From the NCBI RefSeq assembly GCF_019063845.1, contig NZ_CP077683.1, positions 930,001-994,000 of the forward strand: a stretch of 64,000 bases of DNA. The letters run 5' to 3'. Positions within the stretch are counted from its first letter, which is position 1. Each line of letters begins with the position of its first letter. Below the pieces are notes generated by a model. That model searched no databases and was not told the DNA's origin. It worked only from the letters and a program-made list of their open reading frames with translations. This document shows positions 1 through 64,000 of this stretch, piece after piece. Source of the DNA: Geomonas subterranea. GTDB taxonomy: Bacteria > Desulfobacterota > Desulfuromonadia > Geobacterales > Geobacteraceae. A program made the translations under genes and the position numbers.

Positions 1-122
1 GCTCGAATTTTTTTCATAGATCCCAAAGTATTTTTGACCTCATAAAACCTTGAATTCACTAAATTGTGGTATGACAAGTTAACATGAGCTTAAAACGAGC
101 GCAACGCCAAATTAATAAGTGG

Positions 123-151
123 TTGACAAGAGACTGGAATAGCTTTAAAAG
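123..151 (+). promoter_or_regulatory. Sigma-70 promoter of the amino-acid ABC operon
   Basis: TTGACA at 123-128 and TAAAAG at 146-151 are separated by 17 bases. Transcription would start near 158, leaving a leader of about 55 bases. The 213 bases before the first gene are AT-rich and I see no credible gene in them. A GGAGG at about 205-209 sets the ATG at 214. Confidence 0.6.
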
Positions 152-213
152 TATGCGGCGAAAAGCTAAATGGTGTATTCCGTTTAATATTAAAGACAAT
201 TTATGGAGGAAGC

Positions 214-957
214 ATGAAAGCACTTCGTACTCTGACTGCAGTTTTGGCTATGGGACTCTGTTTTGTATCCGCGGCTTTCGCCGCTCCGAAGGCGATCACC
301 GTCGCGTCCGATGCAACCTGGCCGCCGATGGAATTCGTTGACGCCAACAAGAAGATCGTCGGTTTCGACATCGACTTCATGACCGCTGTCGCCAAAGAGG
401 CAGGCCTGCAGGTCACCTTCAAGAACACCGCCTGGGACGGCATCTTTGCCGGTGTGGAAGCTGGCCAGTATGACGCCATCATCTCCTCGGTCACCATCAC
501 CCCGGAGCGCCAGGCCAAGTACGATTTCACCACCCCGTATGTCCAGATCGGCCAGATCCTGGTAGTGCCGAAGGCCGAGAAGGGGACCAAGATCGCGGAC
601 CTGAAAGGCAAGAAGGTTGGCGCGCAGATCGGCACCACCGGCGCGATGGAGGTCAAGAAGGTTGCCGGCGTCGAGCTTAAGACCTACGACGAAGTCGGCC
701 TCGCTTTCGAGGACATGGCTGCCGGCCGCATCGCCGGTGTGGTCTGCGACGAGCCGACCGCCATCACCTACGCTCTGCAGAAGAAGGAGTACAGCTCCAA
801 GTTCAAGATCGTGGGCAAGTCCTTCACCAAAGAGGCCTACGGCATCGTGGTCAAAAAGGGCAACAAGGACCTGGTGGCCCAGCTGAACAAGGGGATCGCA
901 GCAGTCCAGAAAAAGAAGATCGACCTTCAGCTGAAGAAAAAGTGGCAGCTTAAGTAA
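214..957 (+). CDS. Polar amino-acid ABC transporter substrate-binding protein
   Basis: Periplasmic binding protein of the polar amino-acid importer family (SBP_bac_3). Residues 1-23 form a signal peptide ending AAFA before APK. The mature part begins with the family pattern ITVASDATWPPMEF and contains GFDIDFM and the DAIISSVTITPER segment, which contacts the ligand's alpha-amino and carboxyl groups in this family. At 247 residues the length is normal. The start is set by TTATGGAGGAAGC just upstream. It leads an operon with the permease and ATPase that follow, and a hairpin in the gap to the permease probably keeps its mRNA more abundant. The exact amino acid cannot be read from the sequence. 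Confidence 0.93.
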   Translation: MKALRTLTAVLAMGLCFVSAAFAAPKAITVASDATWPPMEFVDANKKIVGFDIDFMTAVAKEAGLQVTFKNTAWDGIFAGVEAGQYDAIISSVTITPERQAKYDFTTPYVQIGQILVVPKAEKGTKIADLKGKKVGAQIGTTGAMEVKKVAGVELKTYDEVGLAFEDMAAGRIAGVVCDEPTAITYALQKKEYSSKFKIVGKSFTKEAYGIVVKKGNKDLVAQLNKGIAAVQKKKIDLQLKKKWQLK

Positions 958-965
958 CACCCCTC

Positions 966-1024
966 AAAGCTCCTGCAGAACGGAAAGACTACCCGACAGT
1001 AGTAACCGATTCTGCAGGAGCTTT
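966..1024 (+). terminator. Attenuator hairpin between binding protein and permease
   Basis: A perfect 15-base inverted repeat (arms 966-980 and 1010-1024) flanks a 29-base loop. Only a short T-rich stretch follows, so it probably acts as a partial terminator or 3' stabiliser. Such structures commonly raise binding-protein expression over the membrane components. Confidence 0.65.
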
Positions 1025-1099
1025 CTTTAAACAGAAACCGCAGCAGCAGCGCATCAACAAAAGCCGGCACCAACCGGCCCGGGACGGTAACAAAAAAGC

Positions 1100-1885
1100 A
1101 TGAGCACTGAAGCAAAGAAGCAGATCATCGATGTAGGGGACGGCGCCGCCATTCCCCGTAAAAGCGACCGCGGCCTGTTCACCGCCTGGCGCATAGCGTT
1201 CTTTGGCGCCATCGGCACCATCGCCTACCTGGTCTGGAGCAAGCCGGACCCGTACCTCAACATTCTCAAGTTCGTGCCCGACGGCATCGCGGTTACCTTC
1301 CAGGTGACCCTCGGGGCGATACTCCTGGCCATCGTCATCGGCCTCATCACCGGCCTTGGCCGTATCTCCAAGAACCGCTTCTTCAACGGCGTCGCCTCCC
1401 TGTACGTGGAGGTCATCCGTGGCATCCCGCTGCTGGTGCAGATCTTCTACATCTACTACGCGCTCGGCACCATCGTAAAGGTCCCGGCCATCCTTTCCGC
1501 CATCATCGCCATGGCCGTCTGCTATGGCGCCTACATGGGCGAGGTGGTACGCGCCGGAATCGAGTCCATCGCCAAGGGACAGCGTGAAGCGGCCCTCTCC
1601 CTCGGGATGAACGGCCGTCAGACCATGATCCACGTCATCCTCCCCCAGGCGGTGAAGGTGATCCTCCCGCCGGTGGGCAACGAATTCATCGCCCTTTTGA
1701 AGGATTCCTCGCTGGTTTCCATCATCGCCGTCGCAGACCTTTTGCGTCGCGGCCGCGAGTACGCCTCCGAGTCCTTCACCTATTTTGAGACCTACACGGT
1801 CATCGCGCTGATCTACCTGATCATCACCTTGTTCTTCTCGAAGATCATCGGCGTAATGGAGGAGCGTGTCAGTGTCAATAAATAG
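1100..1885 (+). CDS. Polar amino-acid ABC transporter permease (HisM/GlnP type)
   Basis: Inner-membrane permease of 261 residues. It has a cytoplasmic N-terminal stretch of about 35 residues, then five or so hydrophobic segments. The EAA loop that docks the ATPase reads [12 protein letters not shown] followed by ILPQA, the signature of the His/Glu/Gln permease family. [20 protein letters not shown] near residue 75 is the usual first core helix. Only one permease is encoded, so it probably works as a homodimer. The gene overlaps the start of the ATPase gene, which suggests translational coupling. Confidence 0.92.
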
Positions 1886-2618
1886 CCGCAGGAAAATGGT
1901 AGAGGCAAAAGAGATCATCAAGGTCTACGGTTCCTTCCGGGCCCTGGACCGTGTCTCAGTAGATGTTTATGACGGCGAGAAGGTGGTCATCATCGGTCCT
2001 TCCGGTTCCGGGAAGTCGACCCTGCTCCGTTCCATCAACAGGCTCGAGGAGATCGACCGGGGCACCATCGTCGTTGACGGGATGGATCTTTACGACCCGA
2101 AGACCGACATCACCAAGGTGCGCGAGGAAGTGGGCATGGTGTTCCAGTCCTTCAACCTCTTTCCGCACAAGACCGTCCTGGAAAACCTGACGCTCGCCCA
2201 GATCGTGGTGCGCAAGCGCACGAAGCAGGAGGCCGAAGAGAAGGCCATGACGCTTCTGGAGCGCGTGGGCCTCGCCGCCAAGGCGAAGTCGTACCCGGGC
2301 AAACTCTCCGGCGGTCAGCAGCAGCGCGTGGCCATCGCCCGTTCGCTCGCCATGGACCCGAAACTCATGCTGTTCGACGAGCCGACCTCCGCGCTCGACC
2401 CCGAGATGATCGGGGAGGTGCTCGACGTCATGAAGGATCTCGCCAGGGACGGCATGACCATGGCCGTGGTCACGCACGAGATGGGTTTCGCGCGCGAGGT
2501 GGCGGACCGCGTCATATTCATGGACGCGGGTCGCATCGTGGAGGAGGGCACTCCAGAGCACTTCTTCACCGCGCCCACGCACGAGCGCGCCAAGTTGTTT
2601 TTGAGCCAGATATTGTAG
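1872..2618 (+). CDS. Polar amino-acid ABC transporter ATP-binding protein (GlnQ type)
   Basis: ATPase of the importer. It has Walker [11 protein letters not shown]-loop [12 protein letters not shown] signature [15 protein letters not shown], Walker [15 protein letters not shown] and the switch histidine in VVTHEMGF. I chose the GTG at 1872 because GGAGGAG ending at 1864 sits seven bases upstream. GTG 1866 is too close to it, and ATG 1896 has only a poorly spaced AGGA. The chosen start overlaps the permease gene by 14 bases. Length about 248 residues, normal for GlnQ. Confidence 0.92.
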
Positions 2619-2625
2619 TTTATCG

Positions 2626-2651
2626 CTGGCCCCTGCGTCAGCCGGGGCCAG
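2626..2651 (+). terminator. Terminator of the amino-acid ABC operon
   Basis: CTGGCCCC at 2626-2633 pairs with GGGGCCAG at 2644-2651 around a 10-base loop. A run of six T lies 13 bases further on (about 2665-2670), so the T tract is displaced. Confidence 0.55.
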
Positions 2652-2772
2652 TTCTGTATCCAGGTTTTTTATTCAATAAAGGGAAAGGGGTGATACGGTT
2701 CTTCTCAGTTTTACCAGGCAGGGCAGTTTTAAGAACGCTGTAATGCAATTACTACACACGAGGAGGCAGTAA

Positions 2773-4107
2773 ATGAAAAAAAGCAACAAGAAGCTGTTAG
2801 TAGTAGCCATCGCAACCGCACTTACCGCAGCATCCGCAGGCTCCGCTCTCGCTCTCGAGAATCAGTTCAGCGGCGCATTCACCACGTTCTTCGACGTCGG
2901 CAACTTCGCTGGCACCAACCTCATCGAAAAGGACGCTCCGACCGCCAACTACTTCGTACAGCGTTTCCGGTTGGGTTACACAGCAAAAGCTGACGACCAT
3001 GTCAAACTCGTCACCAAGTTCGAGTTCGACTACAACTTCTGGGGCAACAGCTCTTACGCTCCCAACTCTCATGACAACTCCGCTGCGCGTGGTTCCGGTG
3101 GTGCCCTCGGTGCCGACTCCGTCAACATGGAGACCAAGAGCATTTACCTCGACCTGAACTACCCGCAGATCAACACCAAGATCGGTATGATGCCGAACAA
3201 TGATTCCTTTAAAGGGATCCTGTTCGATGCCGACATGGCCGGTGTTCTTCTTTCCCATGACTACTCCAACGCCAGCATCGCAGCCGGTTACTTCCGTTTC
3301 CATGACTCCGCTGACGCCGGCAAACCCGGGGAAGACGTGCTCGGCAAAAACACCTTCGACATGTACTCCCTTGACGGCAAGTACAACATCTCGAAGGATC
3401 TCGCAGTCGGCGCGGCTTACTACTTCATCCGTGACCAGCACACCCCGGGCTTCTACACCGTTTACCCGGACGCCAAAGTTCATACCCTTGGCTTGAACGC
3501 TGCCGGCAACGTCGGCCCGGTTGCCCTGAACGGCTTTGCTGTGAAGCAGTTTGGCGACATCACAACCGGTCGTGACGCCAAAGGTTACGCTTTCAACGTC
3601 GGCGCGAAGATGCCGCTGGCTGGCGGTACCGCCCGTTCCGAGTTCCTCTACGTTTCCGGCGGGAAGAATGCCTTCTATGTGCCTTCTTCCGATAACGGCG
3701 CAACCGAGGGTGGCCAGTTCTATGATTCCGAAATGATCATGCTGGGCCGTGACAAGTTCGCAACCACCATCGACAACGCCATCATCTACGATGTGAACAA
3801 CAACGAAGAAGGCGTCATCATGGGTACCCTCGGCTACGACTACACCTTCAACGACAAGGTATCCGCAAGCGCTAACGCTGGCTTCGCCGCCGTTGCCAAG
3901 GATCTCCAGGCACGTAGCGCCAACGGCGACAGCAAGTACCTCGGCACCGAGATCAACGCTGAAGCTTACTACAAACTCACCGCCAACGTGACCCTCGGCG
4001 CCCGCGCCGGCTATCTCTTCCTGGGTGATCACTTCAAAGGCATCAGCGCCGGCGAAGATGCTGACAACCTCTGGGATGCCAAGCTCATTGCCAAGTACAA
4101 CTTCTAA
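2773..4107 (+). CDS. Outer-membrane porin-like beta-barrel protein
   Basis: A 444-residue secreted protein with a signal peptide (KKLLVVAIATALTAASAGSALA), followed by alternating short hydrophobic/polar strands rich in Gly, Asn, Asp and aromatics. It ends in IAKYNF, and a terminal Phe is the usual Bam-recognition signal of outer-membrane barrels. A strong AGGAGG (2761-2766) precedes the ATG. It is flanked by its own terminator and sits between two amino-acid uptake units, so it may supply outer-membrane permeability for them (inference). Such putative porins are common and abundant in Geobacter. Substrate unknown. Confidence 0.8.
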   Translation: MKKSNKKLLVVAIATALTAASAGSALALENQFSGAFTTFFDVGNFAGTNLIEKDAPTANYFVQRFRLGYTAKADDHVKLVTKFEFDYNFWGNSSYAPNSHDNSAARGSGGALGADSVNMETKSIYLDLNYPQINTKIGMMPNNDSFKGILFDADMAGVLLSHDYSNASIAAGYFRFHDSADAGKPGEDVLGKNTFDMYSLDGKYNISKDLAVGAAYYFIRDQHTPGFYTVYPDAKVHTLGLNAAGNVGPVALNGFAVKQFGDITTGRDAKGYAFNVGAKMPLAGGTARSEFLYVSGGKNAFYVPSSDNGATEGGQFYDSEMIMLGRDKFATTIDNAIIYDVNNNEEGVIMGTLGYDYTFNDKVSASANAGFAAVAKDLQARSANGDSKYLGTEINAEAYYKLTANVTLGARAGYLFLGDHFKGISAGEDADNLWDAKLIAKYNF

Positions 4108-4121
4108 GACAGATACCATTT

Positions 4122-4150
4122 CCCTCTCCGGCGAACTCAGCCGGAGAGGG
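4122..4150 (+). terminator. Terminator after the porin gene
   Basis: CCCTCTCCGG (4122-4131) pairs perfectly with CCGGAGAGGG (4141-4150) across a 9-base loop. The T tract is weak (GATATTTC). Confidence 0.7.
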
Positions 4151-4170
4151 GATATTTCAGTGCCACTGTC

Positions 4171-4198
4171 TTGACAATCAAATAGTGACAATTAGAAT
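4171..4198 (+). promoter_or_regulatory. Sigma-70 promoter of the livK-type gene
   Basis: TTGACA at 4171-4176 and TAGAAT at 4193-4198 with a 16-base spacer. The predicted leader is about 55 bases and ends in AAGGAGG just before the ATG at 4259. Confidence 0.65.
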
Positions 4199-4258
4199 CT
4201 GTTGACGTACTGAAGCTGAACCTAACAATGTGATCAATCAACCCAAGGAGGTATCTGC

Positions 4259-5452
4259 ATGAGCTTTAAGAAGATGAGCGCATTGCTGCTCGTAGCGATG
4301 CTCGCAGTCGGTGCATTCGGCTGCAAGAAGAAAGAAGAGGCCAAAGAGGGCGCTGCTCCGGCCGCCGCTCCGGCTGGCAACACCATCAAGATCGGCTTCC
4401 TCGGCGCCCTCACCGGCGACGTTGCCATGTTCGGCAAGCCGACCCTGGAAGGCATGAAGATGGCTGCTGACGAGATCAACGCTGCCGGCGGCATCCAGGG
4501 CAAGAAAATCGAGATCGTCGAAGCTGACAACCGTGGCGACAAGCAGGAAGGTGCTTCCGTAACCCAGAAGTTCATCTCCCGCGACAACGTCACCGCCATC
4601 GTTGGCGACCCGACCACCGGCATCACCAAGGTTGCCGCTCCGATCGCACAGAAAGCCGGCGTCGTGCTCCTCTCCGCGGGCGCTACCGGCCCGGGCGTTG
4701 TCGAAGTGGGCGACTTCATCTTCCGCGACACCCTGCTCGACTCCATCGCGATTCCCGCCTGCATCGAGTACTTCGCGAAAGACCTCGGCTTCAAGAAAGT
4801 TGCCATCGTGACCTCCGACAACAACGACTACTCCGTCGGTCTGTCCCAGACCTTCCGCGACGCAGCCGCCAAGGTTCCGTCCATCAAGATCGTTGCTGAC
4901 GAGAAAGTGAAAGACGGCGACAAGGACTTCTCCGCTCAGATCACCAACATCAAGAGCAAGAAGCCGGACGTCATCCTGTTCTCCGGTTACTACACCGAAG
5001 GCGCTCTCATCATGAAAGAGGCCCGCAAGCAGGGTCTGAAGGCTCCGATGTTCGGCGGCGACGGCCTGTTCTCGCCGAAATTCATCGAGCTGGGCGGCCC
5101 GGCAGTCGAGGGCTCCATGTCCGCTCTGGGCTTCTCCACCGAGCAGGCTGCTCCGGCTACCGCCAAGTTCATCGAGGCGTTCAAAGCCAAGCACAACGGC
5201 GAACTCCCGGGCCTCTTCGACGCCCAGGGCTACGACGCTGTGATGCTGCTGGCCGACTCCATGAAGCGCGCCAACAGCGTTGACCCGAAAGTCTTCAAAA
5301 CCGCCCTGGCACAGACCAAGAAGTTCGAAGGCGTTTCCGGCACCATCAGCATGCAGGCCAACCGCGAGCCGATCAAGAGCCCGCTGAGCCTCCTCGCAGT
5401 CAAGGACGGCAAGTTCGTCCTCAAGGCAAAAGTACCCGTCAAGATGGACTAA
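4259..5452 (+). CDS. livK: Branched-chain amino-acid ABC transporter substrate-binding lipoprotein
   Basis: A 397-residue Leu/Ile/Val-type binding protein (Peripla_BP_6). The N-terminus has a short hydrophobic stretch ending GAFGC, with Cys22 as the likely lipidated residue (the lipobox is imperfect, with Phe at -2), then a Lys/Glu/Ala linker. The mature domain starts IKIGFLGALTGDVAMFGKPTLEGMKMAADEINAAGGI, a classic LivK opening, and later has SAGATGPGV and FDAQGYDAVMLLADS. The rest of the transporter is not adjacent. livHMGF lies at 14400-17682 without a binding protein of its own, so the two units probably cooperate (inference). A strong terminator follows. Confidence 0.92.
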   Translation: MSFKKMSALLLVAMLAVGAFGCKKKEEAKEGAAPAAAPAGNTIKIGFLGALTGDVAMFGKPTLEGMKMAADEINAAGGIQGKKIEIVEADNRGDKQEGASVTQKFISRDNVTAIVGDPTTGITKVAAPIAQKAGVVLLSAGATGPGVVEVGDFIFRDTLLDSIAIPACIEYFAKDLGFKKVAIVTSDNNDYSVGLSQTFRDAAAKVPSIKIVADEKVKDGDKDFSAQITNIKSKKPDVILFSGYYTEGALIMKEARKQGLKAPMFGGDGLFSPKFIELGGPAVEGSMSALGFSTEQAAPATAKFIEAFKAKHNGELPGLFDAQGYDAVMLLADSMKRANSVDPKVFKTALAQTKKFEGVSGTISMQANREPIKSPLSLLAVKDGKFVLKAKVPVKMD

Positions 5453-5472
5453 TGCCTGACCCCGCAGCACAA

Positions 5473-5507
5473 AACGGCTCCTGCTCCGGCAGGGGCCGTT
5501 TTTTTTT
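5473..5507 (+). terminator. Intrinsic terminator of livK
   Basis: AACGGCTCCTGC (5473-5484) pairs with GCAGGGGCCGTT (5489-5500) around a TCCG loop and runs into nine or so T. One of the strongest terminators in the window. Confidence 0.9.
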
Positions 5508-5520
5508 AGAACCAAACCTA

Positions 5521-5632
5521 AAACCATTGGCCACGGAGAACTTCTGAGGACATCTGAGAACACCAAACCTATAAGCTTTTTGGGTGTGCTTCTCTCAGAT
5601 TTCCTCAGATTGTCTCCGTGGCTAATGGTTTT
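5521..5632. repeat. Long imperfect inverted repeat, dispersed family B, copy 1
   Basis: About 112 bases whose ends are inverted complements: AAACCATTGGCCACGGAGA on the left and TCTCCGTGGCTAATGGTTTT on the right. Between them are paired CTGAGG/ATCTGAGA and TCTCAGATTTCCTCAGAT blocks. A second copy lies at 18573-18673. This looks like a short non-autonomous palindromic element, non-coding, sitting in an intergenic gap. Confidence 0.75.
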
Positions 5633-5649
5633 GCCGTTTCCGATTACCC

Positions 5650-5678
5650 TTGACAACTGGCATGGGAAAAATTATATT
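5650..5678 (+). promoter_or_regulatory. Sigma-70 promoter of the riboswitch-htpX-terC unit
   Basis: A perfect TTGACA (5650-5655), a 17-base spacer and TATATT (5673-5678). Transcription would begin near 5685, just before the first conserved riboswitch bases. Confidence 0.8.
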
Positions 5679-5686
5679 TCAAATCG

Positions 5687-5826
5687 TTAAAGGGGAGTAG
5701 TTATCGGCCGGAGAAAAGGCCGACCCGGACTTCGTCAATACGGTCGCAAGACCCGGAGCCGGGACAGTTAATCCTGTCAACAAGACCTTTATCCTGGTGA
5801 CTAATGCCAAGGGTAAAGGTCTTTTT
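5687..5826 (+). ncRNA. yybP-ykoY manganese riboswitch with terminator-type expression platform
   Basis: The segment opens with AAAGGGGAGTAG (5689-5700), contains CGTCAATACG and a GTCAACAAGACCTTTA block, and so carries the conserved boxes of the yybP-ykoY Mn2+ aptamer. AAGACCTTTA (5782-5791) can close the P1 stem with the 5' AAAGG, or pair with TAAAGGTCTT (5814-5823) to form a hairpin followed by TTTTTATTT. The two foldings exclude each other, which suggests that Mn2+ binding stabilises P1 and prevents termination. The genes behind it, an HtpX protease and a TerC-family protein, fit the regulon, since TerC/Alx proteins are known targets. Confidence 0.85.
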
Positions 5827-5883
5827 ATTTACCCTCGGCTGCATCGAGTCCTTCGGGACATAACACTCGTAGAGGTAAATGCT

Positions 5884-6744
5884 ATGCAAAGACTGAAAAC
5901 GACATTACTGTTAGCTCTTCTCACCGTGCTCATGGTGAGCATGGGGCAGGCTCTCGGCGGCAGGTCCGGCATGATGATGGCCTTCGTGCTCGCTCTCGGC
6001 ATGAACTTCTTCTCCTACTGGTTCTCCGACAAGATCGTGCTGAGCATGTACGGAGCCCAGGAAATCGGCCCGCAGGACCACCCCACGTTCTACAACATGG
6101 TGCGCAACCTGTCTGCCCGCGCCGGCCTGCCCATGCCCAAGGTCTACATCATCCCCTCCGACAGCCCCAACGCCTTCGCCACCGGACGCAACCCTGAGCA
6201 CGCCGCGGTTGCCGCTACGGAAGGGATACTGCGCATCCTCTCAATGGAGGAGCTGGAAGGGGTGATGGCGCATGAACTGGCCCACGTTCAAAACCGCGAC
6301 ATTCTCATCGGGACCATCGCGGCCACCTTCGCCGGGGCCATCTCCATGATCGCCAACATTCTCCAGTGGGGCGCCATGTTCGGCGCAGGCCGCGGTGAAG
6401 ACGAGGAGGGGGGCGGCATCGGCGGCCTGGTCGGCTCGCTGGCCATGGCCATCATCGCACCCATTGCGGCCATGCTGATCCAGATGGCGGTGTCGCGTTC
6501 ACGTGAGTACCTGGCGGATGCCACCGGCGCCGACATCTGTGGCCGGCCTTTGGCGCTCGCCTCGGCGCTCAGGAAGCTGCACATGGCTTCGCATTCGCTG
6601 CCGATGCAGGAGGCGCGGCCCGCCACGGCGCACATGTTCATCGTGAACCCGCTGACCGGCGGGGGGCTGATGGAGCTCTTCTCCACCCATCCCCCGATGG
6701 AAGAGCGCATCGCACGGCTGGAGCAGATGGCGGTACGCAGGTAA
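5884..6744 (+). CDS. htpX: M48-family membrane zinc metalloprotease HtpX
   Basis: Membrane protease for quality control of inner-membrane proteins. Two N-terminal transmembrane helices (about residues 7-25 and 29-48) are followed by the zinc site H130-E131-L-A-H134, a second hydrophobic pair (about 140-200) and the third zinc ligand in [11 protein letters not shown]. It ends with the family's [16 protein letters not shown]. At 286 residues it matches HtpX exactly. The ATG at 5884 has GAGGTAAATGCT upstream. An in-frame upstream start at 5797 would put the N-terminus inside the riboswitch and is rejected. First gene behind the Mn2+ riboswitch. Confidence 0.93.
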
Positions 6745-6765
6745 CTGGTGCCATCGTTGTCGTTG

Positions 6766-6875
6766 CTGTAGGGGCGAATAATTATTCGCCCAGCCACCGG
6801 TGCCCCGATCGGTGGCGATGCCCAGAGAGATCATGGGGCGGCTAAGGGGGGCGAATGATTATTCGCCCCTACAGT
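6766..6875. repeat. Dispersed palindromic repeat family A, full copy 1
   Basis: A 110-base element whose two ends are each small palindromes built on GGGCGAATRATTATTCGCCC and are inverted copies of each other (CTGTAGGGGCG... and ...CGCCCCTACAG). The middle is GC-rich and not shared. Other copies in this window: 24116-24223 and 30854-30952 (full), 19235-19260 and 27564-27592 (single ends). The layout resembles a REP doublet or tiny MITE. Here it separates htpX from terC. Confidence 0.85.
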
Positions 6876-6916
6876 GGCTGTGAACCCACGCACAAAGTAG
6901 ATATAGAGGAGACCCA

Positions 6917-7669
6917 ATGGACTGGCTTACCGACCCGCAGGTCTGGATGGCGCTGGTTACACTGAGCGCGCTTGAGATCGTGCTCGGCATCGACAACATC
7001 ATCTTCATCTCCATCCAGGCGAGCAAGCTCCCCGCGGCCCAGCAGGAGAGGGCGAGATTGACCGGCCTGGGCCTCGCGATGTTCATCCGCGTCGCGCTTC
7101 TCTTCTCGCTTGCCTGGCTCATGGGGCTCACCACGCCGTTGTTCACCCTTTTCGGCAACGAAATCTCCGGCCGTGACCTCATCCTCATCTCGGGCGGTCT
7201 CTTCCTGCTCTGGAAGAGCACCATGGAGATCCACGAAAAGCTGGAAGGGGAGGAGGTGGTGCACGCATCAAAGGTCGGCGCCACCTTCGGGGCGGTGATC
7301 GTGCAGATCCTGCTCCTGGATATCGTCTTCTCGCTCGACTCCATCATCACCGCGATCGGCATGGCCAGCCAGCTCTTCATCATGGTCGCTGCCGTGGTCA
7401 TCGCCGTCGGATTCATGATGCTCTTCTCCGGCAAGATCAGCGCTTTCGTGGAACGGCATCCCACCATCAAGATGCTGGCCCTGAGTTTTCTGCTGCTGAT
7501 CGGCGTTTCCCTCATCGGAGAGGGTTTCGGGATGCACATTCCCAAGGGGTACATCTACTTCGCCATGGCTTTCTCCGTGATGGTGGAGATGCTCAACCTG
7601 AGGATGAAGCGCGGCAAACCGGTCAAACTGCATGAACCGCATCTGGACACTGAGACGAGGGGCGAATAA
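6917..7669 (+). CDS. TerC-family integral membrane protein
   Basis: A 250-residue protein with about seven hydrophobic segments. It has the conserved acidic TerC motifs EIVLGIDNIIFIS near residue 20 and DIVFSLDSIITAIGM near residue 140, whose membrane-embedded Asp residues define the family. GRDLILISGGLFLLWKS is also typical. TerC/Alx proteins act in manganese export or in metal loading of exported proteins. Location behind a Mn2+ riboswitch supports a manganese role here (inference). AGGAGA upstream sets the start. A repeat element of about 110 bases lies between it and htpX, but no terminator is visible. Confidence 0.9.
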   Translation: MDWLTDPQVWMALVTLSALEIVLGIDNIIFISIQASKLPAAQQERARLTGLGLAMFIRVALLFSLAWLMGLTTPLFTLFGNEISGRDLILISGGLFLLWKSTMEIHEKLEGEEVVHASKVGATFGAVIVQILLLDIVFSLDSIITAIGMASQLFIMVAAVVIAVGFMMLFSGKISAFVERHPTIKMLALSFLLLIGVSLIGEGFGMHIPKGYIYFAMAFSVMVEMLNLRMKRGKPVKLHEPHLDTETRGE

Positions 7670-7683
7670 CCGCCCCTTTTGTC

Positions 7684-7712
7684 TTGACACTTTCTCTACT
7701 CATTCGTTATCT
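7684..7712 (+). promoter_or_regulatory. Sigma-70 promoter of the metal-efflux operon
   Basis: TTGACA (7684-7689), a 17-base spacer and TTATCT (7707-7712). Predicted transcription start is about 7719, only a few bases before the ATG at 7723, so the first gene could be leaderless. No metal-regulator palindrome is obvious. Confidence 0.55.
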
Positions 7713-7722
7713 TCGCCAGTGC

Positions 7723-8088
7723 ATGCGTAAGTTATTCCCTGTCAAATTTCTCTCTTTCCTGCTGCTCGCAGTGACCTTCTGCACTTTTCTCAGTGGAGCT
7801 TGTGACAACGCGCACGCCTTTGCGCAATGCGGGACGGTCGCTGACTGCGTGCAGTCCGACTCCCATGCCGACCGTGACTGCGACACCCCGGACTGCCCCA
7901 CGCAAGGGGAGACCGGCCATGACGACTGCGACTTCTGCTGTGACTGTGCCTGCCACGTCTCGCTGAGCGTTGGTCATTTCTCCCTCGAGTACTACCCTGT
8001 TTTCGCCGCACTCCAGAGTTTCGACCGCTTCACCTTCATACCCGAAGTTTTTCTCTCCAAGTTCGTTCCCCCGCAGTTACGCGCCTAA
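7723..8088 (+). CDS. Small secreted Cys/His/Asp-rich protein heading the metal-efflux operon (CzcI-like position)
   Basis: A 121-residue protein. Residues 1-32 look like a signal peptide (KFLSFLLLAVTFCTFLSG...AHA). The mature part is packed with potential metal ligands, including the cluster CDFCCDCACH near residue 70 and many Asp/His. Placement just before a heavy-metal RND operon, the size, and a ligand cluster before a hydrophobic C-terminal half recall CzcI of Cupriavidus, a small periplasmic regulator or binder. Homology itself is not demonstrated. No Shine-Dalgarno is visible and the promoter sits almost on the start codon. Function unknown; periplasmic metal binding is the inference. 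Confidence 0.7.
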   Translation: MRKLFPVKFLSFLLLAVTFCTFLSGACDNAHAFAQCGTVADCVQSDSHADRDCDTPDCPTQGETGHDDCDFCCDCACHVSLSVGHFSLEYYPVFAALQSFDRFTFIPEVFLSKFVPPQLRA

Positions 8089-8203
8089 CACCCCTGTCAC
8101 GGCCGTAGTACGTCCTTTGCCGGAGCCCGTTCTCCCGGCGTAGTCGTGCCGTGGTCTGTCCCTGTTTTCTTCACGTTTCCCACATGCATTCAGGAGGTTT
8201 TTC

Positions 8204-9499
8204 TTGGCAACAAACGCCTTGAGGGGCGCGCGCCTAGCCGTGGCAGTCGCCTTGTATCTTTTGACAGCCGTCCCCGTATTTGCAGAACCTCAGCCACTTT
8301 CGCTGCAGCAGGCAGTGGCGGCGGCGCTCAACAACAACCCGGAGCTCGTCTCTTTACGCAAAGAAGCCGGTGTCCTGGACGCCGCGGCTGTGCGTGCCGG
8401 GGTGCTCCCCAACCCCACGCTGGAACTGGAAGGGGCCACCGGCGCGCTTACCGGCAGCAGCGACGACAGCAACCTCTCCCTTGGCATCTCGCAGGAGTTC
8501 CTGCTGGGGGACAAGCGCCTCAAGCGCCACGCCGTAGCGGAGCGTGACCTTGCTGCATACCGGTGGCAGGTGGCGGACCGCGAGCGCGCTGTCAAGGAGC
8601 AGGTGCAGGCGGCTTACTGCGATGTGCTGCTCGCCCAGGAGCGGGTCGGCCTGGCCCGCCATTCCATCGAGCTCAACAAGCAACTGCTCCAGGTGGCGGT
8701 GGATCGTTTGGCGGCGGGAGACATCCCCGAACTGGAGATGTACCTGGTCCGGGTCGAACTGGTCCGCAGCGAGGGGAACCTGGTCGAGTTGCAGCGTGCT
8801 CTACTGGACAGCAGGGCGAAACTGTTCGCGCTCGTGGCCCTCCCGCCGGCAGCGTCCCCGGTTTTGGGCGACACCTTGAACGGCAACGACGTTCGGGTCA
8901 ACGGGGCGGGAGACCTGAAGCAGGTCGCCATGCAGAACCGTCCCGACCTCAAGGCGCTGCATGCGGCGATGCAGAGAAGTGACGCGGAGGTGGGACTCGC
9001 CGAGGCGGAAGGGATCCCCAACCTTACCGCAGGGATCGCAGTGAGCCGCGACACCTCGTCCATGGAGATCGGTGGGGCCGAGGGGCGGGAAACCGCTTAC
9101 ACCATCGGGGTGAAAATCTCGATGCCGATCCCGGTCTTCGACCGGAACCAGGCCGGGCAGCAGGAGGCGCGGGCCAAACGTTCCAGCGCCGAAATCAGGC
9201 TGCAGGGTGCGGCCGCGAGCGTGGAACGCGAGGTGGATAGCGCCCACGCGAGCCTCGCCAATGCCGAAAAAGTGCTCTCTCTGTTTCGTTCCGACATACT
9301 GCGCCAGCTCGATGAAAACCTGAAGCTGACCCAGGAAGCCTACCGGCTCGGCGAGGTCGGCATCCTGGCGGTGATCGAGGAGCAGAAGAAATACTTCGAG
9401 GTGAGCGACAGCTACCTCGCCGCCCTGCACGCCAGGCAGATATCCCTCAACAGACTCGAATCGGCAGTAGCCGCTGACATTTACGGAGGTGTGCAGTGA
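8204..9499 (+). CDS. TolC-family outer-membrane factor of a heavy-metal RND pump (CzcC-like)
   Basis: A 431-residue outer-membrane channel subunit. A signal peptide (about residues 1-27, ending VPVFA) precedes two OEP repeats rich in long amphipathic helices. Typical segments are LSLQQAVAAALNNNPEL, GNLVELQRALLDSRAKL and LTQEAYRLGEVGILAVIEEQK. The start is TTG at 8204: AGGAGG at 8191-8196 is ideally spaced and no ATG in frame fits. The 115 bases before it show no other gene. The stop overlaps the next start by four bases (GTGA), so the adaptor is translationally coupled. Confidence 0.9.
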   Translation: MATNALRGARLAVAVALYLLTAVPVFAEPQPLSLQQAVAAALNNNPELVSLRKEAGVLDAAAVRAGVLPNPTLELEGATGALTGSSDDSNLSLGISQEFLLGDKRLKRHAVAERDLAAYRWQVADRERAVKEQVQAAYCDVLLAQERVGLARHSIELNKQLLQVAVDRLAAGDIPELEMYLVRVELVRSEGNLVELQRALLDSRAKLFALVALPPAASPVLGDTLNGNDVRVNGAGDLKQVAMQNRPDLKALHAAMQRSDAEVGLAEAEGIPNLTAGIAVSRDTSSMEIGGAEGRETAYTIGVKISMPIPVFDRNQAGQQEARAKRSSAEIRLQGAAASVEREVDSAHASLANAEKVLSLFRSDILRQLDENLKLTQEAYRLGEVGILAVIEEQKKYFEVSDSYLAALHARQISLNRLESAVAADIYGGVQ

Positions 9500-10758
9500 A
9501 CAGGAAGGGAATCATCATCGGGCTGGTCCTCACCATCGCGCTCGGGGGCGGCGTCGCCTACCGGCTTATCAACACTCCGGGAAGTGGCGGGCACGCCGAG
9601 CATGGCGAGCACGCCGAGGCGGGTCACGCGGAGGAAAAGGGTGGTCACGCGGAGGAAAAGGGTGGCCACATCGGGGGAAGGGAAGAAGAGGGGCACGACG
9701 AGCATGGCGAGAAGCTCGTCAAGATGGCCGTGGAGGTGCAAAAACAAAACGGCGTGGCGGTGGCCCCGGTCAAGAAGTCGCAGATGCCCGGCGTCATCAG
9801 CGCGACCGGCAAGGTCGAGGCCAATGCCGACAGGATCGCGCACGTCTCTCCGCGCATCTCCGGAAAGATAGTGGCGGTAAGGGCATCGCTTGGTGACAGC
9901 GTGGGGGGAGGGCAGGTGCTGGCGACCCTGGACAGCGTCGAGCTGGGCGAGGCCATGAGCCGGTACCACCAGTCGAAGACCAGGCTCGCCCTGGCCCAGT
10001 CCAACATGGAGCGGGTGAAGGTGCTGGTGGACAAGAAGATTGCGGCCAGAAAGGAGATCCTCCAGGCGGAGACCGACTACAAGACGGCGCAGACCGAACT
10101 GCACACCGACCAGGAACGTCTTTCCCTGTACGGCGTCTCCGCCGGGGATTTGAAGGGGGACAGGAAGCCCCTCTTGCCGGTACGCGCGCCTATCGGCGGC
10201 GTCATTACCGAGAAACATGCCATAGTCGGCGAACTCTCCGACCCTGCCAAGAGCCTCTACACCATCGCGGACCTCTCCTCGGTCTGGGTGCTCGTCGACA
10301 TCCACGAGAAGGATCTGGCCAAGGTGCGCCGCGGACAGACCGCGACCGTCGCCGTCAGCGCCTTTCCCGAGACGAAGTTCCGCGGCCGCGTTACCTACCT
10401 GGCGGACGTCGTCGACCAGGCGACCCGCACCATCAAGGCGAGGGTCGAGGTTGCCAATCCGGGGCGCAAGCTGAAGCCGGAGATGTTCGCGACCGTGGAA
10501 CTCGCAACGGCAGCCGGCGCGTCCCAGGTTCTGGCCATCCCCGAAGAAGCCGTCGTGGAGCTGGAGGGGAAAAAGCTCATCTTCGTCGCGGAAGGCGATG
10601 CTGCCTTCGAGCCGCGCAAGGTGGAACTGGGGCGTGCCTCCGGCGGCATGGTCGAAGTCCTCTCCGGTCTCAAGGAAGGCGAGCGGCTGGCCGTGAAGGG
10701 GGGCTTCGTTCTTAAGTCGGAGCTGCAAAAGGGCGAAATCTCGGGGCACGACCACTAA
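9496..10758 (+). CDS. Heavy-metal RND efflux periplasmic adaptor (CzcB-like) with His-rich N-terminus
   Basis: Membrane-fusion protein of 420 residues with an N-terminal signal anchor (GIIIGLVLTIALGGGVAYRLI). Residues about 32-75 form a His/Glu/Gly-rich stretch containing a tandem GHAEEKG repeat, a likely metal-binding tail. Then come the barrel-sandwich (SATGKVEANADRIAHVSPRISGKI), an alpha-hairpin, the second lipoyl half (LLPVRAPIGGVI) and a beta-barrel. GTG start with GGAGG at 9485-9489. The His-rich tail suggests divalent ions such as Zn, Co, Ni or Cd, though the exact substrate is not readable. Confidence 0.92.
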   Translation: MNRKGIIIGLVLTIALGGGVAYRLINTPGSGGHAEHGEHAEAGHAEEKGGHAEEKGGHIGGREEEGHDEHGEKLVKMAVEVQKQNGVAVAPVKKSQMPGVISATGKVEANADRIAHVSPRISGKIVAVRASLGDSVGGGQVLATLDSVELGEAMSRYHQSKTRLALAQSNMERVKVLVDKKIAARKEILQAETDYKTAQTELHTDQERLSLYGVSAGDLKGDRKPLLPVRAPIGGVITEKHAIVGELSDPAKSLYTIADLSSVWVLVDIHEKDLAKVRRGQTATVAVSAFPETKFRGRVTYLADVVDQATRTIKARVEVANPGRKLKPEMFATVELATAAGASQVLAIPEEAVVELEGKKLIFVAEGDAAFEPRKVELGRASGGMVEVLSGLKEGERLAVKGGFVLKSELQKGEISGHDH

Positions 10759-10772
10759 GGAGACCGGCACCC

Positions 10773-13700
10773 ATGCTTGAAAAAACAGTGGCATACATGC
10801 TGAGGCAGAAGGGGATGGTCATCTTCCTGGCGCTGGTGATCGTCGTCTTCGGCTTCTATTCCTATCAAAAACTCCCCATCGACGCTTTTCCTGATGTCAC
10901 CAACATCCAGGTCGAGGTGGTGAGCCACGCGGACGGGCTCTCGGCGGTCGAGATCGAGAGGAACGTCACCTATCCCATCGAGATGGCGATGCGCGGCCTT
11001 CCCGATATCGAGCAGCTGCGCTCCGTGACCAAATTCGGTCTGTCCATCGTCACCGTGGTCTTCAAGGACAACGTCGACATCTATTTCGCGCGGCAACTCG
11101 TCTTCGAGCGGCTGGCCGAGGCGCGGGAAAAGGTCCCCAAGGGAGTCGAGGTGGCCATGGGCCCCATCGGCACCGCCATGGGGGAGATCTACCAGTACAC
11201 GCTGGAAGGAAAGGCGCCGCAGGAACCGGAGGCGAAGCGTGCCTACCTGACCAACCTGCGCACCGTCCAGGAATGGGTCGTCACCCCGCAGTTGAAGAGC
11301 GTCCCAGGCGTCAACGAGATCAACTCCTTCGGTGGATATTTCAAGCAGTACCAGGTGGTGGTATCCCCGGACAAGCTGCTCAAGTACGGCGTCACGGTGG
11401 CGGACGTCTATGACGCCGTCGGCAGCAACAACAGCAACGTCGGCGGCAACGTGCTCGAGCGCGGCAGCGACCAGTACATCGTGCGCGGCGTCGGTCTCAT
11501 CCAGAGCACCGGCGACATCGAGAACATCGTCCTCAAGTCGCAGGGGGGAACGCCGGTCTACCTGCGCGACGTGGCCCAGGTTCGTGTCGGTGAGGCGGTA
11601 CGCATGGGCGCCGCCATCAAGGATGCCTCGGGCGAGGCGGTGGGGGGCATCGTGATGATGCTCCGCGGCGAGAACAGCCGCGACGTGGTCGCCCGGGTAG
11701 CGGCCAAGGTTAAGGAGATCAACGAGAGCACCATGCTCCCCGACGGCGTGAAGCTCGTGCCGTACTACGACCGCAGCGACATCGTCAAGGGGAGCGTCGG
11801 CACGGTTAACAAGGCGCTCGTCGAGGGGGCGATCCTGGTCCTCCTGGTCCTCTACCTGCTCCTCAACAGCATCCGCGGCAGCATCGTCGTGCTCCTGGCG
11901 CTACCGCTGTCGCTTCTGGCCACCTTTATCGTCATGAAGCTGACCGGCATAACGGCGAACCTCATGTCCCTGGGCGGCCTGGCCATCTCCATCGGCATGA
12001 TCATCGACACCACCATCATCCAGGTGGAGAACGTGCAGCGCCACCTGAGCGAGGCGGGGGAGCGGGAACCGAAACTGAAGACCGTGCTGAAGGCCGTGAT
12101 GGAGGTGCGCAAGCCCAGCATCTTCGGCGAGTTGATCATCGCGCTCACCTTCATCCCTATCCTGACCCTGGAGGGGATCGAGGGGAAGATGTTCGGCCCC
12201 CTGGCCATCACCGTCGCGATTGCGCTTCTGGCGTCCCTGCTTCTTTCCATCTTCATCATCCCGGTCCTCTGCAGCATCATTCTCAAGCCGCAGCCCGAAA
12301 AGGATAGCCGGATCATGGCCTGGGCAAAAGAGCAGTACCTGCCGCTTTTGGAGTACGCGCTGAACCGCAGGAAGGTGGTGCTCGGGATCGCCGCGGGGCT
12401 CCTGGTCTGCTCGCTGTTCCTGGTCTCGAGGCTCGGGACCGAGTTCATGCCCATCATGGACGAGGGGTCCTTCGACATGGATATCGCCATGCTCCCCGGG
12501 GTCTCGCTGGCGAAGGCCCTCGAGGTGAACCAGCAGGCGACGGCGAAACTGAAGAAGTTCGAAGAGCTGGACGTCGTGGTGGGGCGGATCGGGCAGACCG
12601 GGGTCGCCCTCGACACCCGCGGCCCCGACAAGACCGGGTATGTCGGCGTGTTCAAGCCCAAGGACCAGTGGAAGCGCAACATCACCAAGGAGGAGCTGAC
12701 CAACGAGATGAGGGAGTCGCTGGAGACCATCCCCGGCATCAGCTTCGGCTTCAGCCAGCCGATCCAGTGCCGCATCGACGAGCTGGTCGCGGGGACCCGG
12801 GCGCAGCTTATCGTGAAGCTCTTCGGTGACGACCTGGACGTGCTGCGCGACAAATCGGCCCAGATCGCCAAGGTGCTCTCCACAGTGAGAGGGGGGACTG
12901 ACCTCAACACCGAGAAGGTGTCCGGGCAGCCCTATCTCACGGTGACCATCGACCGGGCCAGGATCGCCCGCTACGGTTTGAACATCAGCGACGTGCAGCA
13001 GGTAATCGAGATTGCCGTTGCGGGCAAGGCGGCTTCTTCCTTCTACGAGCCGAGCCGCAGCTTCGACATTACGGTCCGGTTGCCGGAGGAAAAGAGGAAC
13101 TCGCTGGAGGCGATCCAGAACCTCCTCATCTCCACCAAGTCCGGCATGAACATCCCGCTGGAGCAGCTCGCCGAGGTGAAGATGGTGGAGGGACCGGTGC
13201 AGATAAGCCGCCAGGACGGGGTGAGAAGGATCGGCATCGAAATGAACGTGAGCGGCAGGGACATCGGCAGCTTCGTCGCCGAGGCGAAACAGAAGATCAA
13301 GGACCAGGTCAAGCTCCCCTCCGGCTACTACCTCACCTGGGGCGGGCAGTTCGAGAACCAGCAGCGCGCCATGAGCAGGTTGATGATCATCGGTCCGGTG
13401 GCGGTGGCGCTGATACTGCTGCTGCTCTATGTCACCTTCCGTTCCATCAGGCTGGCTTTTCTGGTGCTTTCGAACCTTCCCTTCGCGCTGATCGGCGGGA
13501 TCTTCTCGCTGTTCCTGTCCGGGCAGTACCTGTCCGTCCCGGCCTCGGTCGGCTTCATCGTTCTCTTCGGCGTGGCGGTCCTGAACGGGCTGGTACTGGT
13601 ATCGAGGATCGCGCAGTTGCGCGAGGAGGGGCTTGCGCTCGGGGATGCGGTGCGCCAGGGGGCTGTGGACCGGTTGCGGCCGGTGCTGATGACCGCGTCC

Positions 13701-13877
13701 ATCGCCATCTTCAGCCTCATGCCCATGCTGTTTGCCGGCGGAACGGGTTCGGAAATTCAAAAACCTCTCGCTACGGTCGTGGTGGGAGGATTGATCACGT
13801 CGACGCTCCTCACCCTGTTGATCATCCCGGCGTTCTATGACTGGTTCGAGAAGAAGAAAGCCGAGACGGAAGTATAG
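10773..13877 (+). CDS. Heavy-metal RND efflux permease (CzcA/CusA family)
   Basis: Proton-driven inner-membrane pump of 1034 residues, the full size for RND permeases, with the usual 12-helix, two-porter-loop plan. Helix 4 reads GGLAISIGMIIDTTIIQVEN. It keeps the central Asp and the Glu-Asn but lacks the DFG aspartate of CzcA proper, and so looks closer to the CusA pattern. The His-rich adaptor nevertheless points to divalent metals, so substrate assignment is open. AAGGAGA precedes the ATG. A strong terminator follows at 13923. Confidence 0.93.
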   Translation: MLEKTVAYMLRQKGMVIFLALVIVVFGFYSYQKLPIDAFPDVTNIQVEVVSHADGLSAVEIERNVTYPIEMAMRGLPDIEQLRSVTKFGLSIVTVVFKDNVDIYFARQLVFERLAEAREKVPKGVEVAMGPIGTAMGEIYQYTLEGKAPQEPEAKRAYLTNLRTVQEWVVTPQLKSVPGVNEINSFGGYFKQYQVVVSPDKLLKYGVTVADVYDAVGSNNSNVGGNVLERGSDQYIVRGVGLIQSTGDIENIVLKSQGGTPVYLRDVAQVRVGEAVRMGAAIKDASGEAVGGIVMMLRGENSRDVVARVAAKVKEINESTMLPDGVKLVPYYDRSDIVKGSVGTVNKALVEGAILVLLVLYLLLNSIRGSIVVLLALPLSLLATFIVMKLTGITANLMSLGGLAISIGMIIDTTIIQVENVQRHLSEAGEREPKLKTVLKAVMEVRKPSIFGELIIALTFIPILTLEGIEGKMFGPLAITVAIALLASLLLSIFIIPVLCSIILKPQPEKDSRIMAWAKEQYLPLLEYALNRRKVVLGIAAGLLVCSLFLVSRLGTEFMPIMDEGSFDMDIAMLPGVSLAKALEVNQQATAKLKKFEELDVVVGRIGQTGVALDTRGPDKTGYVGVFKPKDQWKRNITKEELTNEMRESLETIPGISFGFSQPIQCRIDELVAGTRAQLIVKLFGDDLDVLRDKSAQIAKVLSTVRGGTDLNTEKVSGQPYLTVTIDRARIARYGLNISDVQQVIEIAVAGKAASSFYEPSRSFDITVRLPEEKRNSLEAIQNLLISTKSGMNIPLEQLAEVKMVEGPVQISRQDGVRRIGIEMNVSGRDIGSFVAEAKQKIKDQVKLPSGYYLTWGGQFENQQRAMSRLMIIGPVAVALILLLLYVTFRSIRLAFLVLSNLPFALIGGIFSLFLSGQYLSVPASVGFIVLFGVAVLNGLVLVSRIAQLREEGLALGDAVRQGAVDRLRPVLMTASIAIFSLMPMLFAGGTGSEIQKPLATVVVGGLITSTLLTLLIIPAFYDWFEKKKAETEV

Positions 13878-13922
13878 GGAAGTCTGAAGAAGTTGGAGGA
13901 ATAAACAGTTTGTTATGCAATT

Positions 13923-13962
13923 GTGCCGTGGCCGCCTCCTCCTCCGGCCACGGCACCTTTTT
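13923..13962 (+). terminator. Terminator of the metal-efflux operon
   Basis: GTGCCGTGGCCG (13923-13934) pairs perfectly with CGGCCACGGCAC (13945-13956) around a 10-base C/T loop, followed by a T5 tract. Confidence 0.9.
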
Positions 13963-14081
13963 AGCGCCATGATGAACCTTCCGCAAGGGGGGAGGGCAAC
14001 CAAGGGATGCCGGCTGTAAACGCTGTTGGTGCGGCGAATTTAGCCGCTGTTTTAAAATGACAATATAACCGGTAAACAGTG

Positions 14082-14111
14082 ACGGCCCCGCGTGTAGCGG
14101 GGCCGTTTTTT
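14082..14111 (+). terminator. Second, orphan intrinsic terminator
   Basis: ACGGCCCCG (14082-14090) and CGGGGCCGT (14098-14106) with a 7-base loop and T6. No gene lies between this and the previous terminator at 13962. The gap from 13878 to 14399 holds only the two terminators and the liv promoter region, and I see no convincing coding sequence in it. Confidence 0.8.
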
Positions 14112-14261
14112 GTGTTAATCAAAAGTTTAAGATTGCGAAACAGCTCCAGCTGTTGTAAAGTGTCGCGCGGTCGAGGGTCAGGCCACTCATTAGAGGTTCT
14201 GTTGCCGTTTTATTTTCGGCCTCGGCTCCGTGTCCGGTGCAGTGTCAGGTTTACCAATAGC

Positions 14262-14299
14262 TTGCTTATTTCCAAATGCTTATGGTATACGTCATAAGC
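14262..14299 (+). promoter_or_regulatory. Promoter of livHMGF with an overlapping palindromic operator
   Basis: TTGCTT (14262-14267), an 18-base spacer and an extended -10 TGGTATACG (TATACG at 14286-14291). The -10 lies inside a perfect inverted repeat GCTTATG...CATAAGC (14278-14284 and 14293-14299), a placement typical of a repressor site. The regulator is unknown. Confidence 0.5.
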
Positions 14300-14399
14300 T
14301 ATTCCCGTGTTTTATTTTGAGAGAATTTTAACCTGAATCCCGTGCCGGCAACGGCGCCTGGGCTTTTGGTCAGACAAATCCAGTCGGAAGGAAGTCGAC

Positions 14400-15275
14400 A
14401 TGTTCTTACAACAGCTAGTAAACGGCGTGGCCCTGGGGAGCGTCTACGCGCTCATCGCCCTCGGCTACACCATGGTGTACGGGATCATCACCCTGATCAA
14501 CTTCGCCCACGGCGAAATCTTCATGGTCGGGGCCTTCATCGGACTGCTGCTAGTCTCCTACTTCAAGGTCAACGTGTTCGTTGCCATCATCGGTGCCATG
14601 ATCTTCTGCATGATCATGGGTGTTCTCATCGAACTGATCGCGTACCGCGCGCTGAGGAAGTCGTCCCGCCTTTCCGCACTGATCTCCGCGATCGGCGTTT
14701 CCATCTTCCTCTCCTCGCTGGCGCTGATGGTATTCGGTGCTGACGCCAAGGGCTTCCCGGACGGTGCCTTCCCGGTGCGGCAGATCCATGTCGGGAGCGC
14801 CGACATTTCTACCCTGCAGATCCTCATCATCGGCGTTTCCGCGGTCCTCATGATGGCCCTCGAGTTCATCGTCCAGAAGACCAAGATAGGGAAGGCGATG
14901 CGCGCCACCTCCGAGGATTACAGCACCTCGGCCCTCATGGGCATCAACGTGAACCGCGTCATCTCCTTCACCTTCGCCCTCGGCTCCGCGCTCGCGGCGG
15001 CCGGCGGGGTGCTGGTCGGCGTCCTCTTTAACGCGGTATCCTTCAACATGGGCCTCATGGCCGGCCTGAAGGCCTTCGCCGCCGCGGTCTTGGGCGGGAT
15101 CGGCTCCATCCCGGGTGCGATGTTGGGCGGCCTGCTCCTCGGCGTCTCCGAGGTCTTCGGCGTCGCCATCGGCTACTCATCCTACCGTGACGCCATCGCC
15201 TTCACCATCCTGGTGCTGGTGCTCCTCGTCAAGCCGACCGGCCTGCTCGGCCAAAAAATTACAAAGAAGGTATAG
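14400..15275 (+). CDS. livH: Branched-chain amino-acid ABC transporter permease LivH
   Basis: Inner-membrane permease of 291 residues, about eight hydrophobic segments. It has the LivH hallmarks GVALGSVYALIALGYTMVYGII at the N-terminus, INFAHGEIFMVGAF, MRATSEDYSTSALMGINVNRV (ATPase-docking loop) and AAVLGGIGSIPGAMLGG. GGAAGGAAG precedes the ATG. First gene of livHMGF. No binding protein is encoded in this cluster, and the nearest is the LivK lipoprotein at 4259. Confidence 0.95.
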   Translation: MFLQQLVNGVALGSVYALIALGYTMVYGIITLINFAHGEIFMVGAFIGLLLVSYFKVNVFVAIIGAMIFCMIMGVLIELIAYRALRKSSRLSALISAIGVSIFLSSLALMVFGADAKGFPDGAFPVRQIHVGSADISTLQILIIGVSAVLMMALEFIVQKTKIGKAMRATSEDYSTSALMGINVNRVISFTFALGSALAAAGGVLVGVLFNAVSFNMGLMAGLKAFAAAVLGGIGSIPGAMLGGLLLGVSEVFGVAIGYSSYRDAIAFTILVLVLLVKPTGLLGQKITKKV

Positions 15276-15280
15276 ATTCG

Positions 15281-16180
15281 ATGGCAGACTTCCTGAACAG
15301 CTTGGTCGGCTCGGTCGACCCCTACATGTTGCAGATCCTCGTCAACGTCGGCATCGCTATCGTGCTGGCGCTGGGGCTTAACGTCATCACCGGCCTCACC
15401 GGCCAGCTCTCCCTGGGGCACGCCGCGTTCATGAGCATCGGCGCCTTCACGAGCGCCATGGTGACCATCAAGACCGGTCTTCCCTTCGTCGCCAACCTTG
15501 CCGTTACCGGCGTGGTGACCGCCATCGTGGCTGCCGCCATCGGCTTCCCGATCCTGAGGCTCACCGGTGACTACCTGGCCATCTGCACCCTTGGTTTTGC
15601 CGAGATCGTCAAGGTCTTCTTCCTCAACTTCGAGCCCACCAACAAGGCGCTCGGGCTCACGGTCCCGCAGGCCAAGACTTCGATCCCGATGCCGATCTAC
15701 GTCTGGGTGGTTGCCATCCTGGCCATCGTCCTCGTCACCTTCGTGCAGAACTCCCGTTTCGGGCGCGCGCTGAAGGCGATCCGCGAAGACGAGATCGCGG
15801 CCGACGCCATGGGGATCAACACGGCGCGCTACAAGATCCAGGCCTTTGCCCTCGGCTCCTTCATGGCCGGCATCGGCGGCGGTCTTTACGCCCACTTCCT
15901 GAGCTACATCAACCCCTCCGACTTCGGCTTCCTGAAATCGGTCGACATCCTGGCCATGGTAGTTCTGGGCGGCCTGGGCAGTGTCCCGGGTGCCGTCATC
16001 GGTTCCTCCGTGCTTGCCTCGGCGCCGGAGTTCCTGCGCTTCATGTCGCAGTACCGCATGCTGGTCTACGGTGCACTCCTGGTCTTCCTGATGGTGTTCC
16101 GTCCCAACGGGCTCCTGGGGGGCGTGAACGTCACCGAACTTTTGCTGCGCGCCATCGGCAGGAAGCCGGCAGGAAAGTAA
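15281..16180 (+). CDS. livM: Branched-chain amino-acid ABC transporter permease LivM
   Basis: Second permease, 299 residues. Typical LivM segments are GLNVITGLTGQLSLGHAAFMSIGAF, RLTGDYLAICTLGFAEIV, the docking loop ALKAIREDEIAADAMGINTARYK and VVLGGLGSVPGAVIG. It starts six bases after livH, so the two permeases are made together and form the heterodimeric channel. Confidence 0.95.
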   Translation: MADFLNSLVGSVDPYMLQILVNVGIAIVLALGLNVITGLTGQLSLGHAAFMSIGAFTSAMVTIKTGLPFVANLAVTGVVTAIVAAAIGFPILRLTGDYLAICTLGFAEIVKVFFLNFEPTNKALGLTVPQAKTSIPMPIYVWVVAILAIVLVTFVQNSRFGRALKAIREDEIAADAMGINTARYKIQAFALGSFMAGIGGGLYAHFLSYINPSDFGFLKSVDILAMVVLGGLGSVPGAVIGSSVLASAPEFLRFMSQYRMLVYGALLVFLMVFRPNGLLGGVNVTELLLRAIGRKPAGK

Positions 16181-16214
16181 ATTACTTAACTAACTCACGA
16201 AACGAGAGTAACGC

Positions 16215-16988
16215 ATGTCTATTCTTAAACTCGATAACGTCACCATCCGCTTCGGCGGCCTGGTCGCCGTGGACAAGGTAAACCTGGAGGTCGAGAAGGG
16301 GAACATCATGGCCCTGATCGGGCCCAACGGTGCCGGCAAGAGCACCATGTTCAACCTGATCACCGGCATCTACACGCCGACCGAAGGGCAGATCTCCTTC
16401 ATGGGCGAGAGCATCTCCGGCAAGCCCGCCTTCAAGATCGCCGCATCCGGCATCGGCAGGACCTTCCAGAACATCAGGCTCTTCACCCAGTTGACCGTGC
16501 TCGAGAACGTCCTGATCGGCGCCCACACCCAGGGCACCTTCGACCTGACCGGCGCCACCCTGAAGTTCCTCCCCTGGGTCCGCCGCGAGGAGAAGGAACT
16601 CAAGGAACTGGCGATGTCCTGCCTGAAGCAGGTGGACCTGACCCACAAGGCGTACGAACTGGCGGGGAACCTCCCCTACGGTGAGCAGCGCCGCCTGGAG
16701 ATCGCCCGCGCCCTGGCCATCAAGCCGCAGATCATCCTCCTGGACGAGCCCGCCGCAGGCATGAACCCGCAGGAGAAGCAGGTTCTGGCCGAGATGGTGA
16801 AGGCCATCAGCGCCACCGGCGTCACGGTGTTCCTGGTCGAGCACGACATGAAGTTCGTCATGGGTATTTCGCACCGCATCGCCGTCCTCGATTACGGGGT
16901 CAAGATCGCCGAGGGTACGCCCGAGGAGATCAGGAAGAACCCGAAGGTCATCGAGGCGTACCTCGGCAAAGGAGCAGCGGATGCTTAA
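16215..16988 (+). CDS. livG: Branched-chain amino-acid ABC transporter ATPase LivG
   Basis: ATP-binding subunit of 257 residues. It has Walker A GPNGAGKST, a Q-loop in GRTFQNIRLF, the family's variant signature LPYGEQRRLEIARALA in place of LSGGQ, Walker B IILLDEPAAGMNP and switch His in LVEHDMKFVM. These are all diagnostic for LivG. Its 3' end overlaps livF by eight bases. Confidence 0.95.
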   Translation: MSILKLDNVTIRFGGLVAVDKVNLEVEKGNIMALIGPNGAGKSTMFNLITGIYTPTEGQISFMGESISGKPAFKIAASGIGRTFQNIRLFTQLTVLENVLIGAHTQGTFDLTGATLKFLPWVRREEKELKELAMSCLKQVDLTHKAYELAGNLPYGEQRRLEIARALAIKPQIILLDEPAAGMNPQEKQVLAEMVKAISATGVTVFLVEHDMKFVMGISHRIAVLDYGVKIAEGTPEEIRKNPKVIEAYLGKGAADA

Positions 16989-17682
16989 GGTAGAGAATGT
17001 CAGCGTGAACTACGGCGCCATCAAGGCGCTGCAAAACGTTTCCTTCCAGATCAACCAGGGTGAGATCGTTGCGCTGATCGGCGCCAACGGTGCCGGCAAG
17101 ACCACCATCCTGAACACCATCTCCAACATCGTCCCGTCGGTCGGCGGCAAGATCACCTACCTCGACAAGGAGATCACCAAGCTTCCGCCGCACGAGATCG
17201 TCAAGCTGGGCATTTCCCAGGTCCCCGAAGGGCGCCGCGTCTTCGCCAAGATGAGCGTGCTCGAAAACCTCGAGATGGGCGCCTACACGAGAAGCGACAA
17301 CGAGGTCGCCTCCGACATGGAGAAGATCTTCCAGCGCTTCCCGCGCCTGAACGAGCGCAAGAAGCAGGCCGCCAAGACCCTTTCCGGCGGCGAGCAGCAG
17401 ATGCTGGCGATGGGCAGGGCGCTCATGTCCCGTCCGAAACTCCTCCTTCTGGATGAGCCCTCCATGGGCCTCGCCCCGATGCTGGTCGAGCAGATATTCC
17501 AGATCATCCAGGAGATCAACGCCGGCGGTACCACCATCCTCCTGGTCGAGCAGAACGCCAACATGGCGCTCTCCATCGCTCACCGCGCCTACGTCCTCGA
17601 GACCGGCGAGGTGGTGCTGCAGGGCGACGCCAAGGAACTCGCCTCGAACCCCGAAGTGAGAAAGGCTTACCTGGGAGAGTAG
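16981..17682 (+). CDS. livF: Branched-chain amino-acid ABC transporter ATPase LivF
   Basis: Second ATPase subunit, 233 residues, the normal LivF size. Walker A GANGAGKTT, VPEGRRVFAKMSVLENL (characteristic of LivF), signature LSGGEQQMLAMGRALM, Walker B LLLDEPSMGLAP and LLVEQNANMAL. It pairs with LivG to power LivHM. The overlap with livG implies translational coupling. The next gene begins one base after its stop. Confidence 0.95.
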   Translation: MLKVENVSVNYGAIKALQNVSFQINQGEIVALIGANGAGKTTILNTISNIVPSVGGKITYLDKEITKLPPHEIVKLGISQVPEGRRVFAKMSVLENLEMGAYTRSDNEVASDMEKIFQRFPRLNERKKQAAKTLSGGEQQMLAMGRALMSRPKLLLLDEPSMGLAPMLVEQIFQIIQEINAGGTTILLVEQNANMALSIAHRAYVLETGEVVLQGDAKELASNPEVRKAYLGE

Positions 17683-17683
17683 G

Positions 17684-18598
17684 GTGTCTGACACCACAAC
17701 CAAACCTTGGATCAACCCCTACCTGGCCATCCTGGTAGGGGTTTTTGCTGTCTCATTCTCCTCCATCCTGGTGAGGGTCTGCACGGCTCCCCCCCTGGTG
17801 ATCGCGGCCTACCGGCTCATCTTCACCTTCTGCTTTCTCGCGCCCTTCACCCTTTGGGGGGGCGCGCCCGCGTTGCGCGGCATGACCGCGCGCCAGGTCC
17901 GCCTCTCCGCCGCAAGCGGCGTCTTTCTGGCGCTGCATTTCGTCACCTGGTTCATCTCGCTCAAGTACACCTCCATCGCCAGCTCCGTGGTGCTCGTCAC
18001 CACCCAGCCGCTCTTCGTGGTGTTCGGTTCCTGGGTCTTCTTCAAGGAGCGGGTGCCGCGCAAGGCGCTCTACGGCTGCTTCCTCGCCTTCGCAGGAAGC
18101 GTCGTGATAGGCGCCACCGATTTCCAGGTAGGGGAGAGGGCCTTCATAGGCGACCTGCTCGCGCTCTTCGCGGCGGTGATGGTCTCCGGCTATCTCCTGA
18201 TCGGGAGGAGGCTGCGCCACAGCCTGCCGCTTACCGGCTACACCTTCGTCACCTACGGCGCCAGCGCAATTACCCTGAGCGCCGCGGCTGTCGCCGGCGG
18301 CGTGCCGTTCTACCCGTACCCGGGGCAGGACTGGCTTATCTTCGTGGCCCTTGCGTTGGTCTGCACCATCCTCGGGCACACCGTCTTCAACTGGGTGCTG
18401 CGCTATGTGCAGGCGTCCGTGGTGTCGGTAAGCATCCTCGGCGAGCCGTTGGGGGCGATCCTCTGGGCTGCCGTGTTTCTGGGCGAGAACCCGACGCCGC
18501 GACAGGTCGTGGGGGGATCGATCATCTTCGCGGGACTGTACCTCTTCACGAGGATTACAGCTAAAACCGACACACCATTAGCCACGGAGAAAATCTGA
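17684..18598 (+). CDS. DMT-superfamily (EamA) permease with repeat-derived C-terminus
   Basis: A 304-residue, ten-helix drug/metabolite transporter made of two EamA halves (about residues 10-140 and 155-285; the second half contains GEPLGAILWAAVFLGENPTPRQVVGG). It starts with GTG at 17684 behind GGGAGAG and is probably cotranscribed with livHMGF, so amino-acid export is possible (inference). Its last residues (about PLATEKI) and stop codon lie inside the dispersed repeat at 18573-18673, so insertion of the repeat seems to have replaced the original 3' end. Substrate unknown. Confidence 0.85.
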   Translation: MSDTTTKPWINPYLAILVGVFAVSFSSILVRVCTAPPLVIAAYRLIFTFCFLAPFTLWGGAPALRGMTARQVRLSAASGVFLALHFVTWFISLKYTSIASSVVLVTTQPLFVVFGSWVFFKERVPRKALYGCFLAFAGSVVIGATDFQVGERAFIGDLLALFAAVMVSGYLLIGRRLRHSLPLTGYTFVTYGASAITLSAAAVAGGVPFYPYPGQDWLIFVALALVCTILGHTVFNWVLRYVQASVVSVSILGEPLGAILWAAVFLGENPTPRQVVGGSIIFAGLYLFTRITAKTDTPLATEKI

Positions 18599-18673
18599 GG
18601 AAATCTGAGAAAGGCAAAACCTTATAAAGGTTTTCTCCGAAGTTCTCAGATTTTCTCCGTGGCCAGCGGTTTT
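18573..18673. repeat. Dispersed inverted repeat family B, copy 2
   Basis: About 100 bases beginning ACCATTAGCCACGGAGA and ending TTTCTCCGTGGCCAGCGGTTTT, with inner AATCTGAGGAAATCTGAGA and TTCTCAGATTTTCTCCG blocks. It matches the element at 5521-5632. It overlaps the 3' end of the EamA gene. Confidence 0.75.
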
Positions 18674-18705
18674 GATTCTATGGCTTTCGCAGGAGGAAGG
18701 CAGGT

Positions 18706-19188
18706 ATGGATTCAGCATTGAGCGCAAGCGCGAAACGGGTACAGGATGCACTGCATGGCTTCGGTGTCGATTGCCGCGTCAAGGAACTGGGCGAGAGCAC
18801 CCGCACCGCCGTCGAGGCGGCAACCGCCGTGGGGTGTGAAGTGGGGCAGATCGTCAAGTCCCTGGTGTTCCGCGGCAAGGAGAGCGGCAAGGGCGTCTTC
18901 GTGGTGGCAAGCGGCGCCAACATGGTGAACGAGAAGGTTCTGGCAACCCTCGTCGGCGAGAAGATCGAGCGGGCGACACCCGACTTCGTCCGCGAGCAGA
19001 CCGGCTACGCCATCGGCGGGGTTTCCCCGGTCGGTCATCCGGCGCCGCTCACCACCTTCATCGACGAGGACCTGCTCGGCTACAAGGAACTGTGGGCCGC
19101 TGCCGGTACCCCCAACGCCGTCTTCGCGCTGACCCCGGAGCAGCTTTGCCACATCACCTCCGGGCAGGTTGCCGCCCTAAAGAAATAG
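18706..19188 (+). CDS. YbaK/ProX-type aminoacyl-tRNA deacylase domain protein
   Basis: A free-standing 160-residue editing domain that removes mischarged amino acids from tRNA (Cys-tRNA-Pro in YbaK, Ala in ProX). The conserved Lys is in EVGQIVKSLVFR. IGGVSPVGH and the late FALTPEQLCHITSG are family features. A strong AGGAGGAAGGCAGGT precedes the ATG. Which mischarged tRNA it edits cannot be told from sequence. Stand-alone gene lying between repeat families B and A. Confidence 0.85.
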   Translation: MDSALSASAKRVQDALHGFGVDCRVKELGESTRTAVEAATAVGCEVGQIVKSLVFRGKESGKGVFVVASGANMVNEKVLATLVGEKIERATPDFVREQTGYAIGGVSPVGHPAPLTTFIDEDLLGYKELWAAAGTPNAVFALTPEQLCHITSGQVAALKK

Positions 19189-19234
19189 GGCAAGTGGCAG
19201 CGCCGCTTCACCCTCAACCTGATCGCCGCGGCAC

Positions 19235-19260
19235 CTGTAGGGGCGAATAATCATTCGCCC
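19235..19260. repeat. Dispersed repeat family A, single-end copy
   Basis: CTGTAGGGGCGAATAATCAT followed by TCGCCC: one palindromic end without the opposite end. It directly abuts the next repeat. Confidence 0.8.
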
Positions 19261-19267
19261 GTCCACT

Positions 19268-19380
19268 CCCTCGCCCTGTGGGAGAGGGTGGCCGCAGGCC
19301 GGGTGAGGGCGGTGCCATCATGACGATTTTCGCTATAGCAGCGCCCTCACCCCGACCCTCTCCCAGAGGGAGAGTGAGGT
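19268..19380. repeat. Dispersed inverted repeat family C
   Basis: About 113 bases. The left arm (GGGAGAGGGT...GGGTGAGGGCG) and right arm (CGCCCTCACCCCGACCCTCTCCC) are inverted complements, with an A/T-richer centre. Non-coding filler between the YbaK-like gene and the symporter. Similar arms are common in intergenic DNA of Geobacter relatives (recollection, not checked). Confidence 0.7.
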
Positions 19381-19455
19381 TTTTTTGGACCGGGATGTTG
19401 CGGCAATCTTGCCGCTTAATTACAGAGAAGCAGCGCAAAGGACATAGGCACCAAC

Positions 19456-20823
19456 ATGCAAAACGCAACAGTAACCAAGGCACGGGACAGTTTCACCACG
19501 GGTTTAGGAGTCATCGCCGCGACGCTCGGTTCTGCGGTGGGCTTGGGCAACATCTGGAAGTTCCCCGCCCTGACCGGCCTTAACGGCGGGGCCGCGTTCA
19601 TCATCGTCTACCTGCTCTCGACCCTGATGGCGGGCCTCGTGGTCATGGTGGCCGAGCTCATGCTGGGGCGTCGCTCCAAGTCCGACGCGCTCACGACCTT
19701 CAAGGTGCTGCACCCCAAAAACGAAAGCTGGGCCCTCATCGGCGCAGCCGGCGTCCTTTCCGCCTTCCTGATCCTTGCCTTCTATACCGAAGTCGCCGGG
19801 TGGGTCTTCGCCTACATCTTCAAGGCTGCTTCCGGCAGCATCCTCTCCGCCGACCCCAAGGTCACCTCGGCGGGCTTCGAGAAGCTGATCACCGACCCGG
19901 TGCAGTCCGTGTTCTGGCAGTGCCTGGTGCTCGTCTTCGTCGGCGCCATCATCATCGCCGGCGTCTCCAAGGGGATCGAGAAGACCACCAAGCGCCTCAT
20001 GCCGGTGCTGTTCCTGATCCTGGTCATGATCGGTGTTCGGAGCCTGATGCTTCCCGGCGCCGCTGCCGGCCTCGAGTTCCTTTTCCGCCCGGACTTCTCC
20101 AAGGTGACCGGTGCCGTCGTCCTTACCGCCATGGGGCTCGCCTTCTTCAAGCTCTCCGTCGGCATGGGGACCATGATCACCTACGGCAGCTACTTCCGTG
20201 ACGACCAGAACATCCCGATGACCGCGCTGCGCGTCATGCTCGCCGACCTTACCGTTTCCATCCTGGCGGGGATCGCGATCTTCCCGGCCGTGTTCACCTA
20301 CGGCTTCAAGCCGGAAGCGGGGCCGTCGCTGCTGTTCATCACCATTCCCGCGGTATTCTCGCAGATGCCGTTCGGCAACGTCTTCGTGGTGCTCTTCTTT
20401 GTCCTCGGTGCCATCGCGGCCACCGGCGCCATGCTTTCCATCCTCGAGGTGCCGGTAGCCTACCTGCACCAGCGCTTCGGCGTATCCCGCTTCAAGTCGA
20501 CCGTCCTGACCGTGGTACTCCTGGCCCTGATCGGGTCCACCGCCGCGCTTTCCAACAGCCTCTTGGCCAACTTCAAGCTCTTCGGCATGACCATGTTCGA
20601 CCTCTACGACTTCGTCACCTCGAACTTCCTGATGCCGGTGGGGGGGCTGTTCATCTGCCTCTTCGTCGGGTGGGTCTGGGGCGATGAGAAGGTGAGGGCG
20701 GCGCTCTCCAACGACGGGCAATTGAAAAACGGCGCTATCATCAGCATCTTCCTGTTTCTGGTGAAGTACGTCGCGCCGATCACCATCACCGTCATCCTGC
20801 TGCGCGGCCTTAAGGTCATCTAG
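19456..20823 (+). CDS. Sodium-dependent transporter of the neurotransmitter:sodium symporter family
   Basis: Inner-membrane symporter of 455 residues with 11-12 helices. Helix 1 has the family sodium/substrate motif ATLGSAVGLGNIWKFP, followed by GGAAFIIVYLL. Helix 6 contains FFKLSVGMGTMITYGSYF. Bacterial relatives such as LeuT and TnaT take up amino acids with Na+. Length and topology are normal. Promoter elements are not obvious because repeats fill the upstream gap. Confidence 0.9.
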   Translation: MQNATVTKARDSFTTGLGVIAATLGSAVGLGNIWKFPALTGLNGGAAFIIVYLLSTLMAGLVVMVAELMLGRRSKSDALTTFKVLHPKNESWALIGAAGVLSAFLILAFYTEVAGWVFAYIFKAASGSILSADPKVTSAGFEKLITDPVQSVFWQCLVLVFVGAIIIAGVSKGIEKTTKRLMPVLFLILVMIGVRSLMLPGAAAGLEFLFRPDFSKVTGAVVLTAMGLAFFKLSVGMGTMITYGSYFRDDQNIPMTALRVMLADLTVSILAGIAIFPAVFTYGFKPEAGPSLLFITIPAVFSQMPFGNVFVVLFFVLGAIAATGAMLSILEVPVAYLHQRFGVSRFKSTVLTVVLLALIGSTAALSNSLLANFKLFGMTMFDLYDFVTSNFLMPVGGLFICLFVGWVWGDEKVRAALSNDGQLKNGAIISIFLFLVKYVAPITITVILLRGLKVI

Positions 20824-20863
20824 CCACCGCGGTCGTGTAGCCCCGGTCCCCGGAGGTTCTAGT

Positions 20864-20958
20864 TCCCTCCCCCGGAGGGGGAGGGCTAGGGAGGGGGAAA
20901 GGTGGCATCTTCCTAGCTTAGGTTTCCCCCCTCCCAACCTCCCCCTCCGGGGGGAGGA
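20864..20958. repeat. Dispersed inverted repeat family D
   Basis: CCCTCCCCCGGAGGGGGAGG on the left (20866-20885) and CTCCCAACCTCCCCCTCCGG on the right (20931-20950) form a long imperfect inverted repeat with an AGCTTAGG centre. It fills most of the gap between the symporter and rarD. Confidence 0.65.
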
Positions 20959-21013
20959 GTAGTCGGACCCACTACTGAGATAGTCGGCCTCTTAGTACAA
21001 GGACATCTGCCAC

Positions 21014-21925
21014 ATGAGCAACCTTTCCGAAAATACCGAGCTCACCGCTGCACAAAAAAGCCGCCAGGGCGTCATCTACGGCCTGGCGGCTTACCTCTGC
21101 TGGGGATTCTTCCCGGTTTACTTTAAATCCGTCAAGGTCGTCCCCCCCTTGGAGATGGTCTCGCACCGGATCGTCTGGTCGCTCGCGTTTTTAGTGCTGC
21201 TCATAACGTGGAAAGGCGCATGGCCCGCGACCATCGAGGTTCTTAAACGCCCGAAGTCCCTCGCCGTCCTCTTTGTCACCACCATCCTCATCGCCACCAA
21301 CTGGCTGGTCTTCATCTACGCCATCAGCGTCGGCGAGGTGCTGCAGTCGAGCCTCGGCTATTTCATCAACCCGCTGGTCAACGTGCTGCTCGGATTTTTG
21401 TTCCTGCGCGAGCGGCTGGAGCGCCCGCAGTGGATCAGTCTCGCGCTCGCCTTCACCGGCGTCCTCTATCTCGCCATTCAGTACGGCAGCGTGCCCTGGA
21501 TCTCACTACTCCTGGCGCTCTCCTTCGGGCTCTACGGACTGATCCGCAAGGTGCTGCACGTCGAGCCGCTGGTCGGTCTCACCGTCGAAACCTTGCTCCT
21601 CATGCCGTTCGCGCTCTTTTACCTGGTGCAGTTGAACCAGAAGGGGACCGGTATCTTCCTCACCCACGGCGTCGCGCTGGACATGCTTATCCCGATGTCC
21701 GGCGTGGTAACCGCCATTCCCTTGCTGCTGTTTGCCGCCGCCGGTAAGAAGCTGCGCCTGGCCACGATCGGCTTTTTGCAGTACATTACCCCCACCATGC
21801 ACTTCCTGCTCGCCATCACCTTATTCGGTGAGACCTTCACCCACACCCATTTGATCAGTTTCCTGTTCATCTGGGCTGGCTTGGTTCTCTACTCGATCCA
21901 CGCCTACCGCAGTGTAAAAGCGTAG
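21014..21925 (+). CDS. rarD: RarD-type DMT permease
   Basis: A 303-residue EamA-family transporter of the RarD subgroup. Diagnostic segments are RQGVIYGLAAYLCWGFFPVYFK, VSHRIVWSLAFL, LIATNWLVFIYAI, ESSLGYFINPLVNVLLG-like SSLGYFINPLVNVLLGFLFL, and PLLLFAAAGKKLRLATIGFLQYI. RarD was named for a chloramphenicol-sensitivity phenotype in Pseudomonas. Substrate unknown. Stand-alone; its end is 13 bases from the convergent toxin gene. Confidence 0.88.
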   Translation: MSNLSENTELTAAQKSRQGVIYGLAAYLCWGFFPVYFKSVKVVPPLEMVSHRIVWSLAFLVLLITWKGAWPATIEVLKRPKSLAVLFVTTILIATNWLVFIYAISVGEVLQSSLGYFINPLVNVLLGFLFLRERLERPQWISLALAFTGVLYLAIQYGSVPWISLLLALSFGLYGLIRKVLHVEPLVGLTVETLLLMPFALFYLVQLNQKGTGIFLTHGVALDMLIPMSGVVTAIPLLLFAAAGKKLRLATIGFLQYITPTMHFLLAITLFGETFTHTHLISFLFIWAGLVLYSIHAYRSVKA

Positions 21926-21938
21926 GCTGGAATTTGGT

Positions 21939-22214
21939 TTAGTAGACCGTGTCGTGGTCGCCGATGTTGACTGGGGTAATATCTTCGTCGGTTACCAAGA
22001 ATTCAAGCGTTATCCGGTAGGACAGCGTGATTGATATCGAGTGAAGACCGCTCAGGCGGCCCGTTAGGCGGTGCAGCCTGAGGGAGGGGTGGAAAGGGTT
22101 TGCCTGCAGTAGTTTGAGAGTCTTTAGGTATGCCGGTTCCAACTCAGGGTGAAGTTTCAGAAAACGTCGTGCTCGCTTCTCGTACTGCTTGGTGAAGACC
22201 AGGCGGTACTTCAT
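21939..22214 (-). CDS. RelE/ParE-family toxin
   Basis: A 91-residue basic protein, typical for RelE/ParE toxins. It opens MKYRLVFTKQYEKRARRFLK and contains HRLTGRLSGLHSISIT, the YafQ-like core, then a beta strand ending in INIGDHDTVY-like VNIGDHDTVY with the His-Asp-x-x-Tyr tail seen in RelE-type mRNA interferases. It overlaps the antitoxin gene by four bases and is cotranscribed with it. Confidence 0.85.
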   Translation of the reverse strand: MKYRLVFTKQYEKRARRFLKLHPELEPAYLKTLKLLQANPFHPSLRLHRLTGRLSGLHSISITLSYRITLEFLVTDEDITPVNIGDHDTVY

Positions 22215-22474
22215 GCTTCATCACCTGCTTTTATTCTCTTCAAATGCTCTTCAGGAGTTGATACCACGAACCGACCTGCGGCAATGTCGTCGTTGTTTTG
22301 GGCCAGCGCTGCCTCTAATTCACATTCGCGCAGGTAGTGAAAATGCTCTATAGGCATGACCACATAACGGGTCTTACCGCGAACCGAAATGATGGCTTCC
22401 GAATCGTGACTCAATGCTGCCTCTATCGCAGCAACACCGCGGGTCTTAAGCTCGTTTGCGCTAATCGATGACAT
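22211..22474 (-). CDS. Phd/YefM-family antitoxin
   Basis: An 87-residue antitoxin. The N-terminal Phd/YefM fold (ISANELKTRGVAAIEAAL...AIISVRGKTRYVVMPIEHF) binds DNA and an acidic C-terminal tail (residues about 55-87) should wrap the toxin. It precedes the toxin in the usual order. A promoter lies at 22530-22558 on the same strand. The two TATAGTA copies between promoter and start are candidate operators for autorepression. Confidence 0.85.
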   Translation of the reverse strand: MSSISANELKTRGVAAIEAALSHDSEAIISVRGKTRYVVMPIEHFHYLRECELEAALAQNNDDIAAGRFVVSTPEEHLKRIKAGDEA

Positions 22475-22492
22475 CCTGCTTCACCTCATTCT

Positions 22493-22558
22493 TATAGTAT
22501 CTTCTGTGGTTCTCTCTATAGTACGGTTAAAAGTATCATGTCTCGATTAATGCGTCAA
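22493..22558 (-). promoter_or_regulatory. Toxin-antitoxin promoter and candidate operators
   Basis: Reading the minus strand, TTGACG (22558-22553), a 17-base spacer and TACTTT (22535-22530). Downstream are two direct copies of TACTATA (22517-22523 and 22493-22499), 24 bases apart, suited to binding by the antitoxin complex. Confidence 0.5.
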
Positions 22559-22591
22559 TTTCTGGTGCTGACCTCGCCTGCGTATTCCCTG

Positions 22592-22619
22592 TTGCATATC
22601 GAATGCGTTTGTGCATAAT
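22592..22619 (+). promoter_or_regulatory. Sigma-70 promoter of the PAS/sigma-54 activator gene
   Basis: TTGCAT (22592-22597), a 16-base spacer and CATAAT (22614-22619). Two TGCATA half-sites (22593-22598 and 22612-22617) overlap the -35 and -10. They match the half-site of the palindrome upstream of putA, hinting at autoregulation. Confidence 0.5.
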
Positions 22620-22651
22620 GGTCGCCGGCGCTACTGTTGCCGGAGGTTTTT

Positions 22652-24097
22652 ATGACTGAAGCGGTAAACGGAACTATTACAGCACTTGATCTGGAAGAGA
22701 TGGCGCGGCAGATGCGCGCGTTCCAGGACCTGACGCGGGAGCTCGATGCCATTATCGACTCCTCCTCGGACGGGCTTTGGATCTGCGACGCTGACGCCGT
22801 CGTAATCCGCATCAACCCCGCGTCCGAGCGCATCAACAACATCACGGCTGCCGAGGTCATCGGCAAAAATATGCACGAGCTCCTGGACCAGGGGTTCATC
22901 GACCGCTCGGCGGCGCTCGAGGCTTTGACCACCGGCAAGGTGGTGAGCCAGTTGCAGAACCGGCAGGGGCGCAAGCTCATCTCAACCGGTACGCCGGTAC
23001 TGGACGCGAACGGCAAGGTGATCCGGGTCGTGGTCAGTGAGCGTGACGTCACCGAAATCGACAACCTGCAGCGCGAACTGGAGGAGCAGGAGGCGCTCAG
23101 AGACCAGTTCCGCAGCCACATGCTGGAGATGCAGCAGGCTGACCTCGCCTCCCGCAGCGTCATCGCCCGCAGTCCGTTGATGGTCAACGCGCTGAAGCAG
23201 GCGCTCAAGGTGAGCGCGGTGAACTCGACCGTGCTGATCCTCGGTGAATCCGGCGTCGGCAAGGGGCTCATCGCCGAGCTCATTCACAAGAATTCCAGCC
23301 GCGCCGACAAGCCGCTCATCGAGATCAACTGCGGAGCCATCCCGGAATCCCTCATTGAATCCGAGCTTTTCGGCTACGAGAAGGGCGCCTTCACCGGCGC
23401 GCAGGTAAGCGGCAAGCCGGGCTATCTCGAACTTGCCGACGGCGGCATCCTCTTCCTCGACGAGATAGCCGAACTCCCCCAGGCCGCCCAAGTGAAGCTG
23501 CTTCGCTTCCTGGAAAACGGCCGCGTGGTTCGGCTCGGCGGGACCAAGGCCCGCACGCTCGACGTCAGGATCCTGGCGGCAACCCACCGTAATCTTGACC
23601 AGATGGTCAAGGACGGCACCTTCCGGCTCGACCTCTACTACCGTCTGAACGTGATTCCGATCCACGTGCCGGCCCTGAGGGAGCGGCGCGACTGCATCCT
23701 GCCGCTGGTGCGGCATTACGTCGATCTGTTCGGGGCGCGCGACTCGATCCGCAAGCGTCTGACCCGGGCCGCTTCGGACGCGCTCCTGGCCTACGATTAC
23801 CCCGGCAACGTCAGGCAGTTGATGAACATCTGCGAGAGGCTCGTGGTCATGACGGAGACGGATCTCATCGATATCAAGGATCTCCCTGCCGAGATCGCCG
23901 CAGGCGGGGGGCAGGCTGCGGCTGCCGGCGGTGTCTGGCACGACGAGGTGACCCTGCAGGAGACGCTTGATAAGGTGGAAAAGGCCGTCCTCGAACAGGC
24001 GCTCGTCAAGCACGGCAACCAGGTGCGCATGGCCGAGGCGCTGGGGGTGAACCAGTCCACCATCGCCAGGAAGTTGAAAAAACACGGGATCGCCTAG
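22652..24097 (+). CDS. PAS-domain sigma-54 activator, probable regulator of putA
   Basis: A 481-residue enhancer-binding protein. A PAS domain (about residues 25-135, IIDSSSDGLWICDADAVVIRINPASERI) and a short coiled coil come first. The AAA+ domain has Walker A GESGVGKG, an intact GAFTGA, and Walker B GGILFLDEIAE. A Fis-type helix-turn-helix (GNQVRMAEALGVNQSTIARKL) ends the protein. There is no receiver domain, so PAS ligand binding probably controls it. GGAGG at 22642-22646 selects the ATG at 22652. Directly downstream, putA has a sigma-54 promoter and an upstream palindrome, so this protein is the obvious candidate proline-responsive activator (inference). Confidence 0.9.
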   Translation: MTEAVNGTITALDLEEMARQMRAFQDLTRELDAIIDSSSDGLWICDADAVVIRINPASERINNITAAEVIGKNMHELLDQGFIDRSAALEALTTGKVVSQLQNRQGRKLISTGTPVLDANGKVIRVVVSERDVTEIDNLQRELEEQEALRDQFRSHMLEMQQADLASRSVIARSPLMVNALKQALKVSAVNSTVLILGESGVGKGLIAELIHKNSSRADKPLIEINCGAIPESLIESELFGYEKGAFTGAQVSGKPGYLELADGGILFLDEIAELPQAAQVKLLRFLENGRVVRLGGTKARTLDVRILAATHRNLDQMVKDGTFRLDLYYRLNVIPIHVPALRERRDCILPLVRHYVDLFGARDSIRKRLTRAASDALLAYDYPGNVRQLMNICERLVVMTETDLIDIKDLPAEIAAGGGQAAAAGGVWHDEVTLQETLDKVEKAVLEQALVKHGNQVRMAEALGVNQSTIARKLKKHGIA

Positions 24098-24115
24098 GCT
24101 GATGGGTGCCATGAC

Positions 24116-24223
24116 CTGTAGGGGCGAATAATTATTCGCCCAGCGCCGATGCCCCCACGGTTGCCCGCGTCACGGGCGGTGCCGGTGCGGTACGGGGGGG
24201 CGAATGATTATTCGCCCCTACAG
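24116..24223. repeat. Dispersed repeat family A, full copy 2
   Basis: A 108-base element with the same inverted GGGCGAAT...ATTCGCCC ends as 6766-6875 and an unrelated GC-rich interior. It lies between the activator gene and the putA control region. Confidence 0.85.
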
Positions 24224-24242
24224 TGGACCTGGAATACGGTGG

Positions 24243-24258
24243 TATGCAGTGCTGCATA
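24243..24258. promoter_or_regulatory. Candidate enhancer (upstream activator site) for putA
   Basis: TATGCAGTGCTGCATA is a perfect palindrome (7-base arms, 2-base centre) about 210 bases upstream of the -24 element of the putA promoter. That is a normal distance for sigma-54 activators. TGCATA half-sites recur in the activator's own promoter. Confidence 0.55.
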
Positions 24259-24467
24259 GTGCGCTCCGGCCATTCTGACTTTGCTGCCGCTTTAAGATGT
24301 AGTTTGCCATGTATCGATCTATAAAATCCCTCCCCCATTCATTACCATTCTCCCCAGAAATGCTATAATACTTTCGGCTGTTTAGCCGGATGAAGCGCCT
24401 TCCCTCACGGCTGTTCCTTCCCGCCGGCCGCCTCCACGTCTCCACCAGGAACGAAATCGTATACTGA

Positions 24468-24483
24468 TGGCACAGCTTGTGCT
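24468..24483 (+). promoter_or_regulatory. Sigma-54 (-24/-12) promoter of putA
   Basis: TGGCACAGCTTGTGCT has GG and GC at exactly the required spacing and a full TGGCAC -24 box. Transcription would start near 24494, giving a leader of about 48 bases before the ATG. The 24098-24541 gap otherwise holds the repeat, the palindrome and a TTACCA-16-TATAAT sequence (24342-24369) that could be a secondary sigma-70 start. Confidence 0.75.
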
Positions 24484-24541
24484 CTGGCTTTACACGTTTA
24501 TGATTTCCTCTTGGAACAACCTGTAATAAAGGAGCCTTTGG

Positions 24542-27500
24542 ATGAACAACACCGAACTGAACAACAGAGTCATTGCACGGGGCAAGGAGTTCTTCTCCAC
24601 CATCTCCGGCGAAAAGCCGTCCCTCTTCAACAAGGGCGCCTGGATGGGCAAGGTGATGGACTGGAGCATGCAGAACGAAACCTTCAAGATCCAGATGTTC
24701 CGCTTTGTGGACGTATTCCCGTCCCTCACCACCGGCAAGCTCCTCACCGATCACATCCGCGAATACTTCGGCGAAGAGAAGGACATGCCGCCGGTCCTTT
24801 CCACCGGCGCCAAGGTTGCCGGGATGCTCGGCTCCTTCGGCGGGGCGATGCTGAACAAGTTCCTCACTACCAACATCCAGGAAATGGCCCGCCAGTTCAT
24901 CGTGGGCGAGAACACCAAGGAAGCCATCAAGAACATGGAGCGCCTTAGAAAGGACGGCTTCGCGTTCGTCGTGGACGTGCTGGGCGAGGCGACGCTTTCC
25001 GAGAAGGAAGCGGACATCTACATGAACACCTACCTCGAACTCCTCGATTCGCTCAAGAAGGAGTACAAGGAGTGGAAACCGCTGCCGGGCAAGGGGGGGG
25101 ACGCGAACCTCGACTGGGGGCACGCGCCGAAGGTCAACGTGGCGGTCAAGCCGACTGCGCTCTTCTGCCTTGCCAACCCGCAGGACTTCGAGGGCTCGGT
25201 GGTCGCCATCCTGGAGCGCGTCAGGAAGATAGCGAAGAAAGTCATGGAACTGGATGGCTTCCTCTGCATCGACATGGAGTCCTACCGCCACAAGGACATC
25301 ATCATCGAGGTGTACAAGCGGCTCAAGCTCGAGTTCCCCAATTACGACCAGTTCGGTATCGTGCTCCAGGCCTACCTGGTGGACACCGACAAGGACCTCC
25401 CGGAGCTTCTCGCCTGGGCCCGCCAGAAGAACGTGAAGATCTCCATCCGCCTCGTGAAAGGCGCCTACTGGGACATGGAGACCGTCAAGGCCAAGCAGAA
25501 CGACTGGGCGATCCCGGTCTGGACCATCAAGGCCGAGTCCGACGCCGCTTACGAGCGCCAGGCCAAGATGATCCTGGAAAGCTCCGACATCTGCCACTTC
25601 GCCTGCGCTTCCCACAACATCAGGACCATTTCGGCGGTCATGGAGATGGCGAAGGAGCTGAACGTTCCCGACGAGCGTTACGAGTTCCAGGTGCTCTACG
25701 GCATGGCCGAGCCGGTCAGAAGGGGGATCCTGAAGGTCGCCGGCCGCATCCGCCTCTACTGCCCGTACGGCGACATGGTTCCGGGCATGGGCTACCTGGT
25801 GCGCCGTCTGCTCGAGAACACCGCCAACGAATCCTTCCTGCGTCAGAGCTTCGCCGAGGATGCACAGATCGAGCGCCTTCTCGAGGACCCGGAGATCACC
25901 GCACAGCGTGAGCGCGCCGCACGCGCCGCCGCCAAGAAGGCGGAAGCCAAGGGGCCCGGCGGATTGAAGCCGTTCTACAACGAGGCGATGGTCGACTTCA
26001 CCCGCGCCGACCACCGCGCCGCCTTCCCGAAAGAGATCGCGGAAGTAAGAAAGCAGCTGGGCAAGACCTATCCGCTCTTCATCAACGGCAAGGAAGTGAA
26101 GACCGCCGACACCATCCCGTCGGTGAACCCGAACAAGCCGTCCGAGACCATCGGGGTCATCTGCCAGGCCGGGACCAAGGAAGTGGGCGACGCCATCGCG
26201 GCCGCCAAGAAGGCCTTCCCCGCATGGCGCGACACCGAGCCCAAAGACCGCGCCCAGTACCTCATCAAGGCCGCCGCGGTGGCGCGCCGCCGCATCTTCG
26301 AGCTCTCCGCATGGCAGGTGCTCGAAATCGGCAAGCAGTGGGACCAGGCTTACGCCGACGTATGCGAGGCGATCGACTTCCTCGAATACTACGCCCGCGA
26401 GATGATCACCCTGGGGACCCCGAAGCGCGTGGGCAACGCGCCGGGCGAGCTGAACCACTACTTCTACGAGCCCAAAGGCGTGGCCGCGGTCATCGCACCG
26501 TGGAACTTCCCGCTCGCCATCAGCCTCGGCATGACTTCCGCCGCCATCGTGGCCGGTAACTGCGTCGTGTTCAAGCCCTCCGGCATCACCTCCGTCATCG
26601 GCTACCACATCGTGGAACTGTTCCGCGAAGCGGGGCTTCCGGAAGGGGTGTTCAACTACACCCCGGGCCGCGGCTCCGTCATGGGCGACTTCCTGGTGGA
26701 CAGCCCCGACGTCTCCCTTATCGCCTTCACCGGCTCCATGGAGGTCGGCCTCAGGATCATCGACCGCGCCGCCAAGGTCTACCCGGGCCAGGAGAACGTG
26801 AAGAAGATCGTCTGCGAGATGGGAGGCAAGAACGCCATCATCATCGACGACGACGCCGACCTGGACGAGGCGGTACCGCATGTCCTCTACTCCGCCTTCG
26901 GCTTCCAGGGGCAGAAGTGCTCGGCCTGCTCCCGTGTCATCGTCCTCGACGCGGTGTACGACAAGTTCGTGGAGCGCCTGGTCTCCATGGCGCAGGCGAC
27001 CCTGGTCGGCCCCTCCGAGGATCCGGCCCACTACATGGGGGCCGTCGCCGACGACAAGGCGATGAAGACCATCAAGGAGTACGCCGAGATCGGCAAGAAG
27101 GAAGGGCACGTGCTCTACGAGAGCAAGGTGCCGAGCGACGGCGGCTACTACGTCCCGATGACCATCATCGGCGGCATCAAGCCGGAGCACAGGATCGCCC
27201 AGGAGGAGATCTTCGGACCGGTTCTCGCCGTGATGCGCGCGAAGGACTTCGACCAGGCGATCGAGTGGGCCAACTCCACCAAGTTCGCCCTGACCGGCGG
27301 CGTCTTCTCCAGGAGCCCGGAGCACCTGGCCCAGGCGCGTCGCCAGTTCCGCGTCGGCAACCTGTACCTGAACCGCAACAACACCGGCGCACTCGTCGGC
27401 CGCCAGCCCTTCGGCGGCTCCAAGATGTCCGGCGTCGGCACCAAGGCGGGGGGGCACGACTACCTGCTGCACTTCATGGACCCGAGGGTGGTCACCGAGA

Positions 27501-27556
27501 ACACCATGCGCCGCGGCTTCGCACCGGTCGAGGAGGACGACGACTGGGTCGCATAA
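24542..27556 (+). CDS. putA: Bifunctional proline dehydrogenase / L-glutamate-gamma-semialdehyde dehydrogenase PutA
   Basis: Oxidises proline to glutamate in two steps, with channelling of the P5C/semialdehyde intermediate. At 1004 residues it is the minimal PutA type, without the ribbon-helix-helix DNA-binding domain or the C-terminal extension, and matches the length of the crystallised Geobacter sulfurreducens enzyme. Residues about 1-450 are the FAD-binding PRODH barrel (IRLVKGAYWDMET, CASHNIRT, RYEFQVLYGMAEPVR, YCPYGDMVPGMGYLVRRLLEN). Residues about 500-985 are the aldehyde dehydrogenase (PWNFPLAI, EMGGKNAIIIDDDADLD, catalytic Cys in GQKCSACSRVIV, EEIFGPVLAV). The lack of a self-regulatory domain fits control by the neighbouring sigma-54 activator. 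Confidence 0.97.
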   Translation: MNNTELNNRVIARGKEFFSTISGEKPSLFNKGAWMGKVMDWSMQNETFKIQMFRFVDVFPSLTTGKLLTDHIREYFGEEKDMPPVLSTGAKVAGMLGSFGGAMLNKFLTTNIQEMARQFIVGENTKEAIKNMERLRKDGFAFVVDVLGEATLSEKEADIYMNTYLELLDSLKKEYKEWKPLPGKGGDANLDWGHAPKVNVAVKPTALFCLANPQDFEGSVVAILERVRKIAKKVMELDGFLCIDMESYRHKDIIIEVYKRLKLEFPNYDQFGIVLQAYLVDTDKDLPELLAWARQKNVKISIRLVKGAYWDMETVKAKQNDWAIPVWTIKAESDAAYERQAKMILESSDICHFACASHNIRTISAVMEMAKELNVPDERYEFQVLYGMAEPVRRGILKVAGRIRLYCPYGDMVPGMGYLVRRLLENTANESFLRQSFAEDAQIERLLEDPEITAQRERAARAAAKKAEAKGPGGLKPFYNEAMVDFTRADHRAAFPKEIAEVRKQLGKTYPLFINGKEVKTADTIPSVNPNKPSETIGVICQAGTKEVGDAIAAAKKAFPAWRDTEPKDRAQYLIKAAAVARRRIFELSAWQVLEIGKQWDQAYADVCEAIDFLEYYAREMITLGTPKRVGNAPGELNHYFYEPKGVAAVIAPWNFPLAISLGMTSAAIVAGNCVVFKPSGITSVIGYHIVELFREAGLPEGVFNYTPGRGSVMGDFLVDSPDVSLIAFTGSMEVGLRIIDRAAKVYPGQENVKKIVCEMGGKNAIIIDDDADLDEAVPHVLYSAFGFQGQKCSACSRVIVLDAVYDKFVERLVSMAQATLVGPSEDPAHYMGAVADDKAMKTIKEYAEIGKKEGHVLYESKVPSDGGYYVPMTIIGGIKPEHRIAQEEIFGPVLAVMRAKDFDQAIEWANSTKFALTGGVFSRSPEHLAQARRQFRVGNLYLNRNNTGALVGRQPFGGSKMSGVGTKAGGHDYLLHFMDPRVVTENTMRRGFAPVEEDDDWVA

Positions 27557-27563
27557 TGGAAGA

Positions 27564-27592
27564 GGGGGGCGAATGATTATTCGCCCCTACAG
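27564..27592. repeat. Dispersed repeat family A, single-end copy
   Basis: GGGGGGCGAATGATTATTCG followed by CCCCTACAG, the right end only, beginning eight bases after the putA stop. Confidence 0.8.
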
Positions 27593-27612
27593 TAGCAACT
27601 GCGGTACTTACG

Positions 27613-27646
27613 GCGCCTGCACTTTCTACAGTGCAGGCGCTTTTTT
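27613..27646 (+). terminator. Terminator of putA
   Basis: GCGCCTGCACT (27613-27623) and AGTGCAGGCGC (27630-27640) form a perfect 11-base stem with a 6-base loop, then T6. Confidence 0.92.
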
Positions 27647-27804
27647 CATGCTCAAAATGCCACTTTGATGTCCCCCTGCATAGGCACGTCATAAAGGAGA
27701 CAACTCATAACCTATTGCTCTCACTATGTGGTCAATTTTGTTTACCAAGTTCCCTGTTTTCGTTTCGAGATTTCACCCTTTTTTTCCTTGATTTGTGCTC
27801 CTTT

Positions 27805-27834
27805 TTGACTTACTCTACCGGGTCGTAAAATAAT
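27805..27834 (+). promoter_or_regulatory. Probable sigma-70 promoter of fbp
   Basis: TTGACT at 27805-27810 with TAAAAT at 27826-27831 (15-base spacer) or AATAAT at 27829-27834 (18 bases). The surrounding 27650-27858 is AT-rich and shows no coding sequence. Confidence 0.45.
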
Positions 27835-27858
27835 TTTAATTTAATCTTGGAGGGACCT

Positions 27859-28839
27859 ATGCCAGCTGCACCGGGAACGTCGAAATTCCAGATAGAACTG
27901 CGCCGTCATCTGCGTGGTCAGAGCATCAGTGATAACCTCGTGCACCTCATCTGTGAGATAGCCGAGGCCAGCAAGTACGTCATCAACGCGGTGCGCACCG
28001 GCGACCTGGGTGTCGCAGGTACCTCTAACCTTTACGGCGAAGAGCAGCTTGCCCTCGACGTCCTCTCCGATCGCATCATGAGAAAGCGCCTCATCCACTC
28101 CGGCGTGGTGTGCAACATCGCCTCCGAGGAGATGGACGAGATCTACCAGGCACAGGCCAGCGCCGACGGACTCTACTCCGTCGCCTACGATCCCCTCGAC
28201 GGCTCGTCGCTTGTCGACGTGAACCTCGCCGTCGGCACCATCGTCTCCATCTACGAAGGATGCGACCTGCTCCAGCCCGGCCGTAACCAGGTCGCCGCCA
28301 TGTACATCCTGTACGGACCGAGGGTCTCCCTGGTCTACACCGTGGGCGACGGCGTGCACGAGTTCACCATGAACAACCTGATGGAGTTCACCCTGACCCG
28401 CGAGAACATCAGGATGCAGGAAGAGGGGAACATCTACGCGCCCGGCGGGCTCAGGAACAAGTACAACGACGGCGACGAGAAGTTCATCCGCCACCTGGAG
28501 GCCAAGGGGTGCAAGCTGCGCTACTCCGGCGGCTTCGTCCCGGACATCAACCAGGTGCTGATGAAAGGGAAGGGGCTTTTCATGTACCCGGCCCTGAAAG
28601 GCTCGCCCAACGGCAAGCTGCGCGTGCTGTTCGAATTGAACCCGATGGCGTTCATCATCGAGCACGCCGGCGGCGCCGCCAGCAACGGCCACATCCCGAT
28701 CCTCGACATCGTGCCCGAGTCGCTGGACCAGAGGGCTCCGATCTACATCGGCTGCAAGGCGGACGTCAAAGCTGCCACCGATTTCCTCACCGAATCGGCG
28801 CAGGCACCGGTTGCTGCCGGATCATTTGTCAACGGGTAG
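27859..28839 (+). CDS. fbp: Class 1 fructose-1,6-bisphosphatase
   Basis: Gluconeogenic enzyme that hydrolyses fructose 1,6-bisphosphate to fructose 6-phosphate. The metal site appears as ASEEMDE and YDPLDGSSLVDVN. The class 1 active-site signature is GKLRVLFELNPMAFIIEHAGG, and ALKGSPNGKLR is typical. 326 residues, normal length. The ATG at 27859 lies six bases after TGGAGGG. An in-frame TTG at 27847 would place the ribosome site inside the gene and is rejected. Gluconeogenesis from acetate or amino acids (including PutA products) is central in Geobacter. Confidence 0.96.
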   Translation: MPAAPGTSKFQIELRRHLRGQSISDNLVHLICEIAEASKYVINAVRTGDLGVAGTSNLYGEEQLALDVLSDRIMRKRLIHSGVVCNIASEEMDEIYQAQASADGLYSVAYDPLDGSSLVDVNLAVGTIVSIYEGCDLLQPGRNQVAAMYILYGPRVSLVYTVGDGVHEFTMNNLMEFTLTRENIRMQEEGNIYAPGGLRNKYNDGDEKFIRHLEAKGCKLRYSGGFVPDINQVLMKGKGLFMYPALKGSPNGKLRVLFELNPMAFIIEHAGGAASNGHIPILDIVPESLDQRAPIYIGCKADVKAATDFLTESAQAPVAAGSFVNG

Positions 28840-28938
28840 GGTTTTATTGTAGGATTGATCGTCCTGTGAGGAATTTCTGCTAAAGTTGTAACGCTGCAGG
28901 GCGATAAAAGTATTGACCGCAATTCTCAGAGGTAAGAA

Positions 28939-29181
28939 ATGGATACTAGTACCAAAAGGTTGTGCAGCGAAATCCAGCTTTTCGACCTGTGCGATCTCGA
29001 CACCTGCACCTGCAAGGAAGGGCGTTTTTGCACCAACCCCGTGATCCTGTCCCGCTTCGAAGCCATAAAAGAAGAGGATGACCGCCCGCAGTACCTTGCC
29101 GATGAGTTCGACGAGGAAGACGAGAACGCTGACGACCTTGACGAATACGGTGACGACGATTACGAAGACGACGATCAGTAA
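28939..29181 (+). CDS. Small acidic protein with Cys-rich head, unknown function
   Basis: An 80-residue protein I cannot assign. Residues 1-35 carry five cysteines (C9, C18, C23, C25, C31), enough for a metal or Fe-S site. Residues 45-80 are almost entirely Asp/Glu, ending DDDYEDDDQ. AGAGG upstream sets the start and a strong terminator follows, so it appears to be a separately expressed gene, not chance coding. No signal peptide. The 99 bases after fbp show no clear promoter, so read-through from fbp is possible. Confidence 0.75.
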   Translation: MDTSTKRLCSEIQLFDLCDLDTCTCKEGRFCTNPVILSRFEAIKEEDDRPQYLADEFDEEDENADDLDEYGDDDYEDDDQ

Positions 29182-29206
29182 TCGTAACGATCTTTAGAGA
29201 CCAACC

Positions 29207-29240
29207 AAAAGAACCGCTTCTCCAAAAGGGCGGTTCTTTT
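29207..29240. terminator. Bidirectional terminator after the acidic protein gene
   Basis: AAAAGAACCGC (29207-29217) pairs with GCGGTTCTTTT (29230-29240), with A and T tracts on either side. Confidence 0.88.
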
Positions 29241-29284
29241 ACTATCACCCGGCGTCACTCACAGAAACTTTGATACGCCCGACC

Positions 29285-29312
29285 TTGGCAACGGGGTGGC
29301 GCGGATTATAAT
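29285..29312 (+). promoter_or_regulatory. Sigma-70 promoter of the NtrC-type regulator
   Basis: TTGGCA (29285-29290), a 16-base spacer and a perfect TATAAT (29307-29312). GGGGAG follows shortly before the ATG at 29333, giving a very short leader. Confidence 0.7.
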
Positions 29313-29332
29313 AGCCCATCGGGGGAGCGGCC

Positions 29333-30787
<1,455 letters not shown>

Positions 30788-30807
30788 TTCCCTGACGCAG
30801 ATGCAAA

Positions 30808-30846
30808 AAGAGCCGGCGACCAGATGGTCCGCCGGCTCTTCTTTTT
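30808..30846 (+). terminator. Terminator of the NtrC-type regulator gene
   Basis: AAGAGCCGGC (30808-30817) pairs with GCCGGCTCTT (30831-30840) across a 13-base loop, followed by CTTTTTT. Confidence 0.9.
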
Positions 30847-30853
30847 TGTGATG

Positions 30854-30952
30854 CTGTCGGGGCGGATAGTCATTCGCCCTTGTTCGTGCCCTTGCGCCGG
30901 CTGTCCTGTCCCGGGGCTACAGCGCTGGGCGAATAATCATTCGCCCCCACAG
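30854..30952. repeat. Dispersed repeat family A, full copy 3 (diverged)
   Basis: Left end CTGTCGGGGCGGATAGTCAT then TCGCCC; right end GGGCGAATAATCATTCGCCC then CCACAG, 99 bases overall. The left end is more diverged than in the other copies. Confidence 0.75.
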
Positions 30953-30970
30953 AGTCGCAAGGAGTCCTGG

Positions 30971-32014
30971 TTACAGGGTTTTTCCTGCCGCCCTTTCCCA
31001 CTCCTCCTTGGCAATGGAGAGGAACACGTCCACCAGCCTCGGGTCGAACTGCTGACCCGAGCAGCGCACCACTTCGTCGAGCACCGCCTGGAAGGTGAGG
31101 GCCTTGCGGTAGGGGCGGTCCGAGGTCATGGCGTCCAGGGTGTCCACCAGCGAGAAGATGCGCGCGCTGATGGGGATGGCCTCGCCGGCCGCGCGGTGAG
31201 GATAGCCCATGCCGTCATAGCGTTCGTGGTGGAACAGCACCAGTTCGGCGGCGTCGGAGAAGTACTTGATCCCGGCCAGGATGTCGAATCCGATCTTCGG
31301 GTGCTGGCGCATCACCTTCCACTCCTCGTCGTCGAGTTTCCCCGGCTTCAGGAGTATGTTGTCGGACACGCCGATCTTGCCGATGTCGTGCAAAAGGGCG
31401 CCCTTGCCCATGATGACACGCTCTTCCGGCCCGATTCCCGCCTTTTCCGCCAGAAGGCACGTGTACGCCATCACCCGCTCGGAATGCGAGCCGACTTCCT
31501 TTTCCCTCGCGTCCAGCGCGCGGATCAGCGCCGCCAGCGTGTGCTCGTAGGCGAGGTTGATCTCGCCCATGACGGTCCTGATCACCTCGGTCTGCTCGCG
31601 GACCTTGAGCTCCAGGTTGGCCTGGTACTCCTTGTTCTCCATGACCAGGCGCCGCTTCTCCAGCGTGTTCTTCACGGTCAAAAGCACCCGGTCCAGGTTG
31701 AACGGCTTGGTGATGTAGTCCTCGGCGCCGTTGTGGATGCAGGAAAGCGCGGTGTCCATGTCGTTCATCGCGGTGATCATCAGCACCGTGGTGTCCGGTG
31801 CGACCTGCTTTATGTCCTTGAGCAGATCGATACCCGAGCGCCCCGGCATCATGATGTCCAAAAGGGCGAGGTCCAGCTGCTGGCTGTTGATTATGTCCAG
31901 GCCTTCTTCCGCGCTGCCGGCCTGGAAGCAGGTGAATCCTTCCTTGGACAGAGTGATGTTGATCAGTTCTCTGATCATGTCCTCGTCGTCGGCTATGAGT
32001 ATGTTCCCTTTCAA
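30971..32014 (-). CDS. Receiver-HD-GYP response regulator (probable c-di-GMP phosphodiesterase)
   Basis: A 347-residue RpfG-type protein. Receiver domain residues 1-120 (ADDED acidic pocket, phospho-Asp in LALLDIMMP, KPFN lysine), a linking helix, then an HD-GYP domain with HSERV, the catalytic pair in LLHDIGKIGV, HHERYDGMGYP and LVDTLDAMTSDRPYR. All HD-GYP metal and ligand motifs are present. It should degrade cyclic di-GMP when phosphorylated. It follows the hybrid kinase gene with a four-base overlap, so that kinase is its likely partner. Confidence 0.93.
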   Translation of the reverse strand: MKGNILIADDEDMIRELINITLSKEGFTCFQAGSAEEGLDIINSQQLDLALLDIMMPGRSGIDLLKDIKQVAPDTTVLMITAMNDMDTALSCIHNGAEDYITKPFNLDRVLLTVKNTLEKRRLVMENKEYQANLELKVREQTEVIRTVMGEINLAYEHTLAALIRALDAREKEVGSHSERVMAYTCLLAEKAGIGPEERVIMGKGALLHDIGKIGVSDNILLKPGKLDDEEWKVMRQHPKIGFDILAGIKYFSDAAELVLFHHERYDGMGYPHRAAGEAIPISARIFSLVDTLDAMTSDRPYRKALTFQAVLDEVVRCSGQQFDPRLVDVFLSIAKEEWERAAGKTL

Positions 32015-34335
32015 TTGCTACCTCCTGGAATCGCCCGCGCCGCTTCTTGCGACCCGGTCCCCTGCAGGGTGTCCCTCACCTTTCTGATCAGGGCGTCACT
32101 TGCAAAGGGCTTGGGCAGGAACTGCATCCCTTTTTCCAGCGTTTTCTCGAAGCTGGTCCGGTTGTCAGTGTGCCCAGACATGAAAAGTACTTTGAGCGTC
32201 GGCTTTCTGGCCAGCAGGTGTTCGGCCAGGGTCGGACCGCTCATGAACGGCATGACCACGTCGGTCAGGAGCATGTCGATCTCGTCGGCGTGCCGTTCGA
32301 ACAGGACTATTCCCTGTTCGGGGTCCGTCGTCTCCAGCACCCTGAAACCGCGCATTCTCAGGGTGTGCACCACCAGGTTCAGCACTCCGGGCTCATCCTC
32401 AACTACCAGAATGGTGTGGTCCGTGTCAATGGAGTCGTCCGACTGCCGCTCGCCCTGGGATTCTGCCTCCTGCTCTGTGCGCGGCAGGTAGATGTCGAAG
32501 CGCGCCCCCTGTCCGGGCTCGCTGATCACCTCGATGTAGCCGCCACACTGCTTCACGATGCCGTACACGGTAGCAAGCCCGAGCCCGGTGCCGCGCCCCA
32601 TCTCCTTGGTGGTGAAGAACGGTTCGAAGAGCCGCTGCTTCACTTCTTCGGTCATTCCCTGGCCCCGGTCGGTGACACTCAGTACCACGTAATCTCCCGT
32701 CTGGGAGCCCGGGTGCCGGTGCGTGTACCCCTCGTCCAGCTCCCGGTTCACGGTCGATACCGTGATCACTCCGCCGGTGTCGGAGGCGTCCCGGGCGTTC
32801 ACCACGAGGTTCATGACGATCTGTTCCAGCTGTCCGGGGTCCATCCTGACCAGCCCGGCGTCTGGAGCGAGCTCGGTGACCAGCCGGATGTTCTCGCCGA
32901 TCAGCCGTTCCAGCATCTTCTGCACCGATCTTACCTGGCGGTTGATGTCCAGCACCCGCGGCTCCATGATCTGCCGCCGGCTGAAGCTCAAGAGCTGCCG
33001 GGTGAGGTCGGCCGCCCGCTCGCCGGCGCGCAGGATCTGTTCCGCCTCCTTGCGCATGGGCGATTTCTCGTCCAGGGCCCGGATCAAAAGCGTGCTGTAG
33101 CCGTTGATCACGGTGAGCAGGTTGTTGAAGTCGTGGGCGATCCCCCCGGCCAGCTGCCCGACCGCCTCCATCTTCTGCACCTGCCGCATCTGGTCCACGA
33201 CGAGCTTTCTCTCGGTGATGTCCTCCTTGACGCCGACGAAGTGGGTGATCTGCCCCTCCGGGTTCTTGACCGCCGAAATGGAACAGCTCTCCCAGAAAAG
33301 ATCCCCGTTTTTCTTCCGGTTGTGCAGCTCTCCGTGCCACTCCTTTCCGGAGCCGATGGTTTCCCAGAGTTCCCGGTAGAATTCATCCCCCATGGTGCCT
33401 GACCTGAGGATGCTGGTCTTCTTGCCGATCAGTTCGTGTTCCGGGTAGCCGCACACCTCGATGAACTTCGGGTTCACGTACTCGATGTACCCCTGGAGGT
33501 CGGTGATCACCACCGACACCGGGCTCTGTTCGACTGCACGCCACAACTTGCTCAGTTCGGCCTCGGCCCGCCGCCGCTCGGTGATGTCGAGCAGCGTCCC
33601 GATGACGGCATCGGAGCCGTTGATCAGGGTCCTGGTGCCGTTCACCTCCAGGTCGATGGCGGCGCCGTCCTGCCGCGTGCCCCGGAAGAAGAAGTGCAGC
33701 GGCTCGCTCCCCTCTTTGAGCGGGCGCAGGAACTGGGTCAACACCCGGATCTGGTCGTCCGGCGCGACCAGGTCGAGGATGCTGCGCTTCTCGATAAGGT
33801 GCTCTGGAGGGTAACCAAAGATGGAGCCGAGCTTTGGGTTCGCATAGATGAAGATGTCTTCCTGCAGCATGAAGATGCCGACCAGGGACTGCTCCACCAG
33901 GCTCTGAAAGCGCGCCTCGGTCGCGGAAAGCGCCTCTTCGGCCTCGCGCCGCTCGCGGCGCACCACCGCTTCCCTCAACTCCCGCTTGATGGCGGGGATA
34001 AGCCGCGAAAGGCGGTCCTTGATCAGGTAGTCGTGCGCACCGGCACGCATCGCCTCGACGGCCGCATCCTCCCCCATCTGCCCCGATACCATGATGAAGG
34101 GGAGGTCGACGCCGCGCTCGTGCATGAGCTGCAGCGCACCCGGCCCGCTGAAACGTGGCATGACGTAGTCGGAGATGACCAGGTGCCACCCGCCGCGGTC
34201 CAGGGCCGCCTCCATCTCCTCCGGAGTCTCTACGCGCTCGTAAATGGGCGCGAATTCCTTCTGAAGGTGCCGGACGATGAGAACGGCGTCCTCGGGGGAA
34301 TCGTCTACGATCAGGATGCGCAGTGGATGTTTCAT
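32011..34335 (-). CDS. Hybrid sensor histidine kinase (REC-PAS-PAS-HisKA-HATPase-REC)
   Basis: A soluble 774-residue kinase. An N-terminal receiver (ILIVDDSPEDA, DYVMPRFSGPG) is followed by two PAS domains (the second with DLQGYIEYVNPKFIEVCGYPEHELIGK and the PAC region EGQITHFVGVKEDITERK). The HisKA box is GGIAHDFNNLLTVINGYS. The ATPase motifs are MNLVVNARDA, DRGQGM and GRGTGLGLATVYG. A C-terminal receiver has LVVEDEPGVLNLVV and LLTDVVMPFMSG. The start at 34335 (MKHPLRILIVDD) is preferred over an upstream in-frame codon at 34371 because the receiver fold begins immediately after it. Overlaps the HD-GYP gene by four bases. Confidence 0.92.
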   Translation of the reverse strand: MKHPLRILIVDDSPEDAVLIVRHLQKEFAPIYERVETPEEMEAALDRGGWHLVISDYVMPRFSGPGALQLMHERGVDLPFIMVSGQMGEDAAVEAMRAGAHDYLIKDRLSRLIPAIKRELREAVVRRERREAEEALSATEARFQSLVEQSLVGIFMLQEDIFIYANPKLGSIFGYPPEHLIEKRSILDLVAPDDQIRVLTQFLRPLKEGSEPLHFFFRGTRQDGAAIDLEVNGTRTLINGSDAVIGTLLDITERRRAEAELSKLWRAVEQSPVSVVITDLQGYIEYVNPKFIEVCGYPEHELIGKKTSILRSGTMGDEFYRELWETIGSGKEWHGELHNRKKNGDLFWESCSISAVKNPEGQITHFVGVKEDITERKLVVDQMRQVQKMEAVGQLAGGIAHDFNNLLTVINGYSTLLIRALDEKSPMRKEAEQILRAGERAADLTRQLLSFSRRQIMEPRVLDINRQVRSVQKMLERLIGENIRLVTELAPDAGLVRMDPGQLEQIVMNLVVNARDASDTGGVITVSTVNRELDEGYTHRHPGSQTGDYVVLSVTDRGQGMTEEVKQRLFEPFFTTKEMGRGTGLGLATVYGIVKQCGGYIEVISEPGQGARFDIYLPRTEQEAESQGERQSDDSIDTDHTILVVEDEPGVLNLVVHTLRMRGFRVLETTDPEQGIVLFERHADEIDMLLTDVVMPFMSGPTLAEHLLARKPTLKVLFMSGHTDNRTSFEKTLEKGMQFLPKPFASDALIRKVRDTLQGTGSQEAARAIPGGSN

Positions 34336-34446
34336 CTCGCCGTGCCCTCGCTGTCGGTGCAGCTGTCGCAACCTTCCTTCACCTCCTTATCGGCCGCCTC
34401 TTGCGATATGTTTAGCTGCAGCGAAATTTTTAAAAAAGGAAACATT

Positions 34447-34494
34447 ATGAATCCCGCTTTCTTGGCTACTAATTGGTTGCGGAGTGTGCTATGA
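34447..34494 (+). CDS. Possible 15-residue leader peptide upstream of the multidrug pump
   Basis: AAAAAGGAAACATT precedes an ATG opening a 15-codon frame (MNPAFLATNWLRSVL) that ends at a TGA, 37 bases before the adaptor's GTG. The ribosome site is good and the position fits a translation-controlled leader. Coding is not otherwise supported, and chance is possible. Confidence 0.25.
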   Translation: MNPAFLATNWLRSVL

Positions 34495-34530
34495 ATCTTC
34501 CAGCCTCCCCGCCGCAAAGGAGAAAAACCC

Positions 34531-35649
34531 GTGTCGATCCCCGCTCTTGCCCACATCCTTCCCCGGTTTCTGCTGCTCGTGCTCCTGTGCGCCCCCCTGG
34601 TGGCTGGCTGCTCCAGTGAGGCGGAAAAACCGAAGGCCAAGCCTGCAGCACCGGTCACCGTGGCGCGTGCCACCCGCAAAGATGTCCCCATTGAGCTGCG
34701 TGCCATCGGCAACGTCGAACCGTTCGCCACCGTCGCCCTCAAATCCCGCGTCACCGGGATGATCACCGCGGTGCGGTTCAAGGAGGGGGACGATGTCGCC
34801 AAGGGGGCGCTGCTGTTCACCGTTGATCCGCGTCCCTTCCAGGCTCAGCTGGCGCAGGCACAGGCGAACCTGGCCCGGGACCTCGCCAGCGCCAACAACG
34901 CCAAGGAACAGGCCAAGCGGTACGCCTCGCTCTGGCAGGAGGGGATCGTGACCCGCGAGCAGTACGACCAGCTCCAGGCCAACGCCGACTCCCTCTCTGC
35001 CTCGGTGGCCTCGCTGCGCGCAGCGGTGGACAACGCCAAGCTGCAGCTTGATTACTGCTTCATCCGCTCCCCCATGACCGGGCGCACCGGCGGTCTTGCC
35101 ACCCACGCCGGAAACCTCGTCAAGGAGAACGACACGGCGCTGGTTACCATCAACCAGATCGCCCCGCTCTACGTCACCTTCTCCCTCCCGGAAAAGGACC
35201 TGGCCACCATCAAGGGAAGGGTAGGGGGCAGGCTCCCGGTCCAGGCGCGCGTCGCCGGGAGTGCCGTCGCGGAGCAGGGGACGGTGACCTTCCTGGACAA
35301 CGGGGTCGATCCCGCCACCGGCACCATTAAGGTGAAGGCCACCTTCGCCAACGCCGGCAAGACGCTCTGGCCCGGCCAGTTCGTGAATGTAGCCATCACC
35401 CTCGACACCAAAAAAGGCGCGACCGTCGTCCCCACCCGCGCCGTCCAGACCGGGCAGCAGGGGGAATTCGTCTATGTCGTGAAGCCCGACTCCACGGCGG
35501 AGGTGCGCCCGGTCAGCACCGGGCCGTCTCTTGACGGTATGACCGTAATCGAGAAGGGGGTTGCTCCGGGCGACACGGTGGTTACCGACGGACAGGTGAA
35601 GCTGGTGCCGGGAGGGAAGGTCGCTGTGAAGGGCGGGGCTCCCTCATGA
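34531..35649 (+). CDS. RND multidrug efflux periplasmic adaptor lipoprotein (AcrA/MdtA type)
   Basis: A 372-residue membrane-fusion protein. The N-terminus has a hydrophobic segment ending LVAGC, a clear lipobox with lipidated Cys about residue 28. It continues with the barrel-sandwich (VEPFATVALKSRVTGMITAVRFKEGDDVAKGALLFTVDPR), a coiled-coil hairpin and the matching half (YCFIRSPMTGRTGGL). GTG start at 34531 behind AAAGGAG. The stop overlaps the pump gene by four bases. No outer-membrane factor follows, so it must borrow one. Confidence 0.93.
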   Translation: MSIPALAHILPRFLLLVLLCAPLVAGCSSEAEKPKAKPAAPVTVARATRKDVPIELRAIGNVEPFATVALKSRVTGMITAVRFKEGDDVAKGALLFTVDPRPFQAQLAQAQANLARDLASANNAKEQAKRYASLWQEGIVTREQYDQLQANADSLSASVASLRAAVDNAKLQLDYCFIRSPMTGRTGGLATHAGNLVKENDTALVTINQIAPLYVTFSLPEKDLATIKGRVGGRLPVQARVAGSAVAEQGTVTFLDNGVDPATGTIKVKATFANAGKTLWPGQFVNVAITLDTKKGATVVPTRAVQTGQQGEFVYVVKPDSTAEVRPVSTGPSLDGMTVIEKGVAPGDTVVTDGQVKLVPGGKVAVKGGAPS

Positions 35650-38600
35650 ACCTGGCGGAACTCTTCATCCGGCGGCCGGTGATGACCAGCCTGGTCATGC
35701 TCGCCATCGTGCTGGCGGGGGTGATCGGCTACCAGCTGCTCCCGGTGAACGACCTTCCCAACGTCGATTACCCCACCATCCAGGTCACCGCCAACCTCCC
35801 CGGGGCGAACCCCGAGACCATGGCCAGCGCCGTCGCGACGCCGCTTGAGCGCCAGCTCTCCACCATCGCCGGCATCGACACCATGAACTCCACCAGCGGC
35901 CAGGGGGTGACACGCATCACGCTCCGCTTCGCGCTGGAGCGCGACATCGACGCCGCGGCGCAGGACGTGCAATCCGCCATCACCAAGGCGAGCCGCCAGC
36001 TCCCCCAGGACATGCCGTCCCCCCCCTCCTACCAGAAGGTGAACCCCGCGGACCAGCCGGTGCTCTACCTGGTGCTCAGTTCGAAGACCCTGCCGCTGTC
36101 CCAGGTGAACGAGTACGCCGACACCATGATCGCGCAGCGTGTCTCCATGGTGAGCGGGGTGGCCCAGGTGCAGGTCTACGGCGCCCAGAAGTACGCGGTC
36201 CGGGCGCGGCTGAACCCGATGGCGCTCGCCTCCAGGAAGATCGGGATCGACGAGGTCTCCCAGGCCCTCTCCGGCGGTAACGTGAATCTCCCCACCGGGA
36301 CACTACAGGACGCCAGCAAGTCCTTCGCCATCCAGTCCCAGGGGGAGCTCCTCGATGCCGCCGCCTACCGGCCGCTGATCGTCGCCTATCGCGGCGGGTC
36401 GCCGGTGCGCCTGTCCGACCTCGGGAGCGTTATCGACTCGGTGGAGAACGACAAGATCGCAGGCTGGTTCAACGGCACCGAGCGCGCCATCATCCTTGCC
36501 GTGCAGCGCCAGCCCGGCACCAACACCATCGAGGTGGTGGACTCGATCAAGAAGCTTCTCCCGGGCTTTCGCGAACAGCTTCCCGGCTCCGTCACCCTGC
36601 ACGAACTCTACGACCGCTCCCAGGCCATCCGGCACTCGGTGGCCGACGTGAAGTTCACCCTGGTGCTCACCATCGGGCTGGTGATCATGGTGATCTTCCT
36701 GTTCCTCAGGAACCTCTCCGCCACGGTGATTCCAAGCCTCGCGCTCCCCATCTCCCTCATCGGCACCTTCGCGGCCATGTATGGCCTCGGCTTCTCGGTG
36801 AACAACATCACCCTCATGGCGCTCACCCTGTCGGTCGGCTTCGTGGTGGACGACGCCATCGTCATGCTGGAAAACATCGTGCGCCACATGGAAGCGGGCG
36901 AACGGCCCATGGAAGCCGCCCTCAAGGGGGCGAAGGAGATCGGGTTCACCATCGTCTCCATGACCATCTCGCTGGTGGCCGTGTTCATCCCGGTGCTCTT
37001 CATGGGGGGGATGCTCGGGCGGCTGCTGCACGAGTTCGCGGTCACCATCACCTGTGCCATCCTCATCTCGGGCGTGGTCTCCCTGACCCTCACCCCCATG
37101 CTCTGCAGCCGGTTCCTGCACCCGCCGGCCGAGGAGCGTCACGGGAGGCTGTACCTTCTCCTGGAGCGCTGCTTCGACGCCATGCTTGCCGGTTACAGCA
37201 CGACCCTGACAGCTGTGCTGCGGTACCGCCGCGCCACCCTCGCCGTCACCCTGGTCATGACCGTTGCCACCGTCTATCTCTTCAAGGTGATGCCCATGGG
37301 GCTTCTCCCCAGCGAGGACCTCGACTCCTTCTACTGCACCACCGAGGGGGCCCAGGGGGCGTCGTTCAACGAGATGGTCACCCACCAGCAGGAACTCGCG
37401 AAGCGGATCGCGGCCAACCCGAACATCAAGGGGTTCATGTCCACCGTCGGCGCCTCTGGCTCCCGGGTCGGCTCCAACTCCGGGTTCATGTTTATCACGC
37501 TCAAGCCGAGAAGTGAGAGGAAGGAGCCGGTGGACCAGGTGATCCAGAAGCTCCGCCCGAAACTGGCCGAGGTGCCGGGGATCCAGGCTTTCATGCAGAA
37601 CCCGCCGCCGATCAGGCTGGAGGCGCAGCTCTCCAAGAGCCAGTACCAGTTCGTGCTGCAGAGCCCGGACACCCAGCTCCTTTACGAGAGCGCCGCGGCC
37701 TTCGAGCAGAAGCTGAAGCAGGTGCCGCAGCTGCTCGACGTGACCAGCGACCTGCAGCTCAAGAACCCGCAGGTCGATCTGAAAATCGACCGTGACAAGG
37801 CGACGGCGCTCGGGGTCACGGCGCAGCAGATCGAGGACGCGCTCTATTACGCCTACGGTTCCAGGCAGGTGTCGACCATCTTCGCCCCGACCAACCAGTA
37901 CCAGGTGATCCTGGAACTGGAGCCGCAGTACCGGCTCGACCCTTCGGCACTGGGACTGCTCTATGTGCGGTCCTCGACCGGCGCGCTGGTGCCGCTTTCC
38001 ACCATGACCACGCTGGCGAAATCGCTGGGGCCTTTGTCGGTGAACCACCTGGGGCAGATCACGAGCGTCACGGTCTCCTTCAACGTGAAGCCGGGAGTCC
38101 CCCTGGGAGATGCGGTGGCGGCGGTCGAGAAGCTGGCGGCGAGCACGCTTCCCCCGGGGATCAACACCGGGTTCCAGGGGGCGGCGCAGGCTTTCCAGTC
38201 CTCGACCAAGGGGCTGACGCTCCTGCTGCTGGCCGCCGTGGTGGTGATCTACCTGGTGCTCGGGATCCTGTACGAGAGCTACGTGCACCCGATCACCATC
38301 CTCTCGGGGCTTCCTTCCGCCGGTCTCGGGGCGTTGTTGACGCTGATGCTGTTTCACAAGGAGCTGGACCTGTACGCCTTCGTGGGGATCATCATGCTGG
38401 TGGGGATCGTGAAGAAGAACGCCATCATGATGATCGATTTCGCGCTCGATGCGCAGAGGCGTGAGGGGAAGAGCCCGATGGACGCGATTCACCAGGGGTG
38501 CCTGGTCCGTTTCCGTCCCATCATGATGACGACCATGGCGGCGCTCATGGGGACGCTCCCTATCGCCCTCGCCATTGGGGCAAGCTCCGAAGGGAGGCGG

Positions 38601-38747
38601 CCGCTCGGCCTGGCGGTAGTGGGTGGACTCCTGGTGTCGCAGCTTTTGACGCTCTACATCACGCCGGTGGTCTACTACTACATGGACCGGGCTGTGCAGA
38701 GGGGACGGGAGTTTTTTAAAAGGAAGGCGCCGGCGGCGCAGCCGTAG
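35646..38747 (+). CDS. RND multidrug efflux permease (HAE1 family, AcrB/MdtB-like)
   Basis: A 1033-residue proton/drug antiporter with the 12-helix RND plan. It opens MNLAELFIRRPVMTSLVMLAI. The helix-4 proton relay is intact in GFVVDDAIVMLEN (two adjacent Asp, as in AcrB), and the helix-10 lysine region is GIVKKNAIMMIDFAL. Repeated halves begin again near residue 530. With the lipoprotein adaptor it should export hydrophobic compounds. No local repressor gene is seen. Divergent from the hybrid kinase operon. Confidence 0.94.
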   Translation: MNLAELFIRRPVMTSLVMLAIVLAGVIGYQLLPVNDLPNVDYPTIQVTANLPGANPETMASAVATPLERQLSTIAGIDTMNSTSGQGVTRITLRFALERDIDAAAQDVQSAITKASRQLPQDMPSPPSYQKVNPADQPVLYLVLSSKTLPLSQVNEYADTMIAQRVSMVSGVAQVQVYGAQKYAVRARLNPMALASRKIGIDEVSQALSGGNVNLPTGTLQDASKSFAIQSQGELLDAAAYRPLIVAYRGGSPVRLSDLGSVIDSVENDKIAGWFNGTERAIILAVQRQPGTNTIEVVDSIKKLLPGFREQLPGSVTLHELYDRSQAIRHSVADVKFTLVLTIGLVIMVIFLFLRNLSATVIPSLALPISLIGTFAAMYGLGFSVNNITLMALTLSVGFVVDDAIVMLENIVRHMEAGERPMEAALKGAKEIGFTIVSMTISLVAVFIPVLFMGGMLGRLLHEFAVTITCAILISGVVSLTLTPMLCSRFLHPPAEERHGRLYLLLERCFDAMLAGYSTTLTAVLRYRRATLAVTLVMTVATVYLFKVMPMGLLPSEDLDSFYCTTEGAQGASFNEMVTHQQELAKRIAANPNIKGFMSTVGASGSRVGSNSGFMFITLKPRSERKEPVDQVIQKLRPKLAEVPGIQAFMQNPPPIRLEAQLSKSQYQFVLQSPDTQLLYESAAAFEQKLKQVPQLLDVTSDLQLKNPQVDLKIDRDKATALGVTAQQIEDALYYAYGSRQVSTIFAPTNQYQVILELEPQYRLDPSALGLLYVRSSTGALVPLSTMTTLAKSLGPLSVNHLGQITSVTVSFNVKPGVPLGDAVAAVEKLAASTLPPGINTGFQGAAQAFQSSTKGLTLLLLAAVVVIYLVLGILYESYVHPITILSGLPSAGLGALLTLMLFHKELDLYAFVGIIMLVGIVKKNAIMMIDFALDAQRREGKSPMDAIHQGCLVRFRPIMMTTMAALMGTLPIALAIGASSEGRRPLGLAVVGGLLVSQLLTLYITPVVYYYMDRAVQRGREFFKRKAPAAQP

Positions 38748-38794
38748 CGGTGCTGCTTCATGAAGCCAGACCCTTTGACGCCTGGACCCCGAAC

Positions 38795-38825
38795 CTAGAA
38801 CGTAGGACGTAGGACGTAGAACCGG
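38795..38825. repeat. Short tandem repeat between the RND pump and the FliK-like gene
   Basis: Three to four copies of a CGTAGGA-type unit (CCTAGAACGTAGGACGTAGG then ACGTAGAACCG). Non-coding. Confidence 0.6.
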
Positions 38826-38847
38826 TTTATGTTGCAGGGGACGCGGC

Positions 38848-39789
38848 ATGTTGATCAACGACGACGCTCAAAAACAGGTATTGACCATCCTGGCCAAGAC
38901 GGCGGTCACCCCGACCGCCGACGTGCAGGAGCGCGCCAGTTCTCTGCTGCAGTTGAACCCCGGGCAGCAGGTTAAGGCGGAGATCATCGCCAACCTCCCC
39001 AACAACCTGTACATGGCGCGGGTGGCCGGTGAGCTTTACAAGCTGGAGATCCCGCTCAACGTGCAGCCGGGTGAAACGCTCGAACTCACCTTCGTCACCG
39101 CCGATCCCCGCGTCACCTTCCAGATGCTGCGCCCCCAGACCGAATCGGTGCAGCTCAGTTCCATGGGCAAATGGCTCGCCGACGTCGTGGAAAACGCCAC
39201 TTCGCTGCCGCCGGCGCAGGAGCCGCTGGTCGAACACCCGGAACTTGCCACCGCCCAGCTCGCCGGCAAGTTGAAGGCGAGCCTCACCCAGAACGGGCTT
39301 TTCTACGAATCGCACCTGGCCCAGTGGGCGCTCGGCGGGCTGCCGCTCAAGGAGCTGCTCAAGGAGCCCCAGGGCAAGCTTTCCCGCTTGTTGTCGGAAG
39401 GGGATGGGGGCACGGCGGGTGACGAGACGGGGGGGGCCATCGCCGACAGCCGCACGCTGCCGTTCATCAAGGAGCAACTGCACCTGCTGAATACCGGTGT
39501 GCTGGCCTGGCAGGGGGAGGCCTGGCCCGGGCAGGAGATGAGGCTGGTGGTCGGGGAGGGGAGCTCCGAACAGTGGGAGCAGGGTATCGAGGCGAACCTC
39601 TCGCTGGAGTTGCCGCGCCTGGGAGGGGTGAAGGCCCACCTTCGGTTCACCCCCGAGGGGATCAACGTGGAACTGGTCTGTGACCGTCCCGGCGCCTCGG
39701 AGCTTATGCGGCAGGAAAGCGGCGAGCTGCGCGCCTCGCTGGCAGCGAACGGATTGCACCTGAACAAGATGGCGGCCAAGGATGGCTAA
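38848..39789 (+). CDS. FliK-like (flagellar hook-length control C-domain) protein
   Basis: A 313-residue protein. The C-terminal region (about residues 235-310: LSLELPRLGGVKAHLRFTPEG..., then LRASLAANGLHLNKM) has the pattern of the FliK/Flg_hook domain. The N-terminal part (NPGQQVKAEIIANLPNNLYMARVAGELYKLEIPL) resembles the beta-rich region found in FliK-like proteins that are not in flagellar loci. It overlaps the FlhB-like gene by eight bases, as do similar pairs in other bacteria. No flagellar structural genes are nearby. Role unknown, perhaps a secretion-length or switching accessory. Confidence 0.7.
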   Translation: MLINDDAQKQVLTILAKTAVTPTADVQERASSLLQLNPGQQVKAEIIANLPNNLYMARVAGELYKLEIPLNVQPGETLELTFVTADPRVTFQMLRPQTESVQLSSMGKWLADVVENATSLPPAQEPLVEHPELATAQLAGKLKASLTQNGLFYESHLAQWALGGLPLKELLKEPQGKLSRLLSEGDGGTAGDETGGAIADSRTLPFIKEQLHLLNTGVLAWQGEAWPGQEMRLVVGEGSSEQWEQGIEANLSLELPRLGGVKAHLRFTPEGINVELVCDRPGASELMRQESGELRASLAANGLHLNKMAAKDG

Positions 39790-40066
39790 AAGAACCTCCG
39801 ACATAAAACGCGCCGTCGCCATGGCCTACCATCCCGATGAGGCCGGCGCTCCCAGGGTGATCGCCAAGGGGGCGGGGATCAGCGCGGAGGCGATCATCTC
39901 CCTCGCCAAAGAGCACGGCGTGTACGTGCACCAGTCCCCCGAACTGGTCTCCATGCTGATGCAGGTCGACCTCGACGCCGAGATCCCCCCCGAACTCTAC
40001 CAGGCCGTCGCCGAACTCCTGGCCTGGCTCTACTCACTGGATCAGCAACTGGACCGGCAACTCTGA
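39782..40066 (+). CDS. FlhB C-terminal-domain-like small protein
   Basis: A 94-residue protein matching the cytoplasmic part of FlhB/EscU just after the autocleavage site: RAVAMAYHPDEAGAPRVIAKGAG, then LAKEHGVYVHQSPELVSML and EIPPELYQAVAELLAWLY. Membrane helices and the NPTH cleavage motif are absent, so it is the stand-alone FlhB2/YlqH type. Translationally coupled to the FliK-like gene, which mirrors the FliK-FlhB partnership in type III export. Confidence 0.88.
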   Translation: MAKRTSDIKRAVAMAYHPDEAGAPRVIAKGAGISAEAIISLAKEHGVYVHQSPELVSMLMQVDLDAEIPPELYQAVAELLAWLYSLDQQLDRQL

Positions 40067-40087
40067 CACGCCACCCGGATTCCCCGC

Positions 40088-40930
40088 TTAGAACCGCTCC
40101 ACCAGCAGGTAATCCGCGTCCTCGGGGGTAACGCTCTCCTCGTCCAACGGCGGAACCGGCGGGAGCACGATCTTGTAGTCCAGGTTTCCCCTCAATTCGG
40201 CCGGAACCCCGCCGACCCCACGCGCGTGCCCACCCCCAGCGATCACGACCATCACCTTTTTGGGATGCGCGGCCATGTAGTCGTTGATGCGTCTGGCCAT
40301 GACCATGTTGCGCAGCATCTGCGCCTCGGCGATGTGCCGGTACGCGTCGCCGCTTCGGCCGTGGCTTGGGAAGGATCCCCGCATGAAGTTCAGGAACTGG
40401 TCAGTCACCCTCGCGTCGACGTCGGGCGGCAGGTCCGCAAGCTCGGCGGCGCTCAGGGAGCCGAAGCCGCGCTGGGCGACGTTCTGGACGATGCCGCGCG
40501 GCGCGTTCAGCGCCACGATCGGGATGTGGTTGTCGCGGGCGAAGAAAAAGATATCGCTGTACATGCCCCAGGGGATGTGACGCCAGCTCCACTGGTACAC
40601 CTTGCGAAAGGCGGACTCCGGCACCCTTCCCGCGCTCCAGGCGTCCAGCGCGGGCTGGCTTACCTTCTCGAACATCTCCATGCCGATCACCAGGTCCTTC
40701 CCCTGCGCCTTCAGGGCCTCGAGCACCCGCAGTTGCAGCTCGTGGTGCGCGGAGGCGTCGTGCCGCTCGCCCAGAAAGAGCACCGGACTCCCGGAAAGGT
40801 CGGCGATCATGCTCTGCACGTCGACCCTTTCATGATCGCGGACCCGCAACGCCTGCGTGATGGAACAGCCGCAGGTCAGGAGGGTCAGGAGAAATAAGAA
40901 CAGTAATGTGGCGGCGCGACGGATGGGCAT
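40088..40930 (-). CDS. ChaN-family (DUF399) lipoprotein
   Basis: About 280 residues. The start at 40930 gives a basic N-terminus and a hydrophobic stretch ending LLTCGC, a likely lipoprotein signal, and longer in-frame extensions are discarded. The domain contains the ChaN hallmarks LFLGERHDASAHHELQLRVL, VIGMEMFEKVSQPALD, YSDIFFFARDNHIPIVALNAP and VVIAGGGHARGVGGVP. Campylobacter ChaN binds heme and relatives are linked to iron uptake, but the activity of this one is unproven. It ends 22 bases from the convergent FlhB-like gene. Confidence 0.85.
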   Translation of the reverse strand: MPIRRAATLLFLFLLTLLTCGCSITQALRVRDHERVDVQSMIADLSGSPVLFLGERHDASAHHELQLRVLEALKAQGKDLVIGMEMFEKVSQPALDAWSAGRVPESAFRKVYQWSWRHIPWGMYSDIFFFARDNHIPIVALNAPRGIVQNVAQRGFGSLSAAELADLPPDVDARVTDQFLNFMRGSFPSHGRSGDAYRHIAEAQMLRNMVMARRINDYMAAHPKKVMVVIAGGGHARGVGGVPAELRGNLDYKIVLPPVPPLDEESVTPEDADYLLVERF

Positions 40931-41008
40931 GGGCGTGGTTATAGCAGAAACGCGGGGAAGGCGCCATGGGAAAGAGGGAGGGGAAAGAGGGAGGGGGAGG
41001 CCTTCCAT

Positions 41009-41040
41009 AAAAAAAGCCCCCTGGCATTGCGAGGGGGCCT
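41009..41040 (-). terminator. Terminator of purMN on the minus strand
   Basis: On the minus strand AGGCCCCCTC pairs with the later AGGGGGCT across a short loop, then seven T (A7 at 41009-41015 on the plus strand). It separates purN from the ChaN-like gene. Just beyond, 40967-41000 holds tandem GGGAAAGAGGGA units. Confidence 0.85.
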
Positions 41041-41064
41041 TCATATTCTGTTTGAGCTTGAGGC

Positions 41065-41679
41065 TTATGCCGAGACGGTGACCACCCTGCCGTCCACCTG
41101 CAGGAGCCCCTCGGAGAAGAGCCTGACCGCCTCGGGGTAGATCCGGTGTTCTTCCTTCTGGATGCGGGCGCACAGGGTCTCCTCGGTGTCCCCCTCGAGG
41201 ACCGGCACCGCGGCCTGGATGATGATCGGCCCGGTATCGGTGCCGCAGTCCACGAAGTGGACGGTGCAGCCGGCGACCTTGGCGCCGTATTCCAGGGCCT
41301 GGCGCTGGGCGTGCAGCCCGGGGAAGGCGGGGAGCAGCGCCGGATGGATGTTCATGACCCGCATGGGGAAGGCATCCAGAAGCACCGGGGTGATGATGCG
41401 CATGAAGCCCGCCAGCACCACCAGGTCCACGTCGAACTCGCGCAGGGTCGCCACCAGGGCCTCGTCGAACGCCTCGCGGCCGGTGTAGGCGCGGTGGTCC
41501 AGGTGCAGAGCCGGGATGCCCGCTTTCCTGGCCCGCTCCAGGCCGAAGGCGTCCGCCTTGTTGCTGATCACGCAGACCACGCGACCGTTGACGGTCCCCT
41601 TAGCGCAGGCGTCCATGATCGACTGCAGGTTGCTGCCGCTGCCGGAGATCAGTACCCCTATCTTGAGCTCATTTCCCAT
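41065..41679 (-). CDS. purN: Phosphoribosylglycinamide formyltransferase
   Basis: Third step of purine synthesis: transfers a formyl group from 10-formyl-THF to GAR. The 204-residue protein begins MGNELKIGVLISGSGSNLQS (phosphate-binding loop), has NIHPALLPAFPGLHAQRQAL with the catalytic Asn/His, and GCTVHFVDCGTDTGPII with the catalytic Asp. The ATG at 41679 is chosen because the family begins right there. An in-frame upstream start at 41742 would run into purM. It lies 16 bases after purM in one operon. Confidence 0.95.
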   Translation of the reverse strand: MGNELKIGVLISGSGSNLQSIMDACAKGTVNGRVVCVISNKADAFGLERARKAGIPALHLDHRAYTGREAFDEALVATLREFDVDLVVLAGFMRIITPVLLDAFPMRVMNIHPALLPAFPGLHAQRQALEYGAKVAGCTVHFVDCGTDTGPIIIQAAVPVLEGDTEETLCARIQKEEHRIYPEAVRLFSEGLLQVDGRVVTVSA

Positions 41680-41695
41680 AAAGGCTCCGCGCGGA

Positions 41696-42742
41696 TCAGA
41701 CCAGCTCCACGCACTCCTTGCCGGCGTCGCATTTGACGACATCTCCGATGACGAAAGCGGTCTCGTTGAGCCCGGTGAGCCTGATCATGATGTCGTCGGC
41801 CTCGTTCTCAGGGACCACCAGGACCATGCCGATGCCGCAGTTGAAGGTACGGAACATCTCGTTCTCCTCGATGTTGCCGCCCTTCTCGATGATCTTGAAG
41901 ATCTCTGGGATCTCCCAGCTGTCCTTCTTGATCACGGCCTTGCAGCCGTTGGGAAGCACGCGGGGGACGTTCTCCAGGAGCCCGCCGCCGGTGATGTGGG
42001 CGAGGCCGCTGATGTTGAAGTCCCGAAGCAGGTTCAGGACGGAACGGACGTAGATGCGGGTCGGGGTGAGGAGTTCCTCGGCGACGGTCTTGCCCAGACC
42101 GGGGATCTCGTCGTTGATGTTCAGCCCCATGTGCTCCAGGATGACCTTTCTGGCCAGGGAGTAGCCGTTGGAGTGCAGGCCGGAGGAGGAGAGGCCGATC
42201 AGCTTGTTCCCCACGGTGATGGAGGAGCCGTCGATGATCTTCTCGCGCTCCACCACGCCGACCGCGAAGCCTGCCATGTCGTACTCGTCGCCGGTGTAGA
42301 AGCCGGGCATCTCCGCGGTTTCGCCGCCGATCAGGGCGCAGCCGGCCTGGACGCAACCCTCGGAAACCCCCTTGATGATGGAGGCGCCCTTGGCGGGATC
42401 GAGCTTCGCCGTGGCCAGGTAGTCGAGGAAGAAGAGGGGCTCGGCGCCCTGCACGATGATGTCGTTGACGCACATCGCTACCAGGTCGATGCCGATGGTG
42501 TCATGGCGGTCGGCCAGGAAGGCAAGTTTCAGCTTGGTGCCGACACCATCGGTGCCGGAAACGAGCACGGGATGTTTGTACTTGCCGGTGTTCAACGAGA
42601 AGAGACCGCCAAAACCGCCGATGTCGGCAAGGACTTCCGGACGGGAAGTGGCCTTGACCAACGGCTTGATCATTTTGACGAAAGTGTTGCCAGCGTCTAT
42701 GTCTACACCGGCGTCTTTATATGTGATTTTCTTCTCTTTCAA
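41696..42742 (-). CDS. purM: Phosphoribosylformylglycinamidine cyclo-ligase (AIR synthetase)
   Basis: Closes the imidazole ring in purine synthesis. Family signatures are [70 protein letters not shown] and [16 protein letters not shown]. The start is a TTG at 42742: CGGAGG lies seven bases upstream and the protein then begins [11 protein letters not shown] as in relatives. About 348 residues, normal. A sigma-70 promoter lies at 42771-42799. Confidence 0.95.
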
Positions 42743-42770
42743 GGCGGAACCTCCGATAAAGTAAAGACGA

Positions 42771-42799
42771 AATCTATCCCATTCGACCCTAAAAGTCAA
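42771..42799 (-). promoter_or_regulatory. Promoter of purMN
   Basis: Minus strand TTGACT (42799-42794), a 17-base spacer and TAGATT (42776-42771), with the TTG start 29 bases further on. Divergent from the rimI promoter. Confidence 0.6.
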
Positions 42800-42812
42800 A
42801 GTGAAAAAATTG

Positions 42813-42841
42813 TTTACTTCGACTGGTGCATTGCTTAATAT
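42813..42841 (+). promoter_or_regulatory. Promoter of the rimI-pyrKD operon
   Basis: TTTACT (42813-42818), a 17-base spacer and TAATAT (42836-42841). Transcription would begin about 42848, almost on the GTG at 42850, so the first gene may be translated from a leaderless mRNA. Confidence 0.5.
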
Positions 42842-42849
42842 GCCTGGCT

Positions 42850-43332
42850 GTGCCAGCGCCGGGTAACAAAATAACACTGCGTCCCATGTGTATCGAGGAC
42901 TTAGACAAGGTCCTCCAAATCGAGTCCGCCTCGTTCCCACGCCCCTGGACCCGGCGCCATTTCCTGGACGAGATGGAAAGCCCCGGCAGCCACCCGGTGG
43001 TGGCCGTGACCGCCGGCGGAGAGGTCGGGGGGTACCTGTGCCTCACCCAGGTGCTGGACGAGGCGGAGATACTCGACGTCGCCGTCGACCCCTCTCTCAG
43101 GGGGCGCGGGATCGGACGCGCCCTGGTCGACTGGGCCGTCGCCTTCTGCCGGCAGCGGAAGCTCGCTCTGCTCTGCCTGGAGGTGCGGGTGGGGAACCAC
43201 GAGGCGATCTCCTTGTACCGGCGCCTGGGCTTTACCGAGGTGGGGCGCCGCAAGAACTACTACGAAAATGGCGACGACGCCATTCTGATGGACCTATCCA
43301 TAGCTCAAGTAGAGGAATGCGATGCAGTTTAA
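42850..43332 (+). CDS. rimI: Ribosomal-protein S18 alanine N-acetyltransferase (RimI-like GNAT)
   Basis: GNAT acetyltransferase of about 160 residues: [29 protein letters not shown] (a RimI hallmark), [24 protein letters not shown] with the acetyl-CoA loop, and [29 protein letters not shown]. Target is probably the N-terminal Ala of S18 or other proteins. The start is uncertain. GTG 42850 fits the domain and the promoter but has no Shine-Dalgarno; a GTG at 42826 is the in-frame alternative. Its 3' end overlaps pyrK by 11 bases. Confidence 0.88.
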
Positions 43333-44131
43333 ATCAATGGTTATCTCCAACGTCGAGGTGTCGCCCAATTACTTCAGGATGAGGATGACCGCTCCCCAGG
43401 AACTCGCCTCCGCGGTCCCCGGGCAGTTCGTCATGCTGAAGGTGAACGACGCCATCGATCCGCTGCTGCGGCGTCCCTTCGGTCTCTTCGACGTGGGGAG
43501 CTTCGTTCCCGAGTACGCCGGCTGCGGCGCGCAGGTCTACTGCGAGATCCTGTACAAGGTGGTGGGGAAGGGGACCAAGCTCCTCTCCGCGCTGCACCAC
43601 GGCGACCTGGTCGACCTCCTGGTCCCGCTGGGGAAGGGGTTCCAGATGGGCCCGGCCGGCGAGGAGAAGGTCCTCGTGGGAGGCGGCGTGGGCCTCGCCC
43701 CGCTTTACTATCTGGCCAAGGAGCTCAAGGAGCGCGGCGAGAAGGTGCGCCTCTTCGCCGGGGGGCGCAACCGCGACGACGTCCTCTGCATCACCGAGTT
43801 CGAGAGGCTGGGCGTTGAAACCTACGTGGCGACCGACGACGGCACCCTGGGCGAGCGCGGCTTCGTGACTCAGGTGCTGGAGCGCCACCTCTCCTCCGGC
43901 ATGCGCATCTTCGCCTGCGGCCCGACCCCGATGCTGAACGCGGTGGCCAAGATGTCCCAGGAGCACGGCGTTCCCTGCCAGGTTTCCATGGAGGCCTACA
44001 TGGCCTGCGGCGTGGGAGCCTGCCTCGGGTGCGTCATGAAGGGGGCCAATCACACCGACGAGACCCCCGATTACCGCTGCGTCTGCAAGGACGGTCCCGT
44101 ATTCGACAGTTTTGAACTGCAATGGAGTTAG
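43322..44131 (+). CDS. pyrK: Dihydroorotate dehydrogenase B electron-transfer subunit
   Basis: FAD/[2Fe-2S] subunit that links PyrD to NAD+. In its 269 residues, the FAD domain shows [25 protein letters not shown], the NAD domain [17 protein letters not shown] and [15 protein letters not shown], and the iron-sulfur ligands are in [13 protein letters not shown] plus a later [11 protein letters not shown]. It is directly followed by pyrD, as in other type 1B enzymes. Confidence 0.95.
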
Positions 44132-44133
44132 CA

Positions 44134-45051
44134 ATGCAACGACCTGACATGTCCGTGGTTCTCGCCGGGATACAGATGCGCAACCCCGTCATGACCGCCT
44201 CCGGCACCTTCGGCTACGGCGCCGAGTTCGCCGACTACCTCGACCTGGAAAGCATCGGCGCCATGGTGACCAAGGGGCTCTCCCTGAAGCCCAAGGCCGG
44301 CAACCCGACGCCGCGCATCGTGGAGACCCCGGGGGGGATGCTGAACGCCATCGGCCTGCAGAACGTGGGGATCGACGCCTTCATCGAGCAGAAGCTTCCC
44401 TACCTGAAGAACGTGAACACCCCGGTGATCGCCAACCTCTACGGCAACACGCTCGAGGAGTACGGCGAGGTGGCGAGCCGGCTCGACGGCCTTGCCGGCG
44501 TGGCCGGCATCGAGGTCAACATCTCCTGCCCCAACGTGAAGCAGGGGGGGATCGTGTTCGGCACCGACCCCGGCGCAGCGCAGGAGGTGGTTTCCCTGGT
44601 GAAGAGGAACACCTCCAAGCCGCTCATCGTTAAGCTCTCCCCCAACGTCACCGACGTGGTGCTCATGGCCAAGGCCTGCGCCGATGCCGGTGCCGACGCG
44701 CTTTCGCTCATCAACACCCTGACCGGCATGGCCATCGACCTCGAGCGTCGCCGCCCGGTGCTGGCCAACGTCACCGGCGGCCTCTCCGGTCCCGCCATCA
44801 AGCCGGTGGCCCTCAGGATGGTCTGGCAGGTGGCCAAAGCGGTCAAGCTCCCGCTCATCGGCATCGGCGGCATCATGAACGGCCGCGACGCCCTGGAGTT
44901 CATCCTGGCCGGCGCCACCGCCATCCAGGTGGGGACCGCGAGCTTCCTCGATCCCTCCGCCGCGCAGAGGATCGCGCAGGAGATGGAACAGTACCTCTCA
45001 GAGCACGGCATTGAAAGTGTCCGCTCGCTGATCGGAGCCCTCGAGGTCTGA
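44134..45051 (+). CDS. pyrD: Dihydroorotate dehydrogenase B catalytic subunit
   Basis: Fourth step of pyrimidine synthesis. FMN barrel of 305 residues: [51 protein letters not shown] with the class 1B catalytic Cys, LSPNVTDV, and [32 protein letters not shown] six bases before the ATG at 44134 favours this start over the ATG at 44122, which overlaps pyrK. The stop shares a base with the next ATG. Confidence 0.95.
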
Positions 45052-46082
45052 TGGAAGCCTGGGAGAGCAGCCTCAAGAAATGCATCACCAGCCCGGAGGA
45101 GCTTGCCGGGCTTTTTCATGCGCCGGGGGAGGAACTCGCAGAGGTGGCGCGCCGCTACCCGATGCGCATCACCCCGTACTACCTGGGACTTATCCGCGAG
45201 GCGGGGGACCCGATCTGGCGCCAGTGCGTCCCGGACCCGGCCGAACTGCACGACCTGGCCCAGTCCCCCGATCCCCTGGACGAGGAACGTCTCTCGCCGG
45301 TACCCGGCCTGATCCACCGCTACCCGGACCGGGTGGTGTTCCTGGTCTCCACCGCCTGTGCCGTCTACTGCCGCTTCTGCATGAGGAAAAGAGGGGTCGG
45401 GTGCCAGGGGATGAGCCCCGCGCCTGTGGACGAGGCCGTGGCCTACATCGCCTCCAAACCGCAGATCCGTGACGTCATCCTCTCCGGCGGCGACCCGCTG
45501 CTGCTCTCCGACGACCGCCTGGACCAGATCCTCACCGCCCTGCGCCGCATCCCGCACGTCGAGATCATCAGGATCGGCACCCGGGCCCCGGTGACCCTCC
45601 CGGAACGTGTGACGGCGAGGCTCGCGCGCATGCTGAAGCGCCACCAGCCGCTCTACGTGAACACCCACTTCAACCACCCGCGCGAGATAACTGGACCGTC
45701 GGCCCGGGCCTGTGCGCGCCTGGCCGATGCCGGCATTCAGCTGGGCAACCAGAGCGTGCTCCTCAAGGGGGTGAACGACGATCCCCGGGTGATGCGCGAA
45801 CTGATGCAGCGCCTTTTGGCCATCAGGGTGCGTCCCTACTACATCCACCAGATGGACCTGGTCCGTGGGACCGCGCATTTCCGGACCCGCGTCGCCGACG
45901 GCATCGGGGTCGTGTCCGCCCTGCGCGGCCACACCTCTGGGCTCGCCGTACCGCACTATGTGATCGATCTCCCCGGAGGGAAGGGGAAGGTGGAGGTCGC
46001 CTCGGCCCGGTTCAGCGCCGACGGGAGCCGCCTTTTGGTGCGCAACTACCTCGGCGAGGAGATCGAGTACCCGGAAACCTGA
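45051..46082 (+). CDS. KamA-family radical SAM protein (lysine 2,3-aminomutase-like)
   Basis: A 343-residue radical SAM enzyme. The cluster motif is CAVYCRFCMRKR (CxxxCxxC), followed by DVILSGGDPLLLSDDRL, IRIGTRAPVTLPERV, VNTHFNHPREI, GVNDDP and YYIHQMDLVRGTAHFR. These are features shared by lysine 2,3-aminomutase and EpmB. It is shorter than true KamA (about 415 residues) and close to EpmB, which makes beta-lysine for EF-P modification. No epmA or efp is in the window. It is translationally coupled to pyrD, an unusual neighbour. Substrate uncertain. Confidence 0.85.
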   Translation: MEAWESSLKKCITSPEELAGLFHAPGEELAEVARRYPMRITPYYLGLIREAGDPIWRQCVPDPAELHDLAQSPDPLDEERLSPVPGLIHRYPDRVVFLVSTACAVYCRFCMRKRGVGCQGMSPAPVDEAVAYIASKPQIRDVILSGGDPLLLSDDRLDQILTALRRIPHVEIIRIGTRAPVTLPERVTARLARMLKRHQPLYVNTHFNHPREITGPSARACARLADAGIQLGNQSVLLKGVNDDPRVMRELMQRLLAIRVRPYYIHQMDLVRGTAHFRTRVADGIGVVSALRGHTSGLAVPHYVIDLPGGKGKVEVASARFSADGSRLLVRNYLGEEIEYPET

Positions 46083-46112
46083 CCCTCTTGTCCCCACCTA
46101 CACCCGCCCCTG

Positions 46113-46143
46113 AGCCGGATCCTTCCCCGATCCGGCTTTTTTT
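46113..46143 (+). terminator. Terminator of the rimI-pyrKD-kamA-like operon
   Basis: AGCCGGATC (46113-46121) and GATCCGGCT (46129-46137) with a 7-base loop and T7. Confidence 0.92.
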
Positions 46144-46233
46144 GTGCCCCTCGCATTCCCACCCAAGCCGCGCGGTGATTACGCCGGCAATGCAGCCGGT
46201 TTCCCCGCTGCCGCACTTTTCTGGAAAGGAATC

Positions 46234-46263
46234 TTGCCTTGCCCGCGCGCGGCGTGCTATAAG
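46234..46263 (+). promoter_or_regulatory. Probable promoter of the LysR-family gene
   Basis: TTGCCT (46234-46239), an 18-base spacer and TATAAG (46258-46263). An AT-rich stretch (TTGATATTATTATATATA) follows before the ATG at 46305 and might contain a second start. Confidence 0.4.
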
Positions 46264-46304
46264 TGTATACCGGAATTGATATTATTATATATAGGTCGAG
46301 CTGA

Positions 46305-47213
46305 ATGCAAACCGAGTATCTTAAGACGCTGGTGGTGTTAGGGCAGGTGGGAAGTTTTTCCAAGGCGGCGACCGATCTCTCGATCACGCAGTCGGCTGTG
46401 TCGCAGCGCATCAAGTACCTGGAGGAGCATTACGGTTGCCAGCTGGTGGACCGTTCCGGGAAGCTGTTACTGTTGACCGAGGCTGGAACGCTGGTGGTGC
46501 AGCGTGCCGGGCAGATACTTCTTTTGGAGGCGCAGCTTGCCAACGACCTGAAGCACAGGGGAGAGAAGAGCCGTCTCTCCATCTGCTGTACACCGACCTT
46601 CGGCGTCGGATTCCTGCCCCATGTCCTGGAGAAATTCATGGCCCGCAAGGCCGACAACGTCGACCTCCGTTTCATGTTCCATTCGCTGGATCGGGCCGTG
46701 AAGGCGCTTCAGGAAAACGAATTCGACCTGGCCGTCATCGAACATTGCGAGGCGATGGACGTTCCCGGTTTTGAAATCGTGGAACTCCCGGGCGACCAGC
46801 TGATTTTCGTGAGCGCGCCTTCCCTGGGGCTCCCCCCCGGTGTGGTCGAGCTGGAGCGGCTTTTCCAGTACTGCCTGATCGCCCGCAAACCCGACTGCAC
46901 GTCGCGCCGGCTGCTGAACATGAACCTGTCGCGCTACGACCGCGGGATCGATGATTTCAAAGCGGTGGTCGTGGTAGACGATCTCCGCCTGGCGCTGGAA
47001 ACCGTGCATTCCGGTGGAGGGATAGCCTTCGTTTCACGCAGCATTGCGGCACGGGAGCTGGAGTCAGGGGAGCTGCTGCAGCACGACGTAGCCGGATTCG
47101 AACACTCGCGCCGGCGCAGCGTGGTGGTGAAGAGCGAGCGCAGGCATGACCCGGCCGTGGTGGAGTTTCTTGGCTGTATCGACGCCGGCTTTCCCCTTAG
47201 AGACTCGTGCTGA
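46305..47213 (+). CDS. LysR-family transcriptional regulator
   Basis: A 302-residue regulator. The N-terminal winged helix-turn-helix (YLKTLVVLGQVGSFSKAATDLSITQSAVSQRIKYLEEHYG) is classic LysR. A LysR substrate-binding domain follows (residues about 90-295). Its effector is unknown. LysR genes often lie beside their target, but neither neighbour is an obvious one: a KamA-like operon upstream ends in a terminator and a zinc-ribbon gene follows. The ribosome site is weak. Confidence 0.9.
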   Translation: MQTEYLKTLVVLGQVGSFSKAATDLSITQSAVSQRIKYLEEHYGCQLVDRSGKLLLLTEAGTLVVQRAGQILLLEAQLANDLKHRGEKSRLSICCTPTFGVGFLPHVLEKFMARKADNVDLRFMFHSLDRAVKALQENEFDLAVIEHCEAMDVPGFEIVELPGDQLIFVSAPSLGLPPGVVELERLFQYCLIARKPDCTSRRLLNMNLSRYDRGIDDFKAVVVVDDLRLALETVHSGGGIAFVSRSIAARELESGELLQHDVAGFEHSRRRSVVVKSERRHDPAVVEFLGCIDAGFPLRDSC

Positions 47214-47246
47214 CCCCTCGTTGAACGGCTGGTCCAAAGACAAAGC

Positions 47247-47299
47247 GGGCTTGGTCACCCTCGGAAAAGAGGGTGGTTCCAAGCCCTTTCTTGTTTTTA
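47247..47299 (+). terminator. Terminator after the LysR gene, nested in a longer inverted repeat
   Basis: GGGCTTGG...ACCCTC / GAGGGT...CCAAGCCC forms a two-part stem (47247-47286) followed by a T-rich tract (TTTCTTGTTTTT). It lies inside a perfect 12-base inverted repeat, GTTGAACGGCTG at 47220-47231 and CAGCCGTTCAAC at 47326-47337. Confidence 0.7.
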
Positions 47300-47350
47300 C
47301 GATATACTTTGGCCTGTTTTGGTTGCAGCCGTTCAACCAAAGGAGGCCTT

Positions 47351-47509
47351 ATGAGAAGGGTAAGTGTGGAAGAAGAAATCCTGAAGGACAGGCCGGTGGT
47401 GGTAAAAGATGCGACGGAGGTGTGTGCCATTTGCGGCTCCCCGCTGCAAAGGGACAAGGAGAGCGGTGAACTCCTCTGTCCGCTGTGCGACATCGAGGAC
47501 GTTCCGTGA
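47351..47509 (+). CDS. Zinc-ribbon mini-protein, unknown function
   Basis: A 52-residue protein with two CxxC pairs (CAICGSPL and CPLCDIED), a compact zinc ribbon, preceded by a charged helix (MRRVSVEEEILKDRPVV). AAAGGAGGCC just upstream gives a strong ribosome site and decides the ATG at 47351. No enzymatic motif. It sits 68 bases before the DksA/TraR-type gene, another zinc protein, and may share its transcript. An unassigned small protein. Confidence 0.75.
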   Translation: MRRVSVEEEILKDRPVVVKDATEVCAICGSPLQRDKESGELLCPLCDIEDVP

Positions 47510-47577
47510 TGCGGTTATTCCCCCCCACGCAGTAAGGCGCCGGAGCCCCCCGGGGGTGCCGGTTGTAGGAGGATGAA

Positions 47578-47970
47578 ATGGCGGAGAAATTGGAAGGCGA
47601 TCAGCTTGAATTCAGAAATCTGCTGGCCGAGTACAAGCGCCGGCTCTGGGCCGATCTGCGCGAAGAGCTATTTTCACAGACGGGGGAGGACCTGGCGACC
47701 CAGTACGACATTCCGCAGGACCCCGGCGAGAAGAGCATGCTCGACGCGCTCTCGGACGCCGGCCTCGCCGTCGCAGACCTCCGGCGGCAGCAGCTTACCG
47801 CGTTGGAGGAAGCGCAAAGCCGCGTGGAGTCGGGGACCTACGGCACGTGCGAGGGGTGCGGGGAGCCCATCGGATTGCCACGATTGAAATTGATGCCGTT
47901 CACCGCGTTGTGCGTGGAGTGCCAGAAGGAACAGGAAGGCCCATCGAGACCCCCGGGAAACAAGATTTAG
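47578..47970 (+). CDS. DksA/TraR-family zinc-finger protein
   Basis: A 130-residue protein with a long N-terminal coiled coil (about residues 5-80) and a C-terminal four-Cys finger: CEGCGEPIGLPRLKLMPFTALCVECQ. That is the DksA/TraR signature. DksA-like proteins enter the RNA polymerase secondary channel and adjust initiation with ppGpp. The coiled-coil tip Asp-Ala motif is represented by DALSDAG. A strong AGGAGG precedes the ATG. Whether it is the main DksA or a paralogue cannot be told. Confidence 0.9.
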   Translation: MAEKLEGDQLEFRNLLAEYKRRLWADLREELFSQTGEDLATQYDIPQDPGEKSMLDALSDAGLAVADLRRQQLTALEEAQSRVESGTYGTCEGCGEPIGLPRLKLMPFTALCVECQKEQEGPSRPPGNKI

Positions 47971-47974
47971 AGGC

Positions 47975-48094
47975 GGGGCTAGGGACTGGGGACTGGAAGC
48001 CAAAGAGTAAGGGAGAGAAACGTAGAGACGCAGGGGCTGGGAGCTTGGGATCGGGGGTGTTTTCACTAGCCCCTAGACCCCAGCCCCTAGCCCC
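47975..48094. repeat. Dispersed inverted repeat family E
   Basis: GGGGCTAGGGACTGGGGACT (from 47975) on the left and CCTAGACCCCAGCCCCTAGC (from 48072) on the right are imperfect inverted arms around a purine-rich centre. Non-coding gap between two converging genes. It may also end transcription in both directions. Confidence 0.6.
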
Positions 48095-48105
48095 TGTTTT
48101 TGTAC

Positions 48106-49194
48106 TTACAGCAGCGCGTCGATGGCGGAGAAGTCGACGTCCTTTTCGGCGTTGGCCATGATCCAGTTCAGCTTCTCCTGGTCTTCATAGGTGATCTTGG
48201 CCACGTCGTCGGAGAGCGCGGTGAAGACTTCGGCCGTGGTTTCCTCCACCCGGATGTACGGGATGTGCGAGTCGTGCAGTATCTGCTGGGTCACCTCGGA
48301 AACCGGCGCATGGCCGGAAATGACGAGGCCGGCGATCCTCTCCTTGTAGGCCGGGATGTGGTACAGCGACGAGAGCGTCACGATGAGTTCGTCCCTGGAG
48401 CTGGTGACGATCATCAGGGTCGAGTCGAGCAACCCGTCGACCACCCGCTGCGATGAGGCCGCGCCCAGCTGGATGTTGTGGATGATCCGGCTTTTCTGGT
48501 TCAGGTCCCCGTGTAACGGGAGATCGAAAAGCTTGGAGATGTGGCTCAGGGTCGGGTTGGCAAGGACCGGCGAGTAGTTGAAGCCGTCGATCACCTTGAT
48601 CTGCGGCTCGAAGGCGCGTTTCAGGTACTTGCTGGTGACCTCCTTCTTGCTGGGCATCATCTTGTTGACGATGATCCCCCTCACGTCCGCTCCTTCCCGC
48701 TCGTAAAGCGCCAGGTTCAGGTGCACCGCGTCGATCACCTTGCCGATGCCGCTTTCGCTCACGATCATGACCGGCGCTCCGATGAGCTTCGCCACCTTGG
48801 CGTTGGAGAGCCCGATCACGGCACCCACGCCCCCATGTCCCGCCCCCTCGATGATGAGAAAGTCGTATTTCTGCTCCAGTTCCCGCACCGCCGCGAGGAT
48901 GCAGTCCGTCAGGGAGAGGTCGTCGAGCTTGCCGGCCAGGTAGTCCTTGGTGAAATCCCGGTACAGCGCCACCGGCGACATGAGCGCGATGTCCTCTTCC
49001 AGACCGAAGGCCTTGGCCATCAATAACGCGTCCATATCCACCATGAAGTCGTCATAAAGGAGCACTTTCGGGCCGAACGGCTTCACGAAGCCGACCCTTT
49101 GGTACTTCCTCCTGGCCTGGTGCATGAGCGAAATGCTGATGGTCGTCTTGCCACAGTTTTGTCCGGTCGCCGCAACGAAGATCTTTTTCGCCAT
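48106..49194 (-). CDS. BioD-like P-loop ATPase with DRTGG domain
   Basis: A 362-residue cytoplasmic protein. The N-terminal half is a dethiobiotin-synthetase/CobB-type P-loop fold (FVAATGQNCGKTTISISLM, then FLIIEGAGHGGVGAVIGLSNAKVAKL). The C-terminal half looks like the DRTGG domain found in the N-terminal part of phosphotransacetylases (STLMIVTSSRDELIVTLSSL, IAGLVISGHAPVSEVTQQIL). It lacks a biotin context. Start 49194 has AGGGG seven bases upstream. A minus-strand TTGACG-17-GTAAAC promoter lies at 49226-49254. Function unknown; a metabolic sensor role is only a guess. Confidence 0.8.
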   Translation of the reverse strand: MAKKIFVAATGQNCGKTTISISLMHQARRKYQRVGFVKPFGPKVLLYDDFMVDMDALLMAKAFGLEEDIALMSPVALYRDFTKDYLAGKLDDLSLTDCILAAVRELEQKYDFLIIEGAGHGGVGAVIGLSNAKVAKLIGAPVMIVSESGIGKVIDAVHLNLALYEREGADVRGIIVNKMMPSKKEVTSKYLKRAFEPQIKVIDGFNYSPVLANPTLSHISKLFDLPLHGDLNQKSRIIHNIQLGAASSQRVVDGLLDSTLMIVTSSRDELIVTLSSLYHIPAYKERIAGLVISGHAPVSEVTQQILHDSHIPYIRVEETTAEVFTALSDDVAKITYEDQEKLNWIMANAEKDVDFSAIDALL

Positions 49195-49225
49195 GTGCAT
49201 GCCCCTGTTCGATTGAATGGCGTAT

Positions 49226-49254
49226 GTTTACACCATCACGGAGTATGCCGTCAA
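49226..49254 (-). promoter_or_regulatory. Promoter of the DRTGG ATPase gene
   Basis: Minus strand TTGACG (49254-49249), 17 bases, GTAAAC (49231-49226). It lies in the 85-base gap after the phosphatase gene. Confidence 0.5.
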
Positions 49255-49279
49255 GAAAAGTAATACGGCGGGGGGGCGG

Positions 49280-51193
49280 TCAGGGGATGAATTTGAGCAG
49301 GAGCATGGAGATGTCGTCTTCGAAGCTCGCGCTCCCCGCGAAGGCGCGCAGGGCGTCGAGCACGGCGTCGATGATGGCGGCCGAGGGTTTGCGGTGCTCG
49401 CGGGCCAGCACCCCCTTCAGCCGCTGCACGCCGAAGAGCTCCCCGGCGTGGTTCTGCGCCTCGGTGATGCCGTCGGTGTACAAAAGCAGCAGGTCCCCCT
49501 TTTCCACCTGCATGACCGGCTCGTCGAAGGCGACCCGGCGCTGCACCCCGAGGATGAGCCCTTCCGCGTCGAGCTGGAAGAAGCGCTCCTCGCCGGGGCG
49601 GTAGAGCAGGGGAGGGGGATGGCCGGCGTTGCTGTAGCTCAGCTTGCCGGAGGTCCTGTGGTAGCTCAGGTAGGACATGGTTATGAAGAGCTCGGCGCGG
49701 GAGAGGTCGTCGTGCAGGATCTCGTTGAGGGCCGCCACCACCTGGGCCGGGCCGTCCAGTGCCGGCATCTGGGCCCGAAGCACGCTGCGGGTCTCCACCA
49801 TGATGAGGGCAGCCCCCACGCTGTGACCCGAGACGTCGGCGATGACCAGGTCGAGCCTTTCGCCGTGGAGCAGTATGTCGTAGTAGTCGCCGCCGATGTG
49901 GCTGGCGGGGACGCAGCGGCCGGCGCAGTCTATCCCGGTCAGCAGCGGCGGCGCGGCGGGAAGGAGCGAGAGCTGGATCTGCCTGGCGATCTCCATCTCC
50001 TTGCGCATGCTGGTGTTCTGCAAGAGCGCCTGTTCGGCAAGCTTTCGCTCCGTGATGTCCTGCTTGATGCAGATGAAGTGCCTGATGCGGCCGTCCTGGT
50101 CCAGCACCGGCGTGATGGTCTGCTCCTCGGGGTACAACTCGCCGTTCTTCCTCCGGTTCACCAGCTCGCCGTGCCAGATTTTCCCTGCCATGATGGTCGA
50201 CCAGAGGTCCCGGTATAGTTCGGGGTCCTGCCGTTCGGACTTCAGGAAGCTCAAGTCCCGCCCCGCGGACTCCTCGAGCGTGTAACCGGTCATCCTCGTG
50301 AAGGCGTCGTTGACGGAGAGCACCACGCCGCTACTGTCGGTGATCACGATGGCATTGGCCGCCGCCTCCAGGGCCGCACTCTGGACCCGCAGCGACTCCT
50401 CCGCCTGCTTGCGCTCGGAGATGTCCGAGATGAGGCCGTCGTAGGCGACCAGGTCCCCCTGCTCGCTGTAGCGCGGCACGACGGTGTTGATGACCCAGCG
50501 CAGAGAGCCGTCCTTGTGCCGGATCCTGTGCTCGAGCGAGGGGATCTCGTTTCCGGCCCTGAGCTCCTCGGTGAGGCTCGTCACCGCGGCGCGGTCATCC
50601 TCGTGGATCATCTGATACCAGAGGAAGGGGTTTTGCTGGTACTCCTCGTCGCTGTAGCCGGTGACCGAGAGGCACCCCGGACCGTGCGAGGTCTTGACGA
50701 CCTCACCCTCCTTGATGGTGACCGTGTAGATGTAGTCGGTGACGGCCGCCACCAGCCTCTTGTAGCGCCGCTCGCTTCTCACCAGCGCCGATTCCGCCTC
50801 GCGCTTCTTGCGCCGCACCTGCGCTTCCTGCATCTCGCGCTCTATGGCCGGGATCAGCCGCGAGGTGTTCCCCTTGATCAGGTAGTCGTTGGCGCCTTCC
50901 TTCATGGCGCCCACCGCGGTGTCCTCGCCGATCTTGCCGGAAACGATGATGAAGGGGATGTCCAGCCCCGAATCGCGCAGGACCTGCAACGCCTCGAGCC
51001 CCGTGAAGCCGGGGAGGACGTAATCGGAAACCACCAGGTCCCAGTCCTCCTCCTCCAGCGCCTTGCGCATGGCCTCGGCCGTCTCGACCCGCCTGGAGAC
51101 CGGCGCGTAGTTGCCGCGTCGCAACTCGAAGATGAGGAGCAGGGCGTCGTCCTCGGAATCCTCAACAATCAGCACGCGGAGCGGTTTACCCAT
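49280..51193 (-). CDS. REC-PAS-PAS-PP2C phosphatase (RsbU/SpoIIE type)
   Basis: A 637-residue signalling phosphatase. Receiver residues 1-120 (VLIVEDSEDDA, DLVVSDYVLPGFTG), two PAS domains (one ending SDISERKQ, one VLSVNDAFTRMTGYTLEES...FICIKQDITERK), then a PP2C-type SpoIIE domain with IGGDYYDILLHGERLDLVIADVSGHSVGAAL and ending SFEDDISMLLLKF. Such proteins dephosphorylate anti-sigma-factor antagonists. No antagonist gene is nearby. The start at 51193 puts the receiver at the N-terminus, and the in-frame codon at 51217 lacks support. The receiver resembles that of the hybrid kinase at 32011. Confidence 0.92.
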   Translation of the reverse strand: MGKPLRVLIVEDSEDDALLLIFELRRGNYAPVSRRVETAEAMRKALEEEDWDLVVSDYVLPGFTGLEALQVLRDSGLDIPFIIVSGKIGEDTAVGAMKEGANDYLIKGNTSRLIPAIEREMQEAQVRRKKREAESALVRSERRYKRLVAAVTDYIYTVTIKEGEVVKTSHGPGCLSVTGYSDEEYQQNPFLWYQMIHEDDRAAVTSLTEELRAGNEIPSLEHRIRHKDGSLRWVINTVVPRYSEQGDLVAYDGLISDISERKQAEESLRVQSAALEAAANAIVITDSSGVVLSVNDAFTRMTGYTLEESAGRDLSFLKSERQDPELYRDLWSTIMAGKIWHGELVNRRKNGELYPEEQTITPVLDQDGRIRHFICIKQDITERKLAEQALLQNTSMRKEMEIARQIQLSLLPAAPPLLTGIDCAGRCVPASHIGGDYYDILLHGERLDLVIADVSGHSVGAALIMVETRSVLRAQMPALDGPAQVVAALNEILHDDLSRAELFITMSYLSYHRTSGKLSYSNAGHPPPLLYRPGEERFFQLDAEGLILGVQRRVAFDEPVMQVEKGDLLLLYTDGITEAQNHAGELFGVQRLKGVLAREHRKPSAAIIDAVLDALRAFAGSASFEDDISMLLLKFIP

Positions 51194-51320
51194 GAAAACA
51201 CCTTCTGTGGCAAGCACATGATACGCCGGGAGGGTGGCCGGCGCCCTTATGCCGGAAATGCCCTGTCAAGCTGGGTGTTTAGAGTATAGCACAGTTCGTT
51301 GGCCGGAAAGGGGCGGGGTG

Positions 51321-51899
51321 TTAATTAGATGGGGCGGGGACGTCGTGGACCGGCTCCAGGCTGAACTCCTTGAGCCAGTTCTCGAAGATGCGCACCTTCT
51401 CCTGTCCGAAGCGCAGCAGGTCGACTCTCACCTGGTCCGTGCTCTTCTCCAGGTCGAGTTGGCCCCCCTTCTTGGAGTAGAAGAGGTCTGCGAGGGCCAC
51501 GATCCGCTCGCAGTCGGTGACCGGCGACATCTCCCGCGGCGGCAGACGCAGTTTCTGCTCGGCGATGTCCCGGGCGCTGAGCCCCACGCCGATGTGGCGC
51601 TCGCAGACCAGGGCGTGGTGCGGCAGCCCCTCGGCGTCCAGTATCTGCCGTCCGATGACGCCATGGCAGATGTAGGGAGCCTTGCCGAAGCAGTTGAGCT
51701 TGGGAGCGTAGATGCGGGCGACGCCTATGTCGTGGAGCAGCGCCGCCTCCTCGATGAAGCGCAGTTCCTGCTCGTTTCTCCCGGCGCGCGCGGCGATCGC
51801 CAATGCCTTGTCGGCCACGTTGCGGCTGTGATGGTAGACGATCTCCAGCCCTTCGGGGTTGTCGTGGAAGTGTTTTTCAAGGAGTGCTCTGGGATTCAA
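51321..51899 (-). CDS. HD-domain phosphohydrolase
   Basis: A 192-residue protein with a single HD domain: early His in IVYHHSRNVADKAL, the metal-binding pair in EEAALLHDIGVARI, and later GHP-like residues in PHHALVCERHIGVGLS. These are the features of uncharacterised HD nucleotidases/phosphatases of the HDIG type. No HD-GYP extension. Located by itself between the PP2C phosphatase and a sigma-54 regulator. Substrate unknown. Confidence 0.85.
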   Translation of the reverse strand: MNPRALLEKHFHDNPEGLEIVYHHSRNVADKALAIAARAGRNEQELRFIEEAALLHDIGVARIYAPKLNCFGKAPYICHGVIGRQILDAEGLPHHALVCERHIGVGLSARDIAEQKLRLPPREMSPVTDCERIVALADLFYSKKGGQLDLEKSTDQVRVDLLRFGQEKVRIFENWLKEFSLEPVHDVPAPSN

Positions 51900-52103
51900 A
51901 ATTCGCCTCCGGATGGGGGGTGGTCGGGCTCAAGGGTATAGATTATGCCGATTTGCCCTCCGATTGCAACCCCGCAACTGCCAGGCGTCGAGGCCGCTTC
52001 CCCTGACTGCACGGGGAGGTGCATCAAGAAACAGTTGAATATCGGCACGTGACCGGATATGATGTGAATCCTTTAAATAGACCGTTCTATCCCGGGTGAC
52101 GAG

Positions 52104-53507
52104 ATGAAAGCCACAACGACCACACAACAACACACGCTGCTCGTGGACGACGAACCCGGTATCCTCACCGAGGTGTCGCTGCTGCTCGCCTCGAGCGACA
52201 TCCCGGAGGTGGCGGCCATCTCTGACAGCCGGCAGGTGCTTCCCTACGTGCGGGAGCACCGGGTGCGCGCGGTGATCCTGGACTGGGTGATGCCCAACGT
52301 GACCGGCGCGGAGATACTGCAGAGCCTGACGGTGGAATTTCCGGAGATCCCGGTGATCGTAATGACGGCGATGGGGGACGTCGAGACGGCGGTTACCTGC
52401 ATGCGCCAGGGCGCCTTCGACTTCCTCACCAAGCCGGTGGACCCCAACCGCCTGGTGGCGAGTGTCAAGAAGGCGCTCCAGGTGAGCGAACTGGGGCAGC
52501 AAAACCGGATGCTCAAGGATTACCTGCTGGCGGACACGCTCGGTAACCCCGACGCCTTCGCCGGCATCATCACCACCTCCAAGAAGATGCGGGGCATCTT
52601 CCAGTACATCGAGGCGATCGCAAGCTCGAGGCTGCCGGTCCTGATCACCGGGGAGACCGGGGTGGGGAAGGAGTTGCTGGCCCGCGCGGTGCACGACGTC
52701 TCCGGCGTCCCCGGCCCCTTCATCTCGCTCAACGCCGCGGGGCTCGACGACTTCATGTTCTCGGACACGCTCTTTGGCCACAAGAAGGGAGCCTTCACCG
52801 GCGCCGACAGCAAGCGCGACGGCCTCATCAGCGCCGCCGCCGGGGGAACCCTTTTCCTGGACGAGATCGGCGACCTGAACCTCGCGTCCCAGATCAAGCT
52901 GTTGCGTCTTTTGCAGGAGCGCGAGTACTACCGGCTGGGGTCGGACCTGCTGCTTAAAAGCGACGCCCGCATCGTGGCGGCGTCGAACATGGATTTCGCC
53001 GCGCTGCGTGCCGCCGGGACCTTCAGAAACGATCTGTATTACCGTCTCTGCGCGCATGAGTTCAAGGTGCCTCCGTTGCGGGAGCGGCTGGATGACATGG
53101 AGGCGCTGGTGGACTACTTCGTGCGGCAGATCGCGTCGCAACAGGGGAAACCGGCGCCCAGGGTGCCGCAGAACGTGATCGCCGCGCTGCAGCAGTGCAG
53201 GTTCCCCGGGAACGTGCGCGAGCTGTACAACATGGTTCACCACGCCGTCACCTGCAACGAGGGGGCACCCCTTTCGGTGGCCGATTTCCCGGGCGTCGCG
53301 GCGGCTCCGGCGCGGGTGGCGCCCCCCGTGGACTGCGCCAATCCGCTGTTCTCCCTTTTCGGGAAGTTCCCGACCGTGCTTCAGGTCGAGGAATACCTGA
53401 TCGCCGAGGCCATGAAACTCACCAGCGGCAACCAGACGCAGGCGGCCGAGCTGTTGGGGCTGACCCGGCCGACTCTCAACAAGAGGCTGAAGCAGGAACG
53501 TCAGTAG
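52104..53507 (+). CDS. Sigma-54 response regulator beside the geopeptide locus
   Basis: A 467-residue NtrC-type regulator. Receiver (LLVDDEPGIL, phospho-Asp in AVILDWVMP, KPVD), AAA+ domain with Walker A GETGVGKE, intact GAFTGA, Walker B GGTLFLDEIGDL, and a terminal Fis-type helix-turn-helix (GNQTQAAELLGLTRPTLNKRL). Its 3' end overlaps that of the maturase gene by seven bases (convergent). The sensor kinase at 57826 is the closest candidate partner. No clear -24/-12 site is visible in the 55062-55180 divergent region, so its targets are not proven. Ribosome site weak. Confidence 0.92.
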   Translation: MKATTTTQQHTLLVDDEPGILTEVSLLLASSDIPEVAAISDSRQVLPYVREHRVRAVILDWVMPNVTGAEILQSLTVEFPEIPVIVMTAMGDVETAVTCMRQGAFDFLTKPVDPNRLVASVKKALQVSELGQQNRMLKDYLLADTLGNPDAFAGIITTSKKMRGIFQYIEAIASSRLPVLITGETGVGKELLARAVHDVSGVPGPFISLNAAGLDDFMFSDTLFGHKKGAFTGADSKRDGLISAAAGGTLFLDEIGDLNLASQIKLLRLLQEREYYRLGSDLLLKSDARIVAASNMDFAALRAAGTFRNDLYYRLCAHEFKVPPLRERLDDMEALVDYFVRQIASQQGKPAPRVPQNVIAALQQCRFPGNVRELYNMVHHAVTCNEGAPLSVADFPGVAAAPARVAPPVDCANPLFSLFGKFPTVLQVEEYLIAEAMKLTSGNQTQAAELLGLTRPTLNKRLKQERQ

Positions 53508-54838
53508 GGGGGTGCCGCCGCCTGGACGAATGTGCTCTGGGCGGTGGCCTTTTTCCGGGGGGCGAGATAGGTTAAGTTTTGCAGCACGCTTTTCTCAAGC
53601 GTGGCATCGTAGAATGTGCGCCTGCAGTCCACCTCGGTCAGGGAGTTCCCCTGCAGTTTGCTGACGAAACGGCAGCCGCCGAAGCAAAGCGGGAGATAGC
53701 TGCAATCCAGGCAGGCATCGACCTGCCAGTTGCCGATCCCGTGTGACACCCGGTAGTCCTGCAACCCCTCATCCAGGCTGCCGACGCTCATCCCTTCCCA
53801 CCCCATGAACGCCGGGCACTTGTAGAACTTCCCCGTGCAGTCGATCACCAGGTTGTCCTCGAGTTCCACGATGCAGGCGGACGGCTTGAGCGTGGGGGCG
53901 CGGTAGCCCCTGGCCAGGGTCGCTTCGCGCAGGAACGGGACCGCCTCCATGAGCCATGGTTCCTCGGAAAGGGCGCAACCGGAGCTCAGGTCCGAACACC
54001 CCCCCGTGGAAACGACAGGGGTGAACATCACCGCGGCAAGCTTGTCGGGGGTGATGCCGTAACGGGGGAGCAGGTCGAGCAGGCGCGGGAACTCCCGGTA
54101 GTTTTCCGGACGGTAGTTCGCCCCCAGCTGGATGGAAACAAGGTCGCAGACCTGCGCGAGGTTCCCGACGATGATGTCGAAACTCCCCGCGCCCGACGCG
54201 TAGGGGCGCTGGGCATCGTGGATCTCCGGGGGGCCGTCAACGGTGAACTTGGCACCCTGCAGTCCCAGCGGTAGCAGCTGCAGGGCCGTGTTCCGGTCCA
54301 GCAGCGTTCCGTTGGTCACCAGGTTGAAGGCGTACTTCACCCCGTGGCTGCGGGCCGCCTCCCGCAGTCTTTGCGAGATGCCGCGGATCAGGTCCTGCGA
54401 CAGCAGCGGCTCTCCGCCGTAGAAGGTGACGGTGACGTCCCACCCCTGCGAGATCCTGTCCCGCACCAGCTTCTCCACCAAAAGGTCCGCAGTGGCGTCC
54501 GACATGTACTGCCCGCAGCGGAACTCCCCCTCGAAGCAGTAACCGCAGTCCAGGTTGCAGTCCAGATTGAGCACAACGGAGGCTTTGAAGTGCCGCGTGC
54601 GTCCGTTGGCGCGGGCAATGAGCTCGCGCATCTGTTCTCTTTCCGCGTCCGGGTCCTCTATCAGCATCCCTAGACGCCTCAGCGCCTCGCACCCGTCATC
54701 GGGGAGCACGCCTTCTTGCAGTGCCGCGAGCGTTTCGGCCGGTATCGCCGCGATGGAACTGCGCAGGGTTGAATAGAGGAGCACATGACCGGGGCGGTCG
54801 GGGGAGGGGAAAACCTTCAGGTAGCGAGAGAGTTTCAT
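53501..54838 (-). CDS. Radical SAM/SPASM peptide maturase (geopeptide type)
   Basis: A 445-residue RiPP-modifying enzyme. Residues about 1-80 look like a PqqD/RRE-type peptide-recognition region. The radical SAM cluster motif is C94-NLD-C98-GY-C101, followed by VTFYGGEPLL (SAM-binding GGEP) and VTNGTLL. The C-terminal SPASM part carries many Cys for auxiliary Fe-S clusters (TGGCSDLSSGC, CTGKFYKCPAFMG, CLDCSYLPLCFGGCRF). The plan and sequence style match the 'geopeptide radical SAM maturase' family known from Geobacter. Directly upstream on the same strand is a 37-codon precursor gene. Its own ribosome site is weak and a hairpin separates the two, so peptide should exceed enzyme. Confidence 0.9.
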   Translation of the reverse strand: MKLSRYLKVFPSPDRPGHVLLYSTLRSSIAAIPAETLAALQEGVLPDDGCEALRRLGMLIEDPDAEREQMRELIARANGRTRHFKASVVLNLDCNLDCGYCFEGEFRCGQYMSDATADLLVEKLVRDRISQGWDVTVTFYGGEPLLSQDLIRGISQRLREAARSHGVKYAFNLVTNGTLLDRNTALQLLPLGLQGAKFTVDGPPEIHDAQRPYASGAGSFDIIVGNLAQVCDLVSIQLGANYRPENYREFPRLLDLLPRYGITPDKLAAVMFTPVVSTGGCSDLSSGCALSEEPWLMEAVPFLREATLARGYRAPTLKPSACIVELEDNLVIDCTGKFYKCPAFMGWEGMSVGSLDEGLQDYRVSHGIGNWQVDACLDCSYLPLCFGGCRFVSKLQGNSLTEVDCRRTFYDATLEKSVLQNLTYLAPRKKATAQSTFVQAAAPPY

Positions 54839-54903
54839 GGGAGCTATAACCTATTCCTGGCTGCAGGCGCGCAGTCATAAATGCTGTCTTAACGGCAATG
54901 GCG

Positions 54904-54940
54904 GAGTCTCGCCTTCCTTTAAGCAAGGAGGGCGAGACTC
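54904..54940 (-). terminator. Stem-loop between precursor peptide and maturase genes
   Basis: GAGTCTCGCC (54904-54913) pairs with GGCGAGACTC (54931-54940), continued by TCCTT/AAGGA, giving about 16 paired bases and a 5-base loop. There is no T tract on the minus strand, so a partial terminator or mRNA-end stabiliser is most likely, favouring precursor over maturase. Confidence 0.75.
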
Positions 54941-54947
54941 TTTCGAC

Positions 54948-55061
54948 TCATACCCAGCCGGCCCAGATGTACATGTAGATGCAGCAGCCAAATCCGTCAG
55001 TCATTTCCGCGTTGTTGTTGCCTTCATCTAGAATCTCCACTGCCAAATTTTCCTTTGTCAT
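54948..55061 (-). CDS. Geopeptide-type RiPP precursor peptide
   Basis: A 37-residue gene too short for usual callers, on the same strand and just upstream of the radical SAM maturase. An AGGAGG (55070-55075) sits eight bases from the ATG, the best ribosome site of the locus. Residues 1-20 (MTKENLAVEILDEGNNNAEM) form a charged leader with an LAVEILD segment suited to recognition. Residues 22-37 (DGFGCCIYMYIWAGWV) form a hydrophobic core with C26, C27, Y29, Y31, W33 and W36. Adjacent cysteines and aromatics are likely sites of radical crosslinking. No leader peptidase or exporter is nearby. Coding is supported by position, ribosome site and composition. Confidence 0.85.
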   Translation of the reverse strand: MTKENLAVEILDEGNNNAEMTDGFGCCIYMYIWAGWV

Positions 55062-55112
55062 TGCGCTTTCCTCCTGTGGTGGGTGTGAAAACCTTGGACA
55101 TTTCTAATAGGC

Positions 55113-55129
55113 TGTGATAAGTTAACACA
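55113..55129. promoter_or_regulatory. Candidate operator in the divergent geopeptide / TonB-receptor gap
   Basis: TGTGATAAGTTAACACA has TGTG and CACA arms nine bases apart and a GTTAAC centre. It lies in the middle of the 119-base gap between the divergent genes. It resembles a CRP/FNR-type site but is one base too long. Minus-strand TTGTGT-17-TTAGAA (55130-55102) could be the precursor promoter. Confidence 0.3.
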
Positions 55130-55180
55130 ACCTTATTTTGCTTGCAACAATAAATTTGAATTTTTTTATGAGGAGGTGCC

Positions 55181-56991
55181 GTGAGGAAAATGCCCGCAGC
55201 TTTGTCAGTGCTTGCCACAGTGAAGCTGGTGCTGCTGACTGTGGCGCTCAGTCTGCTGACAGTTGCGCCCGCGTGGAGCGATGACGACCTCAGTTCAGTT
55301 CAGCTTTTCAATGGGGGGGAGACGGAGCTTGTTTCAGCGAGCCGGTCGCCGCGCCCCGCATCGCAGACGGCTGAGAACATAACGGTGATCACGGCTGAGG
55401 AAATCGCAGCGCTGAACGCGCACACCCTGCCGGATATCCTCTACGCGGTGACCGGGATCCAGCTGGAGATAAACGGAACCCCGGGCACCAACACCAACAT
55501 AGAAATACAAGGCTCCGATTTCGACCATGTGCTGGTCCTGATCGACAACGTCCCGATCAACAGTCTTGCAGACAACTTTCCCGATCCCGGCTCCATCCCT
55601 GCCCAAATCATCGAGCGGATCGAGATTGTAAAGGGCGCCGCTTCCAGTTCCTGGGGGAGTGCCCTGGGGGCGTTGTCAATGTGATAACGAAGATGCCGCA
55701 GCAGGACCGCGTCATAGATGGCACCGTTTCTGGCTCCTTCGGGACCAGGGAGACCGTCGACGGACGTGTCGAAGCGAGCGGCACCGTTGACCGCCTGGGG
55801 TATTATCTTTACGGCGGGAAACTCCGCTCGGACGGCCTCTCCCCCAACAACCGCTCCGACCTTAAGAACCTGTACGGCAAGCTGCACTACGAGCTTCCGG
55901 TACGCGGAGCGCTCACCCTTTCAACCCTGTACACCACCAAAGAATCGGGGCTTAACGCCAACATCAGCGACCAAAAGCACGAACTGGTCTCGTCGCTCGC
56001 CCTGCAGTTGCCGCTGGAGAACCGCCTCACCCTCGACGCCTCCCTGAGGACGCACCAAAACGACATGGATATGTTCATCGTCGGCCTCCCCTTTAGCCCT
56101 CTCACCGCCTCGGAGAAGGACCGCAGCAGCGGCGGAAGCATGAAACTTTCCTGGCTCGGGGAGAGCCAGCTGGTTGTCGCGGGGGTGGATTACGACCATG
56201 TCAAGGTGGGGCTGCGGGGGGGGCTGTTTCCCGGCGAGATAAGCGAAGCAGCCAACCGTATCGGGCTCTACGTGAACGACACCATCACGGCCGGCAACTT
56301 CGCCATAACGCCAAGCGCCCGCTTTGACTGGACCGGTTTCGGGGGGAACCGCTTCAGCCCCAGCTTCGGCATTACCTACGCGTTGAGCGAGAACAGTCTC
56401 CTGCGCGGCTATACCGCCCGGGGGTACAGTCTCACCTCGTTGAACCGGGCGGATTCCACCGAGAAGGTGTGGACCTCGCAATTGGGGTTCGAGTCGGGGG
56501 AGATTCCCTATCTGTGGCTCAAGGCGACCCTGTTTAGAAACGACACCTGGGACGTCCTCAGCAACGAATCGGGCGCCATCGTCAAGGAGCGACAGCTCAA
56601 GCAAGGGGGCGAATTGGAGCTGCGCACCGCCCCGCTCTTCAACACCTCACTTTCCACCGGATACACCTACATACACGCCAGCGGCGGGAATGACGGGGCC
56701 GCACCCCAGTACATGCCAGAACACACCCTCAAGCTCGGGCTGCGTTACCGGGACCCGTCACAGCTGCAGGCGCAGCTGACCGGGTACTACATCGACTGGA
56801 ACACGCCGACCGGACGGAGTGGGGGGATACTCTGGGACCTGCACCTGGGCAGGACATTCGAGTTGTCCGACTCGGGTTCCGTGGAGATCTTCGGCTCGCT
56901 CAGGAACATCTTCGACAACAAGCAATACCTCTTCGCACTCTACAAGAACACCGGGCGCTGGGCTGAAGTGGGGGTGAGATGCCACTTCTGA
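55181..56991 (+). pseudogene. TonB-dependent outer-membrane receptor, interrupted by a one-base frameshift
   Basis: The first part (GTG start 55181 behind GAGGAGG) gives a signal peptide and the plug: ETELVSASRSPRPASQTAENITVITAEEI, DILYAVTGIQLE, VLVLIDNVPINS, IERIEIVKGAASSSWG. It stops at 55682-55684. The barrel continues in another frame from about 55669 to 56991 (NVITKMPQQDR...EIFGSLRNIFDNKQYL) and ends in CHF with a terminal Phe. Adding one G to the G5 run at 55666-55670 restores the expected LGGVVNVITK and one frame of about 603 codons. It may be a real pseudogene, a phase-variable run or a sequencing slip. It belongs to the binding protein and kinase downstream. Confidence 0.85.
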
Positions 56992-57824
56992 GAGTCCTGC
57001 TCCTGCTGTTTTTCACCCTGATACCCACCCTCGCCCTTGCCTACGATGTCCTCGTGCTCCAGTCCATGCACGAGAAGGGATACGACGAGGCGGTGCGAGG
57101 CTTCAAGCGCGACTGCCGCGGGTCCGTGCGCCGCATCGTGCTCACCGATTTCGCAGAACTCGACCTGACCCGCATCATCCGCGAGGAGCACCCGAAGCTG
57201 ATCGTGGCCGTGGGGGACCGGGCACTGGAAGTGGCGCAGAGGCAGCATGGGACCCCGGTACTCTACATGATGGCATTGAACGCGAAGCCGCGCGGGGCCG
57301 CGGGAGTGAGCATGCTCCTGGACCCGGGGCGGTACATCTCCGTCTTCGAGGAGATGGGGGTGGAGCGTGTGGGGGTGCTGTACGATCCTGCCCGCAGCGG
57401 CGCCTACGTGAAACGCGCGCTTGCCGCTGCCGGGCGCACCCGCGTCCGGCTGGTGCTGCGCGAGGTGCACGCGCCCAAGGAAACACCGGCCATGCTCGCC
57501 TCCCTCAAGGGGAAGGTCGACGCGCTCTGGATGCTTCCCGACGCGACGGCGGTTTCACCGGGCTCCACGGAGGCGTACTTCCTCTTCTCCCAGGCCGAAC
57601 GCGTGCCGGTGGTGACCTTCGCCGAGGTCTACCTCTCCATGGGAGGGGCCGTCGCGCTCACCATCGACCGCTACGATATCGGCAGGCAGGTGGCCGAACT
57701 GGCGCAACGCATGCTGGATGGCAACCCGACGGATGAGGGGGGAGCCCCCGACAGGCGCGCGGTCACCAGGACCAACGAGGGAGTGGTGCGCCAGTTGAAG
57801 CTGAACGGCGTGGTGGGGCGCTGA
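56979..57824 (+). CDS. Periplasmic substrate-binding protein (ABC_sub_bind/TrpX-like), orphan
   Basis: A 281-residue exported protein with signal peptide MPLLRVLLLLFFTLIPTLALA. The rest has the two-lobed pattern of the PF04392-type binding proteins: DVLVLQSMHEKGYDEAVRGF, IVAVGDRALEVA, RVGVLYDPARSGAYVKRAL, LWMLPDATAVSPGS, GGAVALTIDRYDIGRQVAELAQRML. It overlaps the receptor gene by 13 bases and ends one base before the kinase. No permease or ATPase gene is present, so it probably serves as a ligand-sensing partner of the kinase, not a transport component (inference). Confidence 0.85.
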   Translation: MPLLRVLLLLFFTLIPTLALAYDVLVLQSMHEKGYDEAVRGFKRDCRGSVRRIVLTDFAELDLTRIIREEHPKLIVAVGDRALEVAQRQHGTPVLYMMALNAKPRGAAGVSMLLDPGRYISVFEEMGVERVGVLYDPARSGAYVKRALAAAGRTRVRLVLREVHAPKETPAMLASLKGKVDALWMLPDATAVSPGSTEAYFLFSQAERVPVVTFAEVYLSMGGAVALTIDRYDIGRQVAELAQRMLDGNPTDEGGAPDRRAVTRTNEGVVRQLKLNGVVGR

Positions 57825-57825
57825 C

Positions 57826-59466
57826 ATGAGAAAAAGAAAACTGCGTCTCCCACCCTACGCCAAGAGCTTCCGTTTCCGGCTCTACCTGATATTCACCGGC
57901 ACCATCGCCTTGCTCACCGCCGCTTTCGTCACCTTCTACGTCATCACCGAGTTGAACGCCTACCGCTCCACCATGGAGCGGGAAGGGAAGCTGCTCGCCA
58001 CCATCCTGGCCCAAAACGCGCGGCTGCCGCTTTTCGCCGAAAACAGGGAGGCGCTCGCCACCTTGGCCGAGGGAACTGCGCGTTACCCCTCGGTGCTGTC
58101 GGTCTCCATCGTCGACCGCGAAGGGAGGCTCCTTGCCCAGCAGGTGAAGGCGCAGACGGTCGCCGGTGACGTGATCGACATGCGGGTGCCCATCAGCTCC
58201 CCCAGCGGAGTGCTCTCTCCCGAGTCGGCGCTGCTTGGGCAGCCCCAGGGGAACGAGCAGCGGGTCATCGGAGAGGTGCGCCTGACGCTCGAGATGTCCG
58301 CTGCGCGCGAGCGGCTGGTTACCCTGGTGGCGGCTTCCCTGGCCATCGGCACGCTGTTCTGGATCGTGGTGTCCCTGCTTTGCTACCAGATCCTCAAGAG
58401 GGTCACCAACTCCTTCAACCTCCTCATGGGGGGGATCGAGAACATCGGAAACGGCACGCTCTCCGCCCGGGTGGATCTCGACGGGGACGACGAGCTGGCC
58501 CGCGCCGCCAACGCGATCAACGCCATGGCCGCCTCCCTGGAGTTGCGCGAGCTGGAAAACCAGGCGCTGCAGGACGAACTGCTCCGGGCGATGAGGCTCG
58601 AGGTGCAGGAGGAGAAGAAGCTGGTCATGGCGCGCCTGATCCAGACCAACAAGATGACGTCGCTGGGGCTGCTCCTTTCCTCCATGGCCCACGAGATCAA
58701 CAACCCCAACGCCTCGATCCGGTTCTCGGGGCACATGATCGGGAAGATGCTCTTGGACGCGCTGCCTCTTCTGGACGGAGTATGGCAGGAGGAGGGTGAA
58801 TTCTATCTCGGCGGGGTGCCGTATCAGAAGGCGCGTCAGGTGCTCACGGAGAACGCCGGCAAGATAGTCGAGAACTCCGAGCGCATCGCCCAGGTGGTGC
58901 AGGGATTGAGGGATTACGGGGTAGGGGGAAGGGGGCAGCTGCGCCAGAGGCTGGAGATAAACAGCGCGGTTTCCGCGGCCCTTTCGGTGCTCGCGTGCCA
59001 GATGAAACGGGATGTGCAGCTGCAGACGTCGCTGGAGACCTCGATACCGGCCGTCGCCGGGAGCCAGCAGCAGATCGAGCAGGTGCTCATCAACCTGATC
59101 CTCAACGCCATGCAGTCCTATGCGGGGGGGCGCGGCGAGGTCCACTTGTCGACCCGTCACGACGCCGCCAGGGGCGAGGTGGTGGTCGAGGTACGCGACC
59201 ATGGCGCCGGCATCGCGCCGGAGATCATGGCGCGTCTCTTCGAACCCTTCTACTCCACCAAGCTCGACCTCGGCGGCAGCGGCCTCGGGTTGTACATCTC
59301 GCAGTTCATAGTGTCGGAGCACGGCGGCCGGCTGCAGCTCTCCTCCACGGCGGGGAAGGGGACTGTGGCGACGGTCACGCTCCCGGTGGCCGGCGCCTCA
59401 GTGGTGGGCGTGCTCGCCTCCCAGCACGGTCAGCATCCCTCCGATCCGGTCCATCAGGTCGGTTAG
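57826..59466 (+). CDS. Membrane sensor histidine kinase of the geopeptide/TonB locus
   Basis: A 546-residue kinase: transmembrane helix about residues 18-40, a periplasmic sensor of about 115 residues (CHASE8-like, LLATILAQNARLPLFAENREA), a second helix about 163-186, HAMP (NIGNGTLSARVDLDGDDELARAANAINAMA), HisKA box MAHEINNPNASI, and ATPase motifs LINLILNAMQSY, DHGAGI and GGSGLGLYI. It is cotranscribed with the receptor and binding protein, so it likely reads their ligand. The regulator at 52104 is the nearest partner. Its last 23 codons overlap the convergent small gene. Confidence 0.92.
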   Translation: MRKRKLRLPPYAKSFRFRLYLIFTGTIALLTAAFVTFYVITELNAYRSTMEREGKLLATILAQNARLPLFAENREALATLAEGTARYPSVLSVSIVDREGRLLAQQVKAQTVAGDVIDMRVPISSPSGVLSPESALLGQPQGNEQRVIGEVRLTLEMSAARERLVTLVAASLAIGTLFWIVVSLLCYQILKRVTNSFNLLMGGIENIGNGTLSARVDLDGDDELARAANAINAMAASLELRELENQALQDELLRAMRLEVQEEKKLVMARLIQTNKMTSLGLLLSSMAHEINNPNASIRFSGHMIGKMLLDALPLLDGVWQEEGEFYLGGVPYQKARQVLTENAGKIVENSERIAQVVQGLRDYGVGGRGQLRQRLEINSAVSAALSVLACQMKRDVQLQTSLETSIPAVAGSQQQIEQVLINLILNAMQSYAGGRGEVHLSTRHDAARGEVVVEVRDHGAGIAPEIMARLFEPFYSTKLDLGGSGLGLYISQFIVSEHGGRLQLSSTAGKGTVATVTLPVAGASVVGVLASQHGQHPSDPVHQVG

Positions 59467-59697
59467 GGCTTCCCCCTGCGACCCTTCGCCGCAGATCCTG
59501 CGCATCTGGTTCAAAAGTCCCTCGAAGACGTCTTCCCCGCAGGCCCCCGTGACCATATCGTTGGTGAGCCGGTCGTTCAAAAGCAGCCGCTTCATCTGGA
59601 TCAGCTGTATCTCCACCCGCAGCTTCTTGATGGTAGGCAGGTCGCTTTGCTTTAACAGCTGGAGGCATTGATTGATGATGCTGTACTGGTGGTCCAT
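59398..59697 (-). CDS. Small helical protein of unknown function
   Basis: A 99-residue protein starting at ATG 59697 (GGGGAGAAAACC upstream). It is predicted to be almost entirely helical (QYSIINQCLQLLKQSDLPTIKKLRVEIQLIQMKRLLLNDRLT), with Cys at three positions and a His-rich end (GGEHAHH). No family recognised. Its last 69 bases run antisense to the end of the kinase gene, which is unusual in this window. It precedes no obvious partner. The chemotaxis-like genes lie upstream across a 249-base gap. Confidence 0.6.
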   Translation of the reverse strand: MDHQYSIINQCLQLLKQSDLPTIKKLRVEIQLIQMKRLLLNDRLTNDMVTGACGEDVFEGLLNQMRRICGEGSQGEALTDLMDRIGGMLTVLGGEHAHH

Positions 59698-59833
59698 GGT
59701 TTTCTCCCCATCGCATTGACATTGGAACACCATGGGTGTTTCCAATATCCGTGCCAAAAATGCCGCAGAGAAAACACGTGAAAATAGCCAGTTGCACAGC
59801 CGGAATTTTCACGGGGAGGGGGGTGGGTGTGCG

Positions 59834-59932
59834 TTTTTTTACAGCGCGTACCCGCCGCTGGAGGAAGCGTCGGAAACACGGGATGTTAGCCGGGCGCTGT
59901 AAAAAAAAGAACTGTTCGTTTTTTTACAGCGC
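59834..59932. repeat. Three copies of a 14-base A/T-tract palindrome arm
   Basis: TTTTTTTACAGCGC occurs at 59834-59847 and 59919-59932, and its inverse GCGCTGTAAAAAAA at 59894-59907. The inner pair forms a perfect 14-base hairpin with an 11-base loop and can terminate both strands. The outer pair could form an alternative hairpin. The 59698-59946 gap contains only this and a near-palindrome around 59723-59746 (TTGGAACACC/GGTGTTTCCAA). Confidence 0.75.
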
Positions 59933-59946
59933 TCCCGGCGCGGCTT

Positions 59947-60318
59947 TCACCGGGCGAGCGCCGCGCGCACCGCGTCGGTGATCTGTCCCGGCGTGAAGGG
60001 CTTCAGGATGTAGCCGTTGGCCTTCGCCTCGTCCACCAACTGGCGCATCTCCCCCTCGCTCTTCGAGGAGAGGAGCAGGATCGGGATGTCCCGGCTTACC
60101 TCGTTCTCCTTCAAAAGCTTCGCCTTCTTGTTGCCGTCCAGCATGGGCATCATGATGTCCATGATGATCAGGTCGGGCTTGTCCTTGGAAAAAATGAAGC
60201 GGTTCGCCTCAATGCCGTTGGTGGCGGTCACCACCTGGTAGCCGGCCTGGTCAAGAGCGTCCTTGGCCATGGCAAGTACCAGTTCGCTGTCGTCGATGAT
60301 GAGGATCTTTTCTCTCAA
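59947..60318 (-). CDS. CheY-like single-domain response regulator
   Basis: A 123-residue stand-alone receiver: ILIIDDSELVL acidic pocket, phospho-Asp in LIIMDIMMPMLDG, Ser in LLLSSKSEGEM, and the conserved Lys in YILKPFTPGQ. No output domain. It is the last gene of the MCP-CheA-CheB series, 19 bases after cheB. Probable phosphate acceptor of CheA, acting on a motor or on another process. Confidence 0.92.
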   Translation of the reverse strand: MREKILIIDDSELVLAMAKDALDQAGYQVVTATNGIEANRFIFSKDKPDLIIMDIMMPMLDGNKKAKLLKENEVSRDIPILLLSSKSEGEMRQLVDEAKANGYILKPFTPGQITDAVRAALAR

Positions 60319-60337
60319 GGCGCATCTCCTTTCTTGG

Positions 60338-61408
60338 TCAGTCGTGCGGCGCCAAGGCGCCGGGTTCGGGTTCGGGGCGTTGCGCCGCGAACAGCTTGTT
60401 CAAAGCGGCCGGTATCAGATCCAGGGGGACCACCTGGTCGGCCGCGTCGAGGGTGATGGCGGCCTTGGGCATCCCGAAGACCGCGCAGGATGGCTCGTCC
60501 TGGACGATGGTGGTTCCGCCGGCCTCCCGTATGTGCAGCATCCCCTGGGCCCCGTCGCGTCCCATCCCGGTCAGGAGCACGGCCACCACGTTGTCACAGC
60601 GCTGCCGGGCCAGCGAGTCGAAGAAGACGTCGATGGAGGGACGGCAGCAGTTCATGGGAGGGGCGTCGTTGAACCGGATCGTCCCCTCGGCCAGGGTCAG
60701 GTGCGTGCCGTCGGGGGCGATCAGCGCCTCGCCCGCCCGGAAGGGGGCGCCGTCGCGGGCGAGCTTGACCGGAAGTGCGCATTCCCGGTCCAGCCAGCTG
60801 GCGAACCCTGCCGCGAACCCCTGCGCTATGTGCTGCACCACGAATACGGCGCCGGGAAAATCCGCCGGGAGGGACTTCAAAAGCCGCATGACCGCCTTGG
60901 GGCCGCCGGTGGAGGCGCCGATGGCGAGTATGTTGTGTCCGGAACCGCCGGGAAGGGGGGCGAGCGCCTCTCCGGCGCGCAGCTTGCGCCGCGGGTGCCT
61001 GATGACCCGGATCCTGGAGAGGAACTGGACCTTCTCCCGCAGCGTGGCGGCGAACCCTTCCAGCGACCCGATCCCGTCGAGAGCCGGCTTCTCCATCACG
61101 TCCAGCGCCCCCCTCTTGATGGCCATGAAGGCGCGATCCACCTCGCTTGCCTCCACCGCCGCCGAGAGGACCAGCACCGGGGTGGGGCAAAGCGCCATGA
61201 TCTCCTCGATGGCGTCCAGGCCGTCCAAAACCGGCATCAGGAGGTCCATGATCACCAGGTCGGGCTTGAGCGCCTGGGCCAGCTCGACCGCCTGCCTGCC
61301 GTCGCACGCAGCACCGACCACACGGATGTCGTCCCTGGCCTGCAGCATGTCGGTCAGCAGCTGGCGCGCGAGGAGGGAATCATCGGCCAGCACAACCCTC
61401 GTGGTCAT
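60338..61408 (-). CDS. cheB: Chemoreceptor glutamate methylesterase CheB
   Basis: A 356-residue enzyme. Receiver (residues 1-120: LADDSLLARQLL, LVIMDLLMPVLDG), linker, then the methylesterase domain with the catalytic Ser in IGASTGGPKAVM, His in FVVQHIAQGFAAGFASWL, and Asp in LLTGMGRDGAQGM, followed by GGTTIVQDEPSCAVFGMP. It removes methyl groups from receptors during adaptation. The matching CheR is not in the window. Confidence 0.95.
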   Translation of the reverse strand: MTTRVVLADDSLLARQLLTDMLQARDDIRVVGAACDGRQAVELAQALKPDLVIMDLLMPVLDGLDAIEEIMALCPTPVLVLSAAVEASEVDRAFMAIKRGALDVMEKPALDGIGSLEGFAATLREKVQFLSRIRVIRHPRRKLRAGEALAPLPGGSGHNILAIGASTGGPKAVMRLLKSLPADFPGAVFVVQHIAQGFAAGFASWLDRECALPVKLARDGAPFRAGEALIAPDGTHLTLAEGTIRFNDAPPMNCCRPSIDVFFDSLARQRCDNVVAVLLTGMGRDGAQGMLHIREAGGTTIVQDEPSCAVFGMPKAAITLDAADQVVPLDLIPAALNKLFAAQRPEPEPGALAPHD

Positions 61409-61468
61409 AGAAACTTTCCTTCCTTGGCGTGAGGCGGGCGCGTGCCCGCGTGAAACCGTCCCGCGGCG

Positions 61469-63514
61469 TCAGCCGATCAGCATCTGCACCGTTTCCAGTA
61501 AAAGCCCCTGGTCGAAGGCGCCCTTGACGATGTAGGCCTGCGCCCCGGCCTGCAGCGCCTGGCGCTTGTCCTCGTCGCGCGACAGCGACGAGACGATGAT
61601 CACGGGGATGTCGCGGTACTGCTCGGAGGCGCGCAGGGCCCGGGTCAGCTCGAAACCGTTGATCCCCGGCATCTCCACGTCGGAGATCACCAGGTCGAAC
61701 TGCTCCTGCGCGCTCTTCTCCAGTGCGTCCTCGCCTGAGACCGCCGTCACCACCGCGTACCCCTGGCTCACCAGGATGCTCTGCTCCATGGTGCGGGTGG
61801 TGATGGAGTCGTCGACCACCAGCACCTTGAGGCGCCGTTGGGCCGCCTGCGCCTCCTCGGCCGAGAGCGTGGCGCGCCGCACGCCGCGCCCTGACTCGAA
61901 CAGGTCCGGGACGTTCAGGATCAGGGCCGGGTTGCCGTCCCCCATGATGGTGGCGCCGAACAAGAACCGGACGTTTCTGAACTGTTTGCCCAGCCCCTTG
62001 ACCACCACCTCGCTGTAGCCCAGGTGCGCGTCCACGATGCAGGCGATGCGCTGGTCGCAATGCTTTAAAACCACCGCCGAGAGCGTCAGGTCCCCCGCCT
62101 CGCGCCGATCGGTGAGCCCCAGCATCCCCGGCAGGCTGTACAGCGGCGTGGTCGCGCCGCGCACCTTGATCACCTCGCCGCTCCCAAGGGTGTCGATCTC
62201 GCTTGCGCGCACCTTGACGATCTCCTGCAGGTACGTTGTGGGGATGGCGAAGGTTTCCCCCCCGCAGGCGACGATCAGCGCGTCCAGGACCGACAGGGTG
62301 AGCGGAAGCTGCAGGGTGACCTGGGTGAAGCTCCCCGGCACGCTGGCGAGGGTCACGCTCCCCTTGACCCGCTCTATGTTCTTCTTCACCACGTCCATCC
62401 CCACCCCGCGCCCCGAGACGTCGGTGACGATGTCGGCGGTGGAGAAGCCGGGACGGAAGGTGAGGTAGAGGGCCTCGTCGTCGCTGAGCGCCTCGGCCTC
62501 GCGGGGATCGAGCACGCCGCGCGCGACCGCGGCGGTCTTGATGCCGGCGGGGTCCATGCCCCGGCCGTCGTCGCGCACCTCGACCAGCACCGAGTTCCCC
62601 TGGTGGCGGGCCGAGAGCAGGACCGCGCCCTGGCGCGGCTTCCCGGCGGCCGCGCGCGCCTCGGGGCTTTCGATGCCGTGGGAGAGGGCGTTGGTCAACA
62701 GGTGGATCAGGATCGGTTTCAATCCATCGAGGAGCACGCGGTCCATCTCGATGGCCTGCCCGACGATCTGGAAGCGCACCTCGCGCCCCAGTTGCTGCGC
62801 GAGGTCGCGCACCAGGCGTTCCAGGCCGTCGGAGATGGTGCGCAGGGGGAGCATGCGCAGCCCCATCGCTTTTGCGTGCAGCTCCTGGATCAGGTAGTCG
62901 AGGTAGAGGACGTCCTCCTCCAGCTCCCCGCGAAAGGCCGCAAGCTCCGTGACGTGACCGGCGGGGAGCGCGCCGGTTATCTCCTTGAGGCGGTCCAGCT
63001 TCGATTCCAGGCGCTTCTTGTTGATGATCAGCTCGCCAACCAGGTTCACCAGGTGGTCCAGGGTCTTCACGTCCGCGCGCACCGTGTCCGCAAGCGCCGC
63101 CTCGGGCTGGCTCTCCCGGGGCTCGGTGTGGAGCTGCTGCCCAAGTTCGCCCCGGTCGTACTCCGCGACGAACCGCTCCACGTCCAGTTCCGGCTTCTCG
63201 CCGCGCATCAGGGCCGAGGTGATGAGCGCCACCGCATCGGCCCCCCGTAACAGCAGGTCGATGCCCCGGGCGTCCACCTTGCGCTCGCCGCTCTCCATCC
63301 CCTTTAACTGCTCCTCCATGGTGTGGGTGATGGCGCTGATGTCGGCGAGCCCCACCATGCGCGCCGACCCCTTCAGGGTGTGCGCGTTGCGCAACAGCTC
63401 GTGCAGCAGGTCGGTGCGAGCCGGGTTCTTCTCCAGGACCAGCAGGCCGCTTTGCAGCGAGGCCAGGTGCTCCTCCGCCTCCCGGCAGAAGATCTCCAGG
63501 TAACGGTTCCCCAT
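61469..63514 (-). CDS. cheA: CheA-type histidine kinase with C-terminal receiver
   Basis: A 681-residue hybrid CheA. N-terminal Hpt with phospho-His in NAHTLKGSARMVGL (about residue 45), dimerisation region (VKTLDHLVNLVGELIINKKRL), kinase core (HLLTNALSHGIESPEAR, DDGRGMDPAGI, GRGVGMDVVKKNIE), CheW-like domain, and a receiver at about residues 555-681 (VLVVDDSITTRTMEQ, LVISDVEMPGINGFE). The CheY-binding P2 domain is absent or very short. The CheA-REC layout is typical of alternative chemosensory systems. The ATG directly follows the receptor's stop codon. Confidence 0.93.
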   Translation of the reverse strand: MGNRYLEIFCREAEEHLASLQSGLLVLEKNPARTDLLHELLRNAHTLKGSARMVGLADISAITHTMEEQLKGMESGERKVDARGIDLLLRGADAVALITSALMRGEKPELDVERFVAEYDRGELGQQLHTEPRESQPEAALADTVRADVKTLDHLVNLVGELIINKKRLESKLDRLKEITGALPAGHVTELAAFRGELEEDVLYLDYLIQELHAKAMGLRMLPLRTISDGLERLVRDLAQQLGREVRFQIVGQAIEMDRVLLDGLKPILIHLLTNALSHGIESPEARAAAGKPRQGAVLLSARHQGNSVLVEVRDDGRGMDPAGIKTAAVARGVLDPREAEALSDDEALYLTFRPGFSTADIVTDVSGRGVGMDVVKKNIERVKGSVTLASVPGSFTQVTLQLPLTLSVLDALIVACGGETFAIPTTYLQEIVKVRASEIDTLGSGEVIKVRGATTPLYSLPGMLGLTDRREAGDLTLSAVVLKHCDQRIACIVDAHLGYSEVVVKGLGKQFRNVRFLFGATIMGDGNPALILNVPDLFESGRGVRRATLSAEEAQAAQRRLKVLVVDDSITTRTMEQSILVSQGYAVVTAVSGEDALEKSAQEQFDLVISDVEMPGINGFELTRALRASEQYRDIPVIIVSSLSRDEDKRQALQAGAQAYIVKGAFDQGLLLETVQMLIG

Positions 63515-64000
63515 CTAGGCCTCTTCCTCGGTGATCTCCTTAAGCCGCTCGGCGAGTTCCAGTATCTCGGCGATCGCCTTCTCGGTCTCGTGCGCCGAGA
63601 GCGCCACCTGCTGCGCCACGTCGCGCACCTCGGTCATGGTCTCCGCCATCTGCTCGCAGGCCGAGGTCTGCTGCTGCGTGGAAAGGGTGATCTCCTTGGC
63701 GGTGCGGGCGGTCTCCTGGGCGGTGGACATGATGGAGGCGAAGGAGAACTGCACCTTGTCGACCAGGTGGGAGGCCGCGTCGACCGCCTTGGTCCCCTCC
63801 TCGGTGACCATGATGGTGTTGTTGGTGGCGCGCTGGATCTCGCCGATGAGCCCCTTGATCTGGCGGGTCGCCTCGACGGTCCGGTCGGCCAGGCGCTTCA
63901 CCTCCTGGGCCACGATGGCGAAGCGCTTCCCCGCCTCGCCGGCGCCCGCCGCCTCGATGGCCGCGTTGAGCGCGAGGAGGTTGGTCTGGTCGCTGATCTC
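63515..64000 (-). CDS. Methyl-accepting chemotaxis protein, C-terminal part (start beyond the window)
   Basis: Only the last ~161 codons are inside the window. The highly conserved receptor tip is visible at the edge: [39 protein letters not shown], followed by long coiled-coil helices. The hairpin has Gly (EAAGAGE) where Arg is commonest (EAARAGE). The membrane and sensor parts are outside. First gene of the chemotaxis-like operon seen here. Confidence 0.93.

Follow-up and report, generated by a model that had tools for sequence, protein, structure and literature searches.

What role does a short peptide play when its gene and that of a radical SAM enzyme stand beside a TonB-dependent receptor, a periplasmic binding protein and a two-component system? 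Such a locus lies in the window analysed here, a stretch of 64,000 nucleotides from Geomonas subterranea. By curated cut-offs it belongs to the NCBIfam geopeptide families TIGR04229 and TIGR04280, whose library descriptions give no function. Geobacter relatives are important in metal-reducing sediments. From the analysis below, Geobacter-related bacteria appear to make an enzyme-modified peptide with two cysteines and to carry a matching receptor and sensor, as if recognising their own product.

Genes of the locus

The gene set listed in the initial annotation of the locus is real (Table 1), with a TIGR04229 precursor, a TIGR04280 maturase, a TonB receptor, a PF04392 protein, a kinase and an NtrC-type regulator. 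That description stood in part: all the parts are in place, but the receptor, taken there as one gene, is split by a frameshift into two open reading frames.

Table 1 Features of the geopeptide locus, with positions in the window.
Feature	Positions	Strand	Domains and evidence
NtrC-type response regulator	52104..53507	+	receiver PF00072, sigma-54 activation PF00158, Fis-type helix-turn-helix PF02954
Geopeptide radical SAM/SPASM maturase	53501..54838	-	TIGR04280
Geopeptide precursor, 37 aa	54948..55061	-	TIGR04229
TonB-dependent receptor, first piece (plug)	55181..55684	+	PF07715 E 5e-21; signal region by eye
TonB-dependent receptor, second piece (beta barrel)	55681..56991	+	PF00593 E 4e-21; other frame
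Periplasmic binding protein	56979..57824	+	PF04392 48.5 bits against a cut-off of 25.9; signal peptide by eye
Membrane sensor histidine kinase	57826..59466	+	HAMP, HATPase_c (PF02518)

The 3' ends of the regulator and maturase genes overlap by 7 nt. Because the receptor and binding-protein reading frames share 13 nt and the kinase follows after a gap of 1 nt, these three genes likely form an operon. The 5-Mb genome holds three TonB plug domains and four PF04392 genes over cut-off; since both are rare, their presence beside the maturase is not chance. No ABC permease accompanies the PF04392 protein at the locus. The fold of this protein resembles those of the Trp-binding protein 3lft and CD0873 (6hni), its nearest matches being amino-acid binders. 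The kinase possesses a cache-like sensor domain, matched by PF09984 with 25.7 bits (cut-off 22.1), and shares the locus with a regulator containing receiver and sigma-54 activation domains, the combination expected of a sigma-54-dependent two-component system. The receptor is not of the FecA signalling type, as its plug piece consists in Pfam of the Plug domain alone without an N-terminal STN domain.

The break in the receptor falls near G runs at approximately 55,650 to 55,671, between the plug and barrel frames. In 18 relatives of the window's genus the receptor match is a single open piece of 605 to 622 aa. The dN/dS of the barrel piece against relatives has a median of 0.19 (0.17 to 0.26 in single pairs), compared with 0.156 (range 0.126-0.217) among the relatives themselves. 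Since the barrel piece shows so little sign of relaxed selection, the break is either recent or a sequence error.

The maturase matches TIGR04280 over profile positions 1-427 of 428 (651.5 bits, cut-off 400) and the SPASM model TIGR04085 with 44.8 bits (cut-off 27). The cysteines of the radical SAM CX3CX2C motif (C94, C98 and C101) and of the SPASM domain (C288, C322, C341, C376, C379, C385, C389 and C405) are invariant across 25 aligned maturases, a combined set that identifies the enzyme as a SPASM-domain RiPP maturase. The nearest solved fold to its structure model (pLDDT 87.5) is CteB, 5why/5wgg (TM 0.66, E 4e-22), and the same entries are the closest solved relative by sequence (E 2e-19, about 20% identity). 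These entries are titled for the formation of thioether bonds in sactipeptides, and the likeness to the geopeptide maturase is one of fold and sequence. Membership of the SCIFF/ranthipeptide (CteB) family itself was rejected: at 87.1 bits the score lies far under the TIGR03974 cut-off of 425, which places the enzyme outside the SCIFF maturases. Given the CteB-like fold and the conserved Cys-Cys of the precursor, the maturase probably links one of the precursor's cysteines through a thioether bond.

The window's precursor exceeds the TIGR04229 cut-off of 30 bits by a margin of 2.5 (32.5 bits), a cut-off passed in just 14 of the 141 genomes examined from the order. Its EILDEG leader is followed by Cys-Cys and a 10-residue tail composed mostly of aromatic and hydrophobic residues. 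Precursors across loci have an EVLDEG-like leader in common and, with few exceptions, the Cys-Cys, and then a variable tail. A strict leader-plus-CC motif had 102 occurrences in the 168 kb lying upstream of maturases but 5 in 3.99 Mb of other sequence, and this fixed pattern was present at 97 of 121 loci. Following hand curation, a leader-bearing precursor was located no more than 1.3 kb upstream of 112 of the 125 maturase copies; spurious reading frames were removed and only four non-CC precursors kept, so the Cys-Cys share of the curated set (115/119) is biased. Enrichment of sigma-54 promoters at the precursors found no support. Of 115 upstream regions, 10 had a -24/-12 site on the strand of the precursor and 10 on the opposite one, equal to a background rate of 8.3% for a 350-nt window of one strand, and target promoters were not found in these 115 regions.

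Conservation of the neighbourhood

A survey of maturase neighbourhoods had been set beforehand as the test on which the system should stand or fall. Maturases were found usually to lie with both a receptor and a binding protein: within 5 kb, a TonB receptor accompanied 97 of 99 evaluable copies in the order (median distance 299 nt) and a PF04392 protein 95, while a kinase homologue was present at 80. The regulator, originally viewed as a constant part, is not one, as a homologue was near only 42 of the same 99 copies. Three loci (L138, L163 and L166) have a maturase and kinase without a TonB receptor. Score thresholds in these counts were 150 bits for TonB, 100 for the binding protein, 400 for the kinase and 550 for the regulator, and the copy at L039, which is the same DNA as L052, was dropped. 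The family profiles were built from the same loci that they score, so the scores are not independent; a blastp search using the proteins of the window agreed with these counts in outline.

The system at first seemed restricted to one order, as read from the list of over-cut-off genomes in the class (101 of 277, all of that order). Its occurrence in 23 genomes outside the class refutes this. The partnership of geopeptides with a TonB receptor and binding protein extends to these genomes: the receptor was near 23 of 26 maturase copies and the binding protein near 22, and a CC precursor was present in 9 of 12 regions. Receptors of the geopeptide type formed a separate score class there, with 28 matches at 421 bits or above and the next best at 147. 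Conservation of the neighbourhood spans the order and reaches other classes of the same phylum.

To characterise recurring neighbours, reading frames that encoded 70 aa or more and lay no further than 7 kb from a maturase were clustered, and the 45 widest clusters inspected. The only clusters wider than 28 loci were the kinase (87 loci) and the regulator (53 loci); most of the next-widest represented flanks common to the window's genus, and three that crossed genera were antisense to the binding protein, maturase and kinase. Ten representatives of recurring clusters were compared with Pfam. Seven gave matches (CheA-like, AAA/DRTGG, HisG, phosphatase, isochorismatase, glutamate-type dehydrogenase and radical SAM), the remainder being the three antisense frames, and no exporter, protease or permease was found among the ten. 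The absence of an exporter or protease gene noted at the window's locus thus holds for the neighbouring clusters inspected.

Modules of TonB receptor, binding protein and kinase also occur without a maturase in many genomes, including one in the window's own, and on the TonB tree they interleave with linked modules through at least 10 changes. Because of their existence the receptor's ligand could be something else, and they are compatible both with listeners to foreign peptides and with a receptor for another ligand. One explanation of the latter kind gives receptor, binding protein and kinase a small ligand unrelated to the peptide and has the maturase convert the precursor into a cellular redox cofactor for the same pathway, as PqqA is converted into PQQ. 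The maturase-free modules and the lack of an exporter among the recurring neighbours inspected agree with this, but the variable tail is unexpected for a single cofactor unless it is trimmed away. We consider this explanation unlikely, also in view of the replacement described below.

The maturase, precursor and receptor genes were replaced as one block in one pair of species

Among six genomes, dS was 0.82 for TonB, 0.69 for the maturase, 0.59 for the binding protein, 0.51 for the regulator, 0.47 for the kinase and 0.33 for the maturase-free TonB. Diversifying selection on the receptor was rejected, since a dN/dS of 0.15 for both the linked TonB and the maturase denotes purifying selection; in these genomes the maturase-free TonB gave 0.31. 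The raised dS in the centre of the locus led us to test for block replacement.

Just one sharp replacement was found. Between the loci of two close species (L051 and L052, the latter of Citrifermentans bremense), a 3.55-kb block comprising exactly the maturase, precursor and TonB receptor has been replaced. Identity in this block is 50-78%, whereas in the flanks it is 93-99% for the most part, with 90 as the lowest value of any 250-nt window. The block ends at the stop codon of the regulator on one side and at the 3' end of TonB on the other, and the binding protein, kinase and regulator stayed in place. AU tests (quick search, no mixture model) rejected the grouping of L051 with L052 for the maturase (p 2e-6) and TonB (p 9e-6), and that of L052 with L060 for the regulator (p 0.001) and kinase (p 8e-5). 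In another pair, L056 and L063, identity dips outside the block too. In a pairwise comparison of divergence covering 13 pairs, faster divergence of maturase and TonB was not general in other genera (3/6 sister pairs).

Replacement of maturase, precursor and receptor as a unit, in this one clear case, is as expected if the receptor recognises the peptide, as had been suggested. It is hard to explain with a ligand unrelated to the peptide, as under the cofactor explanation, because the block holds the receptor and not the binding protein or kinase. Distance correlations were also calculated. Within the window's genus, a correlation between the distances of maturase and TonB persists once the regulator is accounted for (partial r 0.37), but none does between maturase and kinase (0.02). 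Given the maturase, the distance of the precursor tail correlates with that of TonB at r 0.22 (97 loci) and with that of the binding protein at 0.21; given both others, the values are 0.11 for TonB and 0.09 for the binding protein. Whole-precursor distance in the window's genus follows the kinase (0.80) and regulator (0.79) more closely than the maturase (0.62) and TonB (0.59).

Bacteriocin loci exhibit block exchange of product and receptor together with a fast-diverging receptor. The replaced block and the fast-diverging receptor of the window's genus recall such loci, and the peptide could be conceived as an antagonistic weapon against near relatives carrying the matching receptor, armed and sensed by the locus. 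The receptor, however, stands in the producer's own locus, and no exporter, immunity or lysis gene was seen among the recurring neighbours inspected; we regard a weapon as very improbable.

Proposed mechanism and comparison with known systems

Our favoured explanation, which we hold with some confidence, is that the receptor has the modified peptide as its ligand and that the binding protein and kinase report the peptide's arrival. Against it count the broken receptor frame in the window's genome, the maturase-free modules, the tail's like correlation with binding protein and TonB, the whole-precursor distances, the single sharp replacement with no general faster divergence of maturase and TonB in other genera, the dip outside the block in L056/L063, purifying selection, the lack of sigma-54 enrichment and the three loci without a TonB receptor. 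We envisage that the CteB-like radical SAM/SPASM maturase would act on a short precursor bearing a conserved leader and a nearly invariant Cys-Cys, and that the mature peptide would exit the cell by a general route. The adjoining dedicated TonB receptor would recognise the peptide and bring it, either by itself or loaded with cargo, into the periplasm, where the permease-less PF04392 protein may bind it and inform the adjoining kinase; in part of the lineages the kinase would signal to the NtrC-type regulator. Maturase, precursor and receptor would constitute a matched lock-and-key unit, exchangeable as a block, with the binding protein, kinase and regulator as the constant read-out. Linkage and the block replacement bear only indirectly on such putative re-uptake of a loaded peptide by its own receptor, and the interpretation first placed on the locus is upheld in part, the suggested metal or cofactor cargo staying hypothetical.

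A more specific version, put forward tentatively, is a form of Gram-negative self-recognition. The radical-SAM-modified Cys-Cys peptide might act as a private signal (or signal and metal carrier) that re-enters only via its own TonB receptor and is read out in the periplasm by the permease-less binding protein and kinase. The maturase, precursor and receptor genes would then be an exchangeable 3.5-kb specificity cassette, defining peptide types, and maturase-free modules would listen to the peptides of other strains. If true, Geobacter relatives tell their own product from that of others by the peptide, and the receptor type can be read from DNA. A named but function-less family would thereby gain a testable role, with the L051/L052 replacement as a natural experiment predicting which parts must match.

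Searches by family name, model identifier and combined topic returned nothing on the geopeptide system, as judged from titles and the beginnings of abstracts. The present analysis adds the partnership with TonB receptor, PF04392 protein and kinase, the occurrence outside the class, and the replacement of three genes as a block.

Methanobactin operons encode a short precursor and a modifying enzyme, the MbnB/MbnC pair. One account (PMC7558416) describes a dedicated TonB receptor, MbnT, and a periplasmic binding protein, MbnE, giving the same layout of precursor, modifying enzyme, receptor and binding protein as seen here. This layout and the nearly invariant Cys-Cys favour a chalkophore-like or other metallophore, in which the two cysteines would bind a soft metal outside the cell and the loaded peptide return via the TonB receptor. 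Such a metallophore would be the sub-case of our favoured explanation where what matters is the cargo, with a methanobactin-like function made by a radical SAM enzyme. Against it, no metal-linked gene, reductase or permease was among the recurring neighbours inspected, and the binding-protein fold is nearest amino-acid binders, unlike the OppA-like MbnE; we judge it a rather doubtful alternative. Membership of the methanobactin family was rejected, as an MbnB-type multinuclear iron enzyme with MbnC was absent from the Pfam matches of 9 proteins or pieces, covering the locus and two neighbours, and of 10 cluster representatives. A functional analogy may nevertheless be drawn, with the differences that geopeptide loci employ a radical SAM/SPASM maturase in place of MbnB/MbnC and a PF04392 binding protein in place of an OppA-like one, and combine a two-component read-out with no exporter seen.

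A second parallel is found in Pseudomonas, where pyoverdine synthetase genes commonly lie near the matching TonB receptor FpvA (PMC11444679) and horizontal transfer replaces sets of synthetases (PMC11366639). In contrast to these pairs, the geopeptide product is ribosomal and the specificity unit occupies only about 3.5 kb.

Gene content and neighbourhood of the locus

The gene content proposed in the initial annotation was borne out in the 4.99 Mb, single-contig genome, of which the window covers G000:C1:930001-994000, with both the maturase and the precursor exceeding the cut-offs of their curated models (see table). That annotation had, however, missed an interruption of the TonB receptor frame: the gene falls into two frames, the break lying close to G runs at approximately 55,650-55,671. 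By comparison, 18 relatives of the genus each show one open receptor match of 605 to 622 aa. The barrel piece had a median dN/dS of 0.19 when compared with seven near relatives (0.17-0.26 for single pairs), the relatives giving 0.156 (range 0.126-0.217) among themselves; a long decay is thus not clearly indicated. The receptor of this strain is broken or mis-sequenced, and consequently its own copy of the system may not work. Split TonB receptors were also seen in two further loci (L082 and L160).

Genes of the geopeptide locus, in window coordinates
Feature	Position	Strand	Model score
NtrC-type regulator	52104-53507	+	
Maturase	53501-54838	-	TIGR04280, 651.5 bits (curated cut-off 400)
Precursor, 37 aa	54948-55061	-	TIGR04229, 32.5 bits (curated cut-off 30)
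TonB receptor, two pieces	55181-55684 and 55681-56991	+	
PF04392 binding protein	56979-57824	+	
Histidine kinase	57826-59466	+	

A search of 277 genomes from the class Desulfuromonadia with TIGR04280 gave scores above its cut-off in 101, all of them, by our reading of the list, in the order Geobacterales. Regions were fetched around 120 of approximately 140 listed matches, a few being fragments below the cut-off. With the duplicate L039 dropped, this gave 125 maturase copies in 121 loci including the window, and the 99 copies flanked on each side by 5 kb of sequence or more were evaluated using score thresholds set for each protein family. A TonB receptor lay within 5 kb of 97 copies (the exceptions being in L138 and L163), a binding protein within 5 kb of 95, a kinase of 80 and a regulator of 42; receptor, binding protein and kinase were jointly present for 77. 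Homologous maturases therefore do not usually lie apart from these genes; had they done so, this would have spoken against the reading of the initial annotation, as that annotation itself stated. The nearest receptor was upstream of and divergent to the maturase in 80 of the 99, and the median distance between the two was 299 nt. With just three TonB plug domains in the window's genome, and four PF04392 genes that exceed the cut-off, chance adjacency is unlikely.

Variant layouts were also observed. In L138, L163 and L166 a maturase accompanies kinases and a regulator with no TonB receptor, binding protein or clear precursor with leader and Cys-Cys, possibly representing a different branch of the system. 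A single maturase sits beside two TonB receptors, mostly each with its own binding protein, in L099, L103, L094, L097 and L136. Nine loci (L106, L114, L117, L120, L134, L137, L146, L155 and L164) have a divergent layout with the receptor on the maturase's other side and lower-scoring relatives of the binding protein and kinase. Search rows reported one in-frame stop inside the maturases of genomes G164 (L048) and G216. Chemotaxis-type regulatory genes adjoin the window's locus (59947-63514) and form a flank shared mainly inside the genus; Pfam confirmed a CheA-like relative in L057, and the others were judged by eye.

The linkage is not confined to the order. Among 395 genomes sampled across the phylum, 31 contained a maturase match over the cut-off, and 23 of the 31 belong to taxa outside the class. 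In those 23, a profile of maturase-linked receptors gave 28 matches of at least 421 bits, the next best TonB protein scoring 147. By our reading of the coordinates, such a receptor lies within 2.5 kb of 23 of the 26 maturase copies outside the class; for the other three (G512, G470 and G492:C16), high-scoring receptors are on other contigs of their genomes. A binding protein was found within 7 kb on the same contig for 22 of the 26, a count that takes in G559 and G520, where only fragments at contig ends are present. Nine of 12 regions fetched from outside the class carry a short Cys-Cys ORF with a leader-like stretch upstream of the maturase, those of L217 and L218 being only loosely alike; none was found there in L212, L213 and L216.

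Precursor, maturase and binding protein

The precursors are built alike: an EVLDEG-like leader is followed by a spacer of approximately 6 to 16 residues, by Cys-Cys in nearly all cases, and then by a tail of 7 to 18 residues. Matches to a fixed pattern of this build numbered 102 in the 168 kb of strand-specific sequence that lies upstream of maturases, compared with five in 3.99 Mb elsewhere, four of the five being further precursors near a maturase. This pattern was satisfied in 97 of the 121 loci. When it was loosened and combined with hand curation, which retained four precursors lacking Cys-Cys, 112 of the 125 maturase copies had a precursor no more than 1.3 kb upstream. Among the 141 genomes of the order, only 14 had a match above the cut-off of the 22-position TIGR04229 model. 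Tails vary with lineage: aromatic in the window's genus (CCIYMYIWAGWV), and with small, polar residues and basic ends (CCTGGTSSARK-like) in many other lineages. Some loci (L056, L063) encode two precursors, and L083 has two maturases, four Cys-Cys precursors and one TonB receptor, possibly yielding several products for one receptor. A precursor with CIC in place of Cys-Cys (L188:10752-10865) adjoins a TonB receptor and binding protein; no maturase was present within the 17 kb examined, that genome's maturases lying elsewhere.

The maturase retains every radical SAM and SPASM cysteine. Its predicted structure (pLDDT 87.5) is nearest to 5why/5wgg, the thioether-forming maturase CteB, and as a first guess from this CteB-like fold and the conserved Cys-Cys, the bond formed may be a thioether. 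The binding-protein model (pLDDT 90.9) is nearest to tryptophan-binding 3lft, the Vibrio protein 3lkv and CD0873. Of the neighbour clusters that recur, only those of the kinase and regulator are widespread, and the 10 annotated representatives include no exporter, protease or permease, in keeping with the earlier remark that exporter and protease genes are absent. A binding protein that adjoins a kinase and has no permease points to sensing in the periplasm. No enrichment of sigma-54 promoters was found.

Replacement of the maturase, precursor and receptor as a block

Two loci, L051 and L052 (the latter, of the window's genus group, wholly contained in the fetched locus of Citrifermentans bremense R1, Geobacteraceae), are sisters on the regulator and kinase trees. 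Over the 16 kb compared, including regulator, binding protein and kinase, they are 90 to 99% identical in windows of 250 to 300 nt, except for one block of approximately 3.55 kb at 50 to 78% (edge windows 83-86%). It runs from the regulator's stop codon to the 3' end of TonB and hence comprises exactly the maturase, precursor and receptor. Inside it, L052 remains more similar to a third locus, L060 (60-83% identity, with 77-83% across the maturase); L051 is equally distant from both, indicating that a foreign version was taken up by L051. With groups chosen after the first trees were inspected, AU tests rejected L051+L052 for the maturase (p 2.3e-6) and TonB receptor (p 9.3e-6). For the regulator and kinase, the best trees unite L051 and L052, and L052+L060 was rejected (p 0.0012 and 8.3e-5, respectively); for the binding protein the tests decided for neither grouping.

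Milder dips cover the same block in L054/L055, L055/L057 and L056/L063, and a slight one in L049/L059; L056/L063 has one further dip outside the block. The L139/L154 dip is mainly within TonB, and L075/L077 are alike in the locus and differ in their surroundings. Across 13 non-overlapping sister pairs, the maturase was more diverged than the kinase in 10, as was TonB; both excesses occurred in 7/7 pairs of the window's genus and only 3/6 elsewhere. Because these genes are under purifying selection (six genomes tested), adaptive amino-acid change alone does not account for the excess. The strongest evidence for a match between receptor and peptide product is that the receptor moves with maturase and precursor, whereas the read-out genes remain in place.

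Receptor modules apart from maturases, and known systems

On balance, we favour an explanation in which the modified peptide would be the ligand of, and be taken up by, its own TonB receptor, its arrival being reported by the binding protein and kinase. The peptide may act as a signal, a metal carrier or both. Other observations complicate this picture. Of the 150 binding-protein homologs among the matches listed for the order (down to approximately 311 bits), 102 have a maturase no more than 8 kb away; the other 48, several of them at contig ends, have none at that distance. By genome, 93 have both, 10 the maturase alone, nine the binding protein alone and 29 neither (Fisher p 4e-14, kinship ignored; the maturase list includes some fragments). 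A further TonB/PF04392/kinase module (L168:8573-13564; G000:C1 approximately 4,974,572-4,979,563) is present in the window's own genome, with no maturase or Cys-Cys precursor in the 19 kb examined. At least two such binding proteins occur in 19/19 genomes of the genus, both adjoining maturases in G178. In a FastTree phylogeny of the receptors, the 19 that are maturase-free are interspersed with the 110 linked ones, well-supported branches forcing at least 10 changes. The maturase-free modules may be listeners, or the receptor may have another ligand.

Distance comparisons likewise give some counter-evidence. Within the genus (17 loci), whole-precursor distances track those of the kinase (0.80) and regulator (0.79) more closely than those of TonB (0.59) or the maturase (0.62), although beyond the regulator the maturase correlates with TonB (0.37) and not with the kinase (0.02). 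Given the maturase, the tail-TonB correlation was only 0.22 (97 loci), that of tail and binding protein being as high (0.21).

This RiPP family already bears the name geopeptide; relative to the literature searched, three features appear to be new, namely the partnership with a receptor, the occurrence outside the class and the exchangeable cassette. Methanobactin systems (PMC7558416) and pyoverdine systems (PMC11444679, PMC11366639) have a similar layout and matching of maker to receptor, although the locus is a member of neither.
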